In this document: in pieces, positions 1 to 64,000 of the stretch
Layout of the letters: every line of letters starts with the position of its first letter
How positions within the stretch are numbered: position 1 is the first letter of the stretch
Assembly: GCF_035573695.1 (NCBI RefSeq)
Contig: NZ_CP121694.1
Coordinates: forward strand, 2,518,501 to 2,582,500
Direction: 5' to 3'
From: Metallumcola ferriviriculae
GTDB lineage: Bacteria > Bacillota > JADQBR01
DNA length: 64,000 bases
Notes under the pieces: model-generated
Databases searched by the model: none
The model's input: only the letters and a program-made list of their open reading frames with translations
Told to the model about the DNA's origin: nothing
Made by a program: the position numbers and the translations under genes

Positions 1-494
1 GGGCTCCTGTTTCTATTAAAAAAGTCATGGCACCTTTTCGCCATTTCTTGAAAGGCAACCCGCACACCCGCTCCCGCAGTCCCTTCATATGTAACGATCA
101 CCCGTTCCCCATTGTCATTCACCATGGAATCAAGAGAAAATACGTTAATCTTTTGCTCAATTAACCTTTTAGTTAGTTCAGGCTTACTGTCATAGTGCAG
201 CATTGATATTAACCCTGCAGATTTTTTCATATGATCAATCTCAACATCACTTGGCGCCCTTAACACTAATACCATATCCTGCTGATATACCTCCACAGAG
301 TCTGTAAAAACAACCCTCTTGTTTTCCGAAAGGTAATCCTCTTTTGAGAAGCCAAGCTTTTCACCGTACCCATTTTCTAGATAAACGTCAACATCATACT
401 TAGACAAGAACGCCGCCAAGCTAGGCAAAAATGCCCTTCTTTCCCCTGCCTCCCTATTCATAACCGGCAGCCCGATGCTCTTAACCACTGTCAC
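1..494 (-). CDS. Alanine dehydrogenase / NAD(P) transhydrogenase alpha-like protein, N-terminal part (C-terminus outside window)
   Basis: An open frame of 164 codons runs from a GTG at 494 to the window edge. The translation reads as the N-terminal substrate domain of the alanine dehydrogenase/PNT family: a REAGERRAF segment near residue 15, LENGYGEKLGF near residue 44, and the strand LISMLHYDS near residue 92. The Rossmann NAD-binding domain would lie beyond the window, so whether it is a true alanine dehydrogenase, a lysine-pathway relative or another member is open. The start is chosen because GGGGGAG lies about four bases ahead of the GTG. An overlapping ATG at 496 is followed at once by TGA and cannot be the start. 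Confidence 0.7.
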   Translation of the reverse strand, partial: MTVVKSIGLPVMNREAGERRAFLPSLAAFLSKYDVDVYLENGYGEKLGFSKEDYLSENKRVVFTDSVEVYQQDMVLVLRAPSDVEIDHMKKSAGLISMLHYDSKPELTKRLIEQKINVFSLDSMVNDNGERVIVTYEGTAGAGVRVAFQEMAKRCHDFFNRNRS

Positions 495-733
495 ATTACT
501 CCCCCCGTATACATAATAGAATGTACCATTGCATGCAATAGTGTATTTAAGACTATATTCAACCAAACCACAACTATTCCTGCTTAATTTCATAATTGTT
601 TGAAAAATAGCAAAATAAAAATAACAGCCGTATTTTGGCATCACGACTGCTCCTTAATTGTCTCACTGTGCCAGGCACTACCTTAGTTCTTTAAAATACT
701 GAAATACGAAAGCGTCCCCCACAACCCTTATGC
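495..733. other. Intergenic region upstream of the alanine dehydrogenase-like gene
   Basis: No gene is seen. It holds a perfect 12-base palindrome ATTGCATGCAAT at 528-539, about 35 bases upstream of the GTG at 494, which could be an operator or chance. It also holds an isolated repeat core GTGCCAGGCAC at 668-678, related to the dispersed palindromes described elsewhere. No convincing -35/-10 pair could be assigned. Confidence 0.4.
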
Positions 734-762
734 AATAACTTGACAAAAAGGTGCCTGGCACC
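734..762. repeat. Dispersed palindromic repeat, half copy (TTGACA-type arm plus core)
   Basis: AATAACTTGACAAAA (734 onward) is followed by the core GGTGCCTGGCACC ending at 762. The second arm is missing. It lies 3' of the AbrB-type gene, behind that gene's hairpin terminator. The same arm and core recur in the window at about 13123, 28472, 35775 and 57996. Confidence 0.8.
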
Positions 763-764
763 AC

Positions 765-799
765 AAAAAACAACACCCCCGGTAGTACCGAAGGTGTTG
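765..799 (-). terminator. Rho-independent terminator of the AbrB-type gene
   Basis: Read on the minus strand, CAACACC pairs with GGTGTTG (771-777 with 793-799) and an inner stem CGGTA/TACCG (780-790) extends it. A run of six T follows at 765-770. It lies 46 bases behind the stop codon at 846, so it would end transcription of the carboxylate-catabolism operon. Confidence 0.85.
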
Positions 800-845
800 G
801 CTAATAACCTAATATTTACCCCATATCGCAATAAGGTAATACCAG

Positions 846-1880
846 TTAATTGAGATACCACTGATAGATCTGGTTGATAATTAAATAGATCGTTAGCAGC
901 CGTATCAAATGGAAGTAAGTAACTTTTATCAAATCAGCTTTTATATCAGCGGCGACCAGTATCATCTGAGAAATTCCTGCCGGGGCAGAACATACCATGC
1001 AGGTAGCCAAATCCCAATTGGTCAACCTCTTTATCGAAAAGGCTAGGAGTACACCGCTTATTACCATTAATAAGGAAAAAATCAAACTAGGAACCATCAG
1101 CTGCCCAAAGGCGGTAAGCGTATCATGTCGAAACCGCATACCTATAATCAGTCCTATTCCCATCTGGGCAATACGTACTCCAAAGACTGGTACATTTACC
1201 CTGCTATTTAAGATAATGCTTGTTGCCCCAACTCCGATAGAGCCGCCGATAATGCCACCGGCAGGCAGGCCGAAGTAGGTAAAAGCACCGCCAACGATCA
1301 AACCACTGCCAATGATTATATACGTTTTGGCTTTATCTTTGGTTTGTTCCGGCTGCTGTTCATCTTGTGCAGCGGCCGCCTCATCTTTGGCCACGCTCCG
1401 AAATCTTACGGCAATCATGGGAATTATGGTAATTACCATAATCAATCGTAAGAATTGCAGCAAGCTGACAATGGCCACGTCCGCTCCGTAATTCATGGAA
1501 ACTATGCTCATCTCGGCAATTCCGCCGGGCGTTGCACCAAATAATATTGTGGCTATATCGAGGTTAGTCAACCGTATCAGCACCGCTGAGGAAATTATCG
1601 CCGACAGAATGGTCCAGAATACTACCATTAAAGTTGGGACAGCCATGCCGCTTTTCAAGAACTCCACTTTCTCCCGGTCGATTTTAACCCCGACAAAAAT
1701 ACCCAGTATTATTTGCAAAATACTTGTTACCAGCGGCGGAAACGGTGTCAGACCTATTCCTGCTATATTAGCTATCCCTACAAAAAGCATTGGTCCTAAT
1801 AAGGCTGCTGCCGGCAGCTTAATGATTTGCATAGCCTTCCAGCCGGCAATTGCTAGTATTAATGAGATGATGTAACCCAT
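846..1880 (-). CDS. AbrB-family integral membrane protein (putative carboxylate-linked transporter)
   Basis: A 344-residue, almost wholly hydrophobic protein of about ten membrane spans. It has an internal two-fold repeat: GATPGGIAEM near residue 115 and SAPAGISQM near residue 298, and LPAAALLGP in the first half mirrored by LPAGGIIGG in the second. This is the arrangement of the AbrB/'putative ammonia monooxygenase' family, whose substrates are largely unproven. A charged linker rich in Glu, Gln and Lys near residues 165-185 separates the halves. The gene lies 128 bases behind the beta-keto acid cleavage enzyme on the same strand and ends at a strong terminator, so it is probably the last gene of the TTT/dehydratase operon and may move a product or related acid. 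Not related to the DNA-binding AbrB of Bacillus. Confidence 0.85.
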   Translation of the reverse strand: MGYIISLILAIAGWKAMQIIKLPAAALLGPMLFVGIANIAGIGLTPFPPLVTSILQIILGIFVGVKIDREKVEFLKSGMAVPTLMVVFWTILSAIISSAVLIRLTNLDIATILFGATPGGIAEMSIVSMNYGADVAIVSLLQFLRLIMVITIIPMIAVRFRSVAKDEAAAAQDEQQPEQTKDKAKTYIIIGSGLIVGGAFTYFGLPAGGIIGGSIGVGATSIILNSRVNVPVFGVRIAQMGIGLIIGMRFRHDTLTAFGQLMVPSLIFSLLMVISGVLLAFSIKRLTNWDLATCMVCSAPAGISQMILVAADIKADLIKVTYFHLIRLLTIYLIINQIYQWYLN

Positions 1881-2008
1881 GATTGTTCCTTTCTAAATGC
1901 AATTTATTTAACTTAAGTTCTGAGTATCGGGCTTCAATTATTTCCCCTAGAAATACGCAGATTCAACAGACCGAATTTTCCATCCCACTGAGGACGATAC
2001 CTCCAGGC

Positions 2009-2839
2009 CTAAGTCCCTGCGTCTGACTTTTTAAGATTTAACATATCCCGTGCTTCTGCAGGGCTGGCGATTCCTCTCCCCAAAACCCGCGAAATATTTA
2101 CAATTCTCTCCACCAGTTCCAAGTTAGCAGCCAACCTGCCCTTACTGTAATAAATATTATCTTCAATACCAACCCTCACATTGCCACCCATAGCCAAAGC
2201 AATAGTTGACAATGGCACATGCTGCGATCCTATGATAGAGACAGTCCATTGAGAATCTCTAGGAATGCTATCTATCAAGTGTAATAAGTTTTTCGGCGTA
2301 GCTGGTAGTGCTCCTTTAATACCCAAGACAAAATTAAATTGCAGCGGCTTTTTGATTAAACCTCGTTCAGCTAATAAAAATGCATTATTAATCATAGCAG
2401 TGTCAAAAACCTCAATTTCGGGTTTTATCCCTTTCCGCATCATAGAACCCGCTAAAAACTCGATTAGTTCCGGCGAGTTAGCATATGTCATATTTGGAAA
2501 ATTAGTGGAGCCGGTAGTTAAACTGGCCATTTCAGGATTTAAAGTTAAATTCTCGCTGCGCTCATTTAATGATTTCCCATGGCGCCCACCGGTAGATAAT
2601 TGCCGAATAATCGGGCACTGCGCATCATCTAAACATTTCAGGATAGCTGCAAACGAGTCTTTTCGATGGGTTGGCCTTTGTTTCTCATCCCGCGCATGAA
2701 TATGAGCAACAGATGCGCCGGCATTATAACACTCAACAATATCCTTAGCAATTTCCTCTGGCGTAACTGGTACATGAGGGGTCATATCTCTAGTTGGTAC
2801 ATTACCCGTAGGTGCTATAGTAATTATTACCTTATCCAA
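2009..2839 (-). CDS. Beta-keto acid cleavage enzyme (BKACE, 3-keto-5-aminohexanoate cleavage-type)
   Basis: A 276-residue TIM-barrel protein of the DUF849/BKACE family. These Zn enzymes condense a beta-keto acid with acetyl-CoA, giving acetoacetate and a new acyl-CoA. The zinc pair His46-X-His48 is visible in the HIHARD motif, matching the position in characterised Kce. VRVGIEDN near residue 230 supplies the conserved Glu. The start is a TTG with AAAAGGAG nine bases ahead. The neighbouring dehydrogenase could make the keto acid it cleaves. The substrate side chain cannot be inferred; the local lyase and dehydratase suggest a branched or polycarboxylic acid rather than an amino-keto acid. Confidence 0.88.
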   Translation of the reverse strand: MDKVIITIAPTGNVPTRDMTPHVPVTPEEIAKDIVECYNAGASVAHIHARDEKQRPTHRKDSFAAILKCLDDAQCPIIRQLSTGGRHGKSLNERSENLTLNPEMASLTTGSTNFPNMTYANSPELIEFLAGSMMRKGIKPEIEVFDTAMINNAFLLAERGLIKKPLQFNFVLGIKGALPATPKNLLHLIDSIPRDSQWTVSIIGSQHVPLSTIALAMGGNVRVGIEDNIYYSKGRLAANLELVERIVNISRVLGRGIASPAEARDMLNLKKSDAGT

Positions 2840-2931
2840 TATCCAAAACTCCTTTTAAATCGTTATTCAGCATAGTAGATTAAGAGTACGAAGCTTGAAG
2901 TGCGCATATGCCAAATAATTTATTATCTTAG

Positions 2932-3699
2932 TTAATCAGCGCAGCGTCCACCATCGACCATTAACAAATGACCGGTAACGAAGTTTGAAGCATTTGAAGC
3001 CAAGTAAACAGCCGCACCTACTATATCCTCAGGTTCACCTAATCTTCCCATCGGGATAGTATTACTAATTTGCTGATAGTTGTCCCCTTCAGCAAGGTGA
3101 TCAGCCGTTAACGATGTACGCACATAGGCAGGAGCAATAGCATTAACATTGATACCACGTTTTGCCCATTCAACAGCCATCACTTTTGTCAGTAATGCTA
3201 CTCCTCCTTTGCTGGCGGCATAGGGCGCATGATGTGGGTGTCCCAAGACAGAAGACACCGAAGCCAAATTGATAATTTTTCCTTTTCCTTGGGCAAGCAT
3301 TATTTCCCCAACCGCTTGTGAGCATAAAAACGTACCCTTGAGATTTACGTCAACAATATTGTCCCACTCCTGCTCCGTGTAATCCTCTAGCTTTTTCCTG
3401 TTGTTAATCCCGGCACTGTTGACTAATACATCAATTTTACCGAACTCTTTATGCACCTTTTCTACCATTAGCCTGACATCGTCCTTATCGGTAATATCCA
3501 CTTTAAACGCAGCAGCCTTTCTACCCAAACCGTGGATTTGTGCCAATATATCATTGGTATTCTCAGGCTTTAAATCTGCCAAAGCTATATCCGCACCGTA
3601 TTCCGCCAGTCCAATGGCCATTGCCTGTCCCAGTCCTCCTGCAGCACCAGTAATTAATACCACTTTGTCGCTTAGGTTAAATAAATTCTGATAGCTCAT
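2932..3699 (-). CDS. Short-chain dehydrogenase/reductase (FabG/gluconate 5-dehydrogenase-like)
   Basis: A 255-residue classical SDR. It shows the N-terminal cofactor motif TGAAGGLG (about residues 18-25), the NSAG structural motif, a catalytic Ser in LASVSS, the YAASK active site, and a C-terminal GHLLMVDGG. Asp following the second beta strand (ALADLKP) suggests NAD(H) rather than NADP(H). The gene has a good GGAGGTGAATT ribosome site. It lies between the small dehydratase subunit and the BKACE gene, so oxidation of a 3-hydroxy acid to the 3-keto acid that BKACE cleaves is a reasonable inference. A biosynthetic FabG role is less likely here. Confidence 0.88.
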   Translation of the reverse strand: MSYQNLFNLSDKVVLITGAAGGLGQAMAIGLAEYGADIALADLKPENTNDILAQIHGLGRKAAAFKVDITDKDDVRLMVEKVHKEFGKIDVLVNSAGINNRKKLEDYTEQEWDNIVDVNLKGTFLCSQAVGEIMLAQGKGKIINLASVSSVLGHPHHAPYAASKGGVALLTKVMAVEWAKRGINVNAIAPAYVRTSLTADHLAEGDNYQQISNTIPMGRLGEPEDIVGAAVYLASNASNFVTGHLLMVDGGRCAD

Positions 3700-3735
3700 A
3701 ATTCACCTCCATTTACAAAAGTTAAATAAATAAAC

Positions 3736-3770
3736 GCCCTAGTGCCGGGCACCGTAAGCGCTTACTTATT
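3736..3770. repeat. Degenerate copy of the dispersed palindrome
   Basis: AGTGCCGGGCACCG at 3741-3754 resembles the repeat core and CTTACTTATT at 3761-3770 resembles the outer arm, but the arms no longer match. It lies between the dehydrogenase and the small dehydratase subunit, 21 bases behind the stop codon of the latter. A GTAAGCGCTTAC palindrome at 3754-3765 may itself form a short hairpin. Confidence 0.35.
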
Positions 3771-3791
3771 TATGAGTATGCTATTCTAGAT

Positions 3792-4289
3792 TTATAAGGA
3801 GCAATCCTGTCTAAACATCTCCACCATGCCGCCATAGGCAATTATTTGCCTCAAAAATTCTGAATAAGCTTCTGCGTTTACCCTCTGGCCTGTAGTAATG
3901 TTAATAACTTCCCCCGTTTCAATTCTAACCTCAGCTGTTTCACCATCGTTAAAAATATCCGTTACTCCCGGGCTGATGATTATGGGAAAGCCCATGGCGA
4001 TGGAATTGCGGAAAAAGATAGCGGAACAGGACTCAGCCACTACGCTCCCGACACCAAGTTCCATCAGGTTTCTGCTGGCCGGTCGACTGGAACCGCAGCC
4101 GAAGTTCTTACCAGCAATTATAATATCCCCGGATTTAACTTCTCTTGCGAACTCCGGTTTGGTAGTTTTTAAACAATAGCCCTTTATCTCTTCCCGGGGA
4201 ACTTTTCCGTACATGGATATGGCAGGCATCAGCAAGTCAGTACTGATGTTATCCCCCAGTTTCCAGACCCTTCCTTTAAATTGCTTCAT
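3792..4289 (-). CDS. Aconitase-type hydro-lyase, small (swivel) subunit; LeuD/dimethylmaleate hydratase-like
   Basis: A 165-residue swivel-domain protein. GDNISTDLLMP near the N-terminus and FGCGSSRPASRN around residue 65 are the phosphate and carboxylate binding motifs of the LeuD/HacB group. It pairs with the large subunit 36 bases upstream. LeuCD proteins isomerise 2- and 3-isopropylmalate, but this family also includes dimethylmaleate hydratase and homoaconitase. The presence of a PEP-mutase-type lyase and a TTT importer, and the absence of leuA or leuB, argue for a catabolic substrate rather than leucine synthesis. The specificity is inferred, not shown. Confidence 0.88.
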   Translation of the reverse strand: MKQFKGRVWKLGDNISTDLLMPAISMYGKVPREEIKGYCLKTTKPEFAREVKSGDIIIAGKNFGCGSSRPASRNLMELGVGSVVAESCSAIFFRNSIAMGFPIIISPGVTDIFNDGETAEVRIETGEVINITTGQRVNAEAYSEFLRQIIAYGGMVEMFRQDCSL

Positions 4290-4325
4290 ACTATACCCCC
4301 GTTAATGATATTTACATACCTTTAC

Positions 4326-5603
4326 TTATAAGTATTCTCTGGGATCAGTAATAACACCATTAAGAGCACTGGCTGCCACCGTAGCCGGAGATCCCAAATA
4401 AACTTCAGCCTGATCACTACCCATTCTTCCCTTAAAGTTCCGGTTTTGTGTCCCGATACAAACTTCTCCAGGGCCAATCACGCCTAAGTGTAAACCGGCA
4501 CAAGCTCCACAGGTTGCATTGGTAACTACCGCATCAGCATCCATAAAAACTTTAATAATGCCGCCCTCTAATGCCTGTTTATAAACTTCTTGGGAAGCTG
4601 GTGTCACGACTAAGCGAACATCGGGATGGATCTTTTTACCCCGAATGATATCCGCTGCTATTTTTAAATCATCATAGCGCCCGTTAGTACATGTACCCAA
4701 AAACGCTTGGTCAATTTTTGTGTCCGCCACCTTGCTAACATCTTTGGTGTTCGCCAAGTCATGGGGGCAAGCTACCTGAGGCTCAAGGTCAGATACATTT
4801 AGTTCGATGACCTTGTCATATTCTGCATCATGGTCACTGACAACTGACTCATAGCCTCCTATTCCCAACCCGCTTAGAAATTTTTCAAGTTTTTTATCAC
4901 ATTCGAACAAAGCAAATTTAGCACCCATTTCCACTCCCATGTTGGCCATGGTCATTCTGCTGCTGACATCTAAGGCTGAAATCGTATCCCCTGCAAATTC
5001 CACGGATTTATACAAAGCAATTTCCGTACCATAAAGTGCCATAATTTTTAAGATAATATCCTTACTACAAACACCTTTACCCAGTTCCCCATTAACTACT
5101 ATCTTAATAGTCTCCGGCACCCGAAACCATGTTGCTCCTGTTTTTAGGACATAAGGTAATTCGTAGTTAATTCCGCGTGCCGCCGTGTTAAATGCTCCAT
5201 AAGTACACGTATGGGAATCAGAGCCCACCACCAATTCCCCCGGTCGGGCAAAACCCTTTTCCGAAAATACCTGGTGACAAATACCACCTCTCCCAATGTC
5301 AAAGAAGTTTTTAATTCCCAGTTTCTTAACTCCCGCACGCGCCGCGTGATAGAGCTGGGCCAAGTGTACATTATCCGGCGGAATTACATGCTCGCTGATT
5401 ACTACAATCCTATCCGGGTCAGAAACACTTTCTAACTTGATATCTTTGGGCCACCGGGAGTTGATATCTGTCGCTGTTAGTTCACCAATTCTTTCGCCTA
5501 GCACCATAATCCTGTCCGGTTTAGCTACGACGTAGTCACCGGGCAGCACTTTACGTTTCCCGCTGGCCCTAGCCAGTATCTTTTCTGCTATAGTCATTCC
5601 CAC
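4326..5603 (-). CDS. Aconitase-type hydro-lyase, large subunit; LeuC/dimethylmaleate hydratase-like
   Basis: A 425-residue [4Fe-4S] dehydratase subunit. Cluster ligands are visible in LGTCTNGR and in TCGACAGLHLG, and VVGSDSHTCTYGAF is the substrate loop of the LeuC/homoaconitase group. Its length fits the short two-subunit (archaeal LeuC/HacA-like) form rather than the 470-residue enterobacterial LeuC. GGGGAGG precedes a GTG at 5603; an ATG two codons later is an alternative. It follows the lyase gene by 56 bases. With the small subunit it would hydrate or isomerise a dicarboxylate; 2,3-dimethylmaleate is one candidate because the next gene could cleave the resulting malate. Confidence 0.88.
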   Translation of the reverse strand: MGMTIAEKILARASGKRKVLPGDYVVAKPDRIMVLGERIGELTATDINSRWPKDIKLESVSDPDRIVVISEHVIPPDNVHLAQLYHAARAGVKKLGIKNFFDIGRGGICHQVFSEKGFARPGELVVGSDSHTCTYGAFNTAARGINYELPYVLKTGATWFRVPETIKIVVNGELGKGVCSKDIILKIMALYGTEIALYKSVEFAGDTISALDVSSRMTMANMGVEMGAKFALFECDKKLEKFLSGLGIGGYESVVSDHDAEYDKVIELNVSDLEPQVACPHDLANTKDVSKVADTKIDQAFLGTCTNGRYDDLKIAADIIRGKKIHPDVRLVVTPASQEVYKQALEGGIIKVFMDADAVVTNATCGACAGLHLGVIGPGEVCIGTQNRNFKGRMGSDQAEVYLGSPATVAASALNGVITDPREYL

Positions 5604-5659
5604 TGTCTTTATCCTCCCCCAGTTGTATTGTCACTTAAAAAGACGACCGCACGTTGAGG

Positions 5660-6589
5660 CTAAGGCTTAAATCCCACGGAATTTTCGTATTTTTGGGCCT
5701 CTTTTTCAGGTAGGTACTTCTCTTCCAATTTCCGTATTTCCGGGAAGCCTGTAAACTTATGAAAATCTCCCAATGGATGATTAGCAACAAAATCGTCTTG
5801 CCATTCAGCTTCAAATAAAAGACCCTTATCTTTAAGCTGCGTAAAATAATCATACACCGCCCTGGCTGTAACCCGCATGGCTGCACCGGGAATTATTGCC
5901 ACCGACACTCCCATTTCCCCTAACTGTTCAAGGGAAAAGCGCGGGGACACACCAGTAGCATTGTAAAAAATTGGGGCGTTTATCTCCTGACAAAATCTTC
6001 TTACCTCTTCCTCCGAGGTAGGACCTTCTACGAACACTATATCGGCGCCGGCCTCCCGATAAGCATTTCCCCGACGAATAGCTTCTTCTATCCCACCGGC
6101 GGCAGCTCCTCTGGCATCAGTACGGGCAATCAACAGGAAATCTGGGTCCAATTCATTACGCATATCATGAGCAGCCCTGATTTTACCCACAGCTTCCTCA
6201 AAGGGCAGCAATACTTTACCCGCCACATGGCCGCACCTTTTAAACATTACCTGGTCTTCTATGTGTATTCCGGCAATACCTGCCTGAATAAATTCCTGGA
6301 CAGTTCGTCTTACATTAATGGCATTACCAAAACCTGTATCCGCATCTGCTATAGCAGGCAGAGACACGGCATTACTTATATATCTCGCATTCATCACCAT
6401 TTCCGGCAAAGTTGCCAGACCCACATCAGTCATACCCAATAAACAGGCCGATGTACCATATCCAGGCACGTAAACTGCGTCAAAACCTATCATCTCAAGT
6501 ATTTGGGCTGTCATGGCATTATAAGCACCAGGAATAAACAATGGTTTCTTTTGCTTTAAGAGTTCTCTCAGTTTCTTACTCTTGCTCAC
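5660..6589 (-). CDS. Isocitrate lyase/PEP mutase superfamily lyase (methylisocitrate or dimethylmalate lyase-like)
   Basis: A 309-residue TIM-barrel C-C lyase. IADADTGFGNA near residue 83 carries the Mg-binding Asp residues, IHIEDQ follows, and the flexible active-site loop has KRCGH with the catalytic Cys found in lyases and absent from PEP mutases. Members cleave 2-hydroxy acids to pyruvate, glyoxylate or oxaloacetate plus a second acid. With a LeuCD-like hydratase immediately downstream, (2R,3S)-2,3-dimethylmalate lyase (giving propionate and pyruvate) is an attractive analogue; methylisocitrate lyase is an alternative, though no methylcitrate genes are present. GTG start with GGAGG eight to ten bases ahead. 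Confidence 0.88.
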   Translation of the reverse strand: MSKSKKLRELLKQKKPLFIPGAYNAMTAQILEMIGFDAVYVPGYGTSACLLGMTDVGLATLPEMVMNARYISNAVSLPAIADADTGFGNAINVRRTVQEFIQAGIAGIHIEDQVMFKRCGHVAGKVLLPFEEAVGKIRAAHDMRNELDPDFLLIARTDARGAAAGGIEEAIRRGNAYREAGADIVFVEGPTSEEEVRRFCQEINAPIFYNATGVSPRFSLEQLGEMGVSVAIIPGAAMRVTARAVYDYFTQLKDKGLLFEAEWQDDFVANHPLGDFHKFTGFPEIRKLEEKYLPEKEAQKYENSVGFKP

Positions 6590-6616
6590 AGTTATTACCT
6601 CCAGAATTTTATGTGT

Positions 6617-8122
6617 TTAGGCCGGTTTACTATTCGATATATTCTTACCGATAAACCTTTTCACCACAGGCCAAAGAAAAACTGAACTTGTAATAACAAG
6701 CAGAGTCAAAAAAATTGGCCTATGAAATAATCCGGAAATATCGTTGGAATAAAGCATGTACGTTTTGACCATTTCCTTATCCATCAATTCACCTAAAATG
6801 AAGCCAAGGATAAATCCCATTATGGGATAGTCAAGTTTCTTAAGAATATAACCAAATACGGCAAAGAGAATTAGAATTACCACATCTATACTGAGTTTTC
6901 GCAAGGACAGCGCCCCCAATACTGAAAAGACCAGCACCATGGGCACTATTACGCCGATTGGTAGATAAACTAATTTGCTGAAATAATATATAAACACGAC
7001 ACCGACAAGCACCAGCATTATTGCTATAATAAATTGAGTGAGCACTACCGCATATGCAAAATCCAGATGCTCGCGAATCAAATATGGACCGGGAGACATC
7101 CCCTGAATCATAAATGCCGCCATGAGCAGAGCCGTGGTAGCACTACCTGGTACCCCGAAACAAAGCATGGTAGCCACTGCTCCACCTTCAGAGCCATTGT
7201 TGGCTGCTTCAGCTGCAATCACGCCCTCCGGGTCACCCTTCCCAAAATTATCAGGCTGCTTGGATCGCCGCATGGCTGCCCCATAGCTAAGCATACTGGC
7301 CACAGTTGATCCTGCGGCAGGCAATAAACCAATGCCTATACCTATTAGCGAAGATTTCACCAGTGTGCCTTTATACTTAAAAGTGCTAAAGAGACCCTTT
7401 ATAATATCCTTCATACTGTGGCTAGGTTCAGCATCTTTGGCAATAATTGTTTCCTTTTCCACCAAGACAAACAATTCTGATACCGCCAGCATTCCCAACA
7501 GTGCCGGTATCAGCGGTATTCCTTCATAAAGAGCCATCTGTCCAAATATACCCCGAACATGACCCATAGGTGATGCCCCGATGGTACCGACAAGTATGCC
7601 AAACATCCCGGTCATTAGAGAGGGTAAGATTTGGCCCTTCACCAAGCCGACTGAGGAAATTGCAATCAAAACAACCATCAGCATTTCAGGAGGACCAAAT
7701 TTCATAACCAGTTTGCCAATGGGCAGTAAAAAGACCAATACAAAGAGATAAGACACGAATAGTCCAAACGCAGAACTCATTAAGCCTAAGCCTAATGCCT
7801 CATTATGTCGCCCGGACTGCGTCATGGGAAAACCGTCAAAGCCGGTTGCGATAGCGGCCGGCGTACCAGGAATGTTTAGTAACACGGCGGTGATTCCGCC
7901 CCCATAAACAGAGCCGGTATAAATCGCAGTCAAAAAGACAATGGCCTGAAGTGATGGCATATAGTAGCTGGGTACTAACATTAGGGTAATAGCCGTAACC
8001 CCTGATACCCCCGGCAATGCTCCTAATGCGATGCCGATTATCAATCCGACGAAAATATAAAGAATTAGATCCCAGGCCATGAGCATTTGCGCCGCAGTCG
8101 AAAGTTGTGCAACAAATTCCAT
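6617..8122 (-). CDS. tctA: Tripartite tricarboxylate transporter large permease
   Basis: A 501-residue protein of about twelve membrane spans with the TctA signature regions: the GALPGVSGVTAITL segment near residue 35, TGSVYGGGITAVLLNIPG near residue 69, and the duplicated counterpart LLPAAGSTVASML near residue 265. It drives cation-coupled uptake of a carboxylate handed over by the TctC-type binding protein. The order tctC-tctB-tctA and close spacing (22 bases behind tctB) mark a complete transporter. Citrate is the textbook substrate, but TTT systems carry many aromatic and aliphatic acids, and the adjoining enzymes are the better guide to substrate. Confidence 0.92.
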   Translation of the reverse strand: MEFVAQLSTAAQMLMAWDLILYIFVGLIIGIALGALPGVSGVTAITLMLVPSYYMPSLQAIVFLTAIYTGSVYGGGITAVLLNIPGTPAAIATGFDGFPMTQSGRHNEALGLGLMSSAFGLFVSYLFVLVFLLPIGKLVMKFGPPEMLMVVLIAISSVGLVKGQILPSLMTGMFGILVGTIGASPMGHVRGIFGQMALYEGIPLIPALLGMLAVSELFVLVEKETIIAKDAEPSHSMKDIIKGLFSTFKYKGTLVKSSLIGIGIGLLPAAGSTVASMLSYGAAMRRSKQPDNFGKGDPEGVIAAEAANNGSEGGAVATMLCFGVPGSATTALLMAAFMIQGMSPGPYLIREHLDFAYAVVLTQFIIAIMLVLVGVVFIYYFSKLVYLPIGVIVPMVLVFSVLGALSLRKLSIDVVILILFAVFGYILKKLDYPIMGFILGFILGELMDKEMVKTYMLYSNDISGLFHRPIFLTLLVITSSVFLWPVVKRFIGKNISNSKPA

Positions 8123-8144
8123 GCTATCCCACCTTTAAAATAGT

Positions 8145-8615
8145 TTAGAAGAACATCCCCTTAGGCAAGGAAATTTTAAGCAGTTGGGCAAACAATACAT
8201 AAACCATCACAACTACGCCTAAGCCTGAAAATACCATGGTCGGAATCTTTCTGGTTCCCAAAATAAAACTAAAGTAGCAAAACATTATATAGGAACTTAT
8301 AAAGAAACCCAATACCGGAATGATGTATGTGTATATGGCTAGCCCCAGCAGCATCAAGAAGCGCCGGTCTTTTAAATATACTTTCGCCTTTTCACTACCA
8401 CCAATTGAAACGACCGGTCCGGTCTCCCTGAGATTCCTAATTACTGCCACTGTTTTTATAAGTTCCGTTATTGCCATAGCACTGAATACCCAAAAAGCTA
8501 CCATAATAACCAGTTTCTCGGATAATTGAGGCAGTCTCATCACTTCTAGATAATAAATCAATGCGTAAATCCACGTTACGGCCAAAAAAATCAGCCTTCC
8601 AATTTGTACCGACAT
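8145..8615 (-). CDS. tctB: Tripartite tricarboxylate transporter small permease
   Basis: A 156-residue protein with four predicted membrane helices (near residues 6-25, 35-55, 87-110 and 120-150), the size and topology of TctB. Sequence conservation in this family is low, so the call rests mainly on topology and position between tctC and tctA. A GAGGGGG ribosome site precedes the ATG. Function: small membrane subunit needed for TctA-dependent uptake. Confidence 0.88.
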   Translation of the reverse strand: MSVQIGRLIFLAVTWIYALIYYLEVMRLPQLSEKLVIMVAFWVFSAMAITELIKTVAVIRNLRETGPVVSIGGSEKAKVYLKDRRFLMLLGLAIYTYIIPVLGFFISSYIMFCYFSFILGTRKIPTMVFSGLGVVVMVYVLFAQLLKISLPKGMFF

Positions 8616-8645
8616 CCAGCGACCCCCTCTCGAACATTGGGTAAA

Positions 8646-8664
8646 GGGCCCCTAGTCGGGGCCC
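8646..8664 (-). promoter_or_regulatory. GC-rich hairpin between tctC and tctB
   Basis: GGGCCCC (8646-8652) and GGGGCCC (8658-8664) form a perfect seven-pair stem with a five-base loop, seven bases behind the tctC stop. On the minus strand only TTTA follows, so it is at most a leaky terminator. Hairpins here commonly raise the amount of binding protein over permease by protecting the upstream transcript; that role is inferred. Confidence 0.7.
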
Positions 8665-8671
8665 GCCAGCC

Positions 8672-9718
8672 CTAGTTTTCCCAGAATCTCTTGAACTTCT
8701 GGCAAGTTTGGTCCGAATCCTTAACTGCCTTAGTGGCAAAGTCAGGACCCTTCCAGTAAACACTAAGTTTTTGCTTCTCCACAAAATCCTGCATTTCCGG
8801 ATTTTCAAATGCTTTGTTAAGAGCACCTTCCAATTTGTCCCATCTATCCGGGTATTTCTCCTTAAATCCTTTTTTCACCATTAAGAAACGGAAGTTCGAC
8901 ATGATAGGCATCTTAGGAAGCCCCATCTCTTGCAAAATATCATTAGCTAAAGGAATACCAGGAAAGTCTTTGGACTCTTCTTCATCAAAGAGAGCCAACG
9001 TGCGTATATCTTCACCAACACTGGACATAGTACCATGGAGCTCAGTAATAGTGTAATCCACCTCACCACTCACTACAGCCATACGTTGTGGCCCACCGCC
9101 GTCATAGGGGACACCCGTTGCCTCCTGCCCAGCCAATTCATCCAGTTGAGCAGAAGCCACCTGTGACCAGGAGCTCGGAATGTAGGAGTACTTCACTTTA
9201 GACGCATCTTCTTGAAGCGCTTTAACCAGGTCTTCAAAAGTTTTGTAGGGAGAGTCCTTTTGTACAAAGATAGCCTGGGGCGACCAATAGGTAACACCAA
9301 GATAATCGAAATCATTAAGACCAAAGTCGCTGCCGCGGATAATCTGCCCGCTTAAGTATGGTTGTAATGTATAGACAAGATAAGAGCCGTCGTCGGAATC
9401 ATTTAGAAAATGTGCTTGGGTTCCCACCAGTCCGCCACCGCCGGAGCGATTTTCTATGACAACCGGCACACCCAGTTCTTTCTGTAGAAAAGGAGCAATG
9501 GCTCTGGCCAATCTGTCAGTAGTACCGCCAGTGCTATAAGGGACAACAATATTTATCGGATCTTTGGGCCATTCGTCAGCCTTTGCTTCTTGCTGACCTT
9601 GTTCTTCAGACTTAGGTTGTTCTTTTTCTGCAGTGGGCTGCTGTCCACACCCCGCAACCAGAACAACTGCTAACATCAGACAAATCACTAACAAAAACCA
9701 TTTTTTACTTACTTTCAT
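8672..9718 (-). CDS. tctC: TTT transporter periplasmic-type solute-binding lipoprotein
   Basis: A 348-residue protein with a lipoprotein signal: Lys-rich start, hydrophobic core and lipobox LVAGC at about residues 20-24, followed by a Gln/Glu/Lys-rich tether. The mature part shows TctC features: WPKDPINIVVPYSTGGTTDRLAR, where the STGGTTD loop binds a substrate carboxylate, and ENRSGGGGLVG. It captures an extracellular carboxylate and delivers it to TctAB. AAGGAGGG lies close ahead of the ATG. It is the first structural gene behind the IclR regulator, with a 135-base gap probably holding the operon promoter. Confidence 0.92.
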   Translation of the reverse strand: MKVSKKWFLLVICLMLAVVLVAGCGQQPTAEKEQPKSEEQGQQEAKADEWPKDPINIVVPYSTGGTTDRLARAIAPFLQKELGVPVVIENRSGGGGLVGTQAHFLNDSDDGSYLVYTLQPYLSGQIIRGSDFGLNDFDYLGVTYWSPQAIFVQKDSPYKTFEDLVKALQEDASKVKYSYIPSSWSQVASAQLDELAGQEATGVPYDGGGPQRMAVVSGEVDYTITELHGTMSSVGEDIRTLALFDEEESKDFPGIPLANDILQEMGLPKMPIMSNFRFLMVKKGFKEKYPDRWDKLEGALNKAFENPEMQDFVEKQKLSVYWKGPDFATKAVKDSDQTCQKFKRFWEN

Positions 9719-9853
9719 TGTAACCCTCCTTAGAATGTTATGTTACTTACACTGAAACGGGATTTCTTAGAACGAACCAATTACTTCATGGCGTGTTTCA
9801 CTCCTTTCCATTAGGTTCTCAAACAAATCTTAACTCCTTAGCTCAGTCACTCT
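9719..9853 (-). promoter_or_regulatory. Probable promoter/operator gap between the IclR regulator and tctC
   Basis: 135 bases without a gene lie directly upstream of tctC. A short dyad GAAACGGGATTTC is present at about 9752-9764 and TGTTTCACTCC occurs near 9801. No clear -35/-10 hexamers were seen. The region is the natural place for IclR control of the operon, but the full 17-base dyad found at 10674-10690 is not repeated here. Confidence 0.35.
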
Positions 9854-10636
9854 TTATTTTCCTTTCCAACCCATCTGGAAAGAGACTTCCTTAGCGCATT
9901 CCATAGTATCCTTTATCAATTCCGTCACCCGTTCAGGAGTGAAACGTACCGAAGGCCCAGAAATACTTATCCCAGCCACTACTTCCCCGTCATAATCCCT
10001 AACAGGTGCCGAAATAGATGCAGAGTTTAGCACTCTCTCACCCGTCGTACAAGCACATCCCTGCCTTCTAATATTCTCTATCTCTTCGGCCAACACTGAA
10101 GGATTAATGTGTTGGCCGTCAGCCTGATTATGCTTAAGTACGTTATTGATTATTTGGTCCTTTTCTTTTTCCGGCAGATAAGCCAGCAACAATTTGCCAG
10201 AGGCCCCGGTATATAGGGGATTATGAAGCCCAATCTGAACAAAGTTACGGATATCCTCTGAGCTTTCTACCTTCTCAATACATACACGGCTATAGTTTCG
10301 GACAATATTAAGTGTCACAGTTTCTCTTGTTTTTTCGCTTAAATGCCTCATAAAAGGTAAAGCAGCATCACGTATTTCAATTTGAGATATGGCCATATTG
10401 CCTAGATCCAAAAGCTTTAGGCCTAATCGGTATTTTTGGTTATCCGGGTTTTGCATTATCATCCCGCGATATTCCAGAGTCTTTAATAATCTAAATACCG
10501 TACTTTTATTTAAACCAATTTTTTGACTTAACTCGCTAATTCCCAACTCAGGTTTTTCCGCAGTAAAGGCAAACAAAACATCGATACTACGGTCTACCGA
10601 ATTGATGATGTGCTGTTGATTAATGACTTTTGACAT
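9854..10636 (-). CDS. IclR-family transcriptional regulator of the TTT/dehydratase operon
   Basis: A 260-residue regulator. Residues about 10-70 form the winged helix (INSVDRSIDVL, LGISELSQKIGLNKSTVFRLLKTL), and the rest is the IclR effector domain, with GASGKLLLAYLP and a C-terminal ISAPVRDYDGEVVAGISISGP. IclR proteins commonly bind small organic acids, here probably a substrate or intermediate of the downstream pathway. The ATG at 10636 is preferred over an upstream GTG at 10645 because AAAGGTGG lies five bases ahead of it and overlaps the GTG. A 17-base dyad at 10674-10690 just upstream may be its own operator. Confidence 0.9.
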   Translation of the reverse strand: MSKVINQQHIINSVDRSIDVLFAFTAEKPELGISELSQKIGLNKSTVFRLLKTLEYRGMIMQNPDNQKYRLGLKLLDLGNMAISQIEIRDAALPFMRHLSEKTRETVTLNIVRNYSRVCIEKVESSEDIRNFVQIGLHNPLYTGASGKLLLAYLPEKEKDQIINNVLKHNQADGQHINPSVLAEEIENIRRQGCACTTGERVLNSASISAPVRDYDGEVVAGISISGPSVRFTPERVTELIKDTMECAKEVSFQMGWKGK

Positions 10637-10673
10637 AAGAACCACCTTTGCAAATTAGATTAATTGTAAATCT

Positions 10674-10690
10674 GTTTCACCTGATGAAAC
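10674..10690. promoter_or_regulatory. Candidate IclR operator upstream of the first IclR gene
   Basis: GTTTCACCTGATGAAAC is a dyad with perfect GTTTC/GAAAC half sites and a seven-base centre, 38 bases upstream of the regulator's ATG. The same half sites and spacing recur at 55827-55843, beside the second IclR gene. IclR-family operators of this GTTTC/GAAAC type are known; binding here is inferred. Confidence 0.5.
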
Positions 10691-10997
10691 GCCGTTTTGT
10701 ATGTTAAAACAAGTTAGCCATAGTTTACTGTATATTCTTAAAATATTAAATTGTTTTTCTGCCAATGGAAGAATTTCGGGGGTGAATGGAGGAATTTAGT
10801 GAAGCCCCAATCAAAAAACCTGATTGAAGCTTCATTTCTAAATAATATGCGATTCTATATCAACCTCACAACAGGGACATATTTATTAGCTGACAGCAAA
10901 AAACTGCGGGAAAGAAAAACACCGCAGCTTTTTAAGACACCCCCGGTGCCTGACACCGAGGGTATCCCTATAGCCTTAAGAAGTAAGCCGATAAAAT
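10691..10997. other. Intergenic stretch with a partial repeat
   Basis: No gene is supported. At about 10936-10972 there is a damaged repeat copy (GACACCCCCGGTGCCTGACA and following GAGGGTATCC). The rest, including a short open frame on the plus strand from 10751, lacks a ribosome site and recognisable protein features. Confidence 0.4.
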
Positions 10998-11060
10998 AAT
11001 AAGTGACACCCCCGGTCATAATGGTGTCAGGCACCGAGAGTGTCCGGGGTGTCACTTATT
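10998..11060. repeat. Dispersed palindromic repeat, full copy
   Basis: AATAAGTGACACCCCCGG at the left pairs with CCGGGGTGTCACTTATT at the right, around a core GGTGTCAGGCACC. It lies 23 bases behind the stop codon of the acyl-CoA ligase gene (11084). It has no T tract, so it is not a classical terminator although the transcript would fold strongly. Confidence 0.85.
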
Positions 11061-11083
11061 TGTCGGTCGTGCACCTGCTGATC

Positions 11084-12706
11084 CTACCCTTCTACAACTG
11101 CCTTAGCCTGTTCTGAAAGTTTACGCCGCAGGATTTTTCCTACTGCGGTCTTGGGCAGTTCACCCATAAACTGTACTTTACGCGGCGCCTTGTAAGAAGC
11201 CATTTTATCCCTGCAGAACTTGATAATTTCTTGCTCCGTCAAGTTGGATCCCTCTTTGGTTACCACAAAGGCCCACACCGTTTCCCCTCGGTATTGATCA
11301 GGAACACCGGCCACAGCGGCCTCCACAACACCGGGACATTCGTAGAGTACTTCCTCAACCTCCCGGGGATAAATATTATAACCGCCGGCAATAATCATTT
11401 CCTTCTTGCGATCCACAATGGAGAAATAACCGTCTTCATCTACTATTGCAATATCACCGGTATAGAGCCAGCCATCCTTTAACGATGCTGCGTTTTCCTC
11501 CGGCATATTCCAATAACCCTTCATCACTTGGGGACCTTTGATGATCAGTTCACCCCGCTCACCCACGGGTACTTCCTCCCCTGTAGCAAGATCCACAACT
11601 TTACAGTCCGTATCGGGAAATGGAATGCCAATGGTTCCCACCCTATTATTATCTAACGGATTAGCGTGCGTCACCGGCGATGCCTCAGACAAACCATATC
11701 CTTCGAAGAGAGATGCACCGGTGGCATTAACAAAGTTTTTATGCACTTCTATCGGCAGTGCCGCCCCGCCACTGTTACATAAACGAATGGAAGAAGTATC
11801 AAAATCCTTAAAATTCGGCTGCTGCAGCAGCGCAGCGTACATAGTGGGTACGCCGTGAAACATAGTTGGCTTGTATCCTTGAATCAGTTTCAGAATTTCC
11901 TGAGGCTCAAAACGCGGGACCAATATTCCCGTAGCCGCCAGTAACACTCCTGCATTCATAACGCAGGTCATACCGTAAGAATGGAATAATGGCAGTACTG
12001 CCAAGCCGCGATCTGTAGCCATTTGCATATCCGGGTCCCAACATTTAATCATATGTGCATTATACAAGATGTTTTGGTGAGTAAGCATAGCCCCTTTGGC
12101 AGTACCTGTAGTGCCGCCGGTATATTGCAAAACAGCCACATCTTCCGCCAAGTTAATATCCACCTGAGGCGGGTCATTGGGTGATGCGACTATCAAGGTG
12201 TCGAAGCGGTGAACATCTTCCCCTTCAATCGTCTTTTCTTCTCCCAAAGAAAAGACGATAATATTATTTAATGAAGATTGTGGCTTTGCCGCTGCCACCG
12301 TGGGAAACAAAGCATCATAGACAATCATTGTTTCCGCCCCGGAATCTTTAAGCTGGTGGCTCACTTCTCGTTCAGTATACATCGGATTAGTTTGAACAAC
12401 TATAGCGCCGAGTTTCAAAACAGCGTAATAACTGATCATATAATAGGGAGAATTAGGGGCCATGATGGCTACCCGATCCCCTTTGTTCACTCCCAAGCGG
12501 GAAAGCGCAGTGGCAAACCGCCCTACCTGTTCATTATATTCCTTGTATGTCGTTTTTTTACCGTAAAAGATATACGCATCCACATCACCATATTGCGCTG
12601 AAATCTCTTCCAACATTCCCGGCAGAGCTTTCTTGGGATAATCCAGAGACGGGCTAACCCCCTCAGAATAAAACCTATGCCACGGGCGATTAAAGTTTTT
12701 GGACAC
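11084..12706 (-). CDS. Long-chain fatty acid-type acyl-CoA ligase (AMP-forming)
   Basis: A 540-residue adenylate-forming enzyme. The P-loop-like motif YTGGTTGTAKGAMLTH (near residue 185), the YGLSEASP motif, the YTGDIA motif and the C-terminal catalytic Lys in the KTAVGKILRR segment are all present. It activates a carboxylic acid with ATP and CoA; sequence resemblance is to FadD-type long-chain ligases, but medium-chain or aromatic substrates are possible. The GTG at 12706 is chosen because GAGGGGG lies eight bases ahead and family similarity begins there; an ATG 24 codons upstream would add an unrelated Arg/Pro-rich stretch. It appears to be transcribed alone, without beta-oxidation genes. 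Confidence 0.88.
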   Translation of the reverse strand: MSKNFNRPWHRFYSEGVSPSLDYPKKALPGMLEEISAQYGDVDAYIFYGKKTTYKEYNEQVGRFATALSRLGVNKGDRVAIMAPNSPYYMISYYAVLKLGAIVVQTNPMYTEREVSHQLKDSGAETMIVYDALFPTVAAAKPQSSLNNIIVFSLGEEKTIEGEDVHRFDTLIVASPNDPPQVDINLAEDVAVLQYTGGTTGTAKGAMLTHQNILYNAHMIKCWDPDMQMATDRGLAVLPLFHSYGMTCVMNAGVLLAATGILVPRFEPQEILKLIQGYKPTMFHGVPTMYAALLQQPNFKDFDTSSIRLCNSGGAALPIEVHKNFVNATGASLFEGYGLSEASPVTHANPLDNNRVGTIGIPFPDTDCKVVDLATGEEVPVGERGELIIKGPQVMKGYWNMPEENAASLKDGWLYTGDIAIVDEDGYFSIVDRKKEMIIAGGYNIYPREVEEVLYECPGVVEAAVAGVPDQYRGETVWAFVVTKEGSNLTEQEIIKFCRDKMASYKAPRKVQFMGELPKTAVGKILRRKLSEQAKAVVEG

Positions 12707-13122
12707 ACTGTTTCCCCCTCGTATATTATTTAGCACCCTTTTATCCGAGGGCGCCGGTCGGACACGGCTTGGCCGCACGGAGCAGCAACCAGAGTCAAAC
12801 AGATCAATGTCGTAAATATTTAGGACTTTTCGATAAATATGTGATCACACGACCTTAAGACTACTTGGGCGTACCACCCCCAGTTAGACAGAATCCCCAA
12901 AATGATCGTCGTTTTTTCAATATTCAGTCAATTTTTCTTAATCTAGCTACCGTTCTTCGCTCATCCTACGGTCCCTGCATTATTACCCCACTGATATATA
13001 ATATGATTATACCATTTATTGGATATCAGCGTCAATTTTATCCGCGGCTTACAGGGGAGGTTTCTCCAGCGCGAGCCGGCTTGGTATGTTCTAAAATAAC
13101 CCTGCATAACAAACAATAACCC
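12707..13122. other. Intergenic region upstream of the acyl-CoA ligase gene
   Basis: About 415 bases without a supportable gene on either strand. The ligase ribosome site is at about 12714-12720. Short open frames on both strands lack ribosome sites and look like chance. No riboswitch or clear promoter was recognised. Confidence 0.4.
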
Positions 13123-13167
13123 AATAACTTGACAAAAAGGTGCCTGACACCATTTTGTCAAGTTATT
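13123..13167. repeat. Dispersed palindromic repeat, complete TTGACA-type palindrome
   Basis: AATAACTTGACAAAA (13123-13137) is mirrored by TTTTGTCAAGTTATT (13153-13167) around the core GGTGCCTGACACC. The 45-base palindrome ends six bases behind the stop codon of the small transporter gene at 13174. Each strand therefore carries a TTGACA hexamer without a matching -10. Confidence 0.9.
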
Positions 13168-13173
13168 GCCTGC

Positions 13174-13533
13174 TTAGCTTCTTGAAATAAACGTCACACC
13201 CGCTAATATAAAAAGCAACCCAGTCACACGAAAGAGAGAAATATGTTCCTTAAATAACCACGCGGAGAGCAGTAAGATAAAAACATAATTCAAACTGACA
13301 AGGGGATAGGCGTAGCTCAGTTCGGTTTTGGACAGGACCGCTAGCCAGAGGACAGCGCTGATGCCAAAACATATAAACCCCAGGGGAATTTCTGGTATTA
13401 GGAACACCTGGAGCAGTTTAGCCCAGATGTCAACGGCGGAAATGGAGCCGAATTTTTTCATGCCCATTTTGATTAACACTTGCCCGACTGAACCGAAAAC
13501 AACTGATAATAGAATAACCAGCAAATTAGCCAC
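13174..13533 (-). CDS. Small EmrE/ArnE-like four-helix transporter
   Basis: A 119-residue, four-helix protein of the drug/metabolite transporter superfamily: GSVGQVLIKMGMK in helix 1, ELSYAYPLVSLNYVFILLLSAWLFKE across helix 3 and the loop, and a C-terminal GLLFILAGVTFIS. The membrane Glu typical of EmrE drug exporters is not in helix 1, so it is closer to ArnE/ArnF-type lipid-linked sugar flippase subunits. It overlaps the upstream glycosyltransferase by eight bases and closes the XrtG operon. Moving a lipid-linked sugar made by the neighbouring transferases across the membrane is a reasonable inference. The start is GTG. Confidence 0.75.
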   Translation of the reverse strand: MANLLVILLSVVFGSVGQVLIKMGMKKFGSISAVDIWAKLLQVFLIPEIPLGFICFGISAVLWLAVLSKTELSYAYPLVSLNYVFILLLSAWLFKEHISLFRVTGLLFILAGVTFISRS

Positions 13534-14290
13534 TGAACCTGCCCCTTTCTTTTGCTAATACTAAATCCATATGATCTAACAGCAATCGGAAGTAACCGCC
13601 AATAGTCCTAAAAATTTTCATTTTGCTGGCTCCTTCTTTAAGGTCGTACCGCAGTACCAAACCAACCTCAGATATTTTGGGAGAAAACGGGGCTAACTGG
13701 GCGAGAATTTGTGCCATACATGTGAAGCCGGTTTCGGTGATAAACTTGTCCTGGTAAAACTCAAACGCCCGTTGAATAATATGGGCAGAATAAAGTCGAA
13801 AACCACAGGTATAGTCTTTTACCCCCTTAATGCGTAAGCAGCAGGTCAACATGATACTGGCACATCGACTGAGCAATCTTCTATGCAGCGAAAGCCCCAC
13901 CTCTTTTCCTCCTAAGGCGTATCTTGATGCGATTACGATATCACTTCCGGCCCGCGCCTCCTCCACCATATCCACCATCAGTTGAGGACTGTGAGTGTTG
14001 TCCGCATCAAGAGTGACTATAAAATCACCTTTATCGGCCGTATCGGCGATGTATCTCAAACCGGTACGTATTCCGGCGCCCAGCCCCTTGTTTACCCCAT
14101 GCTGCAACAAGGTAATGGGCATCCTTCCAGCATACTGCCTGGTAATTACTGCAGTAGCATCGGTGCTGCCATCATCCACCACAACAATTGAATAAGACTC
14201 ATCCCCGGCCGAAAAACTATCTAAAATAGCTTCAAATAATTTCGGCAAAGCTTTTTCTTCATTTAAGGCAACCAGCAATACGTAAATCAT
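13526..14290 (-). CDS. GT2 glycosyltransferase (dolichol-phosphate-mannose-synthase-like)
   Basis: A 254-residue family 2 glycosyltransferase without obvious membrane spans. VALNEEKALPKLFEAI near the N-terminus, VVDDGSTDAT, and the metal-binding TLDADNTHSP (DXD) are visible, and the order of motifs fits DPM1-like polyprenyl-phosphate sugar synthases. These make polyprenyl-phosphate sugars at the inner membrane face. It sits between the BcsA-like transferase of the XrtG system (43 bases upstream) and the small flippase-like transporter, so it may supply a lipid-linked sugar donor. The ATG at 14290 has GAGGGGTG about eight bases ahead; a GTG three codons earlier is weaker. Confidence 0.85.
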   Translation of the reverse strand: MIYVLLVALNEEKALPKLFEAILDSFSAGDESYSIVVVDDGSTDATAVITRQYAGRMPITLLQHGVNKGLGAGIRTGLRYIADTADKGDFIVTLDADNTHSPQLMVDMVEEARAGSDIVIASRYALGGKEVGLSLHRRLLSRCASIMLTCCLRIKGVKDYTCGFRLYSAHIIQRAFEFYQDKFITETGFTCMAQILAQLAPFSPKISEVGLVLRYDLKEGASKMKIFRTIGGYFRLLLDHMDLVLAKERGRFSG

Positions 14291-14342
14291 GTTTACCACA
14301 CCCCTCTTTCACGATTGCAGACGTCGCCTCTGCACCACCCGT

Positions 14343-15695
14343 CTATGCCGAGCTCTTATTTCTACCCAGCACTCTGAAAACAAATTTACCTAGGCCGCGC
14401 AGTGCCCGCCGCGTCTGGGCCACCGGGTTCTCCGCATTCCACTGGGCGGGTTCGGTGATAGCATGTATCATGGCCGCGACACGAAACCAAAACACAATGA
14501 AGCGGAAAACGGGCATAAAGATAATCACCCAGCAGTGCTCCCGAAGATACGCCCGGTACTCTTTGTCGAGATAGAAATAGGCTACCAGCAGGTAATTGGC
14601 ATCAATGAACAAATACATCAGATAGACAAAGAAGTTAGCCAAAAGAATTAGCTCTAAAGGGTAACCGACAAATACCAAGAGCGGCGTCAGCACCGTCCAC
14701 ACTATTCTGGGAAACATCAAGGTATGGTCGATAAAGAGCATTCTGGAGGCAAAGGAGCGGATTAATTTTAGGACGCTGCCCTTGTAAAGTTCCGTATAAG
14801 AACTTATTACTTCCAGTTCTCCTCTCTGCCAGCGCACCCTTTGAGAATAAAGCTTAGCCCAAGAAGAAATCGGCTCCAAGTATATCTTTGCTTTATCCAT
14901 AAAAATAAGTTTCTGCTGGTCGTTGCGCATGCGCAGCTCAAAAGTCATCTTTGTATCCTCAGAAATTGAGTTAGAATCATATAAATGAGTGTTAAGCAGC
15001 GACCTCCTGTTAAAACAAGAAAACGCGCCGGCCAAGGTAAACAATCTATTTCTGTGAGATTGGTATTTCCTGCCCACAAAAAAGGCTTCCAAGTATTCAA
15101 GCAGTTCACAATGCTGCAGCAGCCTCAGCCCAAGCGACTTCTTATTAATCTGCTTATGATCTATCAGGATAGCTCCGGTAGCACCGGCGACTTGATCATT
15201 AAGAAACATCGCATGAACAGTTTCCAGCACCACATTAGGGCCGATCTGAGCATCGGAATCCAAATTGATGATGATTTCGCTGTTACCCAAAAAAACACCG
15301 GAGTTGAGCGCTTTTGCTTTTCCTGCCTCCTCGATCCTCACCCAGCGCAGGCAGAGACCACCATGTGCGTTGGAAAACCGGTTAAAAACGCGAAAACTAT
15401 CGTCACTGCTGCCATTATCTATCAAAAACACCTCGATTCGCTCACGAGGGTAATTTTGTGCAAAAATTGATGTCAGGCAGGCATGCAGTGTTCCTTCAGA
15501 ATTATGCACCGGCACTACTATCGACACCCGGGGATAGTAACTAATGCTCAAATCTTTATCCTCACGCTGCTCCTTTCTCAACATGCGCCAGGAAAAAATA
15601 ATATGTTTGGCGGCTATCACCCCATCCAGCATCATGGGAATGAGCAGCCAAATACCCCAAAAAATGATGAAATTCCATAAAAATTCTTTAGTCAT
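14343..15695 (-). CDS. Membrane glycosyltransferase, exosortase G-associated type (TIGR03111-like)
   Basis: A 450-residue processive-type GT2 enzyme. An N-terminal helix (about residues 8-28) is followed by the catalytic domain with VVPVHNSEGTL, IDNGSSDDS, NLDSDAQIGP (DXD), SEDTKMTF (TED-like) and QRVRWQRGE (the QxxRW motif), then several C-terminal helices from about residue 325. These are hyaluronan/cellulose synthase-like features. A distinct clade of such transferases is known to travel with XrtG in Firmicutes. It lies just behind xrtG. The sugar transferred and the acceptor are unknown; the context suggests an extracellular glycan or glycoprotein. Confidence 0.87.
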   Translation of the reverse strand: MTKEFLWNFIIFWGIWLLIPMMLDGVIAAKHIIFSWRMLRKEQREDKDLSISYYPRVSIVVPVHNSEGTLHACLTSIFAQNYPRERIEVFLIDNGSSDDSFRVFNRFSNAHGGLCLRWVRIEEAGKAKALNSGVFLGNSEIIINLDSDAQIGPNVVLETVHAMFLNDQVAGATGAILIDHKQINKKSLGLRLLQHCELLEYLEAFFVGRKYQSHRNRLFTLAGAFSCFNRRSLLNTHLYDSNSISEDTKMTFELRMRNDQQKLIFMDKAKIYLEPISSWAKLYSQRVRWQRGELEVISSYTELYKGSVLKLIRSFASRMLFIDHTLMFPRIVWTVLTPLLVFVGYPLELILLANFFVYLMYLFIDANYLLVAYFYLDKEYRAYLREHCWVIIFMPVFRFIVFWFRVAAMIHAITEPAQWNAENPVAQTRRALRGLGKFVFRVLGRNKSSA

Positions 15696-15703
15696 TGGTA
15701 ACC

Positions 15704-16297
15704 CTAATTTCCTTGTTTATTTAAAAAGAACATTGTCCTTTTGGTAAAGAAAAACCAATACAGCATCAGCATCAACAAGAAAAATACACCCCGGCCTAAA
15801 ATGGTATGGGCAATAAAGATGGCATTCCTACCCCAGTAATAAACAGCCGCTATTATCAGCTCTACCCGAACAATGTTGATGATAAAAATTAAAGCGCTGC
15901 CCACAACCAGAGCATATACCTTCTTCTGCCTGCGGAGCACCGGATAAAAAACTGCCAATCCCAGATAAACGCTGATTTCCAACAGCCCCGAACACTCAGT
16001 ACCCACTTCAAGCGAAGTATAGCCGCTGATTTGCGTGCCGGTCATCAGGATAGTACCCGCCGCTTGAAAAGGTACCACAGGAATACCCAACATCTGATTG
16101 ATACTGGTCAAGATACCAATCGCCAATTGACTGAGGCGGTATTCCACCGTGGTGTTTTGCAACATAAAAGCCATAATCAGCGCCAAACCTACTGAACCCC
16201 AGATAAAGTAAAACACCCTTATCCTATAGATATAAAAGAAAAGCAGTATAGCCAGCCAGACAACGATTATGGGCAAGAAAAGAGTTAATTTTTCCAT
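15704..16297 (-). CDS. xrtG: Exosortase family protein XrtG
   Basis: A 197-residue polytopic membrane protein of about six helices. The exosortase/archaeosortase catalytic triad is visible: Cys in GTECSGLLEIS (about residue 106), Arg in NIVRVELI and His in FIAHTILGR. Exosortases are proposed transpeptidases that cleave C-terminal sorting signals. XrtG is the Gram-positive form and its target proteins are not firmly known. It overlaps the upstream 1296-residue gene by 13 bases and precedes the associated glycosyltransferase, the diagnostic gene order. No obvious separate cargo gene with a classical PEP-CTERM tail was seen in the window. Confidence 0.87.
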   Translation of the reverse strand: MEKLTLFLPIIVVWLAILLFFYIYRIRVFYFIWGSVGLALIMAFMLQNTTVEYRLSQLAIGILTSINQMLGIPVVPFQAAGTILMTGTQISGYTSLEVGTECSGLLEISVYLGLAVFYPVLRRQKKVYALVVGSALIFIINIVRVELIIAAVYYWGRNAIFIAHTILGRGVFFLLMLMLYWFFFTKRTMFFLNKQGN

Positions 16298-19200
16298 GAA
16301 ACCGGCTTCTTTTTCTGAATAGTGATTATCCCACCTGCGACAGCTACCACCACAAACACCAGTAACAAGAAATATCCCAGCGCCGGAACAGGTGTTATCT
16401 GAATATCGCGTATTTCACCGCCGGCGCCCCGGTTGGGTATAATGTCAAAGTCGTGCTTATATAAGTAAAAATCGTCAAAATTGGGGTCCAGTACCCATTC
16501 ATCATTTTGCTTGGGAACATCATTTTTAATAAAGGACGTCATGGCATAAAAGCGAATAGGCTGGTTAGCTATGATACCCAGTTCATCAAAAGGAAAATAA
16601 AATTCAAACTGTAGGCCTTTCCCCTTCTCACCCCAGTTGCCGATATCTTTCCAAAGCGGTGCATCGCTGAGCGGCTCATTTCGGTAAAGGCGCACCCTCA
16701 CCTTGCCGGAGTTGGGGTTATACTGAAAATAACCTACTTTGTCCGCATCGTCCATATAGCTACCATTATTATTAATATCAAAGATAATCTTGCCGGACAT
16801 CTTTAGATTCTGGTCCTGCTTTACCGTGGAAGGATATCGCTTAAAGCTAAAGTAAAGCTTCGACTCCCCGTCATTGGTGCCCCAATATACACGCCTGGTA
16901 TCCCCGGCAGTATAGGACATCTGGGAAACATTGCGCACATCGCCCTCAGGGTCGTCCACATGAGGCATATTAAGCCAATCATCAAATTCCCCGTCCAGGT
17001 TGATAGCATCCGCGGCCAGGGCAGACTGAGGAACCAGCACCAGTACCATCAACAGCAACAACACTGTCAGCCCGGTGGTACGTTTCACAGCCTTAACCAA
17101 AAAAGGAATCCGCCTGCCTGATAAAAGCATCGCCAAGAGCATCACACCCAGCAGCGACATCAGTCCCCCGGCCTTAGTTGCCTGCGGCCAATGGTTAATA
17201 ATCTCCATCCGGTAATCCCCTGCCTTCCCCTTAAATTCAATCAAGTTATGCAGCCTGCCAACTTCAACATCCGCCGGGCTGTTAGATTTAATTTCCATGC
17301 TGTCCAGATATGCCATCGGAATGACCATCCAGTCGTTGCTCAATTCAGCGGGCAAATTAAAACTCAAATGCACCCCGCCGCTGTTCGGCTCAAAGATATC
17401 CAGCGGTACAATGTCCCGCACCACCGTGCGCCCCGGTTCCGCATGCAATATGCTGCCCAGCATATTCAGCACTTCCGGGTCCTCAGTAAGAAAGGCATAG
17501 TAGGGCAGGTTTAACCCCATAAAATAGATGTTGGTATCTTGATACATTTTATATCCTTCTATTGGCCGCTGTTGGTTATAATAGGTTACCAGGGATGATA
17601 CCTTATCCATCCCCTCCAACACAAAGGTCTTCCACGGTAAGTGCTCCGGCGGCAGGCTGCGCAATCTTACCGCTCTGTCACTAACACTGATCAACGGCTG
17701 CTCACGCATAATTACCGGCTCGGCCACCACACCCAAAAAAGAAGTTCGTTTAGAAAATACATCTTTCGGTGCACCGGTCAAATCTACTAACACTCTACCG
17801 CCACTGTTGGCATAATCAAGTATCAGCTCCTCGGCAGCTTTTTTTGATAACCAGTCAAAACCCGACAGCAGCAAGGTTTTATACTGCTTTAGCTCCGCCA
17901 AACTATATTTATCCACCTCAGCAAAAGCGCCGAGCTTAATCTGCGGAAATATCATCGCCAGATTAGGTGCAAACCGCCCAATGCCAAGAATCTGATAATC
18001 AGCAGACACTAGATATGGCGTCCCATCTTTGACATAGCCAGACAACCCATCAAATTCCTCCACGAAGCGAAAACCAAAATCTGCTGCTTTCGCCCGAAAA
18101 AGATCCCGGTCTGTCAATAATTCTTCCTTTACAATCAAGCTGGTAGCACCCATTTCAATCAAACGATCAAAAAGATAGTCATACCAACCGTGCTGCAGCG
18201 CAGTATTTAATAAGACGATATTTTGCCCGGTCTCAGCTCCCTGCCAAGCCCAGCCAAATATCTGCCCCCGCTGATGTTTTTCCGATATCAGGTACGAAGG
18301 CATTGACCCTTCCCCGCTTAGGTCAAGCATGGCCACCTTGAAGCCGGCATTCGCATCCACCGCCGCTGTCAACGCCCGGTCTAGGCTGCTAGGAATACTT
18401 TCTCTCGCAGTGATTAACCTGGTGGACATGTAGCCATCAGCAAATAAGAGCATCACAACAAGGATGGGAATGAGCGCCCGCTTCAGCTGTCTCCTATCGA
18501 TAAGGCTGCTTATATCCGGCACTTCCACAATACCTAGCAGTAATAAGGCAATTCCCGCCGATGTTGCCCGATCAGGCCACAGCAAATGATGAAACGGCAG
18601 TTGGTTATATATTGGCCGAAAATAAGTGGTAGAAGCGGCAAAAACCAATAACCCCAGCACCAGGGCTGCCTTTTGATAAACTTTTTTCCTGGACCACTGA
18701 AACAACGCAGCAAGGGCTAAAACAAAATAACTGATGCCAAAGTAAAAGGCATCGTAATTATGTAAACGCTCCCAAGGATTTAGCCGAACCACCGGGGAAA
18801 AGTACCGCATGGTGTCAGTGGCGGCCTCGGCATTTACCCCGGTAATACCACCAACTAAGCTAGGTACAAGCCACCAGCAAGTCAGTAAAATACCGACAAC
18901 AAAGACACCAACCGTGCGTATGAAATCCTTAAAGGATGTACCACCAAACAGCATAATAAGAAATAAATATAAGGTAAGAGTAATCAGGAATAAAGCACCC
19001 ATCATCGCGTGGGACAGAATAATAAGGCTGACCGTAGCAGCCAATGCAACTATCTTTATGCCCCTTTTTTCAGAGTTTTGGATAGCAAGAACGAGATATA
19101 TTAAGAGAGGCAAAAACATGAGAGCCAACATACGCGGAACATTACCTTCAGAAAAACCTACCCGCAGGTTTTCAGGTACCACCACCCAAATCAGAGCTAG

Positions 19201-20175
19201 TGCAACTGAATGAACCAGCGTCAACCTGTTACGAAAAAGCAGCCAGCTGCCGCTGCCCACAAAACTAACGATAAACAAAAATAAATTCACCGCCCTGACC
19301 ATATCCCCGGTAAAAAATCTTACCAGCGCAAGCACATAATAAGGAAGCGGCGCCCAGTAACGAAACGGATCAATACCGTTATACCAATCTGCCAAATAAC
19401 GCGGAAACCAATCACCCTGCATGATAGCTTGGTATAAATACTCCGCCTTAAATACGTGCCCCATAGAGTCTGAGCCCCACGGCAGCTGAGCCTTGGTGAA
19501 TAATACCGGATAATATATCAGGAGATTAACGCAAAATATAACTAATAAAGCCCAAAATACCCGCCAAACAGTTTTTCCTTCTTCTACAGCCGCAGACTCC
19601 AGATTATCACCCTGCTGCGTATCTTCTTCCTCATCTTCCATTTTTTCTTCATCAGTAGCAGCTGCCTCTTGTGCCGCATCCTCAAGTACATCTTCGCCGG
19701 ATACTACTACTGCTGCGCTTCCCGCCGGCTCCGTATCCACCGGGCCCTGATGCTGTTGGTAAAATTCATCAGGCAATGCACCACCGATGAAGCCCGCATC
19801 TTCTTGGAGTCCCGTTACCACAAAGCCTCGGGTGGGGGATTCGCTGATGGCTAATTCCATCAGAACAAAACCGTGCTCAGCAAGCTTCCCCTTGATACCT
19901 TGAGAAAAATACAAGCCAAGATTCTCTGTGGAAGGGCTAAACCGGTCAAATGGCTTTAATAAATTGAGGGTTTTTCCTTCATAATAGGAAAGATACTTCC
20001 TGACCACAGATTCTACTTCTGTAAATCCAGTTCCCAGGTCAGTACCATTAAAACTCTCACTGGCAATTTTCGCACTGATTTCCCATATGTGAGTATGCGG
20101 TTGTCCTTTTTTGCCGTCAATCACTATCCAATGTTCCGCAGATAGGAAAAACGATATATTAAGGTACATCTGCAT
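16285..20175 (-). CDS. XrtG-associated fusion: 6-pyruvoyl-tetrahydropterin-synthase-like domain plus large membrane/extracellular protein
   Basis: A 1296-residue multidomain protein. Residues 1-125 resemble 6-pyruvoyltetrahydropterin synthase (the TIGR03112-like domain known beside XrtG), with His15, His27 and His29 placed like the zinc ligands (SAEH, PHTH) and a PSTENLG motif. A Glu/Asp-rich linker (about 140-200) leads into ten or more membrane spans (about 205-600) with a GT-C-like look, a large predicted extracellular part (about 600-1035), two helices, and a CBM9/DOMON-like beta domain after LDGEFDDWLN (about 1095-1245). It ends in PVPALG, a hydrophobic helix and a basic tail. Ahead of it is AGGGG. 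Biochemical function unknown; probably the core of the XrtG surface system. Confidence 0.75.
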   Translation of the reverse strand: MQMYLNISFFLSAEHWIVIDGKKGQPHTHIWEISAKIASESFNGTDLGTGFTEVESVVRKYLSYYEGKTLNLLKPFDRFSPSTENLGLYFSQGIKGKLAEHGFVLMELAISESPTRGFVVTGLQEDAGFIGGALPDEFYQQHQGPVDTEPAGSAAVVVSGEDVLEDAAQEAAATDEEKMEDEEEDTQQGDNLESAAVEEGKTVWRVFWALLVIFCVNLLIYYPVLFTKAQLPWGSDSMGHVFKAEYLYQAIMQGDWFPRYLADWYNGIDPFRYWAPLPYYVLALVRFFTGDMVRAVNLFLFIVSFVGSGSWLLFRNRLTLVHSVALALIWVVVPENLRVGFSEGNVPRMLALMFLPLLIYLVLAIQNSEKRGIKIVALAATVSLIILSHAMMGALFLITLTLYLFLIMLFGGTSFKDFIRTVGVFVVGILLTCWWLVPSLVGGITGVNAEAATDTMRYFSPVVRLNPWERLHNYDAFYFGISYFVLALAALFQWSRKKVYQKAALVLGLLVFAASTTYFRPIYNQLPFHHLLWPDRATSAGIALLLLGIVEVPDISSLIDRRQLKRALIPILVVMLLFADGYMSTRLITARESIPSSLDRALTAAVDANAGFKVAMLDLSGEGSMPSYLISEKHQRGQIFGWAWQGAETGQNIVLLNTALQHGWYDYLFDRLIEMGATSLIVKEELLTDRDLFRAKAADFGFRFVEEFDGLSGYVKDGTPYLVSADYQILGIGRFAPNLAMIFPQIKLGAFAEVDKYSLAELKQYKTLLLSGFDWLSKKAAEELILDYANSGGRVLVDLTGAPKDVFSKRTSFLGVVAEPVIMREQPLISVSDRAVRLRSLPPEHLPWKTFVLEGMDKVSSLVTYYNQQRPIEGYKMYQDTNIYFMGLNLPYYAFLTEDPEVLNMLGSILHAEPGRTVVRDIVPLDIFEPNSGGVHLSFNLPAELSNDWMVIPMAYLDSMEIKSNSPADVEVGRLHNLIEFKGKAGDYRMEIINHWPQATKAGGLMSLLGVMLLAMLLSGRRIPFLVKAVKRTTGLTVLLLLMVLVLVPQSALAADAINLDGEFDDWLNMPHVDDPEGDVRNVSQMSYTAGDTRRVYWGTNDGESKLYFSFKRYPSTVKQDQNLKMSGKIIFDINNNGSYMDDADKVGYFQYNPNSGKVRVRLYRNEPLSDAPLWKDIGNWGEKGKGLQFEFYFPFDELGIIANQPIRFYAMTSFIKNDVPKQNDEWVLDPNFDDFYLYKHDFDIIPNRGAGGEIRDIQITPVPALGYFLLLVFVVVAVAGGIITIQKKKPVSWKN

Positions 20176-20276
20176 TATAATTACCCCTGACTGATCTCAT
20201 TTAGCTAGTACTGGTTATATAAGTTAATTCGACATTTCCCGATAAATTCCTTGTTAAATTGTGACAAAATGGGGTC

Positions 20277-20418
20277 AGGCACCAGGGGGGTGTCTCAAGG
20301 CACCAGGGGGGTGTCTCAAAAAAAATAAGTGACACCCTTTTGGTGTCAGGCACCGGGGGGTGTCACTTATTTTAGACACCCTTTTGGTGTCAGGCACCGG
20401 GGGGTGTCACTTATTTTA
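20277..20418. repeat. Locally amplified array of the dispersed palindrome
   Basis: A 21-base unit (AGGCACCAGGGGGGTGTCTC plus A) occurs twice head to tail at 20277-20318. Then a 44-base unit starting GACACCCTTTTGGTGTCAGG occurs twice without mismatch at 20331-20374 and 20375-20418, each ending GGTGTCACTTATTTTA. The array lies two bases behind the deoC stop codon at 20421 and upstream of the 1296-residue gene. Confidence 0.92.
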
Positions 20419-20420
20419 AG

Positions 20421-21083
20421 TTATTCCATTTCGGATATTATCTTAATTCCCGCACTAGCGCCGATGCGGGTGGCGCCGGCGTTAATCATGGTCGTTGCAT
20501 CCTGATAGGTACGCACGCCGCCGGATGCTTTTACGCCCATTTCTGGTCCCACGGTATCACGCATCAGCTTGATATCTGCTTCGGTGGCGCCACCGGTGCC
20601 AAAACCGGTACTGGTCTTAACAAAGTCTGCGCCGGCCTGTTTGGCGGCTTTGCAGGCAGCCACTTTTTCTTCATCGGTTAAGTAACAAGTTTCGATAATT
20701 ACTTTGACAAGAACATCGGCCCCTGCTGCCTTAACTACCGCTTTAATTTCCTGCTCCACCAGCTCAACCATGCCGCTTTTTAGCGCGCCGACATTTATCA
20801 CCATATCTACTTCTGCCGCACCGTCTGTCACCGCCTGTTTCGCTTCGAATGCTTTGGCCTGCCAGGTAGTCGCTCCCAGTGGAAAGCCAATTACCGTACA
20901 GACATCGACATCACTTTCTGCCAACTCTAGTGACGCTAATTTCACATATGAGGGGTTAATACACACAGAAGCGAAGTTATTACCCGCCGCTTCTTGACAT
21001 AATTTCTTAACTGCATCTGCTGCTGCTTCAGCTTTTAATAAGGTATGGTCAATCATTTTTGCCATCTCATTTTTTGTCATCAT
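20421..21083 (-). CDS. deoC: Deoxyribose-phosphate aldolase
   Basis: A 220-residue class I aldolase with the DeoC landmarks: [10 protein letters not shown] at the N-terminus, [14 protein letters not shown], the Schiff-base lysine in [13 protein letters not shown] and [12 protein letters not shown]. It cleaves 2-deoxyribose 5-phosphate to glyceraldehyde 3-phosphate and acetaldehyde. It is the last gene of the sugar/polyol operon, 135 bases behind the binding protein and separated from it by a strong hairpin. Either the operon handles deoxyribose or a similar sugar, or the aldolase acts on a related phosphorylated intermediate. Ribosome site GGGGGG lies ahead of the tandem ATG codons. Confidence 0.93.
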
Positions 21084-21103
21084 TTACCCCCCCTTCTTAT
21101 GTA

Positions 21104-21130
21104 ACATCCTGCCAATTATTGGCAGGATGT
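21104..21130 (-). promoter_or_regulatory. Perfect hairpin between the sugar-binding protein gene and deoC
   Basis: ACATCCTGCCAAT (21104-21116) and ATTGGCAGGATGT (21118-21130) pair over 13 bases with a one-base centre. No T run follows on either strand. It lies about 20 bases upstream of the deoC start, so it could limit read-through, protect the upstream mRNA, or act as an operator dyad. The choice cannot be made from sequence. Confidence 0.65.
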
Positions 21131-21218
21131 CTATGGTATGATATACTTTTAAGTTAAGGGTGTCCTCAACTGATGTTAAAGAAGTGCTGCCTACAGTTCT
21201 TTAATTTTGGGGATGCCC

Positions 21219-22217
21219 TTACTGCTTACTTGCAAATACTAAATCAGGATTGATATAGTCTGCTGCATTATCAGGTGTAATTAAAGAAGTACCTGCATCT
21301 ACGAATTCAGGATATTCCTCTCCGTCTAATACTCCCAGTGCAGTTTCTACAGCCACTTCACCCAAGTAACCGGGGTCATTTAAGACAGTACCATGATAGT
21401 TGCCGGTCTCCATTTTTTGGATAGCTTCCATCAAACCATCAACACCGATAATTTTAACATCACCAAGCATATCATTCTGCTCAAGAACCTGGTACGCACC
21501 TAAAGCCATGTCGTCATTATGAGCATAAACTAAGTTTACATCAGGATTCGCTTGCAGTAAATCCTGGAATGCAGTCACTGCGTTAGCACGAACGTAATCA
21601 GCGTAAGGACTTTGAACAATTTCAACACCGGCTTCCTGCTCAAGCGGCTCATGGAAACCGTCACGACGATCCATCATAACCTGACCACCGGCAGCGCCTT
21701 GGATTTCAATAACCTTACCTTCAGCTGCGCCTACGCCGCCTAACAAATCAACGGCCAGCTCACCAGCTAATTTACCCATAGCTTTATTGTCACGGCCCAC
21801 GAAAGTAGCTACTTCACCTTGTGCCGGACGGTCAACTGCAATTACCGGAATGCCTGCTTCCTCCGCAGCCTTGATTGCCGGAGCAACACCTGAGGGGTTA
21901 ACTGCATTTAACAACAGGATGTCGATCCCACGGGTAATCAAGTCCTGCACGTCCTTGTTCTGTTTTGCGATATCATTTTGCGCGTCTACATATACCAGCT
22001 TGGCACCCATTTCATCAGCCTTTGCTTCTGCAGCTTCCATCAATGCTACATAGAAAGGAGAATCCAAAGTTACCTGGGAAAAACCAATAACAAGCTGTTC
22101 CTCTGCGCCATTGTCTGCAACATCTCCTTCAGGTGCCTTGTCACCAGAGCAACCCGCCACTAACGTCATTGCTAGTAAAGTTACCATCAGTAGAATAATC
22201 AATTTCTTATTAAACAT
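21219..22217 (-). CDS. Ribose-type ABC transporter substrate-binding lipoprotein (RbsB-like)
   Basis: A 332-residue periplasmic-binding-protein family 1 lipoprotein. The signal ends in LVAGC (about residues 18-22). The mature part has IGFSQVTLDSPFYVALMEAA, DAQNDIAKQNKDVQDLITRGIDILLLN, and the hinge segment YAHNDDMALGAYQVLEQ typical of ribose/autoinducer/polyol binders. It serves the RbsA/RbsC pair upstream. The ATG at 22217 is preferred, with GGAGG nine bases ahead; a GTG two codons earlier is too close to it. The ligand is not readable from sequence; the kinase and dehydrogenase in the operon point to a pentose, pentitol or similar. Confidence 0.9.
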   Translation of the reverse strand: MFNKKLIILLMVTLLAMTLVAGCSGDKAPEGDVADNGAEEQLVIGFSQVTLDSPFYVALMEAAEAKADEMGAKLVYVDAQNDIAKQNKDVQDLITRGIDILLLNAVNPSGVAPAIKAAEEAGIPVIAVDRPAQGEVATFVGRDNKAMGKLAGELAVDLLGGVGAAEGKVIEIQGAAGGQVMMDRRDGFHEPLEQEAGVEIVQSPYADYVRANAVTAFQDLLQANPDVNLVYAHNDDMALGAYQVLEQNDMLGDVKIIGVDGLMEAIQKMETGNYHGTVLNDPGYLGEVAVETALGVLDGEEYPEFVDAGTSLITPDNAADYINPDLVFASKQ

Positions 22218-22304
22218 TATCACTGACCTCCCAATTTTTCTTTTTCCATGCTAAATTTAAGACACTTTTATTTCAGCTTTCCTGGCACGCACCACCTCCA
22301 TACA

Positions 22305-23282
22305 CTAGTCTCTATTTGCAACAAACTGATTTAATATCAGGGCCGCTACAATAATCAGACCCATAAAAATCATCTGATAATATGAAGATAAACCTAATAA
22401 GTTAAAAATATTAGTAATGATGGCCATCAACCAGACCCCGCCGAAAGTACCCAGCACACCGCCGCTGCCGCCAAATAAATTAGTTCCGCCGAGAACAACT
22501 GCTGCAATTGCATCCAGTTCCAGCCCCTTTGCTGCGGTAGGCTGTCCAACTGTCAGCCATGAAGCCAATACCACACCGGCCAATGCTGACAGCATCCCGG
22601 AAATGGCAAAGACAATAATAATATTTCTTTCCACCCTAATACCCGACAGCCTGGCTGACTCCGCATTTCCGCCGATAGCATAAAGACTTCTGCCAAACGT
22701 TGTGTACGTCAGTACCAATACGGCAATCAAAGTAATCAACAACCACAGCAGCCCACTGACTGGAAAGGGCCCAATAAACCCAGCGCCCAGCCAATTAAAC
22801 GCCGCCGGCAAATTGAAAACCGGCCTGCCATCGGTGACTAACAGCGCCAAACCTCTGGCCGCAACCATCATGGCCAGCGTCACGATAAATGCCGGCACCT
22901 TGGCTTTTGTGGTAAGAAAACCATTGATAGAACCCAGGGCCATGCCCGCCAATAAGGCGACGCCAATGGAGATAACCAAACCATGTCCCCCGGCAAGCAG
23001 AACAGCCGCTATCATCCCCGCAAATGCCACAACAGAGCCCACGCCCAGATCAATGCCGGCGACAATAATTACAAAAGTCATACCGATACTGACTATACCG
23101 ATTACCGAAGACTGCTGCAGCAGGTTTAAAAAGTTTTGCACCGTTAGGAATTTAGGCGATAATGATGCTGCTAGTGCGACAAACAAAAGTATCAATATTA
23201 ATAGATTATAGCGTTTGAATACATCCCAGAATTTACTGCTTTGTTTTACCTCAGATTGTTTACTGTCAACTGCTGGCTGCAT
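22305..23282 (-). CDS. Ribose-type ABC transporter permease (RbsC-like)
   Basis: A 325-residue permease with eight to ten membrane spans and the family segments GIVSIGMTFVIIVAGIDLGVG, AFIVTLAMMVAARGLALL and the conserved loop LDAIAAVVLGGTNLFGGSGG. The ATG at 23282, with GGAGGGAGT ahead, is chosen over an in-frame codon 30 residues upstream that would lie inside the ATPase gene. It overlaps the end of that gene by 17 bases, so translation is probably coupled. A single permease gene means the channel is presumably a homodimer. Confidence 0.91.
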   Translation of the reverse strand: MQPAVDSKQSEVKQSSKFWDVFKRYNLLILILLFVALAASLSPKFLTVQNFLNLLQQSSVIGIVSIGMTFVIIVAGIDLGVGSVVAFAGMIAAVLLAGGHGLVISIGVALLAGMALGSINGFLTTKAKVPAFIVTLAMMVAARGLALLVTDGRPVFNLPAAFNWLGAGFIGPFPVSGLLWLLITLIAVLVLTYTTFGRSLYAIGGNAESARLSGIRVERNIIIVFAISGMLSALAGVVLASWLTVGQPTAAKGLELDAIAAVVLGGTNLFGGSGGVLGTFGGVWLMAIITNIFNLLGLSSYYQMIFMGLIIVAALILNQFVANRD

Positions 23283-24786
23283 AATGTTCACTCCCTCCGG
23301 TAATCGCCGCGTGCAGGATGCTTTCTTTACTAAAATCCTGACGGGTAAACTCTCCCACAATCTTTCCTTCATAAAGCACCAATATCCGATGGCACAGGTC
23401 CAAAAGTTCCTGCAGTTCAGAGGAGGCCACCACAGTACACACCCCGTCTTTATTTCCCAGGGCTGAGATTATACTGTAAACCTCTTCCTTGGCGCCCACG
23501 TCTATACCCTGCGTAGGCTCGTCAAACAGCAAGATATTGGACTGCTTGATCAGCCACTTGGCTATTACCACCTTCTGCTGATTTCCACCACTGAGATTTT
23601 TCACCTTAGCGGTCACTGACGGCGTCTTGATATTGAGGCTCTTAACCTGCTCCTCCACGATACCGAAAATTTTACCATAGCTGAGCACACCCAGATTCCC
23701 TACATCCTTTAATGAGGGCAGCACCGCATTTTCCCAGACCGGAAGCTCAGTAACCAACCCTTGGGTTTTCCTCTGTTCAGGGATTAATCCAATACCCAGC
23801 TTCATCGCTTCCACCGGCGAATTAATCTTTACTTCCCGGTTGTCTATCTTAATCCGTCCCTGGTCTATCGGATCTGCACCGAAAATCGCCCGCAGTATTT
23901 CCGTGCGACCGGAACCAACTAACCCGTAGAGACCGACTATTTCACCATGTTTCACCTGTAAATTAATATTTTTTAGTGTCCCGGTAGTCAACTCTTGCAC
24001 CGCCAGCAGCACCTTGCCTTTTGGGGCTATAACATCTGCTGCAGTGCCGTCAGTTAGCGAATGACCAATCATCTTCTCCACCAAATTATCACGAGTCAAA
24101 TCATTAATGTTCGAGGTATCTACAAGCATGCCATCCTTCAGCACAGTCACCCTGTCACCAACAACAAACAGCTCTTCCAACCGATGAGAAATATAGATGA
24201 TAGTAATGCCTTTGTCCTTCAAATCCTTAATTACTCTTACCAAAGTGTCAAACTCTTCCTGAGACAAAGTTGCCGACGGTTCATCCATCACAATAATCTT
24301 AGCATCCGAGGCCATCGCCTTTGCCAGTTCAGTTATCTGCTTATGACCAATACTGATAGCCCCTACTTTTTGGCTGACATCGATCCTGATACCCAGACCG
24401 TCGATAATGCCCTGGGCCTGTTCCCGCATCCGCCGCCAATCAATCAAACCGTTTTTTCTGGGATACTTGCCAAGAAAGATGTTTTCCGCGACACTTAATG
24501 TATCAATCAAGGACAGTTCTTGATAGATAACTGAAATTCCCAGTTCCTGCCCAACCAACGGACTGGATACATGCTGCTTCTCTCCGTTAAGGAAAATTTC
24601 ACCGCTATCCGCTTGATATGCACCGGCCAGAATCTTCATCAGCGTAGATTTTCCAGCGCCATTAGCACCGATCAGGCAATGAACTTCGCCTAACCTGACG
24701 TTGAAGTCAACATTATCCAGAGCCTTTACTCCCGGGAAACTCTTGGATATCTTTTTCATGTCCAAAATAACGCTGCCGCTACTCAT
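23266..24786 (-). CDS. Ribose-type ABC transporter ATP-binding protein (RbsA-like, two ATPase domains)
   Basis: A 506-residue protein with two tandem ABC domains. The first has Walker A GANGAGKST (near residue 38) and Walker B IIVMDEPSATLS. The second has the degenerate Walker A GLVGSGRTE usual for RbsA, signature LSGGNQQKVVIAKWL and Walker B ILLFDEPTQGID. It powers uptake of the sugar bound by the RbsB-like lipoprotein. It overlaps the FGGY kinase gene upstream by eight bases, showing a single operon. Family assignment to sugar importers is firm; substrate is open. Confidence 0.92.
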   Translation of the reverse strand: MSSGSVILDMKKISKSFPGVKALDNVDFNVRLGEVHCLIGANGAGKSTLMKILAGAYQADSGEIFLNGEKQHVSSPLVGQELGISVIYQELSLIDTLSVAENIFLGKYPRKNGLIDWRRMREQAQGIIDGLGIRIDVSQKVGAISIGHKQITELAKAMASDAKIIVMDEPSATLSQEEFDTLVRVIKDLKDKGITIIYISHRLEELFVVGDRVTVLKDGMLVDTSNINDLTRDNLVEKMIGHSLTDGTAADVIAPKGKVLLAVQELTTGTLKNINLQVKHGEIVGLYGLVGSGRTEILRAIFGADPIDQGRIKIDNREVKINSPVEAMKLGIGLIPEQRKTQGLVTELPVWENAVLPSLKDVGNLGVLSYGKIFGIVEEQVKSLNIKTPSVTAKVKNLSGGNQQKVVIAKWLIKQSNILLFDEPTQGIDVGAKEEVYSIISALGNKDGVCTVVASSELQELLDLCHRILVLYEGKIVGEFTRQDFSKESILHAAITGGSEHYAASS

Positions 24787-26326
24787 CTTGTATCATCCCT
24801 TTGCCGTTTGCCATAGTGTGCATCAAAGGTGCCAATGCCTCATACGTCTTTTGGTATTTATCAAAATAGAAGTCATAAAGTTCCTTATTTTCCGCATTGG
24901 GCTGCACTACTCGATCACGAATAACCATTTGATTAGCAGCCTCGGTAAAATCTTTATAATACCCGCTGCCCACACTGGCAGCAACCGCCGAACCCAGAAT
25001 GCCCGCTTCACTAAACTGAGTGACAGTAATGGGAATTTGACAAATATCCACAATAATCTGCAGCCACATCGCATTTTTAGTCACTCCGCCGCAGGCAGCC
25101 ATTTCCTTCACCGGATGCCCATGGTCGGCAAATACCTGTAGAATATTTCGCGTCCCATAGCCTACCGCTTCCAATATCGCTCGGTAGATATGCCCGCGAC
25201 TATGGTGCAGGTTTAAGCCCCAGACCGCGCCGCTAAGAGAGGGATCCCGATAAGGCGTCCTGTTTCCCTGCCAAAAGTCCAACACTACCAACCCGTCCGC
25301 ACCGGGAGGAACGCCTGCTGCTTCCTCAGCCAGCTTAGCATAGACATTATCCTCATCTAAAGCCAAGTCCTTAGCGAAATTATCCTGAAACCATTTGGTG
25401 ATTGAACCGGCGGATATCTGACCACCTTCGATCAACCATCTATCGGCAGTGATTACATTAGGATAAGGCCCCCACAGCCCCGGCGCATAAAGTGGTTTCT
25501 CAGTAAGCGCCAGATGTACAAAAGATGTTCCCATGATAACCGCCAAGGAACCGGGTTCCGTTACTCCAAGACCCAGCATACCGGTATGTGCATCTATTCC
25601 GCCCTGCACTACCTTTACGCCTTGAGGCAAAGCTAACTGTATAGCTGCAGCATCAGTCAGCTCACCAACCACTTCCCCCATAGCCAGCACCTTGTCAGGC
25701 CACTTTTCCTCGGCATCAGCCAAACCTATTTGTTCAAAAAACTGAGCGTTCCAACCACCTTTGGTGTCCACATAATTCCATTTGCAGCCGGCGTTGCATT
25801 TAGAAGCAGCCCAATTGCCTGTAAGTTTAAAATTCACCCAATCCAATGCTTCAACCACTTTAGCAGCTTTGGCATAGATATCCTGCCTATTTCTTTTCAG
25901 CCACAGCAGCTTGGGCACCATCCATTCCACCGATACCCCGCCACCGCTATATTGAAGCACTTCATGTCCCGTATTATTAATAATCTCCTGCTCTTCTTTC
26001 GCCCTGCTATCCATCCAAAGAATAGCATTACCCAGCGGCTCACCGGCAGCATCCACCGCCACCACGGTGGAGGATGTGGCGCAGACCGTTAAAGCAGTAA
26101 TATCTTCTTTATTATTAATTTGGGCTGTAACCTGACGGCTGCAGTTAGTAAGAGCTTGCCACCAATCTTGAGGCTGCTGCTCTGCCCAGCCCACTTCCGG
26201 ATAGCTAGTACGGTAATGTTCGCTGGCCATGGCCAAACAGTCGCCCTCAAGTGTAAAAATACCTACCCTCACGCCCTGCGTACCTAAGTCAATCCCCATA
26301 AACAAAGGCTTGCTAGACTTAACCAT
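24779..26326 (-). CDS. FGGY-family carbohydrate kinase
   Basis: A 515-residue sugar kinase of the FGGY family. The N-terminal GIDLGTQGVRVGIF phosphate-binding motif, VCATSSTVVAVD, the VQGGIDAHTGMLGLG loop, and the second-domain signature around AACGGVTKNAMWLQIIVDICQIPI are all recognisable. It phosphorylates a sugar, ketose or polyol entering through the ABC importer. Its position between the dehydrogenase and the transporter suggests the ketose formed by the dehydrogenase, or a sugar the transporter brings in. Xylulokinase-, ribulokinase- and LsrK-like functions are all possible. AGGAGGGG precedes the ATG. Confidence 0.9.
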   Translation of the reverse strand: MVKSSKPLFMGIDLGTQGVRVGIFTLEGDCLAMASEHYRTSYPEVGWAEQQPQDWWQALTNCSRQVTAQINNKEDITALTVCATSSTVVAVDAAGEPLGNAILWMDSRAKEEQEIINNTGHEVLQYSGGGVSVEWMVPKLLWLKRNRQDIYAKAAKVVEALDWVNFKLTGNWAASKCNAGCKWNYVDTKGGWNAQFFEQIGLADAEEKWPDKVLAMGEVVGELTDAAAIQLALPQGVKVVQGGIDAHTGMLGLGVTEPGSLAVIMGTSFVHLALTEKPLYAPGLWGPYPNVITADRWLIEGGQISAGSITKWFQDNFAKDLALDEDNVYAKLAEEAAGVPPGADGLVVLDFWQGNRTPYRDPSLSGAVWGLNLHHSRGHIYRAILEAVGYGTRNILQVFADHGHPVKEMAACGGVTKNAMWLQIIVDICQIPITVTQFSEAGILGSAVAASVGSGYYKDFTEAANQMVIRDRVVQPNAENKELYDFYFDKYQKTYEALAPLMHTMANGKGMIQDE

Positions 26327-26327
26327 A

Positions 26328-27374
26328 CTACCCCTCCTGCGGTAAGAACATTATCTTACTAAAGTAAAATGACTTATCGTTTAATTTATTAAATATATCC
26401 GGACCTTCATTCAGTGTCAGGCGATGACTGATAAATGACTGGTCCCAGAATTTACCTTCCTGCATATATTTAATACTTAATCTCCACTCATCACCGGGAA
26501 AGGGCTGAGAGAATGAATTCCAAGAACCATGAATCATTAACTCCCGACGCAGAATATTATTAACCGCTTCCTTGCTAAGCTCCAGCTTGTCATGGGAAAT
26601 ACCGACAAAACCGATCCGCCCATGCTTGGCAGCTGACAGCACCGCTTGATTCTGCGCAATCTTGGAGCCTGAAGTATCCAGGACCACCTGCACCCCGGCG
26701 CCAAATAACTCTCTGACTGCTTTCACCGGATCTTCTTTGATGCCGTTAATCACCACATCGGCGCCGGCCTTTTGGGCCAGCTCCAGTTTCTCATCCATGA
26801 TATCTATCCCGACAACCTTAGCGGCGCCGCAGATTTTCGCATACTGTACTGCAAACAAACCAATAGGGCCCATTCCATAGATGGCAACGGTATCACCCTG
26901 GTTAATTTTTGCCTTCCAAGCTCCATGAATTGCATTAGCCGCCGGGTCCACCATGGCACCGGCTTCAAATGGCACATCTTCGGGCAGTTCCAGTAGGTTA
27001 TCCGTTGGTACCGCTACATATTCAGCCATAGCTCCGTCACAGCGAGACCCCAGATAATTATAATCTTCGCAGAGAGAATAATGTCCCTTTTGGCACCATT
27101 CGCATTGAAAACAGGGAATCAATGGTGCAGCGACCACCCGTTGTCCTGCCTGCCATTTGCCACTTGTATCCCTCGATTCGGCAATGACACCGCTGAATTC
27201 ATGGCCTACAGTTAGACCTTTACGATATGCGCCGTAGTGCAGCACCCGCGGAATATCCGAACCGCAGACACCACAAGCCATTACTTTAACCAGCACCTCA
27301 TCCTCCTTGATAGCCGGAAGATCAGTCTCATCCACACGAATATCCCCCGGGTCGTATAGTTTTAACGCTTTCAT
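26328..27374 (-). CDS. Zinc-dependent medium-chain alcohol/polyol dehydrogenase
   Basis: A 348-residue MDR enzyme close to the sorbitol/galactitol-1-phosphate 5-dehydrogenase group. Catalytic zinc ligands are in GVCGSD and GHEFSG, the structural zinc loop has four Cys (CFQCEWCQKGHYSLC), and the NAD site is YGMGPIGLF followed by GIDIMDE. It would oxidise a polyol or polyol phosphate to a ketose. It is the first structural gene behind the SorC regulator and precedes the kinase by one base. MKALKL fits the family start, so the ATG at 27374 is used; a GTG two codons upstream is possible. Confidence 0.9.
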   Translation of the reverse strand: MKALKLYDPGDIRVDETDLPAIKEDEVLVKVMACGVCGSDIPRVLHYGAYRKGLTVGHEFSGVIAESRDTSGKWQAGQRVVAAPLIPCFQCEWCQKGHYSLCEDYNYLGSRCDGAMAEYVAVPTDNLLELPEDVPFEAGAMVDPAANAIHGAWKAKINQGDTVAIYGMGPIGLFAVQYAKICGAAKVVGIDIMDEKLELAQKAGADVVINGIKEDPVKAVRELFGAGVQVVLDTSGSKIAQNQAVLSAAKHGRIGFVGISHDKLELSKEAVNNILRRELMIHGSWNSFSQPFPGDEWRLSIKYMQEGKFWDQSFISHRLTLNEGPDIFNKLNDKSFYFSKIMFLPQEG

Positions 27375-27396
27375 AATCACAAACCCCTCCTAGAAT

Positions 27397-28335
27397 TTAG
27401 TCAGCAGCTGCTAGTATTTTTCTTGCTGCATTTTCATCGGTAAAGAGACAGTTAATATATCCTCCACTAAGAGCACCGATAATGGACGGTGCCTTATGCT
27501 CTCCCACAGCTACGCCAATACTATGTTCTTTAGATGCAAGATCAGACAGCGCTATCCCTATTGTTCGGTTATTAAGCTGATTATCGACAATATTTCCGTC
27601 TATATCAAAATATCTCGAACAAATATCGCCAACAGCACCCTTATCAATCAGTTCCTGATACTGATCCTCGGTAAAATATCCTGCTTTAGCCAGCACAGAA
27701 TCTTTGGAGGCAAAGCCAATACCCACTACCCCTATTTCCGCCTGCTTCACCAGGTCTAAAGCAGCCTCAATTCCAGTATCACTGATTAAGGCATCAGCAA
27801 CCTTATTCGTATCCACAATGGTAGGTACCGCCATCAGATAAGGTTTGCCATTGAACGCTTTAGCACATTCCTCCACAATGGTAATGGACCCCGTCGAAAT
27901 ATATGTGCTGGTTAATCCTCCATTGAGCTGCACCACTTTAACTTCCTTAAGCAGCTTTTCCTGCAGCTGCTGCGAGACGTAGGGAAGTGTCGTCCCCCAA
28001 GACACACCCACTGTATGCCCATCCTCCACTACTTCGCCCAAATATTGGGCAACCGCCTTACCCACGTCCCGCTTTAATGCTTTTTCCTCATCCACGATAA
28101 CCGGCGCCACAAAGGCCTTTTTAAGGCCAAATTTTTCACGCAAGGCCTGTTCCAGCTCCGTCACCGATTCCACCGGATAAGCAATCTTAATCTGCACAAT
28201 GCCTTCTTTTAAGGCCTTATCCAGCAGCCGGCTGATTTTGGCTCTGGACACGCCCTCCATATCAGCAATCCGCTGCTGATTATATCCCATTTCGTAATAA
28301 AACCTAGCTATTCTCACCAACTGATGAATATCCAT
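27397..28335 (-). CDS. SorC/DeoR-type sugar-binding transcriptional regulator
   Basis: A 312-residue SorC-family regulator. An N-terminal HTH (YYEMGYNQQRIADMEGVSRAKISRLL) is followed by the sugar-phosphate-sensing domain with VGVSWGTTL and GVVGIGF. Members respond to phosphorylated sugars. The gene starts the operon for the dehydrogenase, kinase, ABC importer and aldolase, so autoregulation of this whole set by a phosphorylated intermediate is likely. A dyad at 28370-28385 in the leader is a candidate operator. Good AAGGAG ribosome site. Confidence 0.9.
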   Translation of the reverse strand: MDIHQLVRIARFYYEMGYNQQRIADMEGVSRAKISRLLDKALKEGIVQIKIAYPVESVTELEQALREKFGLKKAFVAPVIVDEEKALKRDVGKAVAQYLGEVVEDGHTVGVSWGTTLPYVSQQLQEKLLKEVKVVQLNGGLTSTYISTGSITIVEECAKAFNGKPYLMAVPTIVDTNKVADALISDTGIEAALDLVKQAEIGVVGIGFASKDSVLAKAGYFTEDQYQELIDKGAVGDICSRYFDIDGNIVDNQLNNRTIGIALSDLASKEHSIGVAVGEHKAPSIIGALSGGYINCLFTDENAARKILAAAD

Positions 28336-28369
28336 GTTTTAGCTCCTTCTAACGAATTATGAGTTCAAG

Positions 28370-28385
28370 GTGAAATTTTGTTCAC
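28370..28385. promoter_or_regulatory. Candidate SorC operator
   Basis: GTGAAATTTTGTTCAC is a dyad of GTGAA/TTCAC half sites, 35-50 bases upstream of the regulator's ATG. A further TGTTCAT half site lies near 28399. LsrR/SorC-type proteins bind TGAACA/TGTTCA-like dyads, so this is plausible, but no binding data are available. Confidence 0.4.
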
Positions 28386-28471
28386 GCCGTTGCAATTATG
28401 TTCATCTTTAATGATAAGTTCTCCACACTTTTTCAAATTCCTGCAAAAGTCTCACAATTTAATTATAAAAA

Positions 28472-28563
28472 AATAACTTGACAAAATGGTGCCAGGCACC
28501 ATTTTGTCAAGTTATTGTCACTTATTTTGTCACTTATTGGTGTCAGGCACCAATAAGTGACAC
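28472..28563. repeat. Dispersed palindromic repeat, composite copy of both types
   Basis: A TTGACA-type palindrome (AATAACTTGACAAAA, core GGTGCCAGGCACC, mirrored arm) occupies 28472-28516. It runs straight into a duplicated GTCACTTATTTT arm and a GTGACACC-type palindrome with core GGTGTCAGGCACC ending at 28563, seven bases behind the hflC stop codon. Confidence 0.9.
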
Positions 28564-28570
28564 TAGTTAA

Positions 28571-29434
28571 CTAGCGGTCTGAGCTGCTCTGAAAATATTT
28601 AAACAGTTCACTTTCAATGCCCAAAAGCATTGTGGTGTCCTCGGGCAGAACCTTTTTGTACGTCTCTAAGCTGCGCAAAAAGGCGTAAAATTCCGCATCT
28701 TGCTCAAAAGCTCCGGCATAGATGGCTGTGGCATCGGCATCCCCCTGGCCGCGTAATACTTCACTCTTTCGGTTGGCTTCTGCCAAGATTATTTCACGCT
28801 CACGGTCAGCATTTGCCCGGATTTCCAGGGCTTTCTCTTCTCCTTCAGCCCGGTAGCGCGAGGCAATTCTGTTTCTTTCTGCCTCCATCCGCGCAAACAC
28901 ACTTTCCTGCACTTCGCCAGGCAAATCAACTCGTTTAATACGAACATCTACTACTTCTATCCCCAAACTATTGGCACTTTCCATCGCTTCTTCTGTAACC
29001 GTTTTTATGATAGTTTCTCTTTCTTCCCGGATCAATTCAACGAAATTATGCTTAGCGACTTCTTGGCGTAAGCGGCCGAAGATAATATCGTCCAGACGTG
29101 ATCTGGCCTGCGTCTCAGCACGAACCGTACGATAAAACACGTAGGGATCAATTATCTTCCAGCGCGTTACATGATCCATGCTAATTCTCTTTTTATCCCT
29201 TGTTAGATATTCGGCGGCTTGTGCATCAGACGCCAAAACCCTTTTATCCAACTTGTGGATTACCTGGATAAATGGTATTTTAAAGTTCAGACCGGGTTCA
29301 TCTACAGTTCGAATATAATCACCGAATTGAGTAATAATGGCCTGATCCGTTTCGTTAATAACAAATACTGATTGCGAAGATATAACAATGGCCAGCACTA
29401 AAAGCACCAGCACGGGAATGGATTTATTCTTCAT
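28571..29434 (-). CDS. hflC: HflC, SPFH/band-7 regulator of membrane proteolysis
   Basis: A 287-residue SPFH-domain protein with one N-terminal membrane helix (about residues 7-25), FVINETDQAIITQFG at the start of the band-7 domain, and an Ala/Glu-rich coiled segment (about 190-250) containing AEGEEKALEIRANADRE. With HflK it forms a membrane assembly that in other bacteria surrounds FtsH and modulates its proteolysis. It overlaps hflK by 11 bases. Its end is marked by a repeat array rather than a classical terminator. Confidence 0.92.
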   Translation of the reverse strand: MKNKSIPVLVLLVLAIVISSQSVFVINETDQAIITQFGDYIRTVDEPGLNFKIPFIQVIHKLDKRVLASDAQAAEYLTRDKKRISMDHVTRWKIIDPYVFYRTVRAETQARSRLDDIIFGRLRQEVAKHNFVELIREERETIIKTVTEEAMESANSLGIEVVDVRIKRVDLPGEVQESVFARMEAERNRIASRYRAEGEEKALEIRANADREREIILAEANRKSEVLRGQGDADATAIYAGAFEQDAEFYAFLRSLETYKKVLPEDTTMLLGIESELFKYFQSSSDR

Positions 29435-30446
29435 TGCTGACTTTCACCCCTTCCGTACTACCTAAAGGCAGCAGCTGCAGTAAATTACCGCCCCCGTCCC
29501 CTTGACCTTCGATGATGTATTTCTTCACATTCGGCATTACTTCCTCAACCATCTCTAGGTACAACCGCTGACGAGTAACTACTTTTGCTTTGGAATACTC
29601 CTCCAATACCTCGGTAAATCTTTCAGCATCACCCTGGGCTTCCAGTGTGCGGCGCTCCTTGTAAGCTTCGGCTTGTTGGATGATTTCCAAGGCTCTCCCC
29701 CTGGCACGAGGGATGAGGTTTTCGCGGTAACCTTCCGCTTCCTGGACCAGCCTTTCTTTATCTTCATAGGCCCTTACTACTTCATGAAAGGCATCTTTTA
29801 CAGCCTCAGGCGGATCGACAACCAACAGTTTTGCTTGTGTTACCAGTATCCCCGTCTCGTAAAGGTCCAGCAGTGACTGCAGAGTAGCTTGTACTTCCTG
29901 TTCTACCAGTACCCGTCCTTCGGTCATGGTCTGGTCAATGGTAGTTTTTCCCACAGCCCCCCGCAGAGCCACTTCTGATGCAACTCTAAGGGTTTGCTCA
30001 GGATCCTTGACCTTAAAGAGAAAGTCTGAAGGATTTTGCACTACATATTGCACAACCAATTGAGCTTCGACAATATTTTCATCTCCGGTCAGCATTAATG
30101 CTTCTTCTGGGATTCGCTCAGTAATGCCCGGTGAACCTGCATCACCATTTCGAAACCCAATCTCTGCCCTGCGAACTTTGGCAATATTAACTTTATCATG
30201 GGTTTGAATAGGATATGGCAAGCGATATCTTAACCCCGGTTCAGTGATACCTACTTCTTTTCCAAACATCCGCACAACTGCCTGCTCCCCCGGTTGAACC
30301 ATATAGATGCCGCTGGCGGCCCATAATAGCACGGCTACGATCGGAATAATAAAGAGCATTGGTCCGGAGCCCTTTTGCTTCAAACGGTTGAATACTTCCT
30401 GCAGCTGCTGAACCAGTTCTTCAGGTTCCATTCTTCGTTCGTCCAT
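29424..30446 (-). CDS. hflK: HflK, SPFH/band-7 partner of HflC
   Basis: A 340-residue SPFH protein with a cytoplasmic N-terminus, one membrane helix (about residues 28-48), then MVQPGEQAVVRMFGKEVGITEPGL..., and a helical C-terminal half with RARGRALEIIQQAEAYKE. This is the HflK layout and the gene order hflK-hflC is standard. A GAGAGGG ribosome site precedes the ATG. Function: membrane-anchored scaffold with HflC, probably regulating FtsH. No ftsH lies nearby. Confidence 0.92.
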   Translation of the reverse strand: MDERRMEPEELVQQLQEVFNRLKQKGSGPMLFIIPIVAVLLWAASGIYMVQPGEQAVVRMFGKEVGITEPGLRYRLPYPIQTHDKVNIAKVRRAEIGFRNGDAGSPGITERIPEEALMLTGDENIVEAQLVVQYVVQNPSDFLFKVKDPEQTLRVASEVALRGAVGKTTIDQTMTEGRVLVEQEVQATLQSLLDLYETGILVTQAKLLVVDPPEAVKDAFHEVVRAYEDKERLVQEAEGYRENLIPRARGRALEIIQQAEAYKERRTLEAQGDAERFTEVLEEYSKAKVVTRQRLYLEMVEEVMPNVKKYIIEGQGDGGGNLLQLLPLGSTEGVKVSNEE

Positions 30447-30706
30447 TTTACATCCCTCTCCTTCTAGTTGGCAGTATAAATACCTTTTGCAATAGTAAAG
30501 TCTTTAATCTCTCACAGCACATACCTATTTTATGTGCACGTTATTAGCTTTTTCTGAGCCAATATACCCCCCGCATGTAGTGTAACATGCCCTAAAGCAA
30601 AAAGGTGGAAAATTCGCAAATATATAAAAAAGCAGAACCAATGGTCCCGCTTAATCATTGCAATATTCCACAGCCAATTTTGATAATTTCACCTGCCGAG
30701 AGGACG
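30447..30706. other. Intergenic region upstream of hflK
   Basis: No gene is supported. The part next to hflK presumably carries its promoter; TATACT near 30473 on the minus strand is a possible -10, but the spacing to a good -35 is poor. The far part is joined to a separate tandem repeat at 30707-30800. Confidence 0.35.
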
Positions 30707-30800
30707 TTTCGTTTGCCCGCCAAGCGGAAGTTTCGTTTGCCTTTCCAAGCGGACATCTCGTTTGCCTGCCAAGCAGAAGTTTCGTTTGCCTTTCCAAGGA
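30707..30800. repeat. Short tandem repeat, four units of about 24 bases (two of about 49)
   Basis: Units begin at 30707, 30731, 30756 and 30780, each as TTTCGTTTGCC or a one-base variant followed by GCCAAGCGGAAG or TTCCAAGCGGACA. Units one and three, and units two and four, are most alike, so a 49-base unit was probably duplicated. The array lies 20 bases behind the osmC-like stop codon. It is unrelated to the dispersed palindromes. Confidence 0.85.
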
Positions 30801-30820
30801 CAAACTCAGCCTAACCAATA

Positions 30821-31330
30821 TTATGAAGACTGCTGAATTTCCAGCCGCCCCGCCACCATAGTTGGGCTCTTTATAGTATCCATCACGGGACAGTGTTCTT
30901 CCACGGCCGTCACCAGCTGTCGAATTTTTTCTTCCGGCTCAGGGCTGGTAATTCTAGTAACATAGCTGATCCCGCTAAATCCCGGTTTAACGTCGTCAAT
31001 ACTGAGCATCCCCCGCAAATCGATATCGCCTTCAACATCCACTTCTACTTTATCAAGCTTTAAACCCATCACTGCCGCGTAGGCTGCGTAAGTAATCTCC
31101 TGACATGTGCCCAAAGCCACCAGAAATGTATCCAGCGGGTTAGGCCCGGCATCTGTGCCGCCAAGTTCTTGGGGTTCATCGATGACCAGGGTATGACTGC
31201 CTGCCCGGGACTCAGTCTTTAAATTTTCCACCAATCTTGATTTAATTGAATAGACGGATTTAGCCATCTCGGGCTTTCTGGAAAAAACCTTAATCACTTG
31301 ATTAAATACAGCATGCAAATCTTTACTCAT
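30821..31330 (-). CDS. OsmC-family protein
   Basis: A 169-residue OsmC/YhfA-type protein. The two redox Cys positions of the family are present, in ALGTCQEITY (about residue 89) and EEHCPVMDT (about residue 148), and GGTDAGPNPLDTFLVALG is the typical central segment. OsmC proteins reduce organic hydroperoxides, but the YhfA branch has no settled role. It overlaps the upstream HgdB-like gene by eight bases, so the two are co-translated; protection or assembly of an oxygen-sensitive Fe-S protein is one possible link, inferred only. Confidence 0.88.
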   Translation of the reverse strand: MSKDLHAVFNQVIKVFSRKPEMAKSVYSIKSRLVENLKTESRAGSHTLVIDEPQELGGTDAGPNPLDTFLVALGTCQEITYAAYAAVMGLKLDKVEVDVEGDIDLRGMLSIDDVKPGFSGISYVTRITSPEPEEKIRQLVTAVEEHCPVMDTIKSPTMVAGRLEIQQSS

Positions 31331-32621
31331 TTAAAACGCCCCCCTTTTTATTATCAACAACCATATTAATTAAGGCTTCTACCCGCATGGACAGCTGATT
31401 GTCACTATCTCCGTAATCAGTTTGTACCTCTAACATGGGGATTCCCTCGGCATCCAATGCCTTCTTTACCTTGCCCGCCTCGCTGTTATAAGGATGACAG
31501 AACTGCAGGGCATAATGAATAACTGCATCCGCCTTATATTCCTTGGCTAACCTTACAACATCCTCAACACGTTCGTCATTAGGAGTGAAGCAAGCGCAAT
31601 TAATGCCTAGGTGGCGGCCTGCCAGGGCCTCAACCAGATGCCGAACGGTGCTCCCCTTGGGTTCGCAGAGCTTGGAGAATAGTCTGGTGCCAATGCAGGA
31701 CTCCTCACAGACAACAATCGCCCCGGCTTTTTCTATGAGGTTATGCAGACGCCAGTTAGGCAAAGACATGGGACTGCCCGCAATTAAAATCCTGGGTGCC
31801 CCTTTGGCAGTAACTCCGATACCTTGGGATATCCGCTCCTCCAGTTCATCACAAAGCCTGTTGACCTGCTTGGCAAAGCGGTTTACTTCATCCTGCATCC
31901 CCAGCTGCACAATGGTTAGAGCATCCAAACCGCTGATTGGGGATGGGTCCGCCTGCCGACATCTAAATAATCGCTGCAGCGCCCGGAATTTACTTTCTAC
32001 TTGATCAATTCCCTGCCGCAGTCTTTCTGCGGTTACCTCGTTACCACTTAACTTTTCCAGATAGCGTTTAAACTCCAATAGCTCTTCGGTAAAAAATTCG
32101 CGTGTCCGCTTGTTTTTCTTTTGGGGAACCTCAATAAGATAGGTCGGATGATGGTTAGCCAGTTCCTCAAACATTTTTTTCTTACCATCACAGGTGGTTT
32201 CACCGACAATCACACTGCTAACCTGGGTATATGGGCAGCTGTAGCTGACTTTGAAGCCAAAAGAAGCTTTAATAAGCGGGCAGGTGTTGCGAGGAAGATA
32301 CATATCAGCATCTTCTTCTGCAAAATTAGTTCCTGCACACAGACCCACATGCAGCCCACCGACCGCCAGAACCAGGTCCTCAGGAATAAAAACACAGTAA
32401 CTACCTACTACAATGCCGCCTTGTTCGCGGTGCTCTGCCATTTCTTTAACTCGATGCCCGTGGGGATCATTAAGTATATCATCAAAATAATCCATTGCTT
32501 TTGGACGATGCTTCTGCTTACGATGAAGTCTTCTCACCAAAACAGACAGCCCCCGCAGCAATCTGTCGTGCTTTTTTAAGTCTACCCCCAAATCAGCCCA
32601 AATGTTTTCATATTGACTCAT
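31323..32621 (-). CDS. 2-Hydroxyacyl-CoA dehydratase/double-cubane-cluster-type protein (HgdB-like)
   Basis: A 432-residue member of the HgdB/BadD/FldB family. The hallmark VGETTCDGKKKM is present, with further conserved Cys in VVGSYC, PRNTCPL, SYSCPY, CEESCIGTR and QFCHPYN, and the closing EGIPMLEVQTDYGDSDN. Such proteins bind Fe-S clusters and perform ATP-driven low-potential reductions. No second dehydratase subunit, activator ATPase (HgdC-like) or CoA transferase lies beside it, so it may be a stand-alone double-cubane protein rather than a true hydroxyacyl-CoA dehydratase. It forms a two-gene unit with the OsmC-like gene. AGGAG ribosome site ahead of the ATG. Confidence 0.85.
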   Translation of the reverse strand: MSQYENIWADLGVDLKKHDRLLRGLSVLVRRLHRKQKHRPKAMDYFDDILNDPHGHRVKEMAEHREQGGIVVGSYCVFIPEDLVLAVGGLHVGLCAGTNFAEEDADMYLPRNTCPLIKASFGFKVSYSCPYTQVSSVIVGETTCDGKKKMFEELANHHPTYLIEVPQKKNKRTREFFTEELLEFKRYLEKLSGNEVTAERLRQGIDQVESKFRALQRLFRCRQADPSPISGLDALTIVQLGMQDEVNRFAKQVNRLCDELEERISQGIGVTAKGAPRILIAGSPMSLPNWRLHNLIEKAGAIVVCEESCIGTRLFSKLCEPKGSTVRHLVEALAGRHLGINCACFTPNDERVEDVVRLAKEYKADAVIHYALQFCHPYNSEAGKVKKALDAEGIPMLEVQTDYGDSDNQLSMRVEALINMVVDNKKGGVLNE

Positions 32622-32766
32622 AAGATTCTCCTATCCAACATTATTACGTCAAAACTTTCCAACCGTTTATAGCTTAAGTTTAACTGGCAGCATAAGCCGT
32701 GTCCAATAGGGATTTTTTATTGGTTAACCCTTGATTATTAGAGTTCCTTATGTGGAAAGGACCATA
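32622..32766. other. Short upstream region of the HgdB-like gene
   Basis: About 145 bases between the HgdB-like start and the split palindrome contain no gene. They must hold the promoter of the HgdB-osmC unit, but no clear hexamer pair was identified. Confidence 0.3.
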
Positions 32767-32794
32767 AATAAGTGACACCCCCTTTTGGGTGTCA
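32767..32794. repeat. Left half of a dispersed palindrome split by the insertion sequence
   Basis: AATAAGTGACACCCCCTTTT and then GGGTGTCA end exactly where the insertion sequence begins. The last six bases, GTGTCA (32789-32794), are repeated at 34741-34746 on the other side, as expected of a target-site duplication. The other half is at 34741-34771. Confidence 0.88.
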
Positions 32795-34740
32795 GTAGTT
32801 TCTCGGAAAGTCTCAAGTCAGTTATACCGGGTTACAACAAGCTGGTAATAACTGGTTCACCCCCACTCAACCCAACAACTTCACATAGCAAAAATAAGCG
32901 GCATAGCAAGATATGATGAGGTATTGTGACACAATTATCTGTATTTCTAAAAAAACAGTCTAAATGCTACTTGACAAACGTAATTTCGTCCCACAATCGA
33001 GATAGAGGTAATTTTTTCCTCTAATCGACTAATGTTGGAGGCGATTTTTTGTTAGGTTATTGGCGTACACATGTCGAGTACCAGGATTGGCTGAAATCTG
33101 AACTTGTTTCTTTAACGGTGACGCATGAAGCTAATATTCGTTTTTATGCTCCGCTCATTGAGAAGGTCTATATATTTAACCTTGACCCGGTTAAAAAGGT
33201 CATTGCTAAGCTTTATTCTCCTCTGGGAAGACCAGCTAAAAATCAACCTGAACTTCTTAGGGCTTTGGTGGTAATGCTTCATTGCCAGATTCATGACCCT
33301 ACTAAGTTTGTTGATAAGTTGAGGGCTTCTCCTGTTCTTAGGGCCATTTGCGGGTTTGAAAAGGGCGAAACCCCTGGTGTTGGTACTTTTTATGACTTGT
33401 TGGAACGTTTATGGCTTCTAGATAATCCGCAAAAGGCTATCCGAAAACCAAAATCCAAAGGGAGAAAACGTCCTAAGTCTGGGAAAAAGTTACCTGCTAA
33501 GCATCCTGGTATTGTTAAAAGATTAGTTGATAGGGCTCTTAAAGGGCAGGTCATTGAGAAAAGGCCAGAAAGTATCTTGCAGAAAATTTTAAAAGAGTGT
33601 GCCGTTTTACCATCATCCAAGTTAGGTCTTCTTGGTAATCCCAACAAACTGGCTATTGCCGGTGACGGAGCCCCACTCCTTACCGGTGCCACTCCCTACG
33701 GTAAAAGAATCTGTGATTGCCCCTCTAAAGGCATTTACCGCTGCAAGTGCAAACGTGTCTTTACTGACCCGGATGCTAATTGGGGTTGGGATAGTTACCA
33801 TGACCAATGGTTTTACGGTCACACCCTGTACTCTATTACTTCAGCGGATAGTAAAAATGACCTGCCGCTTTATCTGCGTTTGGTACAGGGGTCTAGAAAT
33901 GATAGTGTTACTTTTGTTGTTTCTTGGGCTGAATTGCTTCACCTCTATCCTGATTTTAAGTTTTCTAAAGCCCTTTTGGATGCTGCTCATGATGTTTATG
34001 ATATTTACCGTCTGCTGCATGCTAATGAAACCGAACCTTTTATTGACCTTAACAATAGGGCTAAAGGAAACAATACATTTCCTGGGCCTATTAACGTTGA
34101 TGAAAATGGTGTCCCTATCTGCCTTGAAGGTTTACCGATGCTTAACTGGGGTTTTAGCAACGATAGATGCCGCATTAAGTGGCGCTGCCCTCATCACAAG
34201 GATAGTAGCAAGTGTTCTAAAAAACATGAATGTTCTCCTAGTGCGTACGGCCGGGTGGTTTACACTAAACCCATTTGGGATTTGCGTCTTTTTACGCCAA
34301 CTCCTCGTAACTCTAAGGCATGGAAACATGTTTATGCTAGACGAACTACCGTAGAGCGCACCTTTAAACGTATACTTGTCGATTACAAAATTGAGTTGGC
34401 TAATGCCCGGACTAAAAAACGTTGGTTTTGGCAGGCAACTTTGGCGGCCATTAATCAACACTTGGATGCTCAAGTTGCTGTTGTTAAACCAAATATTTTA
34501 GAAAAGATTGGCTTAGAAACCTTCTCTAAATCGGCTTAAACCTACACTCTTAATTTCATCCTACCCTAGTTATTGGCTGGTCTATTAACTCTAAGGACAC
34601 CGGCTTAGTTTTCTATTGCCTTTTTTCCACCAAGCTAACCTTCTTTGCTTACCTTTGCTATGTGAAGTTGTCAAAGAGCTATCTTCTTGGGAAAACCTTT
34701 TCTTGTTCCCGATTTATTTACCTAGTTTCCGAGATGCTAC
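32795..34740 (+). mobile_element. Insertion sequence, 1946 bases, DDE transposase
   Basis: The ends GTAGTTTCTCGGAAA (32795-32809) and TTTCCGAGATGCTAC (34726-34740) are inverted repeats matching at 13 of 15 positions. They flank one transposase gene, and both sides carry the direct repeat GTGTCA. The element sits inside a dispersed palindrome: its removal with one GTGTCA rejoins GTGACACC, core GGTGTCAGGCACC and the mirrored arm. The transposase frame is intact, so the element may be active. The family was not assigned; a six-base duplication is unlike IS1182, which usually makes four. Confidence 0.9.
33049..34539 (+). CDS. DDE transposase of the insertion sequence
   Basis: A 496-residue transposase and the only plus-strand gene. 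YSPLGRPAKNQPELLRALVV (about residues 56-75) resembles the N-terminal domain common to IS4/IS5/IS1182-type enzymes. Likely catalytic residues are Asp206 (AIAGDGAPL), Asp311 or Asp315 (LLDAAHDVYD) and Glu436 (TTVERTFKR). A Cys cluster CDCPSKGIYRCKC at about 222-234 and Cys/His spacing near 375-395 look like zinc binding. The TTG at 33049 has GGAGG seven bases ahead. The codon pattern is more AT-rich than the neighbours, in keeping with acquisition. Confidence 0.9.
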   Translation: MLGYWRTHVEYQDWLKSELVSLTVTHEANIRFYAPLIEKVYIFNLDPVKKVIAKLYSPLGRPAKNQPELLRALVVMLHCQIHDPTKFVDKLRASPVLRAICGFEKGETPGVGTFYDLLERLWLLDNPQKAIRKPKSKGRKRPKSGKKLPAKHPGIVKRLVDRALKGQVIEKRPESILQKILKECAVLPSSKLGLLGNPNKLAIAGDGAPLLTGATPYGKRICDCPSKGIYRCKCKRVFTDPDANWGWDSYHDQWFYGHTLYSITSADSKNDLPLYLRLVQGSRNDSVTFVVSWAELLHLYPDFKFSKALLDAAHDVYDIYRLLHANETEPFIDLNNRAKGNNTFPGPINVDENGVPICLEGLPMLNWGFSNDRCRIKWRCPHHKDSSKCSKKHECSPSAYGRVVYTKPIWDLRLFTPTPRNSKAWKHVYARRTTVERTFKRILVDYKIELANARTKKRWFWQATLAAINQHLDAQVAVVKPNILEKIGLETFSKSA

Positions 34741-34771
34741 GTGTCAGGCACCAAAGGGGGTGTCACTTATT
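34741..34771. repeat. Right half of the split dispersed palindrome
   Basis: Begins with the duplicated GTGTCA, continues GGCACCAAAGGGGGTGTCAC and ends TTATT at 34771, 21 bases behind the stop codon of the NERD-domain gene. With 32767-32794 it makes one complete copy, closely like the intact copy at 35812-35862. Confidence 0.88.
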
Positions 34772-34792
34772 GCAGGTCGCTCTAAGGTCGCT

Positions 34793-35493
34793 CTAAAACT
34801 TCTTCGTTTGAACATTATCAATATGAGCCTTTTTAACCGTTTCATCAGCACGCGCATATCTCTGCAATTTTAGATATAATTGGTCCACTTCTTCTATTGT
34901 CATCAAATTAGAGGAACTTTCAATATCCTTCTTTATCGTTTTAATTAGCGCATTTCTTTTAATTACTTTTACACTTGGAGAAGTAACTTTGATATTCTTT
35001 AGTGTACAACGCTCACTAAATATGATGTAGGATTTGTAAAGGCTATCATTATCTAATTCTATCGCAGATTTCAAAGCACTGATATGTCCTTTATTCTGCC
35101 ATACAGGGCTAAAAAATTGATTCTTTTGTTTGTTCTCAAGTATCTGCATCCAGTTCTTACTGCTCTCGTCACCAAAAATCCATCCGCCATAATTCTTTGA
35201 TTCGAAAACATAGATGCCGGTTTGGGAAAGCATAATTAAATCAATCTCTGTTGTCGACCCATCTTTCTTTGGTATGTATAAATTTGTCATCAGCCTATGA
35301 TGACCATCCAATTTCTCAAGGTAAGCAAAAGTCAGGAATTCACCATAATTCCCTTTATCAAATATAGTTTTCAAAAAACCATTTCCACTAGCAATCACAT
35401 AATTTGATTTGAGCCTGAGTACCTAATATATTTAGGGACAATACTAACTCCAATTATTAGTAAAAAAAATAATATCAATACCAAAATTACCAA
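34793..35493 (-). pseudogene. NERD-domain protein gene with an apparent frameshift near its N-terminus
   Basis: The main frame (201 residues, GTG at 35398) is a nuclease-related domain protein: FLKTIFDKGNYGEFLTFAYL, STTEIDLIMLSQTGIYVFESKNYGGWI and FFSPVWQNKGH are typical. Family members usually start with a membrane helix. Here such a helix (LVILVLILFFLLIIGVSIVP) is encoded just upstream but in a different frame, from a TTG at 35493 with AGGGGGTGA ahead, and runs into TGA at 35395. The two parts overlap at 35400-35422, suggesting a single-base loss or gain, or a sequencing error. If real, a shortened protein may still start at the GTG. Cellular role unknown; possibly nucleic acid processing. 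Confidence 0.6.
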
Positions 35494-35774
35494 ACCACTG
35501 TCACCCCCTGAACCAAATATCTAACCACCAAATATCCAAGACACCACAAGCCCGACACTGGCCCCGGCAGTTTAATAGATATAACCTTCATATATCCTCC
35601 ACTCCCGGACCATCGGTAACCACTTCTACAATCTTACTTAATTTCCTCTATCTGCCAACGCTTGTTTTAATCAGTTGTTGCATATATGGAAAATATATTC
35701 GGATTCATGTGACAAGGCTACATGTCAGAAAACACCTTTATTATAAGATAAGTCGATCTCACACACCGCCGCTC
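35494..35774. other. Intergenic region, no gene seen
   Basis: About 280 bases between the NERD gene remnant and the repeat array behind the decahaem cytochrome gene. No open frame with a ribosome site and no hairpin terminator was recognised. Confidence 0.35.
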
Positions 35775-35862
35775 AATAACTTGACAAAAAGGTGCCTGGC
35801 ACCACCCTAAAAATAAGTGACACCCCCTTCGGTGTCAGGCACCAAAGGGGGTGTCACTTATT
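35775..35862. repeat. Dispersed palindromic repeat, composite copy
   Basis: A half copy (AATAACTTGACAAAA plus core GGTGCCTGGCACC, 35775-35803) is followed by a complete GTGACACC-type palindrome at 35812-35862 with AATAAGTGACACCCCCTT mirrored by AAGGGGGTGTCACTTATT. It ends ten bases behind the stop codon of the decahaem cytochrome gene at 35873. Confidence 0.9.
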
Positions 35863-35872
35863 GTATTGTCGC

Positions 35873-36904
35873 TTATTGCATTAGCTCTTCTTGGATCTTA
35901 TCAAGTGCTCCGGGCTCAAACCAATGACAGGTGTTACAGGTAGTTGATGTCGCATTTTCATCCTGTCTTACCTCGTTGAGGTTATGACAGGTGAGACAGT
36001 TTTTGATGCCGCGTTCGCTGACGAAGCGCTGATGGTCGGGGAGCACGTCGTCTTCATGGAATTGGGGGCGCTGCGTATGGCAGCTGTAACAGAAATTCTG
36101 TGCCCGGGCGAAATCGGTGGCTGCGTCACCGGTAGAATGCTGCGTAAACTTGGGCTTATCGGGAGTAACATGGCATTTGGTGCAGCTGTCTATATCCATG
36201 CGAGCACTTAATCCGTGGGCCCTCTTCCATCTGTCTTGTTCGTGGGATGGCAGCCCCGGTATTTCATCATGGCATGCCGCGCAAGCGGTAGTTATCTTGA
36301 GGCTTTTATGGCAGCTGATACAGGTCCACATACTAGGATCGCGGTAATAAAGTGTCCCTACTTTTTGTGCCGCCTGTTCATCCCAGTTATCATAGGTAGT
36401 CAGCTCATCCTCAAATACCTCTCTGTCCGCAATTCTTGCATGGGCAATACCGTTATGACACTGGACGCACTGGACACCCTGCTCCTCATGCAGATCATGG
36501 GGTATGATCAAATCACCCGATGGTGAATACACCCGATTGGATGAATGACAATTCTTACAGCTGCTGTTTGGTATGGGCTGATTTATTTTTACCTGTTCGG
36601 TATATTCCTGCCTGTCCTCAAATTTCATAGTGTCTGAACCGTGACATGCAGTGCAGGCAACTTCACTATGGGACGACATCTTCCAGGTCATCACCTCCGG
36701 CTTCATCACGTGGCAGCCTTGACAGTTGTCCTTTTCTTCCCCGTCCACCTTTAATTCGGTGGCACTAGCAACATTTGCTTTATACAACATACCTTGACCC
36801 GGTGCCCCCTGGTCGATGCTATATGCACTGGCTATAAAAAAGGCAGCACCAAGCATCACAATAATAGTAGCTGCCAGTACCCAATTTTTCCCTCTACCCA
36901 GCAT
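35873..36904 (-). CDS. Membrane-anchored decahaem c-type cytochrome (NapC/NirT-like), second copy
   Basis: A 343-residue protein with one N-terminal membrane helix (about residues 7-27) and ten CXXCH haem sites, from CQGCH to CNTCH. The motif HDLHEEQGVQCVQCHNGIAH resembles the NapC/NirT haem-binding pattern. It faces outside the membrane and would carry electrons away from a quinol-oxidising complex. Its layout matches the neighbouring decahaem protein, so the pair probably arose by duplication. It is the last gene of the Tat/NrfCD/cytochrome operon. GGAGGTGA precedes the ATG. The electron acceptor is unknown; extracellular metal, humics or a soluble reductase encoded elsewhere are possibilities. 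Confidence 0.9.
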   Translation of the reverse strand: MLGRGKNWVLAATIIVMLGAAFFIASAYSIDQGAPGQGMLYKANVASATELKVDGEEKDNCQGCHVMKPEVMTWKMSSHSEVACTACHGSDTMKFEDRQEYTEQVKINQPIPNSSCKNCHSSNRVYSPSGDLIIPHDLHEEQGVQCVQCHNGIAHARIADREVFEDELTTYDNWDEQAAQKVGTLYYRDPSMWTCISCHKSLKITTACAACHDEIPGLPSHEQDRWKRAHGLSARMDIDSCTKCHVTPDKPKFTQHSTGDAATDFARAQNFCYSCHTQRPQFHEDDVLPDHQRFVSERGIKNCLTCHNLNEVRQDENATSTTCNTCHWFEPGALDKIQEELMQ

Positions 36905-36958
36905 AATCGGTCACCTCCGAAACTTTCCTCAGTTAGACTATCTTATAAAAAAAGTGCT

Positions 36959-37939
36959 CTATTCCCAGTGGTGGCACTGATTGCAATAAGTACCTACTGA
37001 TCCATCACTGGTACTAGGTTTATTAATATCATGACAAACGAAGCAATAATCCTGACCCCTATTTAATGCTATTTGGCCATGCCGCAGCTGCCAGTCTTTA
37101 TTGTGTACAGGCGGCCGCTGCTGGTGACAATCCACGCAAAATTTAATATTACGAGCGGCAAGCACTACTGGCATACTCCCCCCTATCACTGCCTTTTCAG
37201 TTTGTTCAGTGTGACAAGTCAGGCACGGCTCAACCTGCTGATAGGCACTAACACCATGTATCACCCCCCAATCCGCCCGCTTGTGCTGCTGCGGTAATTC
37301 CAGTCTGGTATGGCAGGCATTACACTCAGTTGTTACCCTTTTTCTTTCATGACACCGCAGGCAGACGTACATTTTGGGCTTGACTTGTACCAAAAGCTCG
37401 TTGTCTACTATTACCTGGTAATTTTGATTTTTGGCTGTAACCGGCTGCTCCTGACGGTGGACAAGACCTACATGGCAGGTAATGCAGGCCACTTCTTCAT
37501 CTAAATGCCGGTCATGAGGAATTATTAAATCACCCGAAGGTGTTACTTTCGCTAGAGAATGACACTTGAGACAAGTTTCATTAACGATGGTACCTTTCAG
37601 TTCGATACTGCCTTTCCCATAAAGGCCGCTATAATGCTTTAAGGTCCAGACTGTCTGCTTTAACTTAAAGTTGGCAAGACCGTTCCAATCGGACTGCATA
37701 TGGCAGTTAATGCAGTCAACTTTGCTATGAGTGGAAATTTGCCAAGTGCTATATTCCCGGTTCATTTCGTGACACCCGGCACACGCCCGGGAGTCCGTGG
37801 AAAGTACCGGTATAATGTCCACCAAAGCCAACATAACTAGAAGGAAAAATAATGTCAGCACCGCGTAGACAATATATTTTCTACCGTCACCAGGGGAACC
37901 ATCATCGGCGTTTATTTTTTCCGGTGAAAATACCAGCAT
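36959..37939 (-). CDS. Membrane-anchored decahaem c-type cytochrome (NapC/NirT-like), first copy
   Basis: A 326-residue protein with an N-terminal helix (about residues 25-47) and ten CXXCH motifs, from CAGCH to CNQCH near the C-terminus. MNREYSTWQISTHSKVDCINCHMQSD and HDRHLDEEVACITCHVGLVH are NapC/NirT-like. The ATG at 37939 is preferred, as GGGTGAT precedes it; a TTG 16 codons upstream has no ribosome site. It is followed by a second decahaem gene and preceded by tatC, within one operon. It probably takes electrons from the NrfCD-type module or directly from menaquinol. Confidence 0.9.
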   Translation of the reverse strand: MLVFSPEKINADDGSPGDGRKYIVYAVLTLFFLLVMLALVDIIPVLSTDSRACAGCHEMNREYSTWQISTHSKVDCINCHMQSDWNGLANFKLKQTVWTLKHYSGLYGKGSIELKGTIVNETCLKCHSLAKVTPSGDLIIPHDRHLDEEVACITCHVGLVHRQEQPVTAKNQNYQVIVDNELLVQVKPKMYVCLRCHERKRVTTECNACHTRLELPQQHKRADWGVIHGVSAYQQVEPCLTCHTEQTEKAVIGGSMPVVLAARNIKFCVDCHQQRPPVHNKDWQLRHGQIALNRGQDYCFVCHDINKPSTSDGSVGTYCNQCHHWE

Positions 37940-37996
37940 GTTATCACCCGCTTTTCCTGGTATCCAATATTTTTTAGAAAGACACAAGTAAATTCT

Positions 37997-38743
37997 TTAC
38001 TCAGCGGAAACACCCGATTTTTTCCGTTTGTCCCGCACCATTACCAGTAAAGACAGCCAGATACCCACTTCATATAAAATAAATATCGGCACCGCCAGCA
38101 GTATCTGGGAAATAACATCAGGGGGCGTAATTAACGCAGCCGCGCCAAAAGTAATCAACAAGGCATATTTCCTTTTCGCCGCCAAAAATTTGTAATCCAC
38201 CAGCCCCAGGCGAGTGAGGCAGATAACAGTGAGAGGCAGCTGAAAAACCAAGCCAAAGGGAAGCAGAAAAGAGGTAAGAAAAGAAACGTACTTACTGACG
38301 GAAATCATCGGCTTTAGGTATTCCCCAGCGGCTTCCAGCAGGAAAAACTTCATCGCAAAAGGCAGTACTGCGAAATAGGCAAAAAATACACCGCCGGCAA
38401 AAAGAATAGAAGCCACCGGGACTACCACCAGCGCATACCTCTTTTCCCGGACAGTGAGAGCCGGAAAAATAAAACCTACTACCCGCCAGGCAATTACCGG
38501 GAAAGCTAAGATAGTCCCGGTGAGAAAACTAAGTCTTATCTTGGTCAGAAAAGCCTCCGTCACAACAATATAAGCTAAGGCAATGTCCAGATTTCGAATT
38601 GGCGCGAACCAAATCAAGGTCATTTGTTCCTGGAGAAACAAATAAGAACTAAGAGCGGCTAGTGTCACAGCCCCAAAAGCGACCACTAAATCCCTGCGTA
38701 AATCATCTAAGTGCCGGGAGATGGTTTTAATGTCACTGCTCAC
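37997..38743 (-). CDS. tatC: Twin-arginine translocase subunit TatC
   Basis: A 248-residue six-helix protein with TatC features: HLDDLRRDLVVAFGAV at the N-terminus (the HLxELRxRL-type start), LTGTILAFPVIAWRVVGFIFPALTVREKRY, and the FGLVFQLPL and AALITPPDVISQILLAVPIFILYEVGI segments. It recognises twin-arginine signals. The Tat signal of the ferredoxin subunit in the same operon is the obvious local substrate. Three bases separate it from tatA. GTG start with GGAGGG ahead. Confidence 0.93.
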   Translation of the reverse strand: MSSDIKTISRHLDDLRRDLVVAFGAVTLAALSSYLFLQEQMTLIWFAPIRNLDIALAYIVVTEAFLTKIRLSFLTGTILAFPVIAWRVVGFIFPALTVREKRYALVVVPVASILFAGGVFFAYFAVLPFAMKFFLLEAAGEYLKPMISVSKYVSFLTSFLLPFGLVFQLPLTVICLTRLGLVDYKFLAAKRKYALLITFGAAALITPPDVISQILLAVPIFILYEVGIWLSLLVMVRDKRKKSGVSAE

Positions 38744-38745
38744 CT

Positions 38746-38952
38746 TTATCCCTCCTGCTTCGAGGCCTGTTCCTCTTGCACCTCACTAGTCAGCATTTCC
38801 TTAGCTTCATGGGAAGCCTTGTTAAACTCTTTGATGCTTTTGCCTAAAGCTTTGCCAACATCCGGTAGTTTACCAGGACCAAATATAATCAATGCTAAGA
38901 CCAGTACCAAGACCAACTCAGCAAAACCAATATTGGGTAAAAAACCAAACAT
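38746..38952 (-). CDS. tatA: Twin-arginine translocase subunit TatA
   Basis: A 68-residue protein with one N-terminal helix (about residues 4-22), the [20 protein letters not shown] hinge and amphipathic helix, and a polar Glu/Lys-rich tail, the standard TatA/E plan. AGGAGGTGA precedes the ATG. Together with TatC it makes a minimal TatAC translocase of the Gram-positive kind. Placement inside a respiratory operon suggests expression is tied to export of its Fe-S subunit. Confidence 0.93.
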
Positions 38953-38995
38953 ATTTTCACCTCCTAAAGTAATCTCAGCTCTAACCCCGCTTTTT

Positions 38996-39295
38996 TTAAA
39001 CTACTTCCCCTTTATTATCGTTCTGCTCGTCACGCAGTTTCTTAGGATCGATAAAGGTATAAACCTGCCCGACCACCACGAAACCCACCAGCAGCAAAAC
39101 CGCGTTGCTCCGGGGCGGCCAAAGAAGTATAAAAGATGCTATGGCACACACCACCGCCGATACAGAGCCGCCTACTACCCCGCCCAGCCAGCGCCATTTC
39201 AATTCCAGCTTTGTTTCATATAAAAAATAGTAGATGACGAGGGAAAAGCCAAATACCCCAGCCAGAATCATCAATATTACCGGTAACATCCACAT
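38996..39295 (-). CDS. Small membrane protein of the cytochrome/Tat operon, unknown function
   Basis: A 99-residue protein with three predicted membrane helices (about residues 3-26, 35-60 and 66-82) and a charged C-terminal tail ([13 protein letters not shown]). No family was recognised. A good GGAGG ribosome site and its position between nrfD-like and tatA genes support that it is real. It may be a minor membrane subunit of the NrfCD-type complex; nothing in the sequence proves this. Confidence 0.7.
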
Positions 39296-39363
39296 TACCC
39301 TAGACCTCCTCTTTTTTATGCGTGGCTCTCCAATAAGTCCTTAGTACACATGAAGTCAAAAGC

Positions 39364-40524
39364 CTAATGGTCACCGGTCATGGCAGCCTCTCCTTCCAAC
39401 CATGGCGGCAGTATTCGAATCAATACCACCAAGATTATTAATGGCAGCACCAGGATCCCAACAGTGGGTATAATGCCTTCGTCCGCTACCAAATGCGCTT
39501 GAAAACTTGTCAGACCAACATTGCTTTTCGATATCATCTGTCCGCCGATCACTACGTTAAACCGCATTGCAAAGACACCAATTACTACCATTGCACTAGA
39601 CATTATAGTCAACAGCCGTTGAGCAGCATTACTTACCCTGTCCCATCTGGCGATTATCAGCAGGACTATGGGGATGAAAGCGCCGATCCAAATCTGAGTG
39701 AAATGGGTTAGAGGTATCGCTTCTTCGAATAAAGTGTGAATAGCCGGCCACGCTTCCCGGGCCTCGTAGGCCTTTTGCAGTAAATCCAATTCTTCCAGCA
39801 GCACATCCACAATCAGAAATGCCCAAAGAAACTTATTTAAAGTTTTCAAGCAGGCCATGTCAATCCTTCGCTTCCTGAATTTACAGGCAGCAGCGTAGAT
39901 TAAAATCTGCAAAGCAATGCCGGATACTACGGCAGACATTAGGAATATCACCGGCTGCAAAGGCGTGGACCAAAGAGCATTCGCTTTTATAGCACCAAAG
40001 ATAAAACCCACATACCCGTGGAGGAACGCTGCCGACGGAATGCCTATCATCGCTAAAACCGTCACTATTTTATGGTCCATGGCCAAAGTTGGCGGGGATA
40101 TATCCCTCGCTCCCAGCGTAAGCATCCGGTAGCCAAAGCGGGTAACACCCGTGGAATTATCAGCGTAGTGCACCAAATCTTCGCGAAAGATAAACCATAC
40201 TTCAAGCAATACTACTATCATGTAAAATGAATAAATATAGCCAAATCCGGCCATTGCGGAGTTGGGGTTGGGCGTCCAGAGAATATTAAATGCCCTCAAA
40301 GGCTGCCCCAGGTGTAGTAACAGCGGCAGCGGCGCAACCATCAAGTAAGCAAGGGCACTGACTAGCGAAAGCCTGGAGACGGGTTTCAAATCCTCTTTGC
40401 CAAATACATGATAAAGAGAAGACACTATAAAAGCGCCCGCTACCAACCCAGTTATATACGGATACAAAACTATAAACAGGCCCCAGTTCACTTCAATCTC
40501 GTTCGGGTAGACATATCCGGTCAT
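39364..40524 (-). CDS. NrfD/PsrC-type integral membrane quinol-interacting subunit
   Basis: A 386-residue protein with about nine or ten membrane helices, of the NrfD/polysulfide reductase PsrC family: LYPYITGLVAGAFIVSSLYHVF, LPLLLHLGQPLRAFNILWTP and MLTLGARDISPP are characteristic. These subunits oxidise or reduce menaquinone and exchange electrons with an NrfC-like Fe-S protein. It starts within the stop codon of the Fe-S subunit gene (TAATG), so the two are made together. No molybdopterin catalytic subunit is present, so the partner is probably the cytochromes, as in Nrf, Qrc or alternative-complex-III-type assemblies. Confidence 0.9.
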   Translation of the reverse strand: MTGYVYPNEIEVNWGLFIVLYPYITGLVAGAFIVSSLYHVFGKEDLKPVSRLSLVSALAYLMVAPLPLLLHLGQPLRAFNILWTPNPNSAMAGFGYIYSFYMIVVLLEVWFIFREDLVHYADNSTGVTRFGYRMLTLGARDISPPTLAMDHKIVTVLAMIGIPSAAFLHGYVGFIFGAIKANALWSTPLQPVIFLMSAVVSGIALQILIYAAACKFRKRRIDMACLKTLNKFLWAFLIVDVLLEELDLLQKAYEAREAWPAIHTLFEEAIPLTHFTQIWIGAFIPIVLLIIARWDRVSNAAQRLLTIMSSAMVVIGVFAMRFNVVIGGQMISKSNVGLTSFQAHLVADEGIIPTVGILVLPLIILVVLIRILPPWLEGEAAMTGDH

Positions 40525-41303
40525 TATACCACCACCTTATCTAAGCCCATATAATAAACCATTGGCTCAGTTCCCAGCGCGGGTTTTAAGACATCCACTC
40601 TCTTTGTCTCAAGAAGCCGCGAAACAGGATTACCGGGTGTTTGGAGGTTGGCAAAGATCCTGGCCCCTGTAGGACAGACCTGAACACAGGCAGGCAGCAG
40701 TCCTTTCGTTATGCGATGATAGCACCAAGTACATTTGTCCGCTGTTTTTTTCTGCGGATGAAGGAATCTCGCCCCGTAGGGACAGGCCTGGATGCAGTAA
40801 CGGCAGCCGATACAACGCTCGCCGTCCACTAGCACTACGCCGTCACCGGTCTTATAGGTCGCGCCCACCGGACATACTTTAGTACAGGGCGGATTGTCAC
40901 ATTGATTACAAAGCTTGGGTACAAAAAAGCTTTTCTTGGCGTTGTCTATCGTGATAGCATTAAAGTCTAAACCGCCGTTAGGAGAGTCAATGTGCGTCTG
41001 GCCTCCGGCAGCCATTACATACCGCTCCACCCAGGTGCGGAAAACCTCTTCATCCATGGGCACGCCATTTTCCTCCTTGCATGCTTTGACACACATGCCA
41101 CAGCCAATGCATTTCTCTGTATCTACCACAAAGCCCCAAGTCTGTTTTGCCCAAGTTTGTTGCCACTTTGAATTAACTATATCCCCATCGGCACTACCCG
41201 CCACCCGTGGTATAACCATCGAAACCGCCGAGAAAAAGATACCACCGGCTAGTATTTGGCCGCCTGCCTTTAAAAAATCCCTTCGCGTTATCTGTTTCCC
41301 CAT
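40524..41303 (-). CDS. Tat-exported four-cluster ferredoxin subunit (NrfC/PsrB-like)
   Basis: A 259-residue iron-sulfur protein. A twin-arginine signal TRRDFLKAGG (residues 5-14) and a hydrophobic stretch ending near residue 35 lead to four cluster motifs: CIGCGMCVKAC, CNQCDNPPCTKVC, CIGCRYCIQAC and CTWCYH with later CVQVC. This is the NrfC/DmsB/PsrB pattern. It would sit on the outer membrane face against NrfD and relay electrons between quinol and haems. The co-encoded TatA and TatC could export it. It follows the tetrahaem cytochrome gene by three bases. Confidence 0.92.
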   Translation of the reverse strand: MGKQITRRDFLKAGGQILAGGIFFSAVSMVIPRVAGSADGDIVNSKWQQTWAKQTWGFVVDTEKCIGCGMCVKACKEENGVPMDEEVFRTWVERYVMAAGGQTHIDSPNGGLDFNAITIDNAKKSFFVPKLCNQCDNPPCTKVCPVGATYKTGDGVVLVDGERCIGCRYCIQACPYGARFLHPQKKTADKCTWCYHRITKGLLPACVQVCPTGARIFANLQTPGNPVSRLLETKRVDVLKPALGTEPMVYYMGLDKVVV

Positions 41304-41306
41304 CTG

Positions 41307-41807
41307 CTACCAACTCCTTACGTTAACTAGTGGTTCATGGGCATCATGGCATTTTGTACAGGTAATGCTGTTATAATGCCATCCCAGTGAAACCTGCTTA
41401 ATGTCTGCGCTTTCCCTGCCTGCCAGCTTATTGTGGCACCTGCCGCAGAACTCTCTATCCGCCTCAATTACCGGCTTTACCACCTCTGGGTTTAAAGTGT
41501 GCTGCCCGGCAGCACCATGGCAGGTCTGACAGGAAAACTGCCCATGCTGGGCTTCACCGATTTCCTTGACCCTGTCAGTATGACAGGCTGCACATTGATT
41601 CTCGTCCGCGTAACTCGCGGCCTTCACCACCCATTCGTCCACATTGTCGCCCCGGTAGTAGCCATACTGCCCAAATGTCCCAGGAACGAACAACTGCCTC
41701 ACTATGATAAAGGTCACCAGAATAATCACTAGTACTACTCCTACTCTAAAAGCAGGCTGCCGGGAAATGCTTAGCTTTTCCTCCTGCGTTTGCCAGTTTT
41801 CTTTCAT
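41307..41807 (-). CDS. Membrane-anchored tetrahaem c-type cytochrome
   Basis: A 166-residue protein with one N-terminal helix (about residues 22-42) and four CXXCH sites: CAACH, CQTCH, CGRCH and CTKCH, with extra His residues (HGQF, WHYN, DAHEP) that may be distal haem ligands. It is the first gene of the operon, with GGAGG ahead of the ATG. It probably hands electrons between the Fe-S subunit and the decahaem proteins. Similar small tetrahaem proteins occur beside NrfCD modules; the family is too variable for a firm name. Confidence 0.87.
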   Translation of the reverse strand: MKENWQTQEEKLSISRQPAFRVGVVLVIILVTFIIVRQLFVPGTFGQYGYYRGDNVDEWVVKAASYADENQCAACHTDRVKEIGEAQHGQFSCQTCHGAAGQHTLNPEVVKPVIEADREFCGRCHNKLAGRESADIKQVSLGWHYNSITCTKCHDAHEPLVNVRSW

Positions 41808-42059
41808 CAGTCACTCCTCCAATCGCTGAGATGATTTCTAAATTTTCTGAATATTGATATTACTCATGTACCCTTTGCCAGTGCTTTTATTAATATTATA
41901 CAGGGGCGTGAGACGTGAAGTCAGGTGTCAGACCACCCTAATGTCACGCTTATTGTCAGGTTGCATCTGCACTGTATCTCCGATAAAACCAGGGTCCAAT
42001 GTCCCTAATGCTAGATGTCAAACGACAGCTTAGCCCATTTATCACAAAAGGCCAAAAAG
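41808..42059 (-). promoter_or_regulatory. Upstream region of the cytochrome/Tat operon with possible -10 element
   Basis: No gene is seen. TATAAT lies at 41895-41900 on the minus strand, about 90 bases ahead of the first cytochrome start. The sequence 17 bases further upstream (TGACTT) is a poor -35, as expected for a promoter needing an activator. A degraded repeat core (GGTGTCAGACCACC) is near 41923. The NarL-type regulator encoded just beyond could act here; this is inference. Confidence 0.4.
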
Positions 42060-42096
42060 GCGTAAAAGAACGGCTGGATTTAGATCCAACCGTTCT
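42060..42096 (-). terminator. Rho-independent terminator of the two-component system
   Basis: On the minus strand GAACGGTTGGATC (42083-42095) pairs with GATCCAGCCGTTC-like sequence (42068-42079) through a short loop with one mismatch, and TTTTACG follows. It lies about 90 bases behind the response regulator stop codon, so it separates that unit from the cytochrome operon. Confidence 0.75.
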
Positions 42097-42182
42097 CAGA
42101 TATACTTTAAGTTTTAAACTGCCTATCTACTCCGAGTCCCGCTATGCTTTCTATGGCGGCAAATCCATCAGTAACCTTTAGT

Positions 42183-42836
42183 TTAATTCTTTTGCGGTAA
42201 ATTTCTTCTAGCAGCATAGGCTGCCGCTTCGGTCCTATTGGCCAGGTTTAATTTAGACAGGATGCTGCTGACATAATTACGTACAGTCTTTTCACTGAGA
42301 AATATCTTCTTTGCTATTTCTCGGTTTGTTTTACCTTGCGCTAAAAAAGCGAGAACCTTCATTTCTTTGTCTGTCAGCTGTTCCAGCGCGTCTTGGTTGT
42401 TTTTTGCGGATTTACGCACGCGATTGAGCAGCCGGGACGTGACCACCGTATCCAAAAGAGACTCCCCTTTGTACGCAGCCCTGACCGCCCGAACAATTTC
42501 TTCATTACCAACATCCTTGAGGACATAGCCTTTTGCTCCGGCCAAAATAGCTTCCAGTACCAGATCTTCCTCACCGTATGATGTCAAAATTATTACCTTG
42601 GTATCAGGATGAGTGGCACTTATCTTACGGCAAGCTTCTATTCCATCTTCCTCTTTTAAACGAATATCCATAATCACCACATCCGGCCGCATTTCCTCTA
42701 TTTTGATCATCGCTTCAGATGCACTGTCTACACAGGCGGTGACGTCCAAATTGTCGTACTGTTTAAAGAGATGCGCCAGTCCCAAACGTACAATTTCATG
42801 GTCATCCACGATCATCAGCTTAATAGACAAAAACAC
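42183..42836 (-). CDS. NarL/LuxR-type response regulator
   Basis: A 217-residue response regulator. The receiver domain has the acidic pair in IVDDHE, phosphoacceptor Asp in VVIMDIRLKEEDG (about residue 57) and Lys in KGYVLKDV. The output is a LuxR-type HTH (LTDKEMKVLAFLAQGKTNRE through TVRNYVSSILSKLNL). The partner kinase lies 52 bases upstream. It sits directly upstream of the cytochrome/Tat operon and is a good candidate for its regulator. The start is uncertain: GTG at 42836 or TTG at 42830, both behind GGGGGTG. Confidence 0.9.
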   Translation of the reverse strand: MFLSIKLMIVDDHEIVRLGLAHLFKQYDNLDVTACVDSASEAMIKIEEMRPDVVIMDIRLKEEDGIEACRKISATHPDTKVIILTSYGEEDLVLEAILAGAKGYVLKDVGNEEIVRAVRAAYKGESLLDTVVTSRLLNRVRKSAKNNQDALEQLTDKEMKVLAFLAQGKTNREIAKKIFLSEKTVRNYVSSILSKLNLANRTEAAAYAARRNLPQKN

Positions 42837-42888
42837 ACCCCCAAACAGTATTCGAAATTTTCTGACTTTATTTTAGCATGGAACGGTA

Positions 42889-44388
42889 CTAATTACCACT
42901 GCCAAGTGACCCCCCTTTGACAGTGACATCCGTACTATTATTTACATTATTTTGCAGCGGGATGGTAACCGCAACAGTGGTACCTTTACCGGCGGACGAT
43001 TTAACCATAAAACTGCCCTGCAGCAATTCCGTACGTGCCCGCATATTATAGAGACCTCTTTTATGCGTATTCGCGGCAGGATTCTTAGCTAAATTTTGGT
43101 ATTCCTCCTTAGATATCCCCCTGCCGTCATCGCTAATGGTAACCTTCAAGCAATCTCCAAAGTAAATAAGACTAACCTCTGCCCTGCTTGCACGGGCGTG
43201 CCGCACCACATTATGCAACGCTTCCCGCACTATTTGCTGTACCTGTTTTTCCCACCGCACCACCTGAAAGGCCGGTTGTATTCTTTCCGGTAACTTATCA
43301 AAATCATATTTTATTTCAATGCCGGGAGAACTACTGCCTATTTCCTTAATCGCCTGGGACAATAACTCTACCAGATTATATTCCTCTTTATACTCTAGTT
43401 GGTGAATATATCGCCTTAGGTTAGCAATAACTAGGTTTAATTTTTGAATGGACTCGTTTAACTGGTCGAAAGCCTTCCGTTCATTCTTCGCTATCATTTG
43501 GGAAATAATCTGCAGATTAATGCCAATACCGTAAATCACTTGAATGACATCATCATGAAGATCCCGAGCAAATCTTTCCCTCTCTTTCAACACCGCCTGA
43601 ACCTTGTGGCTTTCGTCCAACTGACGCTGTTTCTCAAGTTCGAAAACACTAAGCATGGAAGTGATACACCAGGCAATCATAAATGCCGTTCCCGTCCGAA
43701 AAAATTCCACCGGCAGCCCCACTCCTGCCTTAAACGTGGCCGCATTGAGGACGCGGCTAAGTCCGCCCACATTCTGGGGAATGACAAGCCCGCTAAAAAA
43801 AGCAAAAAACAATAAAGCGGCTATAGCACCGAACAGATTGGTCAAAACAGACCTATCGCCGATCTTTTTCACATCGTGCACCTGGAGAGCCAAACCGTAC
43901 GCAGCCAATATTCCTCCCGGAAAAGCCAATATGTACCGCGACCAGCTTTCACTGACAACCAGCCAATCAATAAGGTTTTTGGGAGAACCCATATAGGAAA
44001 CAAAGCGGATAAATTGAAGCAGCCAGATAACCATGGCAATGAAAGGAAGGAAATATAACCAACGTCTTTTGGTGTTGGTATCAGATATTAGCTTAATACC
44101 AAAAAGGAACAAAAAGAAATGAGAAACTGCCTGAAGCAGGCGCTGGATGACAATTAATTTCCAGGTAGGCAAACTACCGAAGTTCGGCACCTGAAAGGGG
44201 ACAAAGACACTACCCCATTCGCTGAGCCCATGAAACAAGCCAAATGCTGCCAACAGGCTAAGGCTAGAAGCCAGGCGAAAGCTGCTGTAACTCCGATACT
44301 GCAGCGCAATAGCTAAGCCCATAGTATAAAAAGATAAGCCATAAAGAAAATATAACCCCAACAAATTGACTTCAAAGATCGTATTCAT
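42889..44388 (-). CDS. Sensor histidine kinase, NarX/DegS (HisKA_3) type with multi-helix membrane sensor
   Basis: A 499-residue kinase. The N-terminal 250 residues hold about seven membrane helices with no large external loop, so it probably senses a membrane or quinone signal. ERFARDLHDDVIQVIYGIG (about residue 270) is the HisKA_3 dimerisation motif with the phosphorylated His. The ATPase part has EALHNVVRHARAS (N box), ISDDGRGIS and a GLYNMRARTE segment. It pairs with the response regulator just downstream. The signal is unknown; redox state or an electron acceptor would fit the neighbouring respiratory genes. Confidence 0.89.
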   Translation of the reverse strand: MNTIFEVNLLGLYFLYGLSFYTMGLAIALQYRSYSSFRLASSLSLLAAFGLFHGLSEWGSVFVPFQVPNFGSLPTWKLIVIQRLLQAVSHFFLFLFGIKLISDTNTKRRWLYFLPFIAMVIWLLQFIRFVSYMGSPKNLIDWLVVSESWSRYILAFPGGILAAYGLALQVHDVKKIGDRSVLTNLFGAIAALLFFAFFSGLVIPQNVGGLSRVLNAATFKAGVGLPVEFFRTGTAFMIAWCITSMLSVFELEKQRQLDESHKVQAVLKERERFARDLHDDVIQVIYGIGINLQIISQMIAKNERKAFDQLNESIQKLNLVIANLRRYIHQLEYKEEYNLVELLSQAIKEIGSSSPGIEIKYDFDKLPERIQPAFQVVRWEKQVQQIVREALHNVVRHARASRAEVSLIYFGDCLKVTISDDGRGISKEEYQNLAKNPAANTHKRGLYNMRARTELLQGSFMVKSSAGKGTTVAVTIPLQNNVNNSTDVTVKGGSLGSGN

Positions 44389-44486
44389 GGGCTCTAGGCC
44401 TCCTCAATGGGTGGTGTATAAGAAATTCTCGCCAAACAAGCCGGTTCCTCCTACCTGATAGAATTTTCTGATAATTTCCCTTTTAA

Positions 44487-44578
44487 AATAAGTGACACCT
44501 TGGTGTCAGGCACCACCATTTCCCAAATAAGTGACACCTTGGTGTCAGGCACCACGATGTCCCAAGGTGTCACTTATT
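44487..44578. repeat. Dispersed palindromic repeat, tandem copy
   Basis: AATAAGTGACACCTTGGTGT followed by CAGGCACCAC occurs at 44487 and again at 44526. The second copy continues to a mirrored arm CCAAGGTGTCACTTATT ending at 44578. The unit spacing is 39 bases. It lies 25 bases behind the stop codon of the ABC ATPase gene. Confidence 0.9.
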
Positions 44579-44603
44579 TTATCATTTATGCAAAAGAGCT
44601 TGA

Positions 44604-45389
44604 TTATATATAATAATCAAGCTCTTTCTTCACTGTTAGCTCAAATTCATTAAAAATCCTGTCTCTAATTTTAATAAAGTCATAGTCAGTCCTATCTCGC
44701 GGCCGCCCCATGGGTACAGGCAAAATGGTCTTTATGCGGCCGGGATATGGGGACATGATAACTATCCGGTCAGCTAGAAAAACAGCTTCGTCAATATCAT
44801 GAGTGACAAAAACAATGGTCTGTTTGTTTTCCTGCCAAATACGCGTAATCTCATCCTGCATCCGAAATCGCGTCAGTGCGTCCAACGCGCCAAAAGGTTC
44901 ATCCATAAAAAGCACCTCTGGTTCTACCGCTAAAGCCCGGGCAATGGCTACCCGCTGTTGCATACCGCCGGAAAGCTGATGCGGATGACTATTACGAAAC
45001 TTTTCCAGTCCCACCATTTCAATATAACCGGCCGCTTTGGCCCGTCTTTCCTCCAAAGATACCCCCTTAACCTCTAACCCGTATTCGACATTTTCCTCAA
45101 CGGTACGCCAAGGAAAGAGACCATAATTTTGGAAGATGGTTTGGTATTGAGGGTGAGGCTTAAGCACCGGTTTATCGTCAATGAAAATAGTTCCACTGGA
45201 CACGGACTCAAAACCAGCCATTAAATTTAATAAGGTGGTTTTGCCGCACCCGCTTGCTCCCAGTAGACAAATAAACTCATTGTCATACACAGCAAGGTCC
45301 ACGCTGGCTAACGCTTGCTGATGTTCGCCGGCGTTATTGGCAAAGACTTTGGTCACATCTTCAATTTTAATTTTCACTTTAGCTGTCAT
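44604..45389 (-). CDS. Nitrate/sulfonate/taurine-type ABC transporter ATP-binding protein (SsuB/TauB-like)
   Basis: A 261-residue ABC ATPase with Walker A GASGCGKTT, Q-loop FQNYGLFPW, signature LSGGMQQRVAIARAL, Walker B VLFMDEPFGALD and the H-loop in VFVTHDIDEAV. This is the SsuB/TauB/NrtD subgroup. It is the last gene of the cysK-cooS-ABC operon. The transported compound is not readable: relatives import sulfonates, nitrate, thiamine precursors and others, and here a sulfur source or something connected with the carbon monoxide dehydrogenase are both possible. Confidence 0.9.
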   Translation of the reverse strand: MTAKVKIKIEDVTKVFANNAGEHQQALASVDLAVYDNEFICLLGASGCGKTTLLNLMAGFESVSSGTIFIDDKPVLKPHPQYQTIFQNYGLFPWRTVEENVEYGLEVKGVSLEERRAKAAGYIEMVGLEKFRNSHPHQLSGGMQQRVAIARALAVEPEVLFMDEPFGALDALTRFRMQDEITRIWQENKQTIVFVTHDIDEAVFLADRIVIMSPYPGRIKTILPVPMGRPRDRTDYDFIKIRDRIFNEFELTVKKELDYYI

Positions 45390-45412
45390 AGCCAGTTCCC
45401 CCGCTGATTTGA

Positions 45413-46174
45413 TTAGGCGCTAAAACCCCAGCGCTTTTTCACCCGCTGCTCCAAATAGCCAATTGATCTATCTAAAGTTAATCCTAGTACGCCAATAATA
45501 ACCATACCGGTGAGCACCAATTCTGTGCGCATACTATTACGAGCGTCAACTATCAAAAATCCCAAACCTGAGCGCACACCCATCATTTCCCCGGCCACTA
45601 AAAATACCCATGCCGTGCCCAAAGCAATATGCATTCCCATCATAATGTAAGGGAACACGGCGGGAACCACCACTTTTCTAAGGATGTCTTTTTCGCTGGT
45701 ACCGAAGTTTTGGGCTACCTTTAGGTAGACCGGGTCCACATTCTTAACCGCGGCCACTGTAGATAGCAGCATCGGGTAAAAGGCGGCCAAAAAGATTATC
45801 ACTATGGCAGGCAAGTTACCAATGCCAAACCAAAGCGCAATCAACGGCATCCAAGCAATGGGCGAAATGGGCCGCAGTACCTGCACAAGCGGGTCAATAG
45901 CAACCCACAAATTACGGTACCAACCCGCAATTAGGCCAAGAGGCACAGCAACTGCTGCCGCAATTAAATAGCCGGTAAAAAAACGGAACAAACTGATGCC
46001 GATGTGCTGCCAAAGCACGCCGTTAAGGGCTGTCTCCAAAATCCCCCCAGCTACCGCCAGTGGCGAGGGAAAAAGATAATCCTCCCAAATGCCTAAAGAA
46101 GCGGCTGCCTGCCAGGCAATCAGCACCAAGGTAAACGTTATCAACGGCAGGACATACCTTTCCTTCCCCTTCAC
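45413..46174 (-). CDS. Nitrate/sulfonate-type ABC transporter permease (SsuC/TauC-like)
   Basis: A 253-residue permease with six membrane helices and the binding-protein-dependent permease loop in KVAQNFGTSEKDILRKVVVPAVFPYIMMG (the EAA-like region contacting the ATPase). RPISPIAWMPLIALWFGIG is typical of the SsuC/TauC/NrtB group. It starts with a GTG directly behind the binding protein gene and lies 23 bases ahead of the ATPase gene. Function: membrane channel of the importer. Confidence 0.9.
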   Translation of the reverse strand: MKGKERYVLPLITFTLVLIAWQAAASLGIWEDYLFPSPLAVAGGILETALNGVLWQHIGISLFRFFTGYLIAAAVAVPLGLIAGWYRNLWVAIDPLVQVLRPISPIAWMPLIALWFGIGNLPAIVIIFLAAFYPMLLSTVAAVKNVDPVYLKVAQNFGTSEKDILRKVVVPAVFPYIMMGMHIALGTAWVFLVAGEMMGVRSGLGFLIVDARNSMRTELVLTGMVIIGVLGLTLDRSIGYLEQRVKKRWGFSA

Positions 46175-47176
46175 CTATTTCACCTTCCCGTAGGCCTTCT
46201 TAGCATAGTCCTCATTAATCAATTCGCTTAAATCAATCTCTTTTTTCAGTAAGGTGTTTGACTGCCCATCCCATGGCAACTCTAGCAACAAGCTCTGCAT
46301 CTGCGCAAAATCTTCCTGTCGAGGCTGCAAGTCAGCGTAAGATATCCATTCTAAAGACTTAGACCATAATTCTTTTTTAATTTGCATATATTCAGCCGCA
46401 ATTTCCACAGCCTCGTCTTGGTTACTTTCAATATAAGTACCCGCCGATGCCAGTTTATCCACCAGTTCCTGCAGAACCACCTGGTCATTAAAGTATTTCG
46501 GATTTATAACCAAGCCGCAGCATATCCAATCCGGCCATATGTCTTGAGCCCGCATCAATACTTTGCCGGTGCCTGCTACCACAGTCTGCGCGCCAAAAGG
46601 TTCCGCTACAACATAACCATTAATTTCGCCTCGTGCCAGAGCCGCGGGCATATCCGGGGGAGCCATTTCCACCTTTCTTACATCTTGGTAATCAAGCCCC
46701 GCATCTTTTAAAGCTTTGTACAGCAGCAGATTGTGCCCGGAAAGGCGGTGAGGAATGGCTACTAATTTACCCTGTAAATCCTGCACCTTTTCAATCTCAT
46801 CGGAAACGGTTAACACGTCGCCATTACGATGGGACAGCATTACCACTTCCTGAGGGATACCCATCTCTTTACCTGCCATGGCGATTTCAAACATGGTCAT
46901 GCCGCCTTGGATAGTGCCTGAATTTAGAGCATCCGTTAATTCAGGCCAGGAACTAAAGCGCACTAATTCTAAATCAAAATTCTCAAATTTACCCTGATTA
47001 AGTTTATCAGCCACCACCAGGGGTAAAGAATGGGTGATAGGCAGATAGCCAATTTTAACCACCGGTTTTTCACTGCCGGAACCGCTATTATCCTGCCCGG
47101 CGCCGCAGCCGGAAAGCACCAACGCCCCGGCAAATACCAGCAGTAAACCGATGATGACAACTCTTCTATTTTTCAT
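46175..47176 (-). CDS. NMT1/SsuA-type substrate-binding lipoprotein
   Basis: A 333-residue lipoprotein: the signal ends at LSGC (about residues 21-24), followed by a Gly/Ser/Asn tether. The mature part begins VVKIGYLPITHSLPLVVADK and has VRFSSWPELTDALNSGTIQGG, the NMT1/SsuA-like fold. Ligands of this group include sulfonates, nitrate and pyrimidine precursors. It lies four bases behind cooS on the same transcript, an unusual partner for such an importer. A role in supplying a sulfur compound, a metal chelate or a one-carbon substrate would be speculation. Confidence 0.88.
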   Translation of the reverse strand: MKNRRVVIIGLLLVFAGALVLSGCGAGQDNSGSGSEKPVVKIGYLPITHSLPLVVADKLNQGKFENFDLELVRFSSWPELTDALNSGTIQGGMTMFEIAMAGKEMGIPQEVVMLSHRNGDVLTVSDEIEKVQDLQGKLVAIPHRLSGHNLLLYKALKDAGLDYQDVRKVEMAPPDMPAALARGEINGYVVAEPFGAQTVVAGTGKVLMRAQDIWPDWICCGLVINPKYFNDQVVLQELVDKLASAGTYIESNQDEAVEIAAEYMQIKKELWSKSLEWISYADLQPRQEDFAQMQSLLLELPWDGQSNTLLKKEIDLSELINEDYAKKAYGKVK

Positions 47177-47180
47177 TTTC

Positions 47181-49154
47181 CTACCCCCTCCAGCCTAATC
47201 CCAGCCGTTTTCGCTTAATATGCATGCGAACGGTTTGGGCCGCCAATTTTGGATACGGCTCTGTATATACTCTTGCTCCTACTTTCTCATATAGACCGTC
47301 GCCGGCAAAAAAGTCTGCAACATCATTACTGCCCCGGTCCATCTCATCATTGGACTGAGCCCCTTCCTTAGCAGTGGGCAGCGGCACCGGAATTGGAGCG
47401 GGAAAACCTACCAGATTGCTAACACCATGCGCAAGGAAGGTAACCCCTTGACCGACAGTCTTCTCGTTACCGGGTTCCGGGCCAATAAACATAAATGGCA
47501 TATCTTTTACATGCTTTCCTGCCTGTTGCGCCAAGTCAATAAACAGCCGCAGCGAGCGGGCATTATCCACGCAGCCGCCCACCGCCAGCACCGGGGGGAT
47601 ACCTAATTGCCGGCATAGATCCTTAAGCCCCGCGCTGGCCTGTTCTGCCGCCTCCGGGGCGCATAAACCGGCATTTAATAATGCATGAGAACAACATCCG
47701 GTGGTGGTCACCAAAATTCCATTTTCAATCAATTTCTTTACAATGGTTACATGGTTATGTTCATAGGGCACCTTAGGGTTGTTACAACCAACTACGGTAG
47801 CAATCCCTTTGATAGTCCCGTCTTTAAGGTGCTGGGCTAATTTTTCCAAACCGCCAAAGGCGTCCACTACTGCCTCACAGCTCCATCCGCCCATGGCACG
47901 GGAACGGTGCTGAGGAATGTGAATGTGAGAACGGTCGCGGTTTTTAAAGGCGGCCAACGCCAGCTGCACTATCCGCTCAGCGTCCTGCTCTAAAGTATCC
48001 GGACGCTCCGGGTCAAAAGGAATATGATGCGCGCCGGGGATGCGATTGGAATCACAGGTTGTGATAACTTCGGTACCAAAACAGTCCGCCGCCGTCTTCA
48101 AGCCCGGAATGACACACTGCATATCAACAACTACCGCATCCACAGCACCGGTGCCGATAGCCAGTTCCTGGCCCATAATGTTGGTTACAGAAGGAACGCC
48201 GTGACGGCATAATAACTCATCGCCGGTGCAACACATACCACCCACCACAATTCCTTTGGCGCCATAATCTTTAGCCTGCTGTTGGATTTCTGCTGAATAA
48301 ATCTTTTCAAGAACTTTTTCCGCCATCACCGGCGAATGTCCATGCATCAGAATGTTCACGTGATCCTCTTTCAAAATGCCGTAGTTCACTTCTGTTATTT
48401 TTGGCTGAGGAATGCCAAACAATATTTCCGTAGCCATCGATGAACCGTAAAGCGTGCTGTAACAATAGGCAAGCGCCATGCGCAGCTCCTGCGCCGCCAG
48501 GGCGGTCCAATCTGAACAGCCGCCCAGCGTGGTCATATGCAGGGTTTCCATCATTTCGTAGCTGCCGGAGCGAGGCAGGACGCCAAGTTCTTGCCACAAT
48601 TGCTTTCGTTCCGGGGGCGCGTAGGCCTCTAACATGTACATCGGATCAGCGGTCATACGACCCAAATCTTCCAGCAGGAATTGCGCCACTTCTTTAGCCG
48701 TTTGCGCTAAATCCTTGTCCTCAATTTGGATAGAAAACTTCTCCGCCAGTTCCCATACCCTTTCTTCGCCCAGCAATGGAAAATCCAACTTGCCTTCAGC
48801 TGCGGCAATGATGGTCATATACACCTCATGAGCGTGCCGGCCGTGTGCCGCCAACCCCGCCGCCAGCGCGCGAACAATGTTGCCCATCACCATCAGATTT
48901 AAATCTTTGCCACAAATACCTTTAGGTGATTTCGGCCCGATGCGACATGGACCCCATTGACAATTACGGCAGCATAACCCTCTTAGGCCGAAACCACATT
49001 GGGGCTGCTGAGCTTCATATCTATCCAACCATGTTTCGATATTTTTATCCTCCATCCGCTGCAACAACTCTCTAGACGCGGGGTTTGGAGTTAGTTTTTT
49101 TACATCTTCTCTACCAGGCATTTCTGCGTTTAAAGACGGATAGTTGTATTTCAT
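47181..49154 (-). CDS. cooS: Anaerobic Ni-Fe carbon monoxide dehydrogenase catalytic subunit
   Basis: A 657-residue CooS. Cys53 and Cys61 fit the D-cluster, and Cys62, Cys65, Cys70 and Cys81 the B-cluster (LCCRNCQWGPC, then GICG). C-cluster ligands appear in ILMHGHSP (His), GGMCCTGDELL, VDMQCVIPG, VVGCNNPK, TTGCCSHAL and AVGGCVDNAR, and the catalytic Lys in PGNEKTVGQG. It interconverts CO and CO2. The ATG at 49154 is chosen behind GGAGGAGAACCG. No cooC, cooF, acetyl-CoA synthase or hydrogenase genes are adjacent; cysK lies upstream and an ABC importer follows. The electron partner and nickel insertion factor must be elsewhere. Confidence 0.95.
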   Translation of the reverse strand: MKYNYPSLNAEMPGREDVKKLTPNPASRELLQRMEDKNIETWLDRYEAQQPQCGFGLRGLCCRNCQWGPCRIGPKSPKGICGKDLNLMVMGNIVRALAAGLAAHGRHAHEVYMTIIAAAEGKLDFPLLGEERVWELAEKFSIQIEDKDLAQTAKEVAQFLLEDLGRMTADPMYMLEAYAPPERKQLWQELGVLPRSGSYEMMETLHMTTLGGCSDWTALAAQELRMALAYCYSTLYGSSMATEILFGIPQPKITEVNYGILKEDHVNILMHGHSPVMAEKVLEKIYSAEIQQQAKDYGAKGIVVGGMCCTGDELLCRHGVPSVTNIMGQELAIGTGAVDAVVVDMQCVIPGLKTAADCFGTEVITTCDSNRIPGAHHIPFDPERPDTLEQDAERIVQLALAAFKNRDRSHIHIPQHRSRAMGGWSCEAVVDAFGGLEKLAQHLKDGTIKGIATVVGCNNPKVPYEHNHVTIVKKLIENGILVTTTGCCSHALLNAGLCAPEAAEQASAGLKDLCRQLGIPPVLAVGGCVDNARSLRLFIDLAQQAGKHVKDMPFMFIGPEPGNEKTVGQGVTFLAHGVSNLVGFPAPIPVPLPTAKEGAQSNDEMDRGSNDVADFFAGDGLYEKVGARVYTEPYPKLAAQTVRMHIKRKRLGLGWRG

Positions 49155-49178
49155 CGGTTCTCCTCCCAAATACTGCGA

Positions 49179-50096
49179 TTATTTAAATAACGGTGTGGAC
49201 AGATAACGTTCGCCGGTATCCGGCAGCACCACTACAATACGCTTTCCCACATTCTCTTCACGTTTGGCCAATTCCAATGCCGCGTACGCCGCTGCGCCAG
49301 AGGATATCCCTACCAGCAACCCTTCCTCAGCAGCGAGCCTCTGTCCCGTCTTTATGGCCTGATCATCAGTCACCTGGTATATTTCATCCACAACATCAAT
49401 GTCAAATATCTCCGGAATAAATCCGGCGCCGATTCCCTGAATTTTATGCGGCCCCGGCATACACCCGGAAAGAACAGCAGAGTCCGTCGGCTCCACCGCC
49501 ACCACTTCAATGTTAGCGTTTTTTTCTTTCAACGCTCCACCAACACCGGTGACGGTACCTCCTGTGCCCACACCACCCACAAAGATGTCTATTTCTCCGT
49601 CAACAGCTGTCCAAATTTCCTCTGCTGTAGTGCGGCGGTGGACTTCCGGGTTTGCCGGGTTAGAAAATTGCTGGGGAATAAACGAATTAGGGTTACCTGC
49701 TGCTAGTTGTTCTGCTTTACGAATTGCCCCTTTCATACCCTCTCCCCCGGGGGTAAGCACCAACTCCGCCCCAAGAGCTGCTAACAAGTTCCGCCGTTCA
49801 ATACTCATAGTATCCGGCATAGTTAGCACTAGCTTGTATCCTTTAGCCGCAGATACTATAGCTAAGCCAATACCGGTATTGCCGCTGGTGGGCTCAATAA
49901 TAAGAGTATCCTTATTAATCACCCCTGCCTGCTCTCCCGCTTCAATCATGCTCAATGCGATGCGGTCCTTAATACTACCGCCGGGGTTAAAAGACTCCAG
50001 CTTAACAACTACTTCTGCGCCGCCTTCATTTAATTTGTTGATGCGCACCAATGGTGTCCGTCCAATTAATTCGGTTACATTATTATAAACCGTCAT
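49179..50096 (-). CDS. cysK: Cysteine synthase (O-acetylserine sulfhydrylase)
   Basis: A 305-residue PLP enzyme. The cofactor lysine is in PGGSIKDR (about residue 42), the phosphate-binding loop is [10 protein letters not shown], and [11 protein letters not shown] is the substrate Asn loop. It makes cysteine from O-acetylserine and sulfide. It opens the operon with cooS, 24 bases ahead of it. Supply of cysteine or sulfide for Fe-S clusters would be a natural link, inferred. AAGGAGGAGG ribosome site and a sigma-A promoter lie upstream. Confidence 0.94.
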
Positions 50097-50162
50097 TTTA
50101 AAAAACCTCCTCCTTGGAAATTAAATAATCCCTATCGATTTACCGGGTTTTCTTTTCCTAGT

Positions 50163-50191
50163 ATTCTATCCGGTTTAATGGGTTTTGTCAA
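50163..50191 (-). promoter_or_regulatory. Sigma-A-type promoter of the cysK-cooS-ABC operon
   Basis: On the minus strand TTGACA (50186-50191) and TAGAAT (50163-50168) are separated by exactly 17 bases, an almost perfect vegetative promoter. The -10 lies 67 bases upstream of the cysK ATG. The leader contains CCCGGTAAATCGATAGGG (about 50130-50148), which could be a cysteine-metabolism regulator site, but this is only a guess. Confidence 0.75.
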
Positions 50192-50224
50192 TAAGAAAAT
50201 AACCGAAACCCTTTCACCTAGAAG

Positions 50225-50305
50225 ATAAGTGACACCCTGGTGTCAGGCACCACGGTGTCACAAGGTGTCACTTATTAGGTGTCAGGCACCATTTTGTCAC
50301 TTATT
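50225..50305. repeat. Dispersed palindromic repeat, composite copy
   Basis: ATAAGTGACACCCTGGTGTC plus AGGCACC is followed by a mirrored arm AAGGTGTCACTTATT (to 50276), then a further core and arm (AGGTGTCAGGCACC, TTTTGTCACTTATT) ending at 50305. The array directly abuts the stop codon of the SucD-like gene at 50306. Confidence 0.9.
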
Positions 50306-51190
50306 CTAATCTCCTTGAATTCCTTCCATCAAATAATACTTCAAACTTTCGCCTAATTCCCAAGGAGTATCCGCAACATAAGAGCCAGCGGCTTTTAGCA
50401 CATTCTTCTTATATTCGGCTCCCTCATTTTCCGCAGACGCAATAGCCCCAATATGGCCCATCCTCTTGCCCTTGGGTGCGGAAATTCCGACGATAAAGGA
50501 GAATACCTTAGTAGACATCTCCTTAATGTAATCCGCAGCCTCCAGTTCCTTACTGCCGCCTATTTCCCCCAGCATCACTACTGCCCGGGTATCAGGATCA
50601 TCTTCGAATAATTTCAGGTAGTCAATAGGATTTTTACCAATAACCTTATCCCCACCGATACCAATGCCGGTGGACAGCCCAATACCGCAGTCCCCTAGAA
50701 TCTGCACAAATTCTATGGCCATTGTACCGCTGCGTGAAATGAGCCCCACATTACCGGGAAAGGTAAATGAAGGTGCCAAAGACCCCAGCAAAGTTTTCCC
50801 AGGACTAATCATACCGATGGAATTGGGGCCAACAATCCAGGTGCCATATTTTTCGGCAATGTGCCGGAAATATAGTGTGTCGTGGATAGGGACTCCTTCT
50901 GTGGCAATAACTATAAGTTCAACACCATTTTCAACCGCCTCCAACACTGCATCCTTAGTGAATGGTGGTGGCACGTAGATAATAGAGGCATCGAAATCAT
51001 GGTATTCACCTGCTTGTTTCACCGTATTATAGACTGGTACCCCGAATGTTTCCGTCCCGGCCCGGCCCGGCGCCACGCCCACGACAATATTTGTCCCATA
51101 CTCTTTCATCGCTGCTGATTGATTGCGCCCATACGCTCCCGTAATACCTTGAATAAGCACTTTAGTGTCTTCGTTAACTAAAATGGACAT
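50306..51190 (-). CDS. Succinyl-CoA synthetase alpha-like subunit (acid-CoA ligase)
   Basis: A 294-residue SucD-family protein with the CoA-binding Rossmann domain (VLIQGITGAYGRNQSAAM, GVAPGRAG), IVGPNSIGMISPG, and the phosphohistidine loop in GKRMGHIGAIAS. It works with the SucC-like protein encoded immediately upstream to form an acyl-CoA from an acid with ATP or GTP. Being co-transcribed with a TRAP importer and a cupin, it may activate the imported acid (for example malate or a substituted succinate) rather than run the citric acid cycle. The ATG at 51190 follows GGGGGAG. Confidence 0.88.
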   Translation of the reverse strand: MSILVNEDTKVLIQGITGAYGRNQSAAMKEYGTNIVVGVAPGRAGTETFGVPVYNTVKQAGEYHDFDASIIYVPPPFTKDAVLEAVENGVELIVIATEGVPIHDTLYFRHIAEKYGTWIVGPNSIGMISPGKTLLGSLAPSFTFPGNVGLISRSGTMAIEFVQILGDCGIGLSTGIGIGGDKVIGKNPIDYLKLFEDDPDTRAVVMLGEIGGSKELEAADYIKEMSTKVFSFIVGISAPKGKRMGHIGAIASAENEGAEYKKNVLKAAGSYVADTPWELGESLKYYLMEGIQGD

Positions 51191-51208
51191 AACCCGCACT
51201 CCCCCATT

Positions 51209-52387
51209 TCATTCCGTTTTTAATAACTGGGAACAATATGCAAACATCTCTTTGAGCTGGGGAAAATTTTTAATCCCAACCTCAGCAAATTCTATCTCTG
51301 CAGTGTCCAAATCCATTTCTCTTAAAGAGGCATCCGTAGCATGGATTACCGCCAAGATGGGCACAGAGCACCCTCTCTTTTCGATACCCCTCACTATGCC
51401 ATTTACCAAGCTTTTAAGTTGAGTGGCCGAAAGAGAGATAGTTATCAGCATACATCTTATCTTGGGGTCCTGTTCTATCTTTTTCAAGACTATTTCCGTC
51501 ATCTTTTCGATGGTTTCCGGCTTTGCTCCACCTTTGGTATCAATAAAATTAGCAGGTTCTCCCCCGGACAATTTAATCATATCCAGCAAGGTCATATTTA
51601 AACCCGCACCGATACTTAAAGCAGCCACATTACCGCCAAGCTCAACAAAATGAATATCGTTTTGTTTGGCTTCCTCTTCCAGCGGCGTACCCTTACTGCC
51701 CACTTGAACAATAGACTGCAGCACCCCCTGTTGTCGAAAAAGAGCATCATCATTAATTACCATCTTTGCATCCGCTGCAAATATCTGCCCTTCAGTGGTA
51801 ATTACCAACGGATTGATCTCTACCAGTTCACAATCATAGTCTTGAAAGACCTGGTATAATCGTAACATTAGGGCTGCAGCCTGAGTGAGCTCTTTACCCT
51901 CTAACCCCATAGCTATACCCATATCAAGAGCATGATAAATGCGAAATTCCTCGCTGGGCAAAAGATTGCGGCGGCAGACTTGATCCGTTTCACCTTTAAA
52001 ATGTTCTTCGACATCCATCCCACCGGCCGCCGAAGCAATAAATAAGGGCATTCTACTATCTAAGTCAATAGTTATACCTAAATATAATTCCTTTTTAATA
52101 TCTAACGGTTCTTCCAAAAGGAAACCCTGATTAGATTCGCCGTTGATCTCCAATCCCTTAAGCTCATTCCAAATCTCCCGTATGTTACTTTTATCCACAA
52201 ACTTTATACCCCCGGCCTTACCCCTGCCGCCCGTAAGAACCTGGGTCTTTAAAACAGCCTTACCCCCAAGCTCTTTAAGGTACTCAATCCCTTCGGCCAA
52301 CTCATCTCTTTGAAAGAAATTAAATTTGGGAACAGGAATGGTCTGCCGTAGGAAAATACTTTTAGCCTCATACTCCAATAACTTCAT
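51209..52387 (-). CDS. Succinyl-CoA synthetase beta-like subunit (ATP-grasp)
   Basis: A 392-residue SucC-family protein. MKLLEYEAKSIFLRQTIPVP is the typical N-terminus, GGRGKAGGIKFV the ATP-grasp glycine loop, ELVEINPLVIT the metal-binding region and NFIDTKGGAKPETIEKM the C-terminal domain. It is 18 bases ahead of the SucD-like gene and 18 bases behind the cupin gene. Same operon logic as its partner: an acid thiokinase for a TRAP-imported substrate is inferred. No malyl-CoA lyase or similar is in the operon. Confidence 0.89.
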   Translation of the reverse strand: MKLLEYEAKSIFLRQTIPVPKFNFFQRDELAEGIEYLKELGGKAVLKTQVLTGGRGKAGGIKFVDKSNIREIWNELKGLEINGESNQGFLLEEPLDIKKELYLGITIDLDSRMPLFIASAAGGMDVEEHFKGETDQVCRRNLLPSEEFRIYHALDMGIAMGLEGKELTQAAALMLRLYQVFQDYDCELVEINPLVITTEGQIFAADAKMVINDDALFRQQGVLQSIVQVGSKGTPLEEEAKQNDIHFVELGGNVAALSIGAGLNMTLLDMIKLSGGEPANFIDTKGGAKPETIEKMTEIVLKKIEQDPKIRCMLITISLSATQLKSLVNGIVRGIEKRGCSVPILAVIHATDASLREMDLDTAEIEFAEVGIKNFPQLKEMFAYCSQLLKTE

Positions 52388-52405
52388 TTACCTACCCCTC
52401 CCTGC

Positions 52406-52747
52406 CTAATTTTTTGGGGGAGAATAAACCACCACAAACTTTGCATATTCTCCGTTATTCCATACCTCATGTACTGCACCTTTGGGTATAGAAATAGCCG
52501 TCCCCGCAGCCATTAAAGCTTCTTCATCAGCGATCCTCACTCTCAGTTCACCTTCAATAATATACATCGCCTGCTCAGCAGCTTGATGAGCGTGGGCAGA
52601 AGCATACCCCTGAGGGCCCATCTCACCAATAACCAGCTCAAAGCTTTTGATACCTGCTTTACCATCAACTAAGCGTCGGTTCCGGGTGTCGTCATGCCCA
52701 TTAGGTTCATATACTGTTACATCTCCTTCATATATCCAAAAACTCAT
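52406..52747 (-). CDS. Small cupin-domain protein
   Basis: A 113-residue single-domain cupin. The two cupin motifs are visible: GYASAHAHQAAEQAMYIIEGE (shortened His/Glu metal set) and ISIPKGAVHEVWNNG. Small cupins in catabolic operons act as isomerases, decarboxylases or sensors, and the specific role cannot be told. It sits between the TRAP permease and the CoA-ligase subunits, so it probably acts on the imported acid or a derivative. AGGAGGTG ribosome site. Confidence 0.82.
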   Translation of the reverse strand: MSFWIYEGDVTVYEPNGHDDTRNRRLVDGKAGIKSFELVIGEMGPQGYASAHAHQAAEQAMYIIEGELRVRIADEEALMAAGTAISIPKGAVHEVWNNGEYAKFVVVYSPPKN

Positions 52748-52757
52748 AATGCACCTC

Positions 52758-54050
52758 CTAACTCATTAGCTGCGGCAGCCATGTAGCGATCTTCGGAAAT
52801 AACAGCAGCAAAAGCAAGACAATAAATTCTACAATCAAAAGCCTGCCCGTGCCTTTAAAAGCAGTCTCGATGGGTACGTCTGCAGAACTTGAGACAACAT
52901 AAATATTTAGGCCCAACGGCGGCGTGACAAGCCCTATCTCAGCGGTCTTGGTGATAATAATGCCAAACCAGATAGGATCAAAACCCAATGACATTGCCAA
53001 AGGAAAAGTGAGCGGAACAGTGAGAAAGAGAATGGCCAACTGATCCATAAACATGCCCAGCAGCAGGTAAATTGCTATAATAATACAAAGAATAACCCAG
53101 TTACTGACATTGAGGCCGCCAACAAAACCGATTAAATTTTGGGTCACCTGAGTATACGTAAGAAAATAGCCAAAGACCATTGCCCCAATAATAATGGTAA
53201 AGATCATCGCGGTAGTCGTTGCCGTGTGGCTTAATACTTTCTCCAGCCATTTTTCCCCCTTATTGCGAGCAGTTAAAGTAATAAGAAAGGCAATAAAGGA
53301 ACCAAAAGCACCCGCTTCAGTGGGGGTAATGGCCCCGGAATAAATTCCGACTAACACCGCAGTAATCAGTACCAACATAGGCCATACTTTTTTTAGCGCA
53401 TCCATCCGTTCCCTACGAGAAAAGGGTTCTATGGTTGGGGCAATATCCGGTTTCTTTCTTACCCAGAAATAGATGGAAATAAAGTAACCGACGGCAGTGA
53501 CAATCCCCGGTATTATACCAGCAATCAACAGATCCCCGATTGACACCTCCGTCATAATACCGTAGAGAATGAGTATTATACTTGGTGGTATCATAATTGC
53601 CAGGGTACCCGCAACACCCACCACTCCCGCTGATAAAGCATCGTCGTAGTTATACTTTCTCATTTCCGGGATAGCTGCTTTAGCCATGGTAGCAGCAGAT
53701 GCCGTACTTGAGCCGGAAACTGCAGCCATGCCCGCACTTGCAAGAACACAGGCAATCGCCAGTCCACCCTTAATATGACCTAAAAATCTGTAGGCGGCCA
53801 CAAAAGCGTCCCTGGTCATACCGCTCACCGTAGCATACTCAGCCATCAATACAAACATTGGCACTGCAGTAAGGACAAAACTGGCCGCACTTGAATGAGG
53901 GGTTGTCTGTAAAATACCGGACACCAGTTCCAAACCATTAATCATCCAAAGCCCGATAGAACCTGAAACCCCCAGAGCAAAACCCACGGGCATACCAATA
54001 ATTAAGAAGGCTAATAATGATCCTACTGTAACTATTATTGCACTAGTCAA
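52758..54050 (-). CDS. dctM: TRAP transporter large permease
   Basis: A 430-residue protein with about twelve membrane spans. GMPVGFALGVSGSIGLW, the VSGSSTASAATMAKAAIPEM segment, VAGTLAIMIPPSIILILYG and the late KTAEIGLVTPPLGLNIYV are DctM hallmarks. It couples Na+ or H+ flow to uptake of the acid bound by DctP. The TTG start overlaps the stop codon of dctQ by four bases, so they are co-translated. Confidence 0.93.
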   Translation of the reverse strand: MTSAIIVTVGSLLAFLIIGMPVGFALGVSGSIGLWMINGLELVSGILQTTPHSSAASFVLTAVPMFVLMAEYATVSGMTRDAFVAAYRFLGHIKGGLAIACVLASAGMAAVSGSSTASAATMAKAAIPEMRKYNYDDALSAGVVGVAGTLAIMIPPSIILILYGIMTEVSIGDLLIAGIIPGIVTAVGYFISIYFWVRKKPDIAPTIEPFSRRERMDALKKVWPMLVLITAVLVGIYSGAITPTEAGAFGSFIAFLITLTARNKGEKWLEKVLSHTATTTAMIFTIIIGAMVFGYFLTYTQVTQNLIGFVGGLNVSNWVILCIIIAIYLLLGMFMDQLAILFLTVPLTFPLAMSLGFDPIWFGIIITKTAEIGLVTPPLGLNIYVVSSSADVPIETAFKGTGRLLIVEFIVLLLLLLFPKIATWLPQLMS

Positions 54051-54586
54051 CTGCTACCCCTCCCCTCATCCTGGGAATTTACACCCTGCCTTAAGCAATC
54101 AATATCCATAATCACCTGCTCAGCTACCGTAAATCCAATCCTTAGCACCAATATACCTACTCCAACAGGAATCCAAATATAAGATAAATATGTGGGCCAT
54201 GACACCACACCGATGGTAAACTCATTTCCTACCCAAGCTTCCCAAGTTTTTACCCAGCCTTCCCGGGCAATGATAAAAAAGAAGACCAGAGGCAGTAGGT
54301 TATTGATGTAAAAAAACACCCGTTTAAGTCTTTCAGGAAACTTTCTGGCAAACAGCTCCAACCGTATATGGCTGTCGGTCTTATAGGTGTAACTCATACT
54401 CAAAAAAACCACAGCAACCATTAAATAATCTTGAACAAATTCAAAAGCACCATCAATGGGGTCGCGCAGGAAGTATCTTCCTGCCGCATCCAGAGTAATG
54501 AGCAGCATCATCACGAAAATCCCCCACAGCCCCAGACGATAGAGAAATTTATCAATTTTATCGAAACCTAGCTTAATCGGACGCAA
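54047..54586 (-). CDS. dctQ: TRAP transporter small permease
   Basis: A DctQ-type protein with four membrane helices and the family pattern LLITLDAAGRYFLRDPIDGAFE near the start. About 179 residues from a TTG at 54586, which has GGGGGG about seven bases ahead. An ATG at 54625 would add 13 residues, but that codon lies in the loop of the dctP-dctQ hairpin and is less likely. It forms the membrane complex with DctM. Confidence 0.85.
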   Translation of the reverse strand: MRPIKLGFDKIDKFLYRLGLWGIFVMMLLITLDAAGRYFLRDPIDGAFEFVQDYLMVAVVFLSMSYTYKTDSHIRLELFARKFPERLKRVFFYINNLLPLVFFFIIAREGWVKTWEAWVGNEFTIGVVSWPTYLSYIWIPVGVGILVLRIGFTVAEQVIMDIDCLRQGVNSQDEGRGSS

Positions 54587-54615
54587 CACCTCACCCCCCA
54601 TTTTTCTTAAATGAG

Positions 54616-54635
54616 GCCGCGCCATAAGGCGCGGC
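54616..54635 (-). promoter_or_regulatory. GC-rich hairpin between dctP and dctQ
   Basis: GCCGCGCC (54616-54623) and GGCGCGGC (54628-54635) form a perfect eight-pair stem with a four-base loop. It begins eight bases behind the dctP stop codon. A few A/T-rich bases follow but no proper T run on the minus strand. As with tctC, it probably lets binding-protein mRNA accumulate over permease mRNA; that is inference. Confidence 0.7.
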
Positions 54636-54642
54636 TCCTATT

Positions 54643-55755
54643 TTACTTAACATCTTCCACTGCCTTTTCAAAGGCATCCAATACCTCAGTACCGGCTAAT
54701 CCTTTGTCGTCAAGTTGTTTAGCCCAGTTTGCCATTACGGGAGCCAGCTTCGCATTAAGCGTGTCTAAAGTATCCGAATCTACTTCATAGATGTCAATTC
54801 CGGCGTCCTTAAATTCCGCACCTAACTCACTGATATTTGCGTCTTGGTATTCCGACATATGGTCAATTGTTTCTTCACCAGCTTGCAGCATTGCTTGCTG
54901 CACATCCTCAGGTAAAGACTGCCATACATCTTCATTGATAGCATAAGTGACTGCAAAAGTACCCATGTTAACGTTTGAAGTGGAATACTGCACAATTTTT
55001 TCAACTTGATACGGCTTAAAACTGGTAAACGGCAATAACGTACCGTCTAGAGTTTTCCTTTGCATACCGGTATAAATTTCCGTGGCCGGCATGGACACCG
55101 GTGCACCACCAGCAGCCTCCACCAACAAGGACTGGACACCACCGGTCCGAATCTTCAGTCCCTTCAAGTCATCTAGGCTATTAAATTTCTTATCCATTGT
55201 TACTATCTGGTATGGAGGAAGTACCGCAGCAAATACCGGCCTGATTTTATTTGGTAAGAACTCTTTCTCAATCAACGTATCTTTAATTACTTTCCAATAC
55301 GCCCTGCTGCCCTCTTTCGACGTATTGTAGTTTCCGGGAAGCTGCCCGACAGTGCTCAAGGGAAGCTTATCAGAATAATATCCAACTCCGACATAAGCCA
55401 CCGCGGCGACTTTGTTTTTTACCACGTCGAGAAGCTTATTAGCTTTACCCAACTGCTCAGCAGGATAATACTCAAAGTCTACCTTCCCATTAGTCAGTTC
55501 TTTAACCCGCTCAGCCCACCAAATACCGCCTTCCTTTGCCAGGTAATGAGATTCAGGAAAAGAATGGGCGAGTTTAAGGACGATCTTCTCCTCCTTAACA
55601 GGGCTCGGCTCTTTTGCCGTATTTTCCTCTACTTTCTTTTCCGGTTCAGCATTTTTCTGGACTTCCTCCTGCTGACCACACCCTGTAACGCTAACAGCAA
55701 ACAGCATTACCAGGACAACAATCAAAATTACCATACGTTTCTTAAATACCGTCAT
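54643..55755 (-). CDS. dctP: TRAP transporter substrate-binding lipoprotein
   Basis: A 370-residue DctP-family lipoprotein. The signal ends in SVTGC (about residue 23), followed by a Glu/Lys-rich tether. VLKLAHSFPESHYLAKEGGIWWAERV and the central GLKIRTGGVQ (Arg that salt-bridges a substrate carboxylate) are the typical features. The ATG at 55755 has GGAGGTGCG ahead; the in-frame codon five residues upstream overlaps that site. It binds an organic acid outside the cell and passes it to DctQM. First structural gene after the IclR regulator. Confidence 0.92.
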   Translation of the reverse strand: MTVFKKRMVILIVVLVMLFAVSVTGCGQQEEVQKNAEPEKKVEENTAKEPSPVKEEKIVLKLAHSFPESHYLAKEGGIWWAERVKELTNGKVDFEYYPAEQLGKANKLLDVVKNKVAAVAYVGVGYYSDKLPLSTVGQLPGNYNTSKEGSRAYWKVIKDTLIEKEFLPNKIRPVFAAVLPPYQIVTMDKKFNSLDDLKGLKIRTGGVQSLLVEAAGGAPVSMPATEIYTGMQRKTLDGTLLPFTSFKPYQVEKIVQYSTSNVNMGTFAVTYAINEDVWQSLPEDVQQAMLQAGEETIDHMSEYQDANISELGAEFKDAGIDIYEVDSDTLDTLNAKLAPVMANWAKQLDDKGLAGTEVLDAFEKAVEDVK

Positions 55756-55826
55756 TTTACGCACCTCCAAATTTTTTTAAATCAGCGCCCGTTTGCACAA
55801 CTAGCTAGTCGCAAACCTCCTTTCAA

Positions 55827-55843
55827 GTTTCACAATGCGAAAC
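55827..55843. promoter_or_regulatory. Candidate IclR operator upstream of dctP
   Basis: GTTTCACAATGCGAAAC has perfect GTTTC/GAAAC half sites with a seven-base centre. A weaker second dyad, GTTTCATTTTTGGAAC, follows at 55846-55861. Both lie between dctP and the stop codon of the IclR gene, where the dctPQM operon promoter should be. The same half sites and spacing occur at 10674-10690 beside the other IclR gene. Confidence 0.55.
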
Positions 55844-55862
55844 GTGTTTCATTTTTGGAACA

Positions 55863-56582
55863 TTAGGAAACGGCATTATAGCCAAGCATCGCTGAAATTT
55901 TCGCGACGGTCTGCAGTAGTTCCGTGCCAAACCAGTCTTCTTTTTCCTCGGTTAGCCTAGCGGTTGGCCCGCAGACTGCCAATGCAGCAGATATATTTCC
56001 AGTATGGTCAAAGATTGGTGCAGCAATGGAATAAGCCTCTGTAAAATTCTCTTCAATTGAAGTAAAGTAGCCCAATTCCAGCCCCTGTTCCAGTTCCTTA
56101 TTAAAACGTTCTATCTCTTGGTCACTATACTCTTTGCTTTCTAACAGCCCCTTAACATATCCAGGGCTTTTGTTCATTAGAAATACCTTTCCCGGAGCCC
56201 CTTTATGCAGCGGGTATTGATGACCTACCACCATAAAATTCCTAATAACGTGATTACTGTCAATTCTCTCAAGGCAGGTACGTCCTCTTCCATCTGATAT
56301 AAAGAGAATAATGGTCTCGTCACAACGCCTGCTTAAATCGCGCATGGGGCCGATAGCCGCTTTCCGCAAGTCCATTTGATTCATAACAATCGAACCCAAA
56401 TTAAAAAATTTAAAGCCCAGGGAGTATTTCTGCGTATTTTCGTCCTGGGAAATATAACCCTTTGTCTTAAGCGTTTGTAGAAGTCTATAAGTTGTAGTTT
56501 TATTTAGTTGAGTCTTCTGGCATATCTCTGATAAACTTAATTCCGGTTCGGCCAAGGAGAATGTTTCCATGATTTCTACCAT
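55863..56582 (-). CDS. IclR-family transcriptional regulator of the TRAP operon
   Basis: A 239-residue IclR protein from the first ATG: HTH with LSLSEICQKTQLNKTTTYRLLQTLKTKGYI, then the effector domain (KGAPGKVFLMN, AYSIAAPIFDHTGNISAALAVCGP). It probably controls the dctPQM-cupin-CoA ligase operon in response to an organic acid. The usual N-terminal stretch of the family appears to continue upstream of this ATG (SNIVKSVLK in frame to about 56609) without ATG, GTG or TTG, while a strong AGGGGGGGATC lies at about 56610-56620. So the true start may be an unusual codon such as ATC at 56603, or a base is missing. Confidence 0.85.
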   Translation of the reverse strand: MVEIMETFSLAEPELSLSEICQKTQLNKTTTYRLLQTLKTKGYISQDENTQKYSLGFKFFNLGSIVMNQMDLRKAAIGPMRDLSRRCDETIILFISDGRGRTCLERIDSNHVIRNFMVVGHQYPLHKGAPGKVFLMNKSPGYVKGLLESKEYSDQEIERFNKELEQGLELGYFTSIEENFTEAYSIAAPIFDHTGNISAALAVCGPTARLTEEKEDWFGTELLQTVAKISAMLGYNAVS

Positions 56583-56609
56583 TTTTAAGACAGATTTTAC
56601 GATATTAGA

Positions 56610-56873
56610 TCCCCCCCTAGGTTTATTGATGTTTGTAACTTTCTCTAATATTAAAACTATTTTCAGAATGTTTCAACTATTTTGTCGTGAAAAGTCGTAT
56701 TTTGGATGTGAGCGGCTGCTTTTTTGCTTTAAGAGGGGGTGGGCCTCGTTTAGCTATTTCTAGCAGCAAGATTAACTAGTATGAACCAAATGACACCCCA
56801 GATTAGAAAAATACGGGAAAGAGTTGAACGATTCATAATACTGCAATAGCCATGCCAGGCCCGTAAACATAGT
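56610..56873. other. Intergenic region between the IclR gene and the MNT/HEPN region
   Basis: No gene is supported on either strand. Short frames near 56569-56763 on the plus strand have no ribosome site. It presumably holds the IclR gene promoter. It ends at the terminator of the HEPN gene. Confidence 0.35.
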
Positions 56874-56906
56874 TAAAACCTTACTATAACTACAATAGCA
56901 AGGCTT
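56874..56906 (-). terminator. Probable terminator of the MNT/HEPN pair
   Basis: On the minus strand AAGCCTTGCTA (56896-56906) pairs with TAGTAAGGTTTT (56875-56886) with one mismatch, and the T run follows directly. It lies about 36 bases behind the stop codon of the HEPN gene. Confidence 0.6.
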
Positions 56907-56942
56907 AGTGATACGTAATTGTTTTTATGTTTTTGGCTCTGT

Positions 56943-57341
56943 TTACTGCGGTACCATCTCCGGAGCAATATCTAGAATAAAATCTTGAATTGCTTTTGCG
57001 CCCTGTAATGCCTGCTGCATATCCTGTTCTTCCAGCATCAATTCCGTTGGATACCTTGAATGAACACCATACGCAGTTAGGTCGGAGCAATGATCGGCTA
57101 TATTTTTAAAGGTGTCAGATAGTTTCGTGCAAAGCTTGCACAATTCATCTAGGTCATGTATTTTAGGCGGATTTTTGCCGCATAAAATAAGATTTCCTTT
57201 GAGATACTTTTCAGCAGATTGCTGGCAGTGATAACAAACAATTTCAATTGGAACAGGACGCATTTTTAGAAGATATTCGGCACTATCTAAGTCCATCGCA
57301 GCAAACCTCTGCCATTCCTGCGCTTGTGTTACATTATCCAT
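56943..57341 (-). CDS. HEPN-domain protein (toxin-type partner of the upstream nucleotidyltransferase)
   Basis: A 132-residue alpha-helical HEPN protein of the COG2250 kind: WQRFAAMDLDSAEYLLKM, CYHCQQSAEKYLKGNLIL and IHDLDELCKLC, ending in SRYPTELM. The strict RX4HXY motif of HepT toxins was not found, so it may act differently or only bind its partner. Start at the ATG at 57341. It overlaps the end of the nucleotidyltransferase gene by eight bases. MNT/HEPN pairs are type VII-like toxin-antitoxin modules, common in defence regions. Confidence 0.85.
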   Translation of the reverse strand: MDNVTQAQEWQRFAAMDLDSAEYLLKMRPVPIEIVCYHCQQSAEKYLKGNLILCGKNPPKIHDLDELCKLCTKLSDTFKNIADHCSDLTAYGVHSRYPTELMLEEQDMQQALQGAKAIQDFILDIAPEMVPQ

Positions 57342-57657
57342 ACAGCACAATCCCCTCCCTCACGATTTGACGTTCGATACCAGGGATGGATTTGAGCTTA
57401 TTAAACTTATCTTTTTTACCTACCATCACATCTACCGGCATCGTCTTTTTATTCCGAATCGCTTTCCGAATTAGTCTCATGGCATCAATTTCCCTGATAT
57501 TAACATTATCTGACATTATAACATAGAGGTCTAAGTCCGAATCGGCATGCGGAATACCGTTTGCATAGGAACCAAACAGGAATATTTGTTCTACAGGTAT
57601 AGTTTCTACTATGATATCTTTTAAGATATTCAACTCATCCCGTATTCGTTGTTCCAT
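57334..57657 (-). CDS. MNT-type minimal nucleotidyltransferase
   Basis: A 107-residue nucleotidyltransferase fold protein. FLFGSYANGIPHADSDLDLY matches the GSX10DXD catalytic motif, and a later Asp in MPVDVMVG provides the third carboxylate. In characterised MntA/HepT pairs this enzyme AMPylates and silences the HEPN toxin. The ATG at 57657 follows GGAGGTG. It precedes its HEPN partner in the same transcript. Confidence 0.87.
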   Translation of the reverse strand: MEQRIRDELNILKDIIVETIPVEQIFLFGSYANGIPHADSDLDLYVIMSDNVNIREIDAMRLIRKAIRNKKTMPVDVMVGKKDKFNKLKSIPGIERQIVREGIVLYG

Positions 57658-57675
57658 ATTGACACCTCCATCCAA

Positions 57676-57995
57676 CTATATCTTTCAGCCTATGCCCTAC
57701 CTTGTTCCAGTGTTTTTAACTTTATATCCTATTTCTTGAATTATTACCTGGATTTAATGAGGCTCTTCCCCTAACTCCCCTGATCCCTTTGTTACCATCA
57801 AATCGACCTTTGAGGTTCCGCCTTTGCCATTAAAAAACATAGTATACAACATTCCGTTGTTCCGTCATTAGTTACCACTCAGCCTAATACTCGGCATCCT
57901 TTAACCTTATTTTACCATCTGAAGCGGTAATGTCAAAAAGATACATGCCGCTTCCGGTGTCAGCAGGCAACATTGACGGATTAACATTTGCCTGC
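57676..57995. other. Intergenic region between the two MNT/HEPN pairs
   Basis: About 320 bases with no supportable gene, terminator or promoter recognised. It must contain the promoter for the MNT/HEPN pair at 56943-57657. Confidence 0.35.
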
Positions 57996-58041
57996 AATAA
58001 CTTGACAAAATGGTGCCTGGCACCAGGGGGTGTCACTTATT
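57996..58041. repeat. Dispersed palindromic repeat, hybrid copy
   Basis: A left arm AATAACTTGACAAAA with core GGTGCCTGGCACC is joined to a right arm of the other type, GGGGGTGTCACTTATT, ending at 58041. It lies 31 bases behind the stop codon of the second nucleotidyltransferase gene. A doubled TTGTCGGCC follows at 58039-58056. Confidence 0.85.
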
Positions 58042-58072
58042 GTCGGCCTTGTCGGCCATAAAGAACATGCAA

Positions 58073-58375
58073 CTAACAATAGAATCTTTTTGCATATTGG
58101 TCTATATGGTCCTTTAATGGCTTATGCTTTAACGCGTCGTAATGGACAATGTCAAAATAATAAGGTAAGGGTAATTCTTCGTTTAATTGTACACTCAAAT
58201 GGTCAATTATCTGCTGTGTTACCTGAGAACCATAGACAACTAAGTCAACATCAGATCCATTTTTGTAATTCCCTATGGCGCGGCTGCCAAAAATAGATGC
58301 TTTTTCAATCTCCGGCCAGCGTGATAAGACTTCAACAATAAAATTCATACTTTTTCCCGGTATCCCAAATTTCAT
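58073..58375 (-). CDS. MNT-type minimal nucleotidyltransferase (MntA/HI0073-like)
   Basis: A 100-residue nucleotidyltransferase. IFGSRAIGNYKNGSDVDLVV matches GSX10DXD exactly, and FDIVHYDAL carries the third acidic position. It starts within the stop codon of the HepT-like gene (four-base overlap), the HI0074-HI0073 gene order. Likely antitoxin that AMPylates its partner, by analogy with MntA. Confidence 0.87.
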   Translation of the reverse strand: MKFGIPGKSMNFIVEVLSRWPEIEKASIFGSRAIGNYKNGSDVDLVVYGSQVTQQIIDHLSVQLNEELPLPYYFDIVHYDALKHKPLKDHIDQYAKRFYC

Positions 58376-58773
58376 TTTCTTGCCCCTAAGTCACGATATA
58401 CCTGCGTGATAGCTGCGTAATAACTTTCCTTAACCTTGTTCACCGCCGACCGCAAACGCTCCTCGTCGTAAGTATGGGCCAATAAATTTCGTTTTTCCAA
58501 CATATCCATCCATGTTTCACCATCCTGAATAAGACCATAGTGAAATGAAGACTTTATTACTTCCCTGGGAAAGCTTGCTAACACTTCTTGAGATTCTAAA
58601 TAATCCTTAAGTGTTTTCCATGCCAATTCAAATGTATACTCAAACCTTTGAATTAAACCTTCTTTCTCCAGCACACTAAGCTTGTCAAAATCTTGTATGG
58701 CTGAGTCAAATTGACGATAGGCTTTGTCAAAGTTTTCAAATCGTTGTTGCCACCGATCTTCCTTTGAGTTCAT
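58372..58773 (-). CDS. HepT-like HEPN toxin / nucleotidyltransferase substrate-binding protein (HI0074-like)
   Basis: A 133-residue all-helical protein. LEKRNLLAHTYDEE contains RNLLAHTY, an exact RX4HXY motif, the RNase site of HepT whose Tyr is AMPylated by MntA in studied systems. RFEYTFELAWKTLKDYLE is typical of the HI0074 group. The ATG at 58773 has AGGGG about ten bases ahead. It is followed by its MntA-like partner and lies 140 bases behind the SMC-type gene. Confidence 0.87.
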   Translation of the reverse strand: MNSKEDRWQQRFENFDKAYRQFDSAIQDFDKLSVLEKEGLIQRFEYTFELAWKTLKDYLESQEVLASFPREVIKSSFHYGLIQDGETWMDMLEKRNLLAHTYDEERLRSAVNKVKESYYAAITQVYRDLGARK

Positions 58774-58914
58774 TATTATCATACCCCTATTCCCATAATT
58801 GTTCCACTAACTTACCCTTAATCTATTATAGCATATTATCCATAACTTGGAAAAATAATTGGCGCACATGCTCTATGTATGCTGTTGACCCGCCGCCGTT
58901 AACGTCCCAAAGTG

Positions 58915-61900
58915 CTAGTTAAATAAATTTATCTGTTCAACATCTTCAGCTTTAAATACAACTTTCTCTAACCGTTCGTCGGTTTTAAGAATTATATCTT
59001 CTTTAATCTGTTGCTCTAATCGGATGTATTCATTGGTGCCAAAGACGTTTTGTCTGATTTTGATCATGTAGATTAAGTTAAAACAATTTAGTATTGAATT
59101 TTGTTTCAAATCGGTCAGACAGATCAACTGAGTATTGTATTTTTCGGCAATCCTAAACAACGGCTTTAATAAATGTTCCGAAGAGATTGGGCCGAACGGA
59201 TTATCCATAATTAAAACCTTTGTATCTTTGTTTCTTTGATAATCATCTTCAAACTTCATACTGGTCCTGGTATATGAAATAAGTGCAACCAGCACGGCAA
59301 AAAATGAAACAAACCTTTCCCCGCCGGAATTCTCCTTCATAACCTGCTCCCAGGATTTATATCGATTATTTTTGACATTAATGTCTATTTTATATGCGGA
59401 AATATTCATTTTCCCAAGATCGGAAAGTACATTTAGCAGTTCCTTAGTGGACATATATTTGCCAATTTTTTTACGAATTTCTTCAATTTTCTTTTCCTCT
59501 TTCATATCTCTTTTAATAATACCAACAGAGTTTTCGATATAGCCTTTCATCTTTGTACTATTCTCTTCCTCGGTTTCACTCAAAGGTTCCATATCTATTT
59601 TCAGCATCGGTATCGGGCGGGTTTTCCCCTCCAGTTTAATTGAAGAATTCTCTGCTATTTTTTGCACCTCGTCATAAACCTGCTTTGCATGCAGGTAGCT
59701 ATGTTGAATCATATCCCTCTTATTCTTTTCTACATTAGCCAATCTCTGTTCACAAGCTTTAATTAGTTTTGTCAAAGACTCATTACTAATCAACATTCTC
59801 TCGCCTAAATAGAAATATTTATCTTTGTCGCCTTGTGCAGCTTCAATCAACGGTTCCAGCCCTGCCAAAATGTTCTCTATATGCTTATTTTTACCTTCAT
59901 ACCTGGCTTTTACCTTATTGTAGCGCGTCATGGCGTTTTGCTCATGTGCCCTGTTCTCAGCCTTGCAATGCTTTAGTTCTTTGATGCATTTTACAAAATC
60001 CGTTTGTATCCCCTGTTTTATTCGATATTCAGTATTTACTTCATACCTTTCCACTTCAACTTGTCCGGCAATTTTATTGGCAACCGTGTCATATTCTTTA
60101 GATACCTTATCAAGCTCAGTTATTATACTTTTTGCTCCAATAATGTCTTCCTTTTTCTGCTTTCGTCTAGCAGCAAAATTTGATTTTACCAGCGCCGGCT
60201 CTAGTGGCAATTCCGCCAATTTTTTGACCTCAGTTTCTGCGGAAGCAAATTTGCCTTTTGCTTCCCGCAGATCACCTTCCACGTCCCTGCATTTTTTAAC
60301 TAATTTCTTATGTTCCGCCTTCAGGTTACTAACTTTAGTGTTTAGTTCCTTTAACTGCTTCGGATCATAAACTATCTGGCTATATTGACTTTCTTCCAAC
60401 TGATATGATGCTAATTGCCCCTCTTTCTCTTGCAGTTCATCTTTCTTGTTCTTAAAATCCCGCTCCAACCGCTCCAAATCAGAAGTTATTTTACGCTTTA
60501 ATGCCTGCAGTTCCGCCTCCATAATGTCTATATCCTGATCCAGTTGTTCACCTGCTTCAGCATCCTCATACCGCCTCAGCCTATCCTCTTTGTCTTCAAT
60601 TTCTTGGCCGACCTTAACCTCTTCCCCTACCAGCGCTTCCTTCTCTTCGCTAAAGGTCTGCTTATCTTTGGCAGCCACTGTCTTTTTTCTATGAATTATT
60701 TCTATGGACTCAGCATACTCGCCGCTTAATCTTCGATTTTTCAGATATTCTTCGTTTTCGCCAATGAATTGATTTAACTTTTCCTTTTTAGCGATTTCCT
60801 CAGCCCGCTGCCTGTCAATTTCATCTATTCTGCGTCTCTTATTATTTATGCTTTCCGAGATTTCCTTTAGTCTAGTTTCCAGGTCTTCGATTTTACTTCT
60901 TACCGAACTAACCTGATTTTCTAATTTACTTTTTTCCCTTTCCAGGTCATAAAGATGATTTTTATCAAAATCAAACTGCCTTAGTACCTGCAGGGCATCC
61001 CTGGCAGATGTCAGTTCCTTCCGATAATGAGTCAGTTGCTCGGTTACTTTCTCCATTTCACCGTGCAATTCTTGCAAATATGCGTCTAAACTATCCGCAT
61101 CAATCATCCTGTTGTCATAGAGACAGATGAACTGTAATTGCTTTCCTAAGTAAACGGCATTACCGTCAACGGCATAAGTTTTGTTAATATCACTATACGA
61201 CAAAATGGGAACCATCTGATTGATCTTTAGCGCCATCTCCATACTCTTCAGTTTTTCTATGTCATCATCGTACAATAGGAAAGCAAACGGCAGTACTGGG
61301 TTTTGTTCAACTAAGCCGTTTCTAATATCGAGCTTCTTTTTCCTTAGATAATTCTCTCCAGTTTCAAAGTCAATGTCGTGATTGATTAGCCATTGTCTAA
61401 ATTCTTTAGAGACATGCAGTGTCCCGTTTTCTAAAGATGCAATAGTCTCCCTAATCGTCATGGCACTTAAGTCCAGTTCCCTTTCTCTTTTCTGCAATTC
61501 ACTAATTATTTTCTTAACGAAAATGTGGTTTTCCCGGTGATTGAACCTTTTGCTGAAATCAAGATCATATCTAGTAAAGATGGGCTTTATAGCCGCTTCA
61601 ACATCGTTGTAAGCCGATATTTTGTCCACCAATCTCGCAGCATCAACCTTCCGTTGCTCCATGCTTTCTCTTAGAAGATTCAACTGCCCTCTTGCTTCAG
61701 CAGTTTTTTTCAGCAAATCAGTTATTTTTTGCTCTGTATTGCTTCTTTCCGCATCTAAAGCCGCCATCTGCTCTTTTAGCGTAAGGATATATTGATCGAA
61801 ATAGTCCTTTTCAATCTCTCCCAGCAAGTTTCTTTCATATATTAGTGCCAATTCATCACGTTTTTTCTGTTCGTCCTTCTCAAACTGCTCTATTTTACTG

Positions 61901-63333
61901 TCCATTCGCCCCTTTTTATTCTGGAGCTCGCTGCTTTCTCGGTCAAGCTGGTCTATTTCTTTATCAGCTTCCTTAATTTTATCCGCCTTTTGCCCTTTAC
62001 CGGCTACGATAGCTATAGCATTTTTCTTTAACTGTTCCAACACACTCGCATAAGCAATCTTAAGTGAGTATTCTAGATTTCTTATTTTCGTTTTGCTTTC
62101 TGCGCTGTGTTTAATCATATCAATTTCAGCTTTGATGCCGGCTAACGTTTGTTTTAATTCCTTTATTTTGCCGTAGTCCCGGGCCGCCAGCTGCACCACA
62201 ATTTCCTTTTCATTCAAGTCAATTTTTTCCTGTAATGACGCTAACGCTGCTTTTGCCTCCTCCAATGACTTGGCAAAGCCATTGACATTGTCTAATTGGT
62301 CATAATATTCCTTAGACCTTTCTTCCAAATCAATCCTCTTTAATCCTTTTTCGCAGTCGGCAATTTTGTTATTTTCAACCCGGAGCTTATCATCCATCTT
62401 ATTTATTTCGTTTTTCAAAAAATAGTACATGCTGGCAATATTGCCTTCCATTTCTGCCTCGCTGTCCAGAGACTTTATCAAATCGTTAAGCTGATCCAAG
62501 TACTCCTCTGTTTCACTTAGAAACCCTTGATACAGTTCCTTTTCATGGATAAACTGCTCGTTACTGATCATTTCTTCCACCAGATTTTCCAACATCAGTT
62601 CCAGTTTCTTCTGGTCCCTTTCTTCCTTGTTGACTACCTTCTCGATAGTTTTCAAAATCCAATTATTCATCAATTGTTGAGAAGTCTTACATTTTTCAAA
62701 GATTTCAATTACTCCGCCTTCAGATTCATTGATTTTTAAAATAATAGACTTCCACTCATCCGGAAATATGTTGTAACTTTCCAGTTCACCTCGATAATCC
62801 ATACCCTCTTCGTCAGTAAATAATCTAACCCGACATTCTCTATCCTTTGCTTTTTCCGAAATCAGTTTTCTAGCATTTTTAAAATCTTCTATATATATTC
62901 TTTCATTTAACTTTTTAATCAGCGCTATGTTTTCTATATCAAAAAGGTTTGATTCACGGTAATATGACGTGAATGTAAAATATTTGACGCTATTATTTAC
63001 TTCTTCATCCTGCTCTCTAACCTGGTGTTCCCTGTTGGTTAAACCGACACCCGTTAGCAAATATCCACCCTGTTCCTCCAGTTTCCACTCAATTAGCACA
63101 TACGTCGGCGTCTTCCTGCCTTTAAAGAAATCTTCCATTCTCCTGCCCATCAGTTTGGTCTTAGGTATTATCGGTTGAAGCAGTAATTGAACCAATACGC
63201 TTTTACCACCACCGTTTTTTAGGCTGAGCAGAGCATTCTCCCCCTGATAGAAAATAAAAATCTCATCGATAATATTTCTGTTATTGTTATTATAGGAAAA
63301 GTTGATTATTCTGACTCTATTTATTTGAGGCAT
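58915..63333 (-). CDS. MukB/JetC-like SMC-family ATPase, probable Wadjet-type component
   Basis: A 1472-residue protein with an SMC-like plan. Walker A SLKNGGGKSV is at residues 37-46. Long coiled coils rich in Lys, Glu and Leu run from about 275 to 600 and 740 to 1290, with a probable hinge at about 600-740. The C-terminal head has signature SGGERF (1336-1341) and Walker B KVLIMDNP (1372-1379). The Walker B Asp is followed by Asn, not the usual Glu. The ATG at 63333 follows GAGGAGGG and overlaps the DUF6063-like gene by 17 bases. Family knowledge ties such pairs to Wadjet plasmid/phage defence. No JetD nuclease lies downstream in the window. Confidence 0.78.
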   Translation of the reverse strand: MPQINRVRIINFSYNNNNRNIIDEIFIFYQGENALLSLKNGGGKSVLVQLLLQPIIPKTKLMGRRMEDFFKGRKTPTYVLIEWKLEEQGGYLLTGVGLTNREHQVREQDEEVNNSVKYFTFTSYYRESNLFDIENIALIKKLNERIYIEDFKNARKLISEKAKDRECRVRLFTDEEGMDYRGELESYNIFPDEWKSIILKINESEGGVIEIFEKCKTSQQLMNNWILKTIEKVVNKEERDQKKLELMLENLVEEMISNEQFIHEKELYQGFLSETEEYLDQLNDLIKSLDSEAEMEGNIASMYYFLKNEINKMDDKLRVENNKIADCEKGLKRIDLEERSKEYYDQLDNVNGFAKSLEEAKAALASLQEKIDLNEKEIVVQLAARDYGKIKELKQTLAGIKAEIDMIKHSAESKTKIRNLEYSLKIAYASVLEQLKKNAIAIVAGKGQKADKIKEADKEIDQLDRESSELQNKKGRMDSKIEQFEKDEQKKRDELALIYERNLLGEIEKDYFDQYILTLKEQMAALDAERSNTEQKITDLLKKTAEARGQLNLLRESMEQRKVDAARLVDKISAYNDVEAAIKPIFTRYDLDFSKRFNHRENHIFVKKIISELQKRERELDLSAMTIRETIASLENGTLHVSKEFRQWLINHDIDFETGENYLRKKKLDIRNGLVEQNPVLPFAFLLYDDDIEKLKSMEMALKINQMVPILSYSDINKTYAVDGNAVYLGKQLQFICLYDNRMIDADSLDAYLQELHGEMEKVTEQLTHYRKELTSARDALQVLRQFDFDKNHLYDLEREKSKLENQVSSVRSKIEDLETRLKEISESINNKRRRIDEIDRQRAEEIAKKEKLNQFIGENEEYLKNRRLSGEYAESIEIIHRKKTVAAKDKQTFSEEKEALVGEEVKVGQEIEDKEDRLRRYEDAEAGEQLDQDIDIMEAELQALKRKITSDLERLERDFKNKKDELQEKEGQLASYQLEESQYSQIVYDPKQLKELNTKVSNLKAEHKKLVKKCRDVEGDLREAKGKFASAETEVKKLAELPLEPALVKSNFAARRKQKKEDIIGAKSIITELDKVSKEYDTVANKIAGQVEVERYEVNTEYRIKQGIQTDFVKCIKELKHCKAENRAHEQNAMTRYNKVKARYEGKNKHIENILAGLEPLIEAAQGDKDKYFYLGERMLISNESLTKLIKACEQRLANVEKNKRDMIQHSYLHAKQVYDEVQKIAENSSIKLEGKTRPIPMLKIDMEPLSETEEENSTKMKGYIENSVGIIKRDMKEEKKIEEIRKKIGKYMSTKELLNVLSDLGKMNISAYKIDINVKNNRYKSWEQVMKENSGGERFVSFFAVLVALISYTRTSMKFEDDYQRNKDTKVLIMDNPFGPISSEHLLKPLFRIAEKYNTQLICLTDLKQNSILNCFNLIYMIKIRQNVFGTNEYIRLEQQIKEDIILKTDERLEKVVFKAEDVEQINLFN

Positions 63334-64000
63334 TGTTACCCTCCTCAGTAAATATACTGTTGATTTCATCAATTCTGCTGTCGTTCAGAAAATAATAGGT
63401 CATCAAGTCATCTAATTTTTTTGTAGTCCTTATTTCCTGCTTATCTTCCATTAATCGAATCAGCTTTTCCTGCTCCAGCAAAGTGCATATTCTCAGTACG
63501 GTACCATGCTTTGTTGTTCTCTTATTCTCCTCATAAACGATCTTTTGGTTCCAAACTTCAGCAATTCTGATAAGGTTTATATTTAGGTCCTCTTCCGTTT
63601 CTATAACGTCCTCTTGATTGTTAGTAAGAATTGCTTCAAACCTTTGGTCCAGTTCGTCAATCAAAGCCATTACTCTGATAAATTCTCTCTGCTTCGGGTT
63701 TTTGTTCTTCCCACTATAGAATTTATATAAGATGAACATAGTAATATAATACGATAGGTACACGTCACTCAAACGGGCATTTGAACCGATCCATTCCCTA
63801 AAGTTCTTGTTTTTAAATCCCAATAAGCTGTTATCGTGATTAGGGAGAAGGTAGATGGTATTATTTATTTTGATGATCCTGCATTCCATTTCCTCTTCAA
63901 ATTCGCTGAGCACTTCCTGCACTTCCGAGTTTAAACATTCAATAAATAAATCGCTGTGAGCATCTCTGTCCAGCTGCCCATGCTCCAGTAACACTTTAAA
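63317..64000 (-). CDS. DUF6063-like protein, probable MukE/JetB-type partner (5' end outside window)
   Basis: The frame is open from the window edge to a stop at 63317 (227 residues seen; N-terminus missing). It is a soluble, helix-rich protein; the segment INLIRIAEVWNQKIVYEENK followed by TVLRICTLLEQEKLI looks like a winged-helix pair, as in MukE-like kleisin partners. I recall DUF6063 as the family. It overlaps the SMC-type gene and would be its adaptor. The remaining subunits (JetA-like kleisin, JetD nuclease) should lie beyond 64000 if this is a full system. Confidence 0.65.
   Translation of the reverse strand, partial: FKVLLEHGQLDRDAHSDLFIECLNSEVQEVLSEFEEEMECRIIKINNTIYLLPNHDNSLLGFKNKNFREWIGSNARLSDVYLSYYITMFILYKFYSGKNKNPKQREFIRVMALIDELDQRFEAILTNNQEDVIETEEDLNINLIRIAEVWNQKIVYEENKRTTKHGTVLRICTLLEQEKLIRLMEDKQEIRTTKKLDDLMTYYFLNDSRIDEINSIFTEEGNNASNK

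Follow-up and report, generated by a model that had tools for sequence, protein, structure and literature searches.

In the published exosortase model the enzyme cleaves its substrate and passes the newly formed C-terminus on to another group (PMC1569441, PMC7157517). In the archaeosortase ArtA/PGF-CTERM system, Cys cleaves a C-terminal signal and a lipid is then attached (PMC7157517, PMC11980579), and this serves as the model mechanism for the locus described here. The PEP-CTERM/EpsH system (PMC1569441) resembles the locus in its C-R-H membrane enzyme, its tripartite P-x-P signal and its link to polysaccharide genes; however, the window (the whole 64,000-nucleotide stretch of DNA that was analysed) apparently holds one dedicated substrate in cis, as opposed to the many-target Gram-negative arrangement. 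The locus is of the XrtG/Firmicu-CTERM type (TIGR03110, TIGR03111, TIGR03112, TIGR04145), which NCBI models and a Lactiplantibacillus paper already describe; the predicted cognate is Firmicu-CTERM (TIGR04145), counted in L. plantarum among the components of a "complete XrtG system" (PMC12854382). Annotations of exosortase G are widespread, and for neither its substrate nor its chemistry does the literature searched go beyond prediction. The initial annotation of the window, which held that these systems have no established substrate, is thus true experimentally, although it passed over Firmicu-CTERM as the cognate already predicted (PMC12854382). The XrtG, GT2 and PTPS domain of the window all score over the model cut-offs, and the neighbouring secreted-type protein has a tripartite tail, as in the Firmicu-CTERM system. 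In contrast, the partner in the window is fused to GT-C and PTPS parts and misses the Firmicu-CTERM cut-off, and its tail reads TPVPALG where Lachnospiraceae have the [ST][ST]G type. A further parallel is the ArnC-ArnE/F-ArnT pathway, together with other GT-C enzymes (AftD, STT3, DPY19): a polyprenyl-phosphate sugar synthase, a small flippase and a GT-C are likewise encoded in one operon, but the GT-C of the window has an N-terminal PTPS-like domain and a putative C-terminal exosortase substrate.

The XrtG unit consists of five genes at positions 13174-20175 of the window, bounded by two terminator-like stems. Its gene order and coordinates had been proposed in the initial annotation, and the open reading frames, all on the minus strand, and the family models agree with them. 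The description "tightly overlapped" fits two junctions, as the fusion gene and xrtG share 13 bp and the dpm and emrE genes 8 bp, but is slightly overstated for the other two, with gaps of 8 bp between xrtG and the glycosyltransferase gene and 43 bp between the latter and dpm. The features are as follows.

13139..13162 (-), terminator-like stem right after the last gene (ArnF/EmrE-like)
13174..13533 (-), ArnF/EmrE-like small flippase gene (family models)
13526..14299 (-), DPM/ArnC-like GT2 gene, polyprenyl-phosphate sugar synthase type (family models)
14343..15695 (-), XrtG-associated GT2 gene (TIGR03111 over cut-off; processive-synthase motifs)
15704..16297 (-), XrtG exosortase gene (TIGR03110 over cut-off; C102, R144, H164)
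16285..20175 (-), fusion protein gene, 1296 aa (family models, AlphaFold, tail and signal-like segment)
16288..16395 (-), predicted XrtG sorting tail, residues 1261-1296: TPVPALG, TM helix, KKK (tails of relatives)
16396..17013 (-), DOM domain, residues 1055-1260, beta-rich (weak TIGR04145 match)
17014..17100 (-), internal signal-peptide-like segment, residues 1026-1054, LVKAVKRTTGLTVLLLLMVLVLVPQSALA followed by ADA (sequence)
17086..19578 (-), GT-C glycosyltransferase part, residues 200-1030, with PF10131 at 271-892 (AlphaFold2 and Foldseek)
19468..19470 (-), Asp236 just behind TM1, putative catalytic Asp of the GT-C part (invariant in 42/42 relatives)
19816..20157 (-), PTPS-like (TIGR03112) domain, residues 7-120 (TIGR03112 match and conserved residues)
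20330..20348 (-), terminator-like stem upstream of the XrtG unit

XrtG scores 112.3 bits against TIGR03110 (cut-off 102.75) and adjoins a TIGR03111 glycosyltransferase and a PTPS-related domain. Its catalytic residues C102 (E-C-S-G), R144 (N-I-V-R) and H164 (A-H-T) are intact, so these residues give no ground for rejecting the XrtG assignment of the initial annotation. Relative to ArtA, His presumably takes the place of the second Arg. The GT2 at 14343-15695 is membrane-embedded, reaches 402.9 bits against TIGR03111 (cut-off 363.95) and has the D, DxD, ED and QxxRW motifs of processive synthases. For the flippase (13174-13533) the best NCBIfam model is ArnF, with an E value of 1.9e-17 and a score below the ArnF cut-off. 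The synthase, flippase and GT-C genes resemble a polyprenyl-phosphate sugar route.

The fusion protein looks, from its sequence, like a PTPS-GT-C protein joined in frame to an entire secreted protein that carries its own sorting tail. The initial annotation had it as a pterin-synthase-like domain fused to a polytopic membrane protein with a large outside part. The first element is indeed PTPS-like, matching TIGR03112 over residues 7-120 with 87.4 bits (cut-off 69.35) and conserving H15, H27, H29, E84, E112 and P114; the zinc-ligand-type residues H15, H27 and H29 are found in 69/69 PTPS-like copies, and the two Glu are essentially invariant. However, the domain is probably not a pterin synthase, because the site of the PTPS/QueD catalytic Cys, which we take to be four residues before the HxH motif, is Lys; the QueD model, at 22 bits, does not reach its cut-off of 89.25. 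Neither the PTPS domain nor the GT-C profile gave a useful match when searched against PDB sequences.

The polytopic middle of the fusion, with its large outside portion, is by its predicted fold more than a membrane protein: it is a GT-C glycosyltransferase. PF10131 covers residues 271-892 (E 2.8e-134), and an AlphaFold2 model of residues 200-1060, built with 42 sequences, has a mean pLDDT of 90.4 and a pTM of 0.90. The top Foldseek matches of the modelled residues in the PDB were all GT-C glycosyltransferases (AftD, STT3/OST, AglB, DPY19, AftA, ArnT and PglB), with a probability of 1.00 and a best E value of 2.1e-9. In GT-C enzymes a conserved acidic residue follows the first helix, in the first outer loop, and Asp236 is a candidate for this catalytic Asp. 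Counting the GT-C part, the operon encodes three transferases plus a flippase. PF10131 is listed among GT-C families in a published HHpred table, which gives its function as unknown (PMC7801869); seen as a GT-C transferase, it connects sorting by XrtG with a concrete pathway of glycosylation.

Behind the GT-C part, the signal-like segment is made up of KAVKRTTG, 19 hydrophobic residues and PQSALA-ADA, and is present at the same place in three Thermincola-type fusions; its reading as a signal peptide is based on hydropathy and the ALA-A site, as opposed to a dedicated predictor. The DOM domain that follows has a calcium-loop-like stretch, DINNNGSYMDDAD, and matches TIGR04145 (Firmicu-CTERM) at 15.9 bits (E 0.009), below the cut-off of 50. 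The tail then shows all parts of a tripartite sorting signal after an exported-type domain (TPVPALG, a TM helix at 1268-1286 and KKK), and DOM relatives keep the pattern [STA]P-x-P-x-L-G, helix and basic end. This C-terminal domain had been called CBM9/DOMON-like, a label that is plausible although weakly supported: it passes for no Pfam family, and the best sensible match in a Foldseek search with a DOM-XrtG fusion relative was ethylbenzene dehydrogenase gamma (2ivf_C, probability 0.84, E 0.11), which is suggestive at most; every match had an E value of 0.001 or more, and exosortase structures were absent from the results. Instead of a passive binding module, the domain is best read, from its own signal-like segment and tail, as the substrate of XrtG carried in cis. 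The pair in the window should be active, to judge from the residues, because XrtG keeps C102, R144 and H164 and the tail keeps P-x-P.

XrtG could alternatively serve unlinked surface proteins through a general signal, the fused domain being a carbohydrate-binding part of the glycosyltransferase. Many Gram-negative exosortases do serve many PEP-CTERM proteins (PMC1569441), and DOM weakly resembles carbohydrate- or ligand-binding beta domains. However, a profile search of the 3.72-Mb single-contig genome, within whose reach tails on unrelated domains do not fall, found no second DOM or Firmicu-CTERM protein; the fused copy, at 13.3 bits in that search (again under the 50-bit cut-off), is the sole DOM, and the DOM partner adjoins XrtG in relatives. 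We consider this alternative very improbable. XrtG is also present in a single copy, and the one XrtG and one DOM of the genome are apparently a dedicated pair.

Across the phylum, the TIGR03111 transferase is a patchy module, found in 9/398 genomes; in the family of the source genome, the two further genomes sampled both lack it (0/2). One scan of a genome collection with nine GT2 sequences yielded 80 named loci, spread over Bacillota, Chloroflexota and a few Actinomycetota, and about 90 loci were compared overall. The order PTPS, GT-C, DOM, XrtG, GT2 recurs across relatives. Among loci with long flanks, a PTPS domain lies beside xrtG and its glycosyltransferase in 43/46 and a PF10131-like protein in 42/46, so the arrangement is not due to chance, and the linkage proposed at the outset is retained in relatives. 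A count of DPM in 46/46 loci was discarded, as it was inflated by cross-matching to the other GT2. In both Bacillota and Chloroflexota, DOM either adjoins the XrtG locus or is fused inside it. In some relatives it is a separate secreted protein encoded just before xrtG; it sits on the GT-C end in the window, in Thermincola-type loci and in L059 (Chloroflexota), and on the front of XrtG in Syntrophomonas, Dethiobacter, Desulfosporosinus and others. In Lachnospiraceae and Clostridium the secreted partner is another protein, one of Firmicu-CTERM type. The Chloroflexota enzymes tested against the NCBI XrtG model score 78-92 bits, below 102.75.

The XrtG alignment shows three states of the nucleophile: Cys, Ser, and the non-Cys residues of the fused clade. 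Cys is found in the window and in all other unfused Bacillota, and Ser in most Chloroflexota XrtG, where it is invariant (25/25 aligned). Outside the Lachnospiraceae/Clostridium clade, all 23 of 23 Cys enzymes have the tail Pro (SPxPxLG), counting DOM-type partners and the Tepidiforma and actinobacterial ones, the tails of Tepidiforma-type proteins having been aligned by eye; with Ser enzymes the second tail Pro is replaced by S, N, D or T (28/28). The stricter rule that Cys always goes with P-x-P was rejected, as the Lachnospiraceae/Clostridium clade keeps Cys with another tail, [ST][ST]G.... In a quick GT2 tree, nucleophile and tail trait both switch three times, and together. A topology with all Ser types in one clade is rejected (p-AU 1.5e-12). 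A more careful GT2 tree supports the key branches at 95-100/86-100 (bootstrap/SH-aLRT). Under random placement of 3-7 changes the pattern was matched at most 3 times in 400,000, an optimistic figure given that the trait was defined post hoc and the joint switch noticed before being tested. A sign test on independent pairs gives p 0.25; with three switches it is underpowered, and significance is out of reach.

The simplest account of these alignments is that catalytic residue and tail motif co-adapt, in which case the DOM tail would be the recognition signal of XrtG. The Cys/Ser and tail differences might instead be independent lineage markers. Most Ser types are Chloroflexota, the independent switches are few and the test was post hoc, all of which would fit such markers, but the Cys-type Chloroflexota (the Tepidiforma group L067/L069/L071/L104, and L059) have the tail Pro while their Ser sister groups lack it, which breaks a simple explanation by phylum, and the relevant branches are the well-supported ones above. 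Lineage markers are an unlikely explanation. With co-adaptation as the preferred reading, the comparison of loci names a candidate substrate for XrtG, a cut-site motif and the matching enzyme residue, and so offers a testable target.

The third state belongs to the DOM-XrtG fusions, which form one Bacillota clade. Their nucleophile position is never Cys in the 15 readable loci (seven S, six N, one R and one T), while E101, S103, N141, H164 and R169 are invariant and R144 is kept in 14/15; relaxation in this clade, as seen in the alignment, thus appears clearly centred on the nucleophile position. Several independent losses of Cys were considered and rejected, the tree giving one origin of the fusion; the careful tree has one Cys-loss event followed by at least three further changes of residue. 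Because the fusion arose once, the clade amounts to one natural experiment. Most simply, cleavage would be unneeded with enzyme and substrate in one chain, and the nucleophile would decay. Another account would make XrtG a membrane scaffold or a component of glycan transfer, with the DOM tail an ordinary anchor and adjacency reflecting complex formation. The persistence of the rest of XrtG and of the operon in 15 fusion loci without the nucleophile speaks for a scaffold, and for a non-catalytic role that matters in those loci, as does the tracking of XrtG with glycosyltransferases in every locus. However, all XrtG outside the fused clade have C or S as nucleophile, in covariation with the tail motif, which a scaffold would not need. 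We regard this account as unlikely.

Returning to XrtG as an enzyme acting on the DOM tail, a pairing supported by the comparison of sequences, we consider it likely that the operon is a self-contained system for protein anchoring and glycan synthesis, with the substrate of the exosortase joined to a glycosyltransferase that works beside the enzyme. The DPM-like GT2 would load a sugar onto polyprenyl phosphate inside the cell, and the ArnF/EmrE-like protein would flip the polyprenyl-phosphate sugar outward. The GT-C part, its fold predicted, may then transfer the sugar to an acceptor outside the membrane, while the PTPS-like domain, at the end facing the cytoplasm, may serve as a zinc-site ligand or regulatory domain. 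The TIGR03111 GT2, to judge from its motifs, would make or extend the glycan. DOM would be exported behind the internal signal-like segment, possibly freed by signal peptidase, and XrtG would recognise TPVPALG, with Cys102 cleaving the tail and handing the new C-terminus to an acceptor, presumably a product, of lipid or glycan type, that the adjacent enzymes make. The initial idea that synthesis, export and anchoring are linked in one pathway thereby survives in its broad form; its details have changed: the membrane part is a GT-C transferase, and the likely sorting substrate is the domain at the C-terminus.

The fusions, the Ser form and the pseudoenzyme form look like undescribed variants, and a limited literature search found no description of the polyprotein form, of the Ser form with a matched signal or of the fused pseudo-exosortase. 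The full picture, of Cys XrtG with P-x-P, Chloroflexota Ser XrtG with a co-evolved P-A-[SND], fused pseudo-exosortases and a substrate/GT-C polyprotein in the window, has in our estimate an even chance of being correct. Natural Cys, Ser and nucleophile-less forms of XrtG provide ready-made controls.

Several minor observations concern individual relatives and the surroundings of the locus. In L022 (8085-9533; also in L005), a relative with the fusion type of the window, the xrtG reading frame continues into a truncated TIGR03111 glycosyltransferase, which is either decay or an assembly error. One contig labelled "Desulfovibrio" has two modules about 16 kb apart (L054 and L064), and in one of them the DOM-XrtG gene is broken; since these sequences group with Bacillota, the contig is probably mislabelled. 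In two Syntrophomonas loci (L017 and L038), a second GT-C-like protein, two DPM-like genes and a flippase are encoded 3′ of the GT2. Within the window, the intergenic palindrome GGTGTCAGGCACC occurs in 17 copies against 0.03 expected, often paired about 40 bp apart; copies lie at both ends of the XrtG unit (13139 and 20271-20398) and elsewhere. A transposase-like ORF is located at 33049-34539 (DDE_Tnp_1, E 3.6e-6), and the Wadjet type III genes JetB3 and JetC3 (PADLOC) lie at the window edge, at 58915-63994, with their neighbours beyond it.
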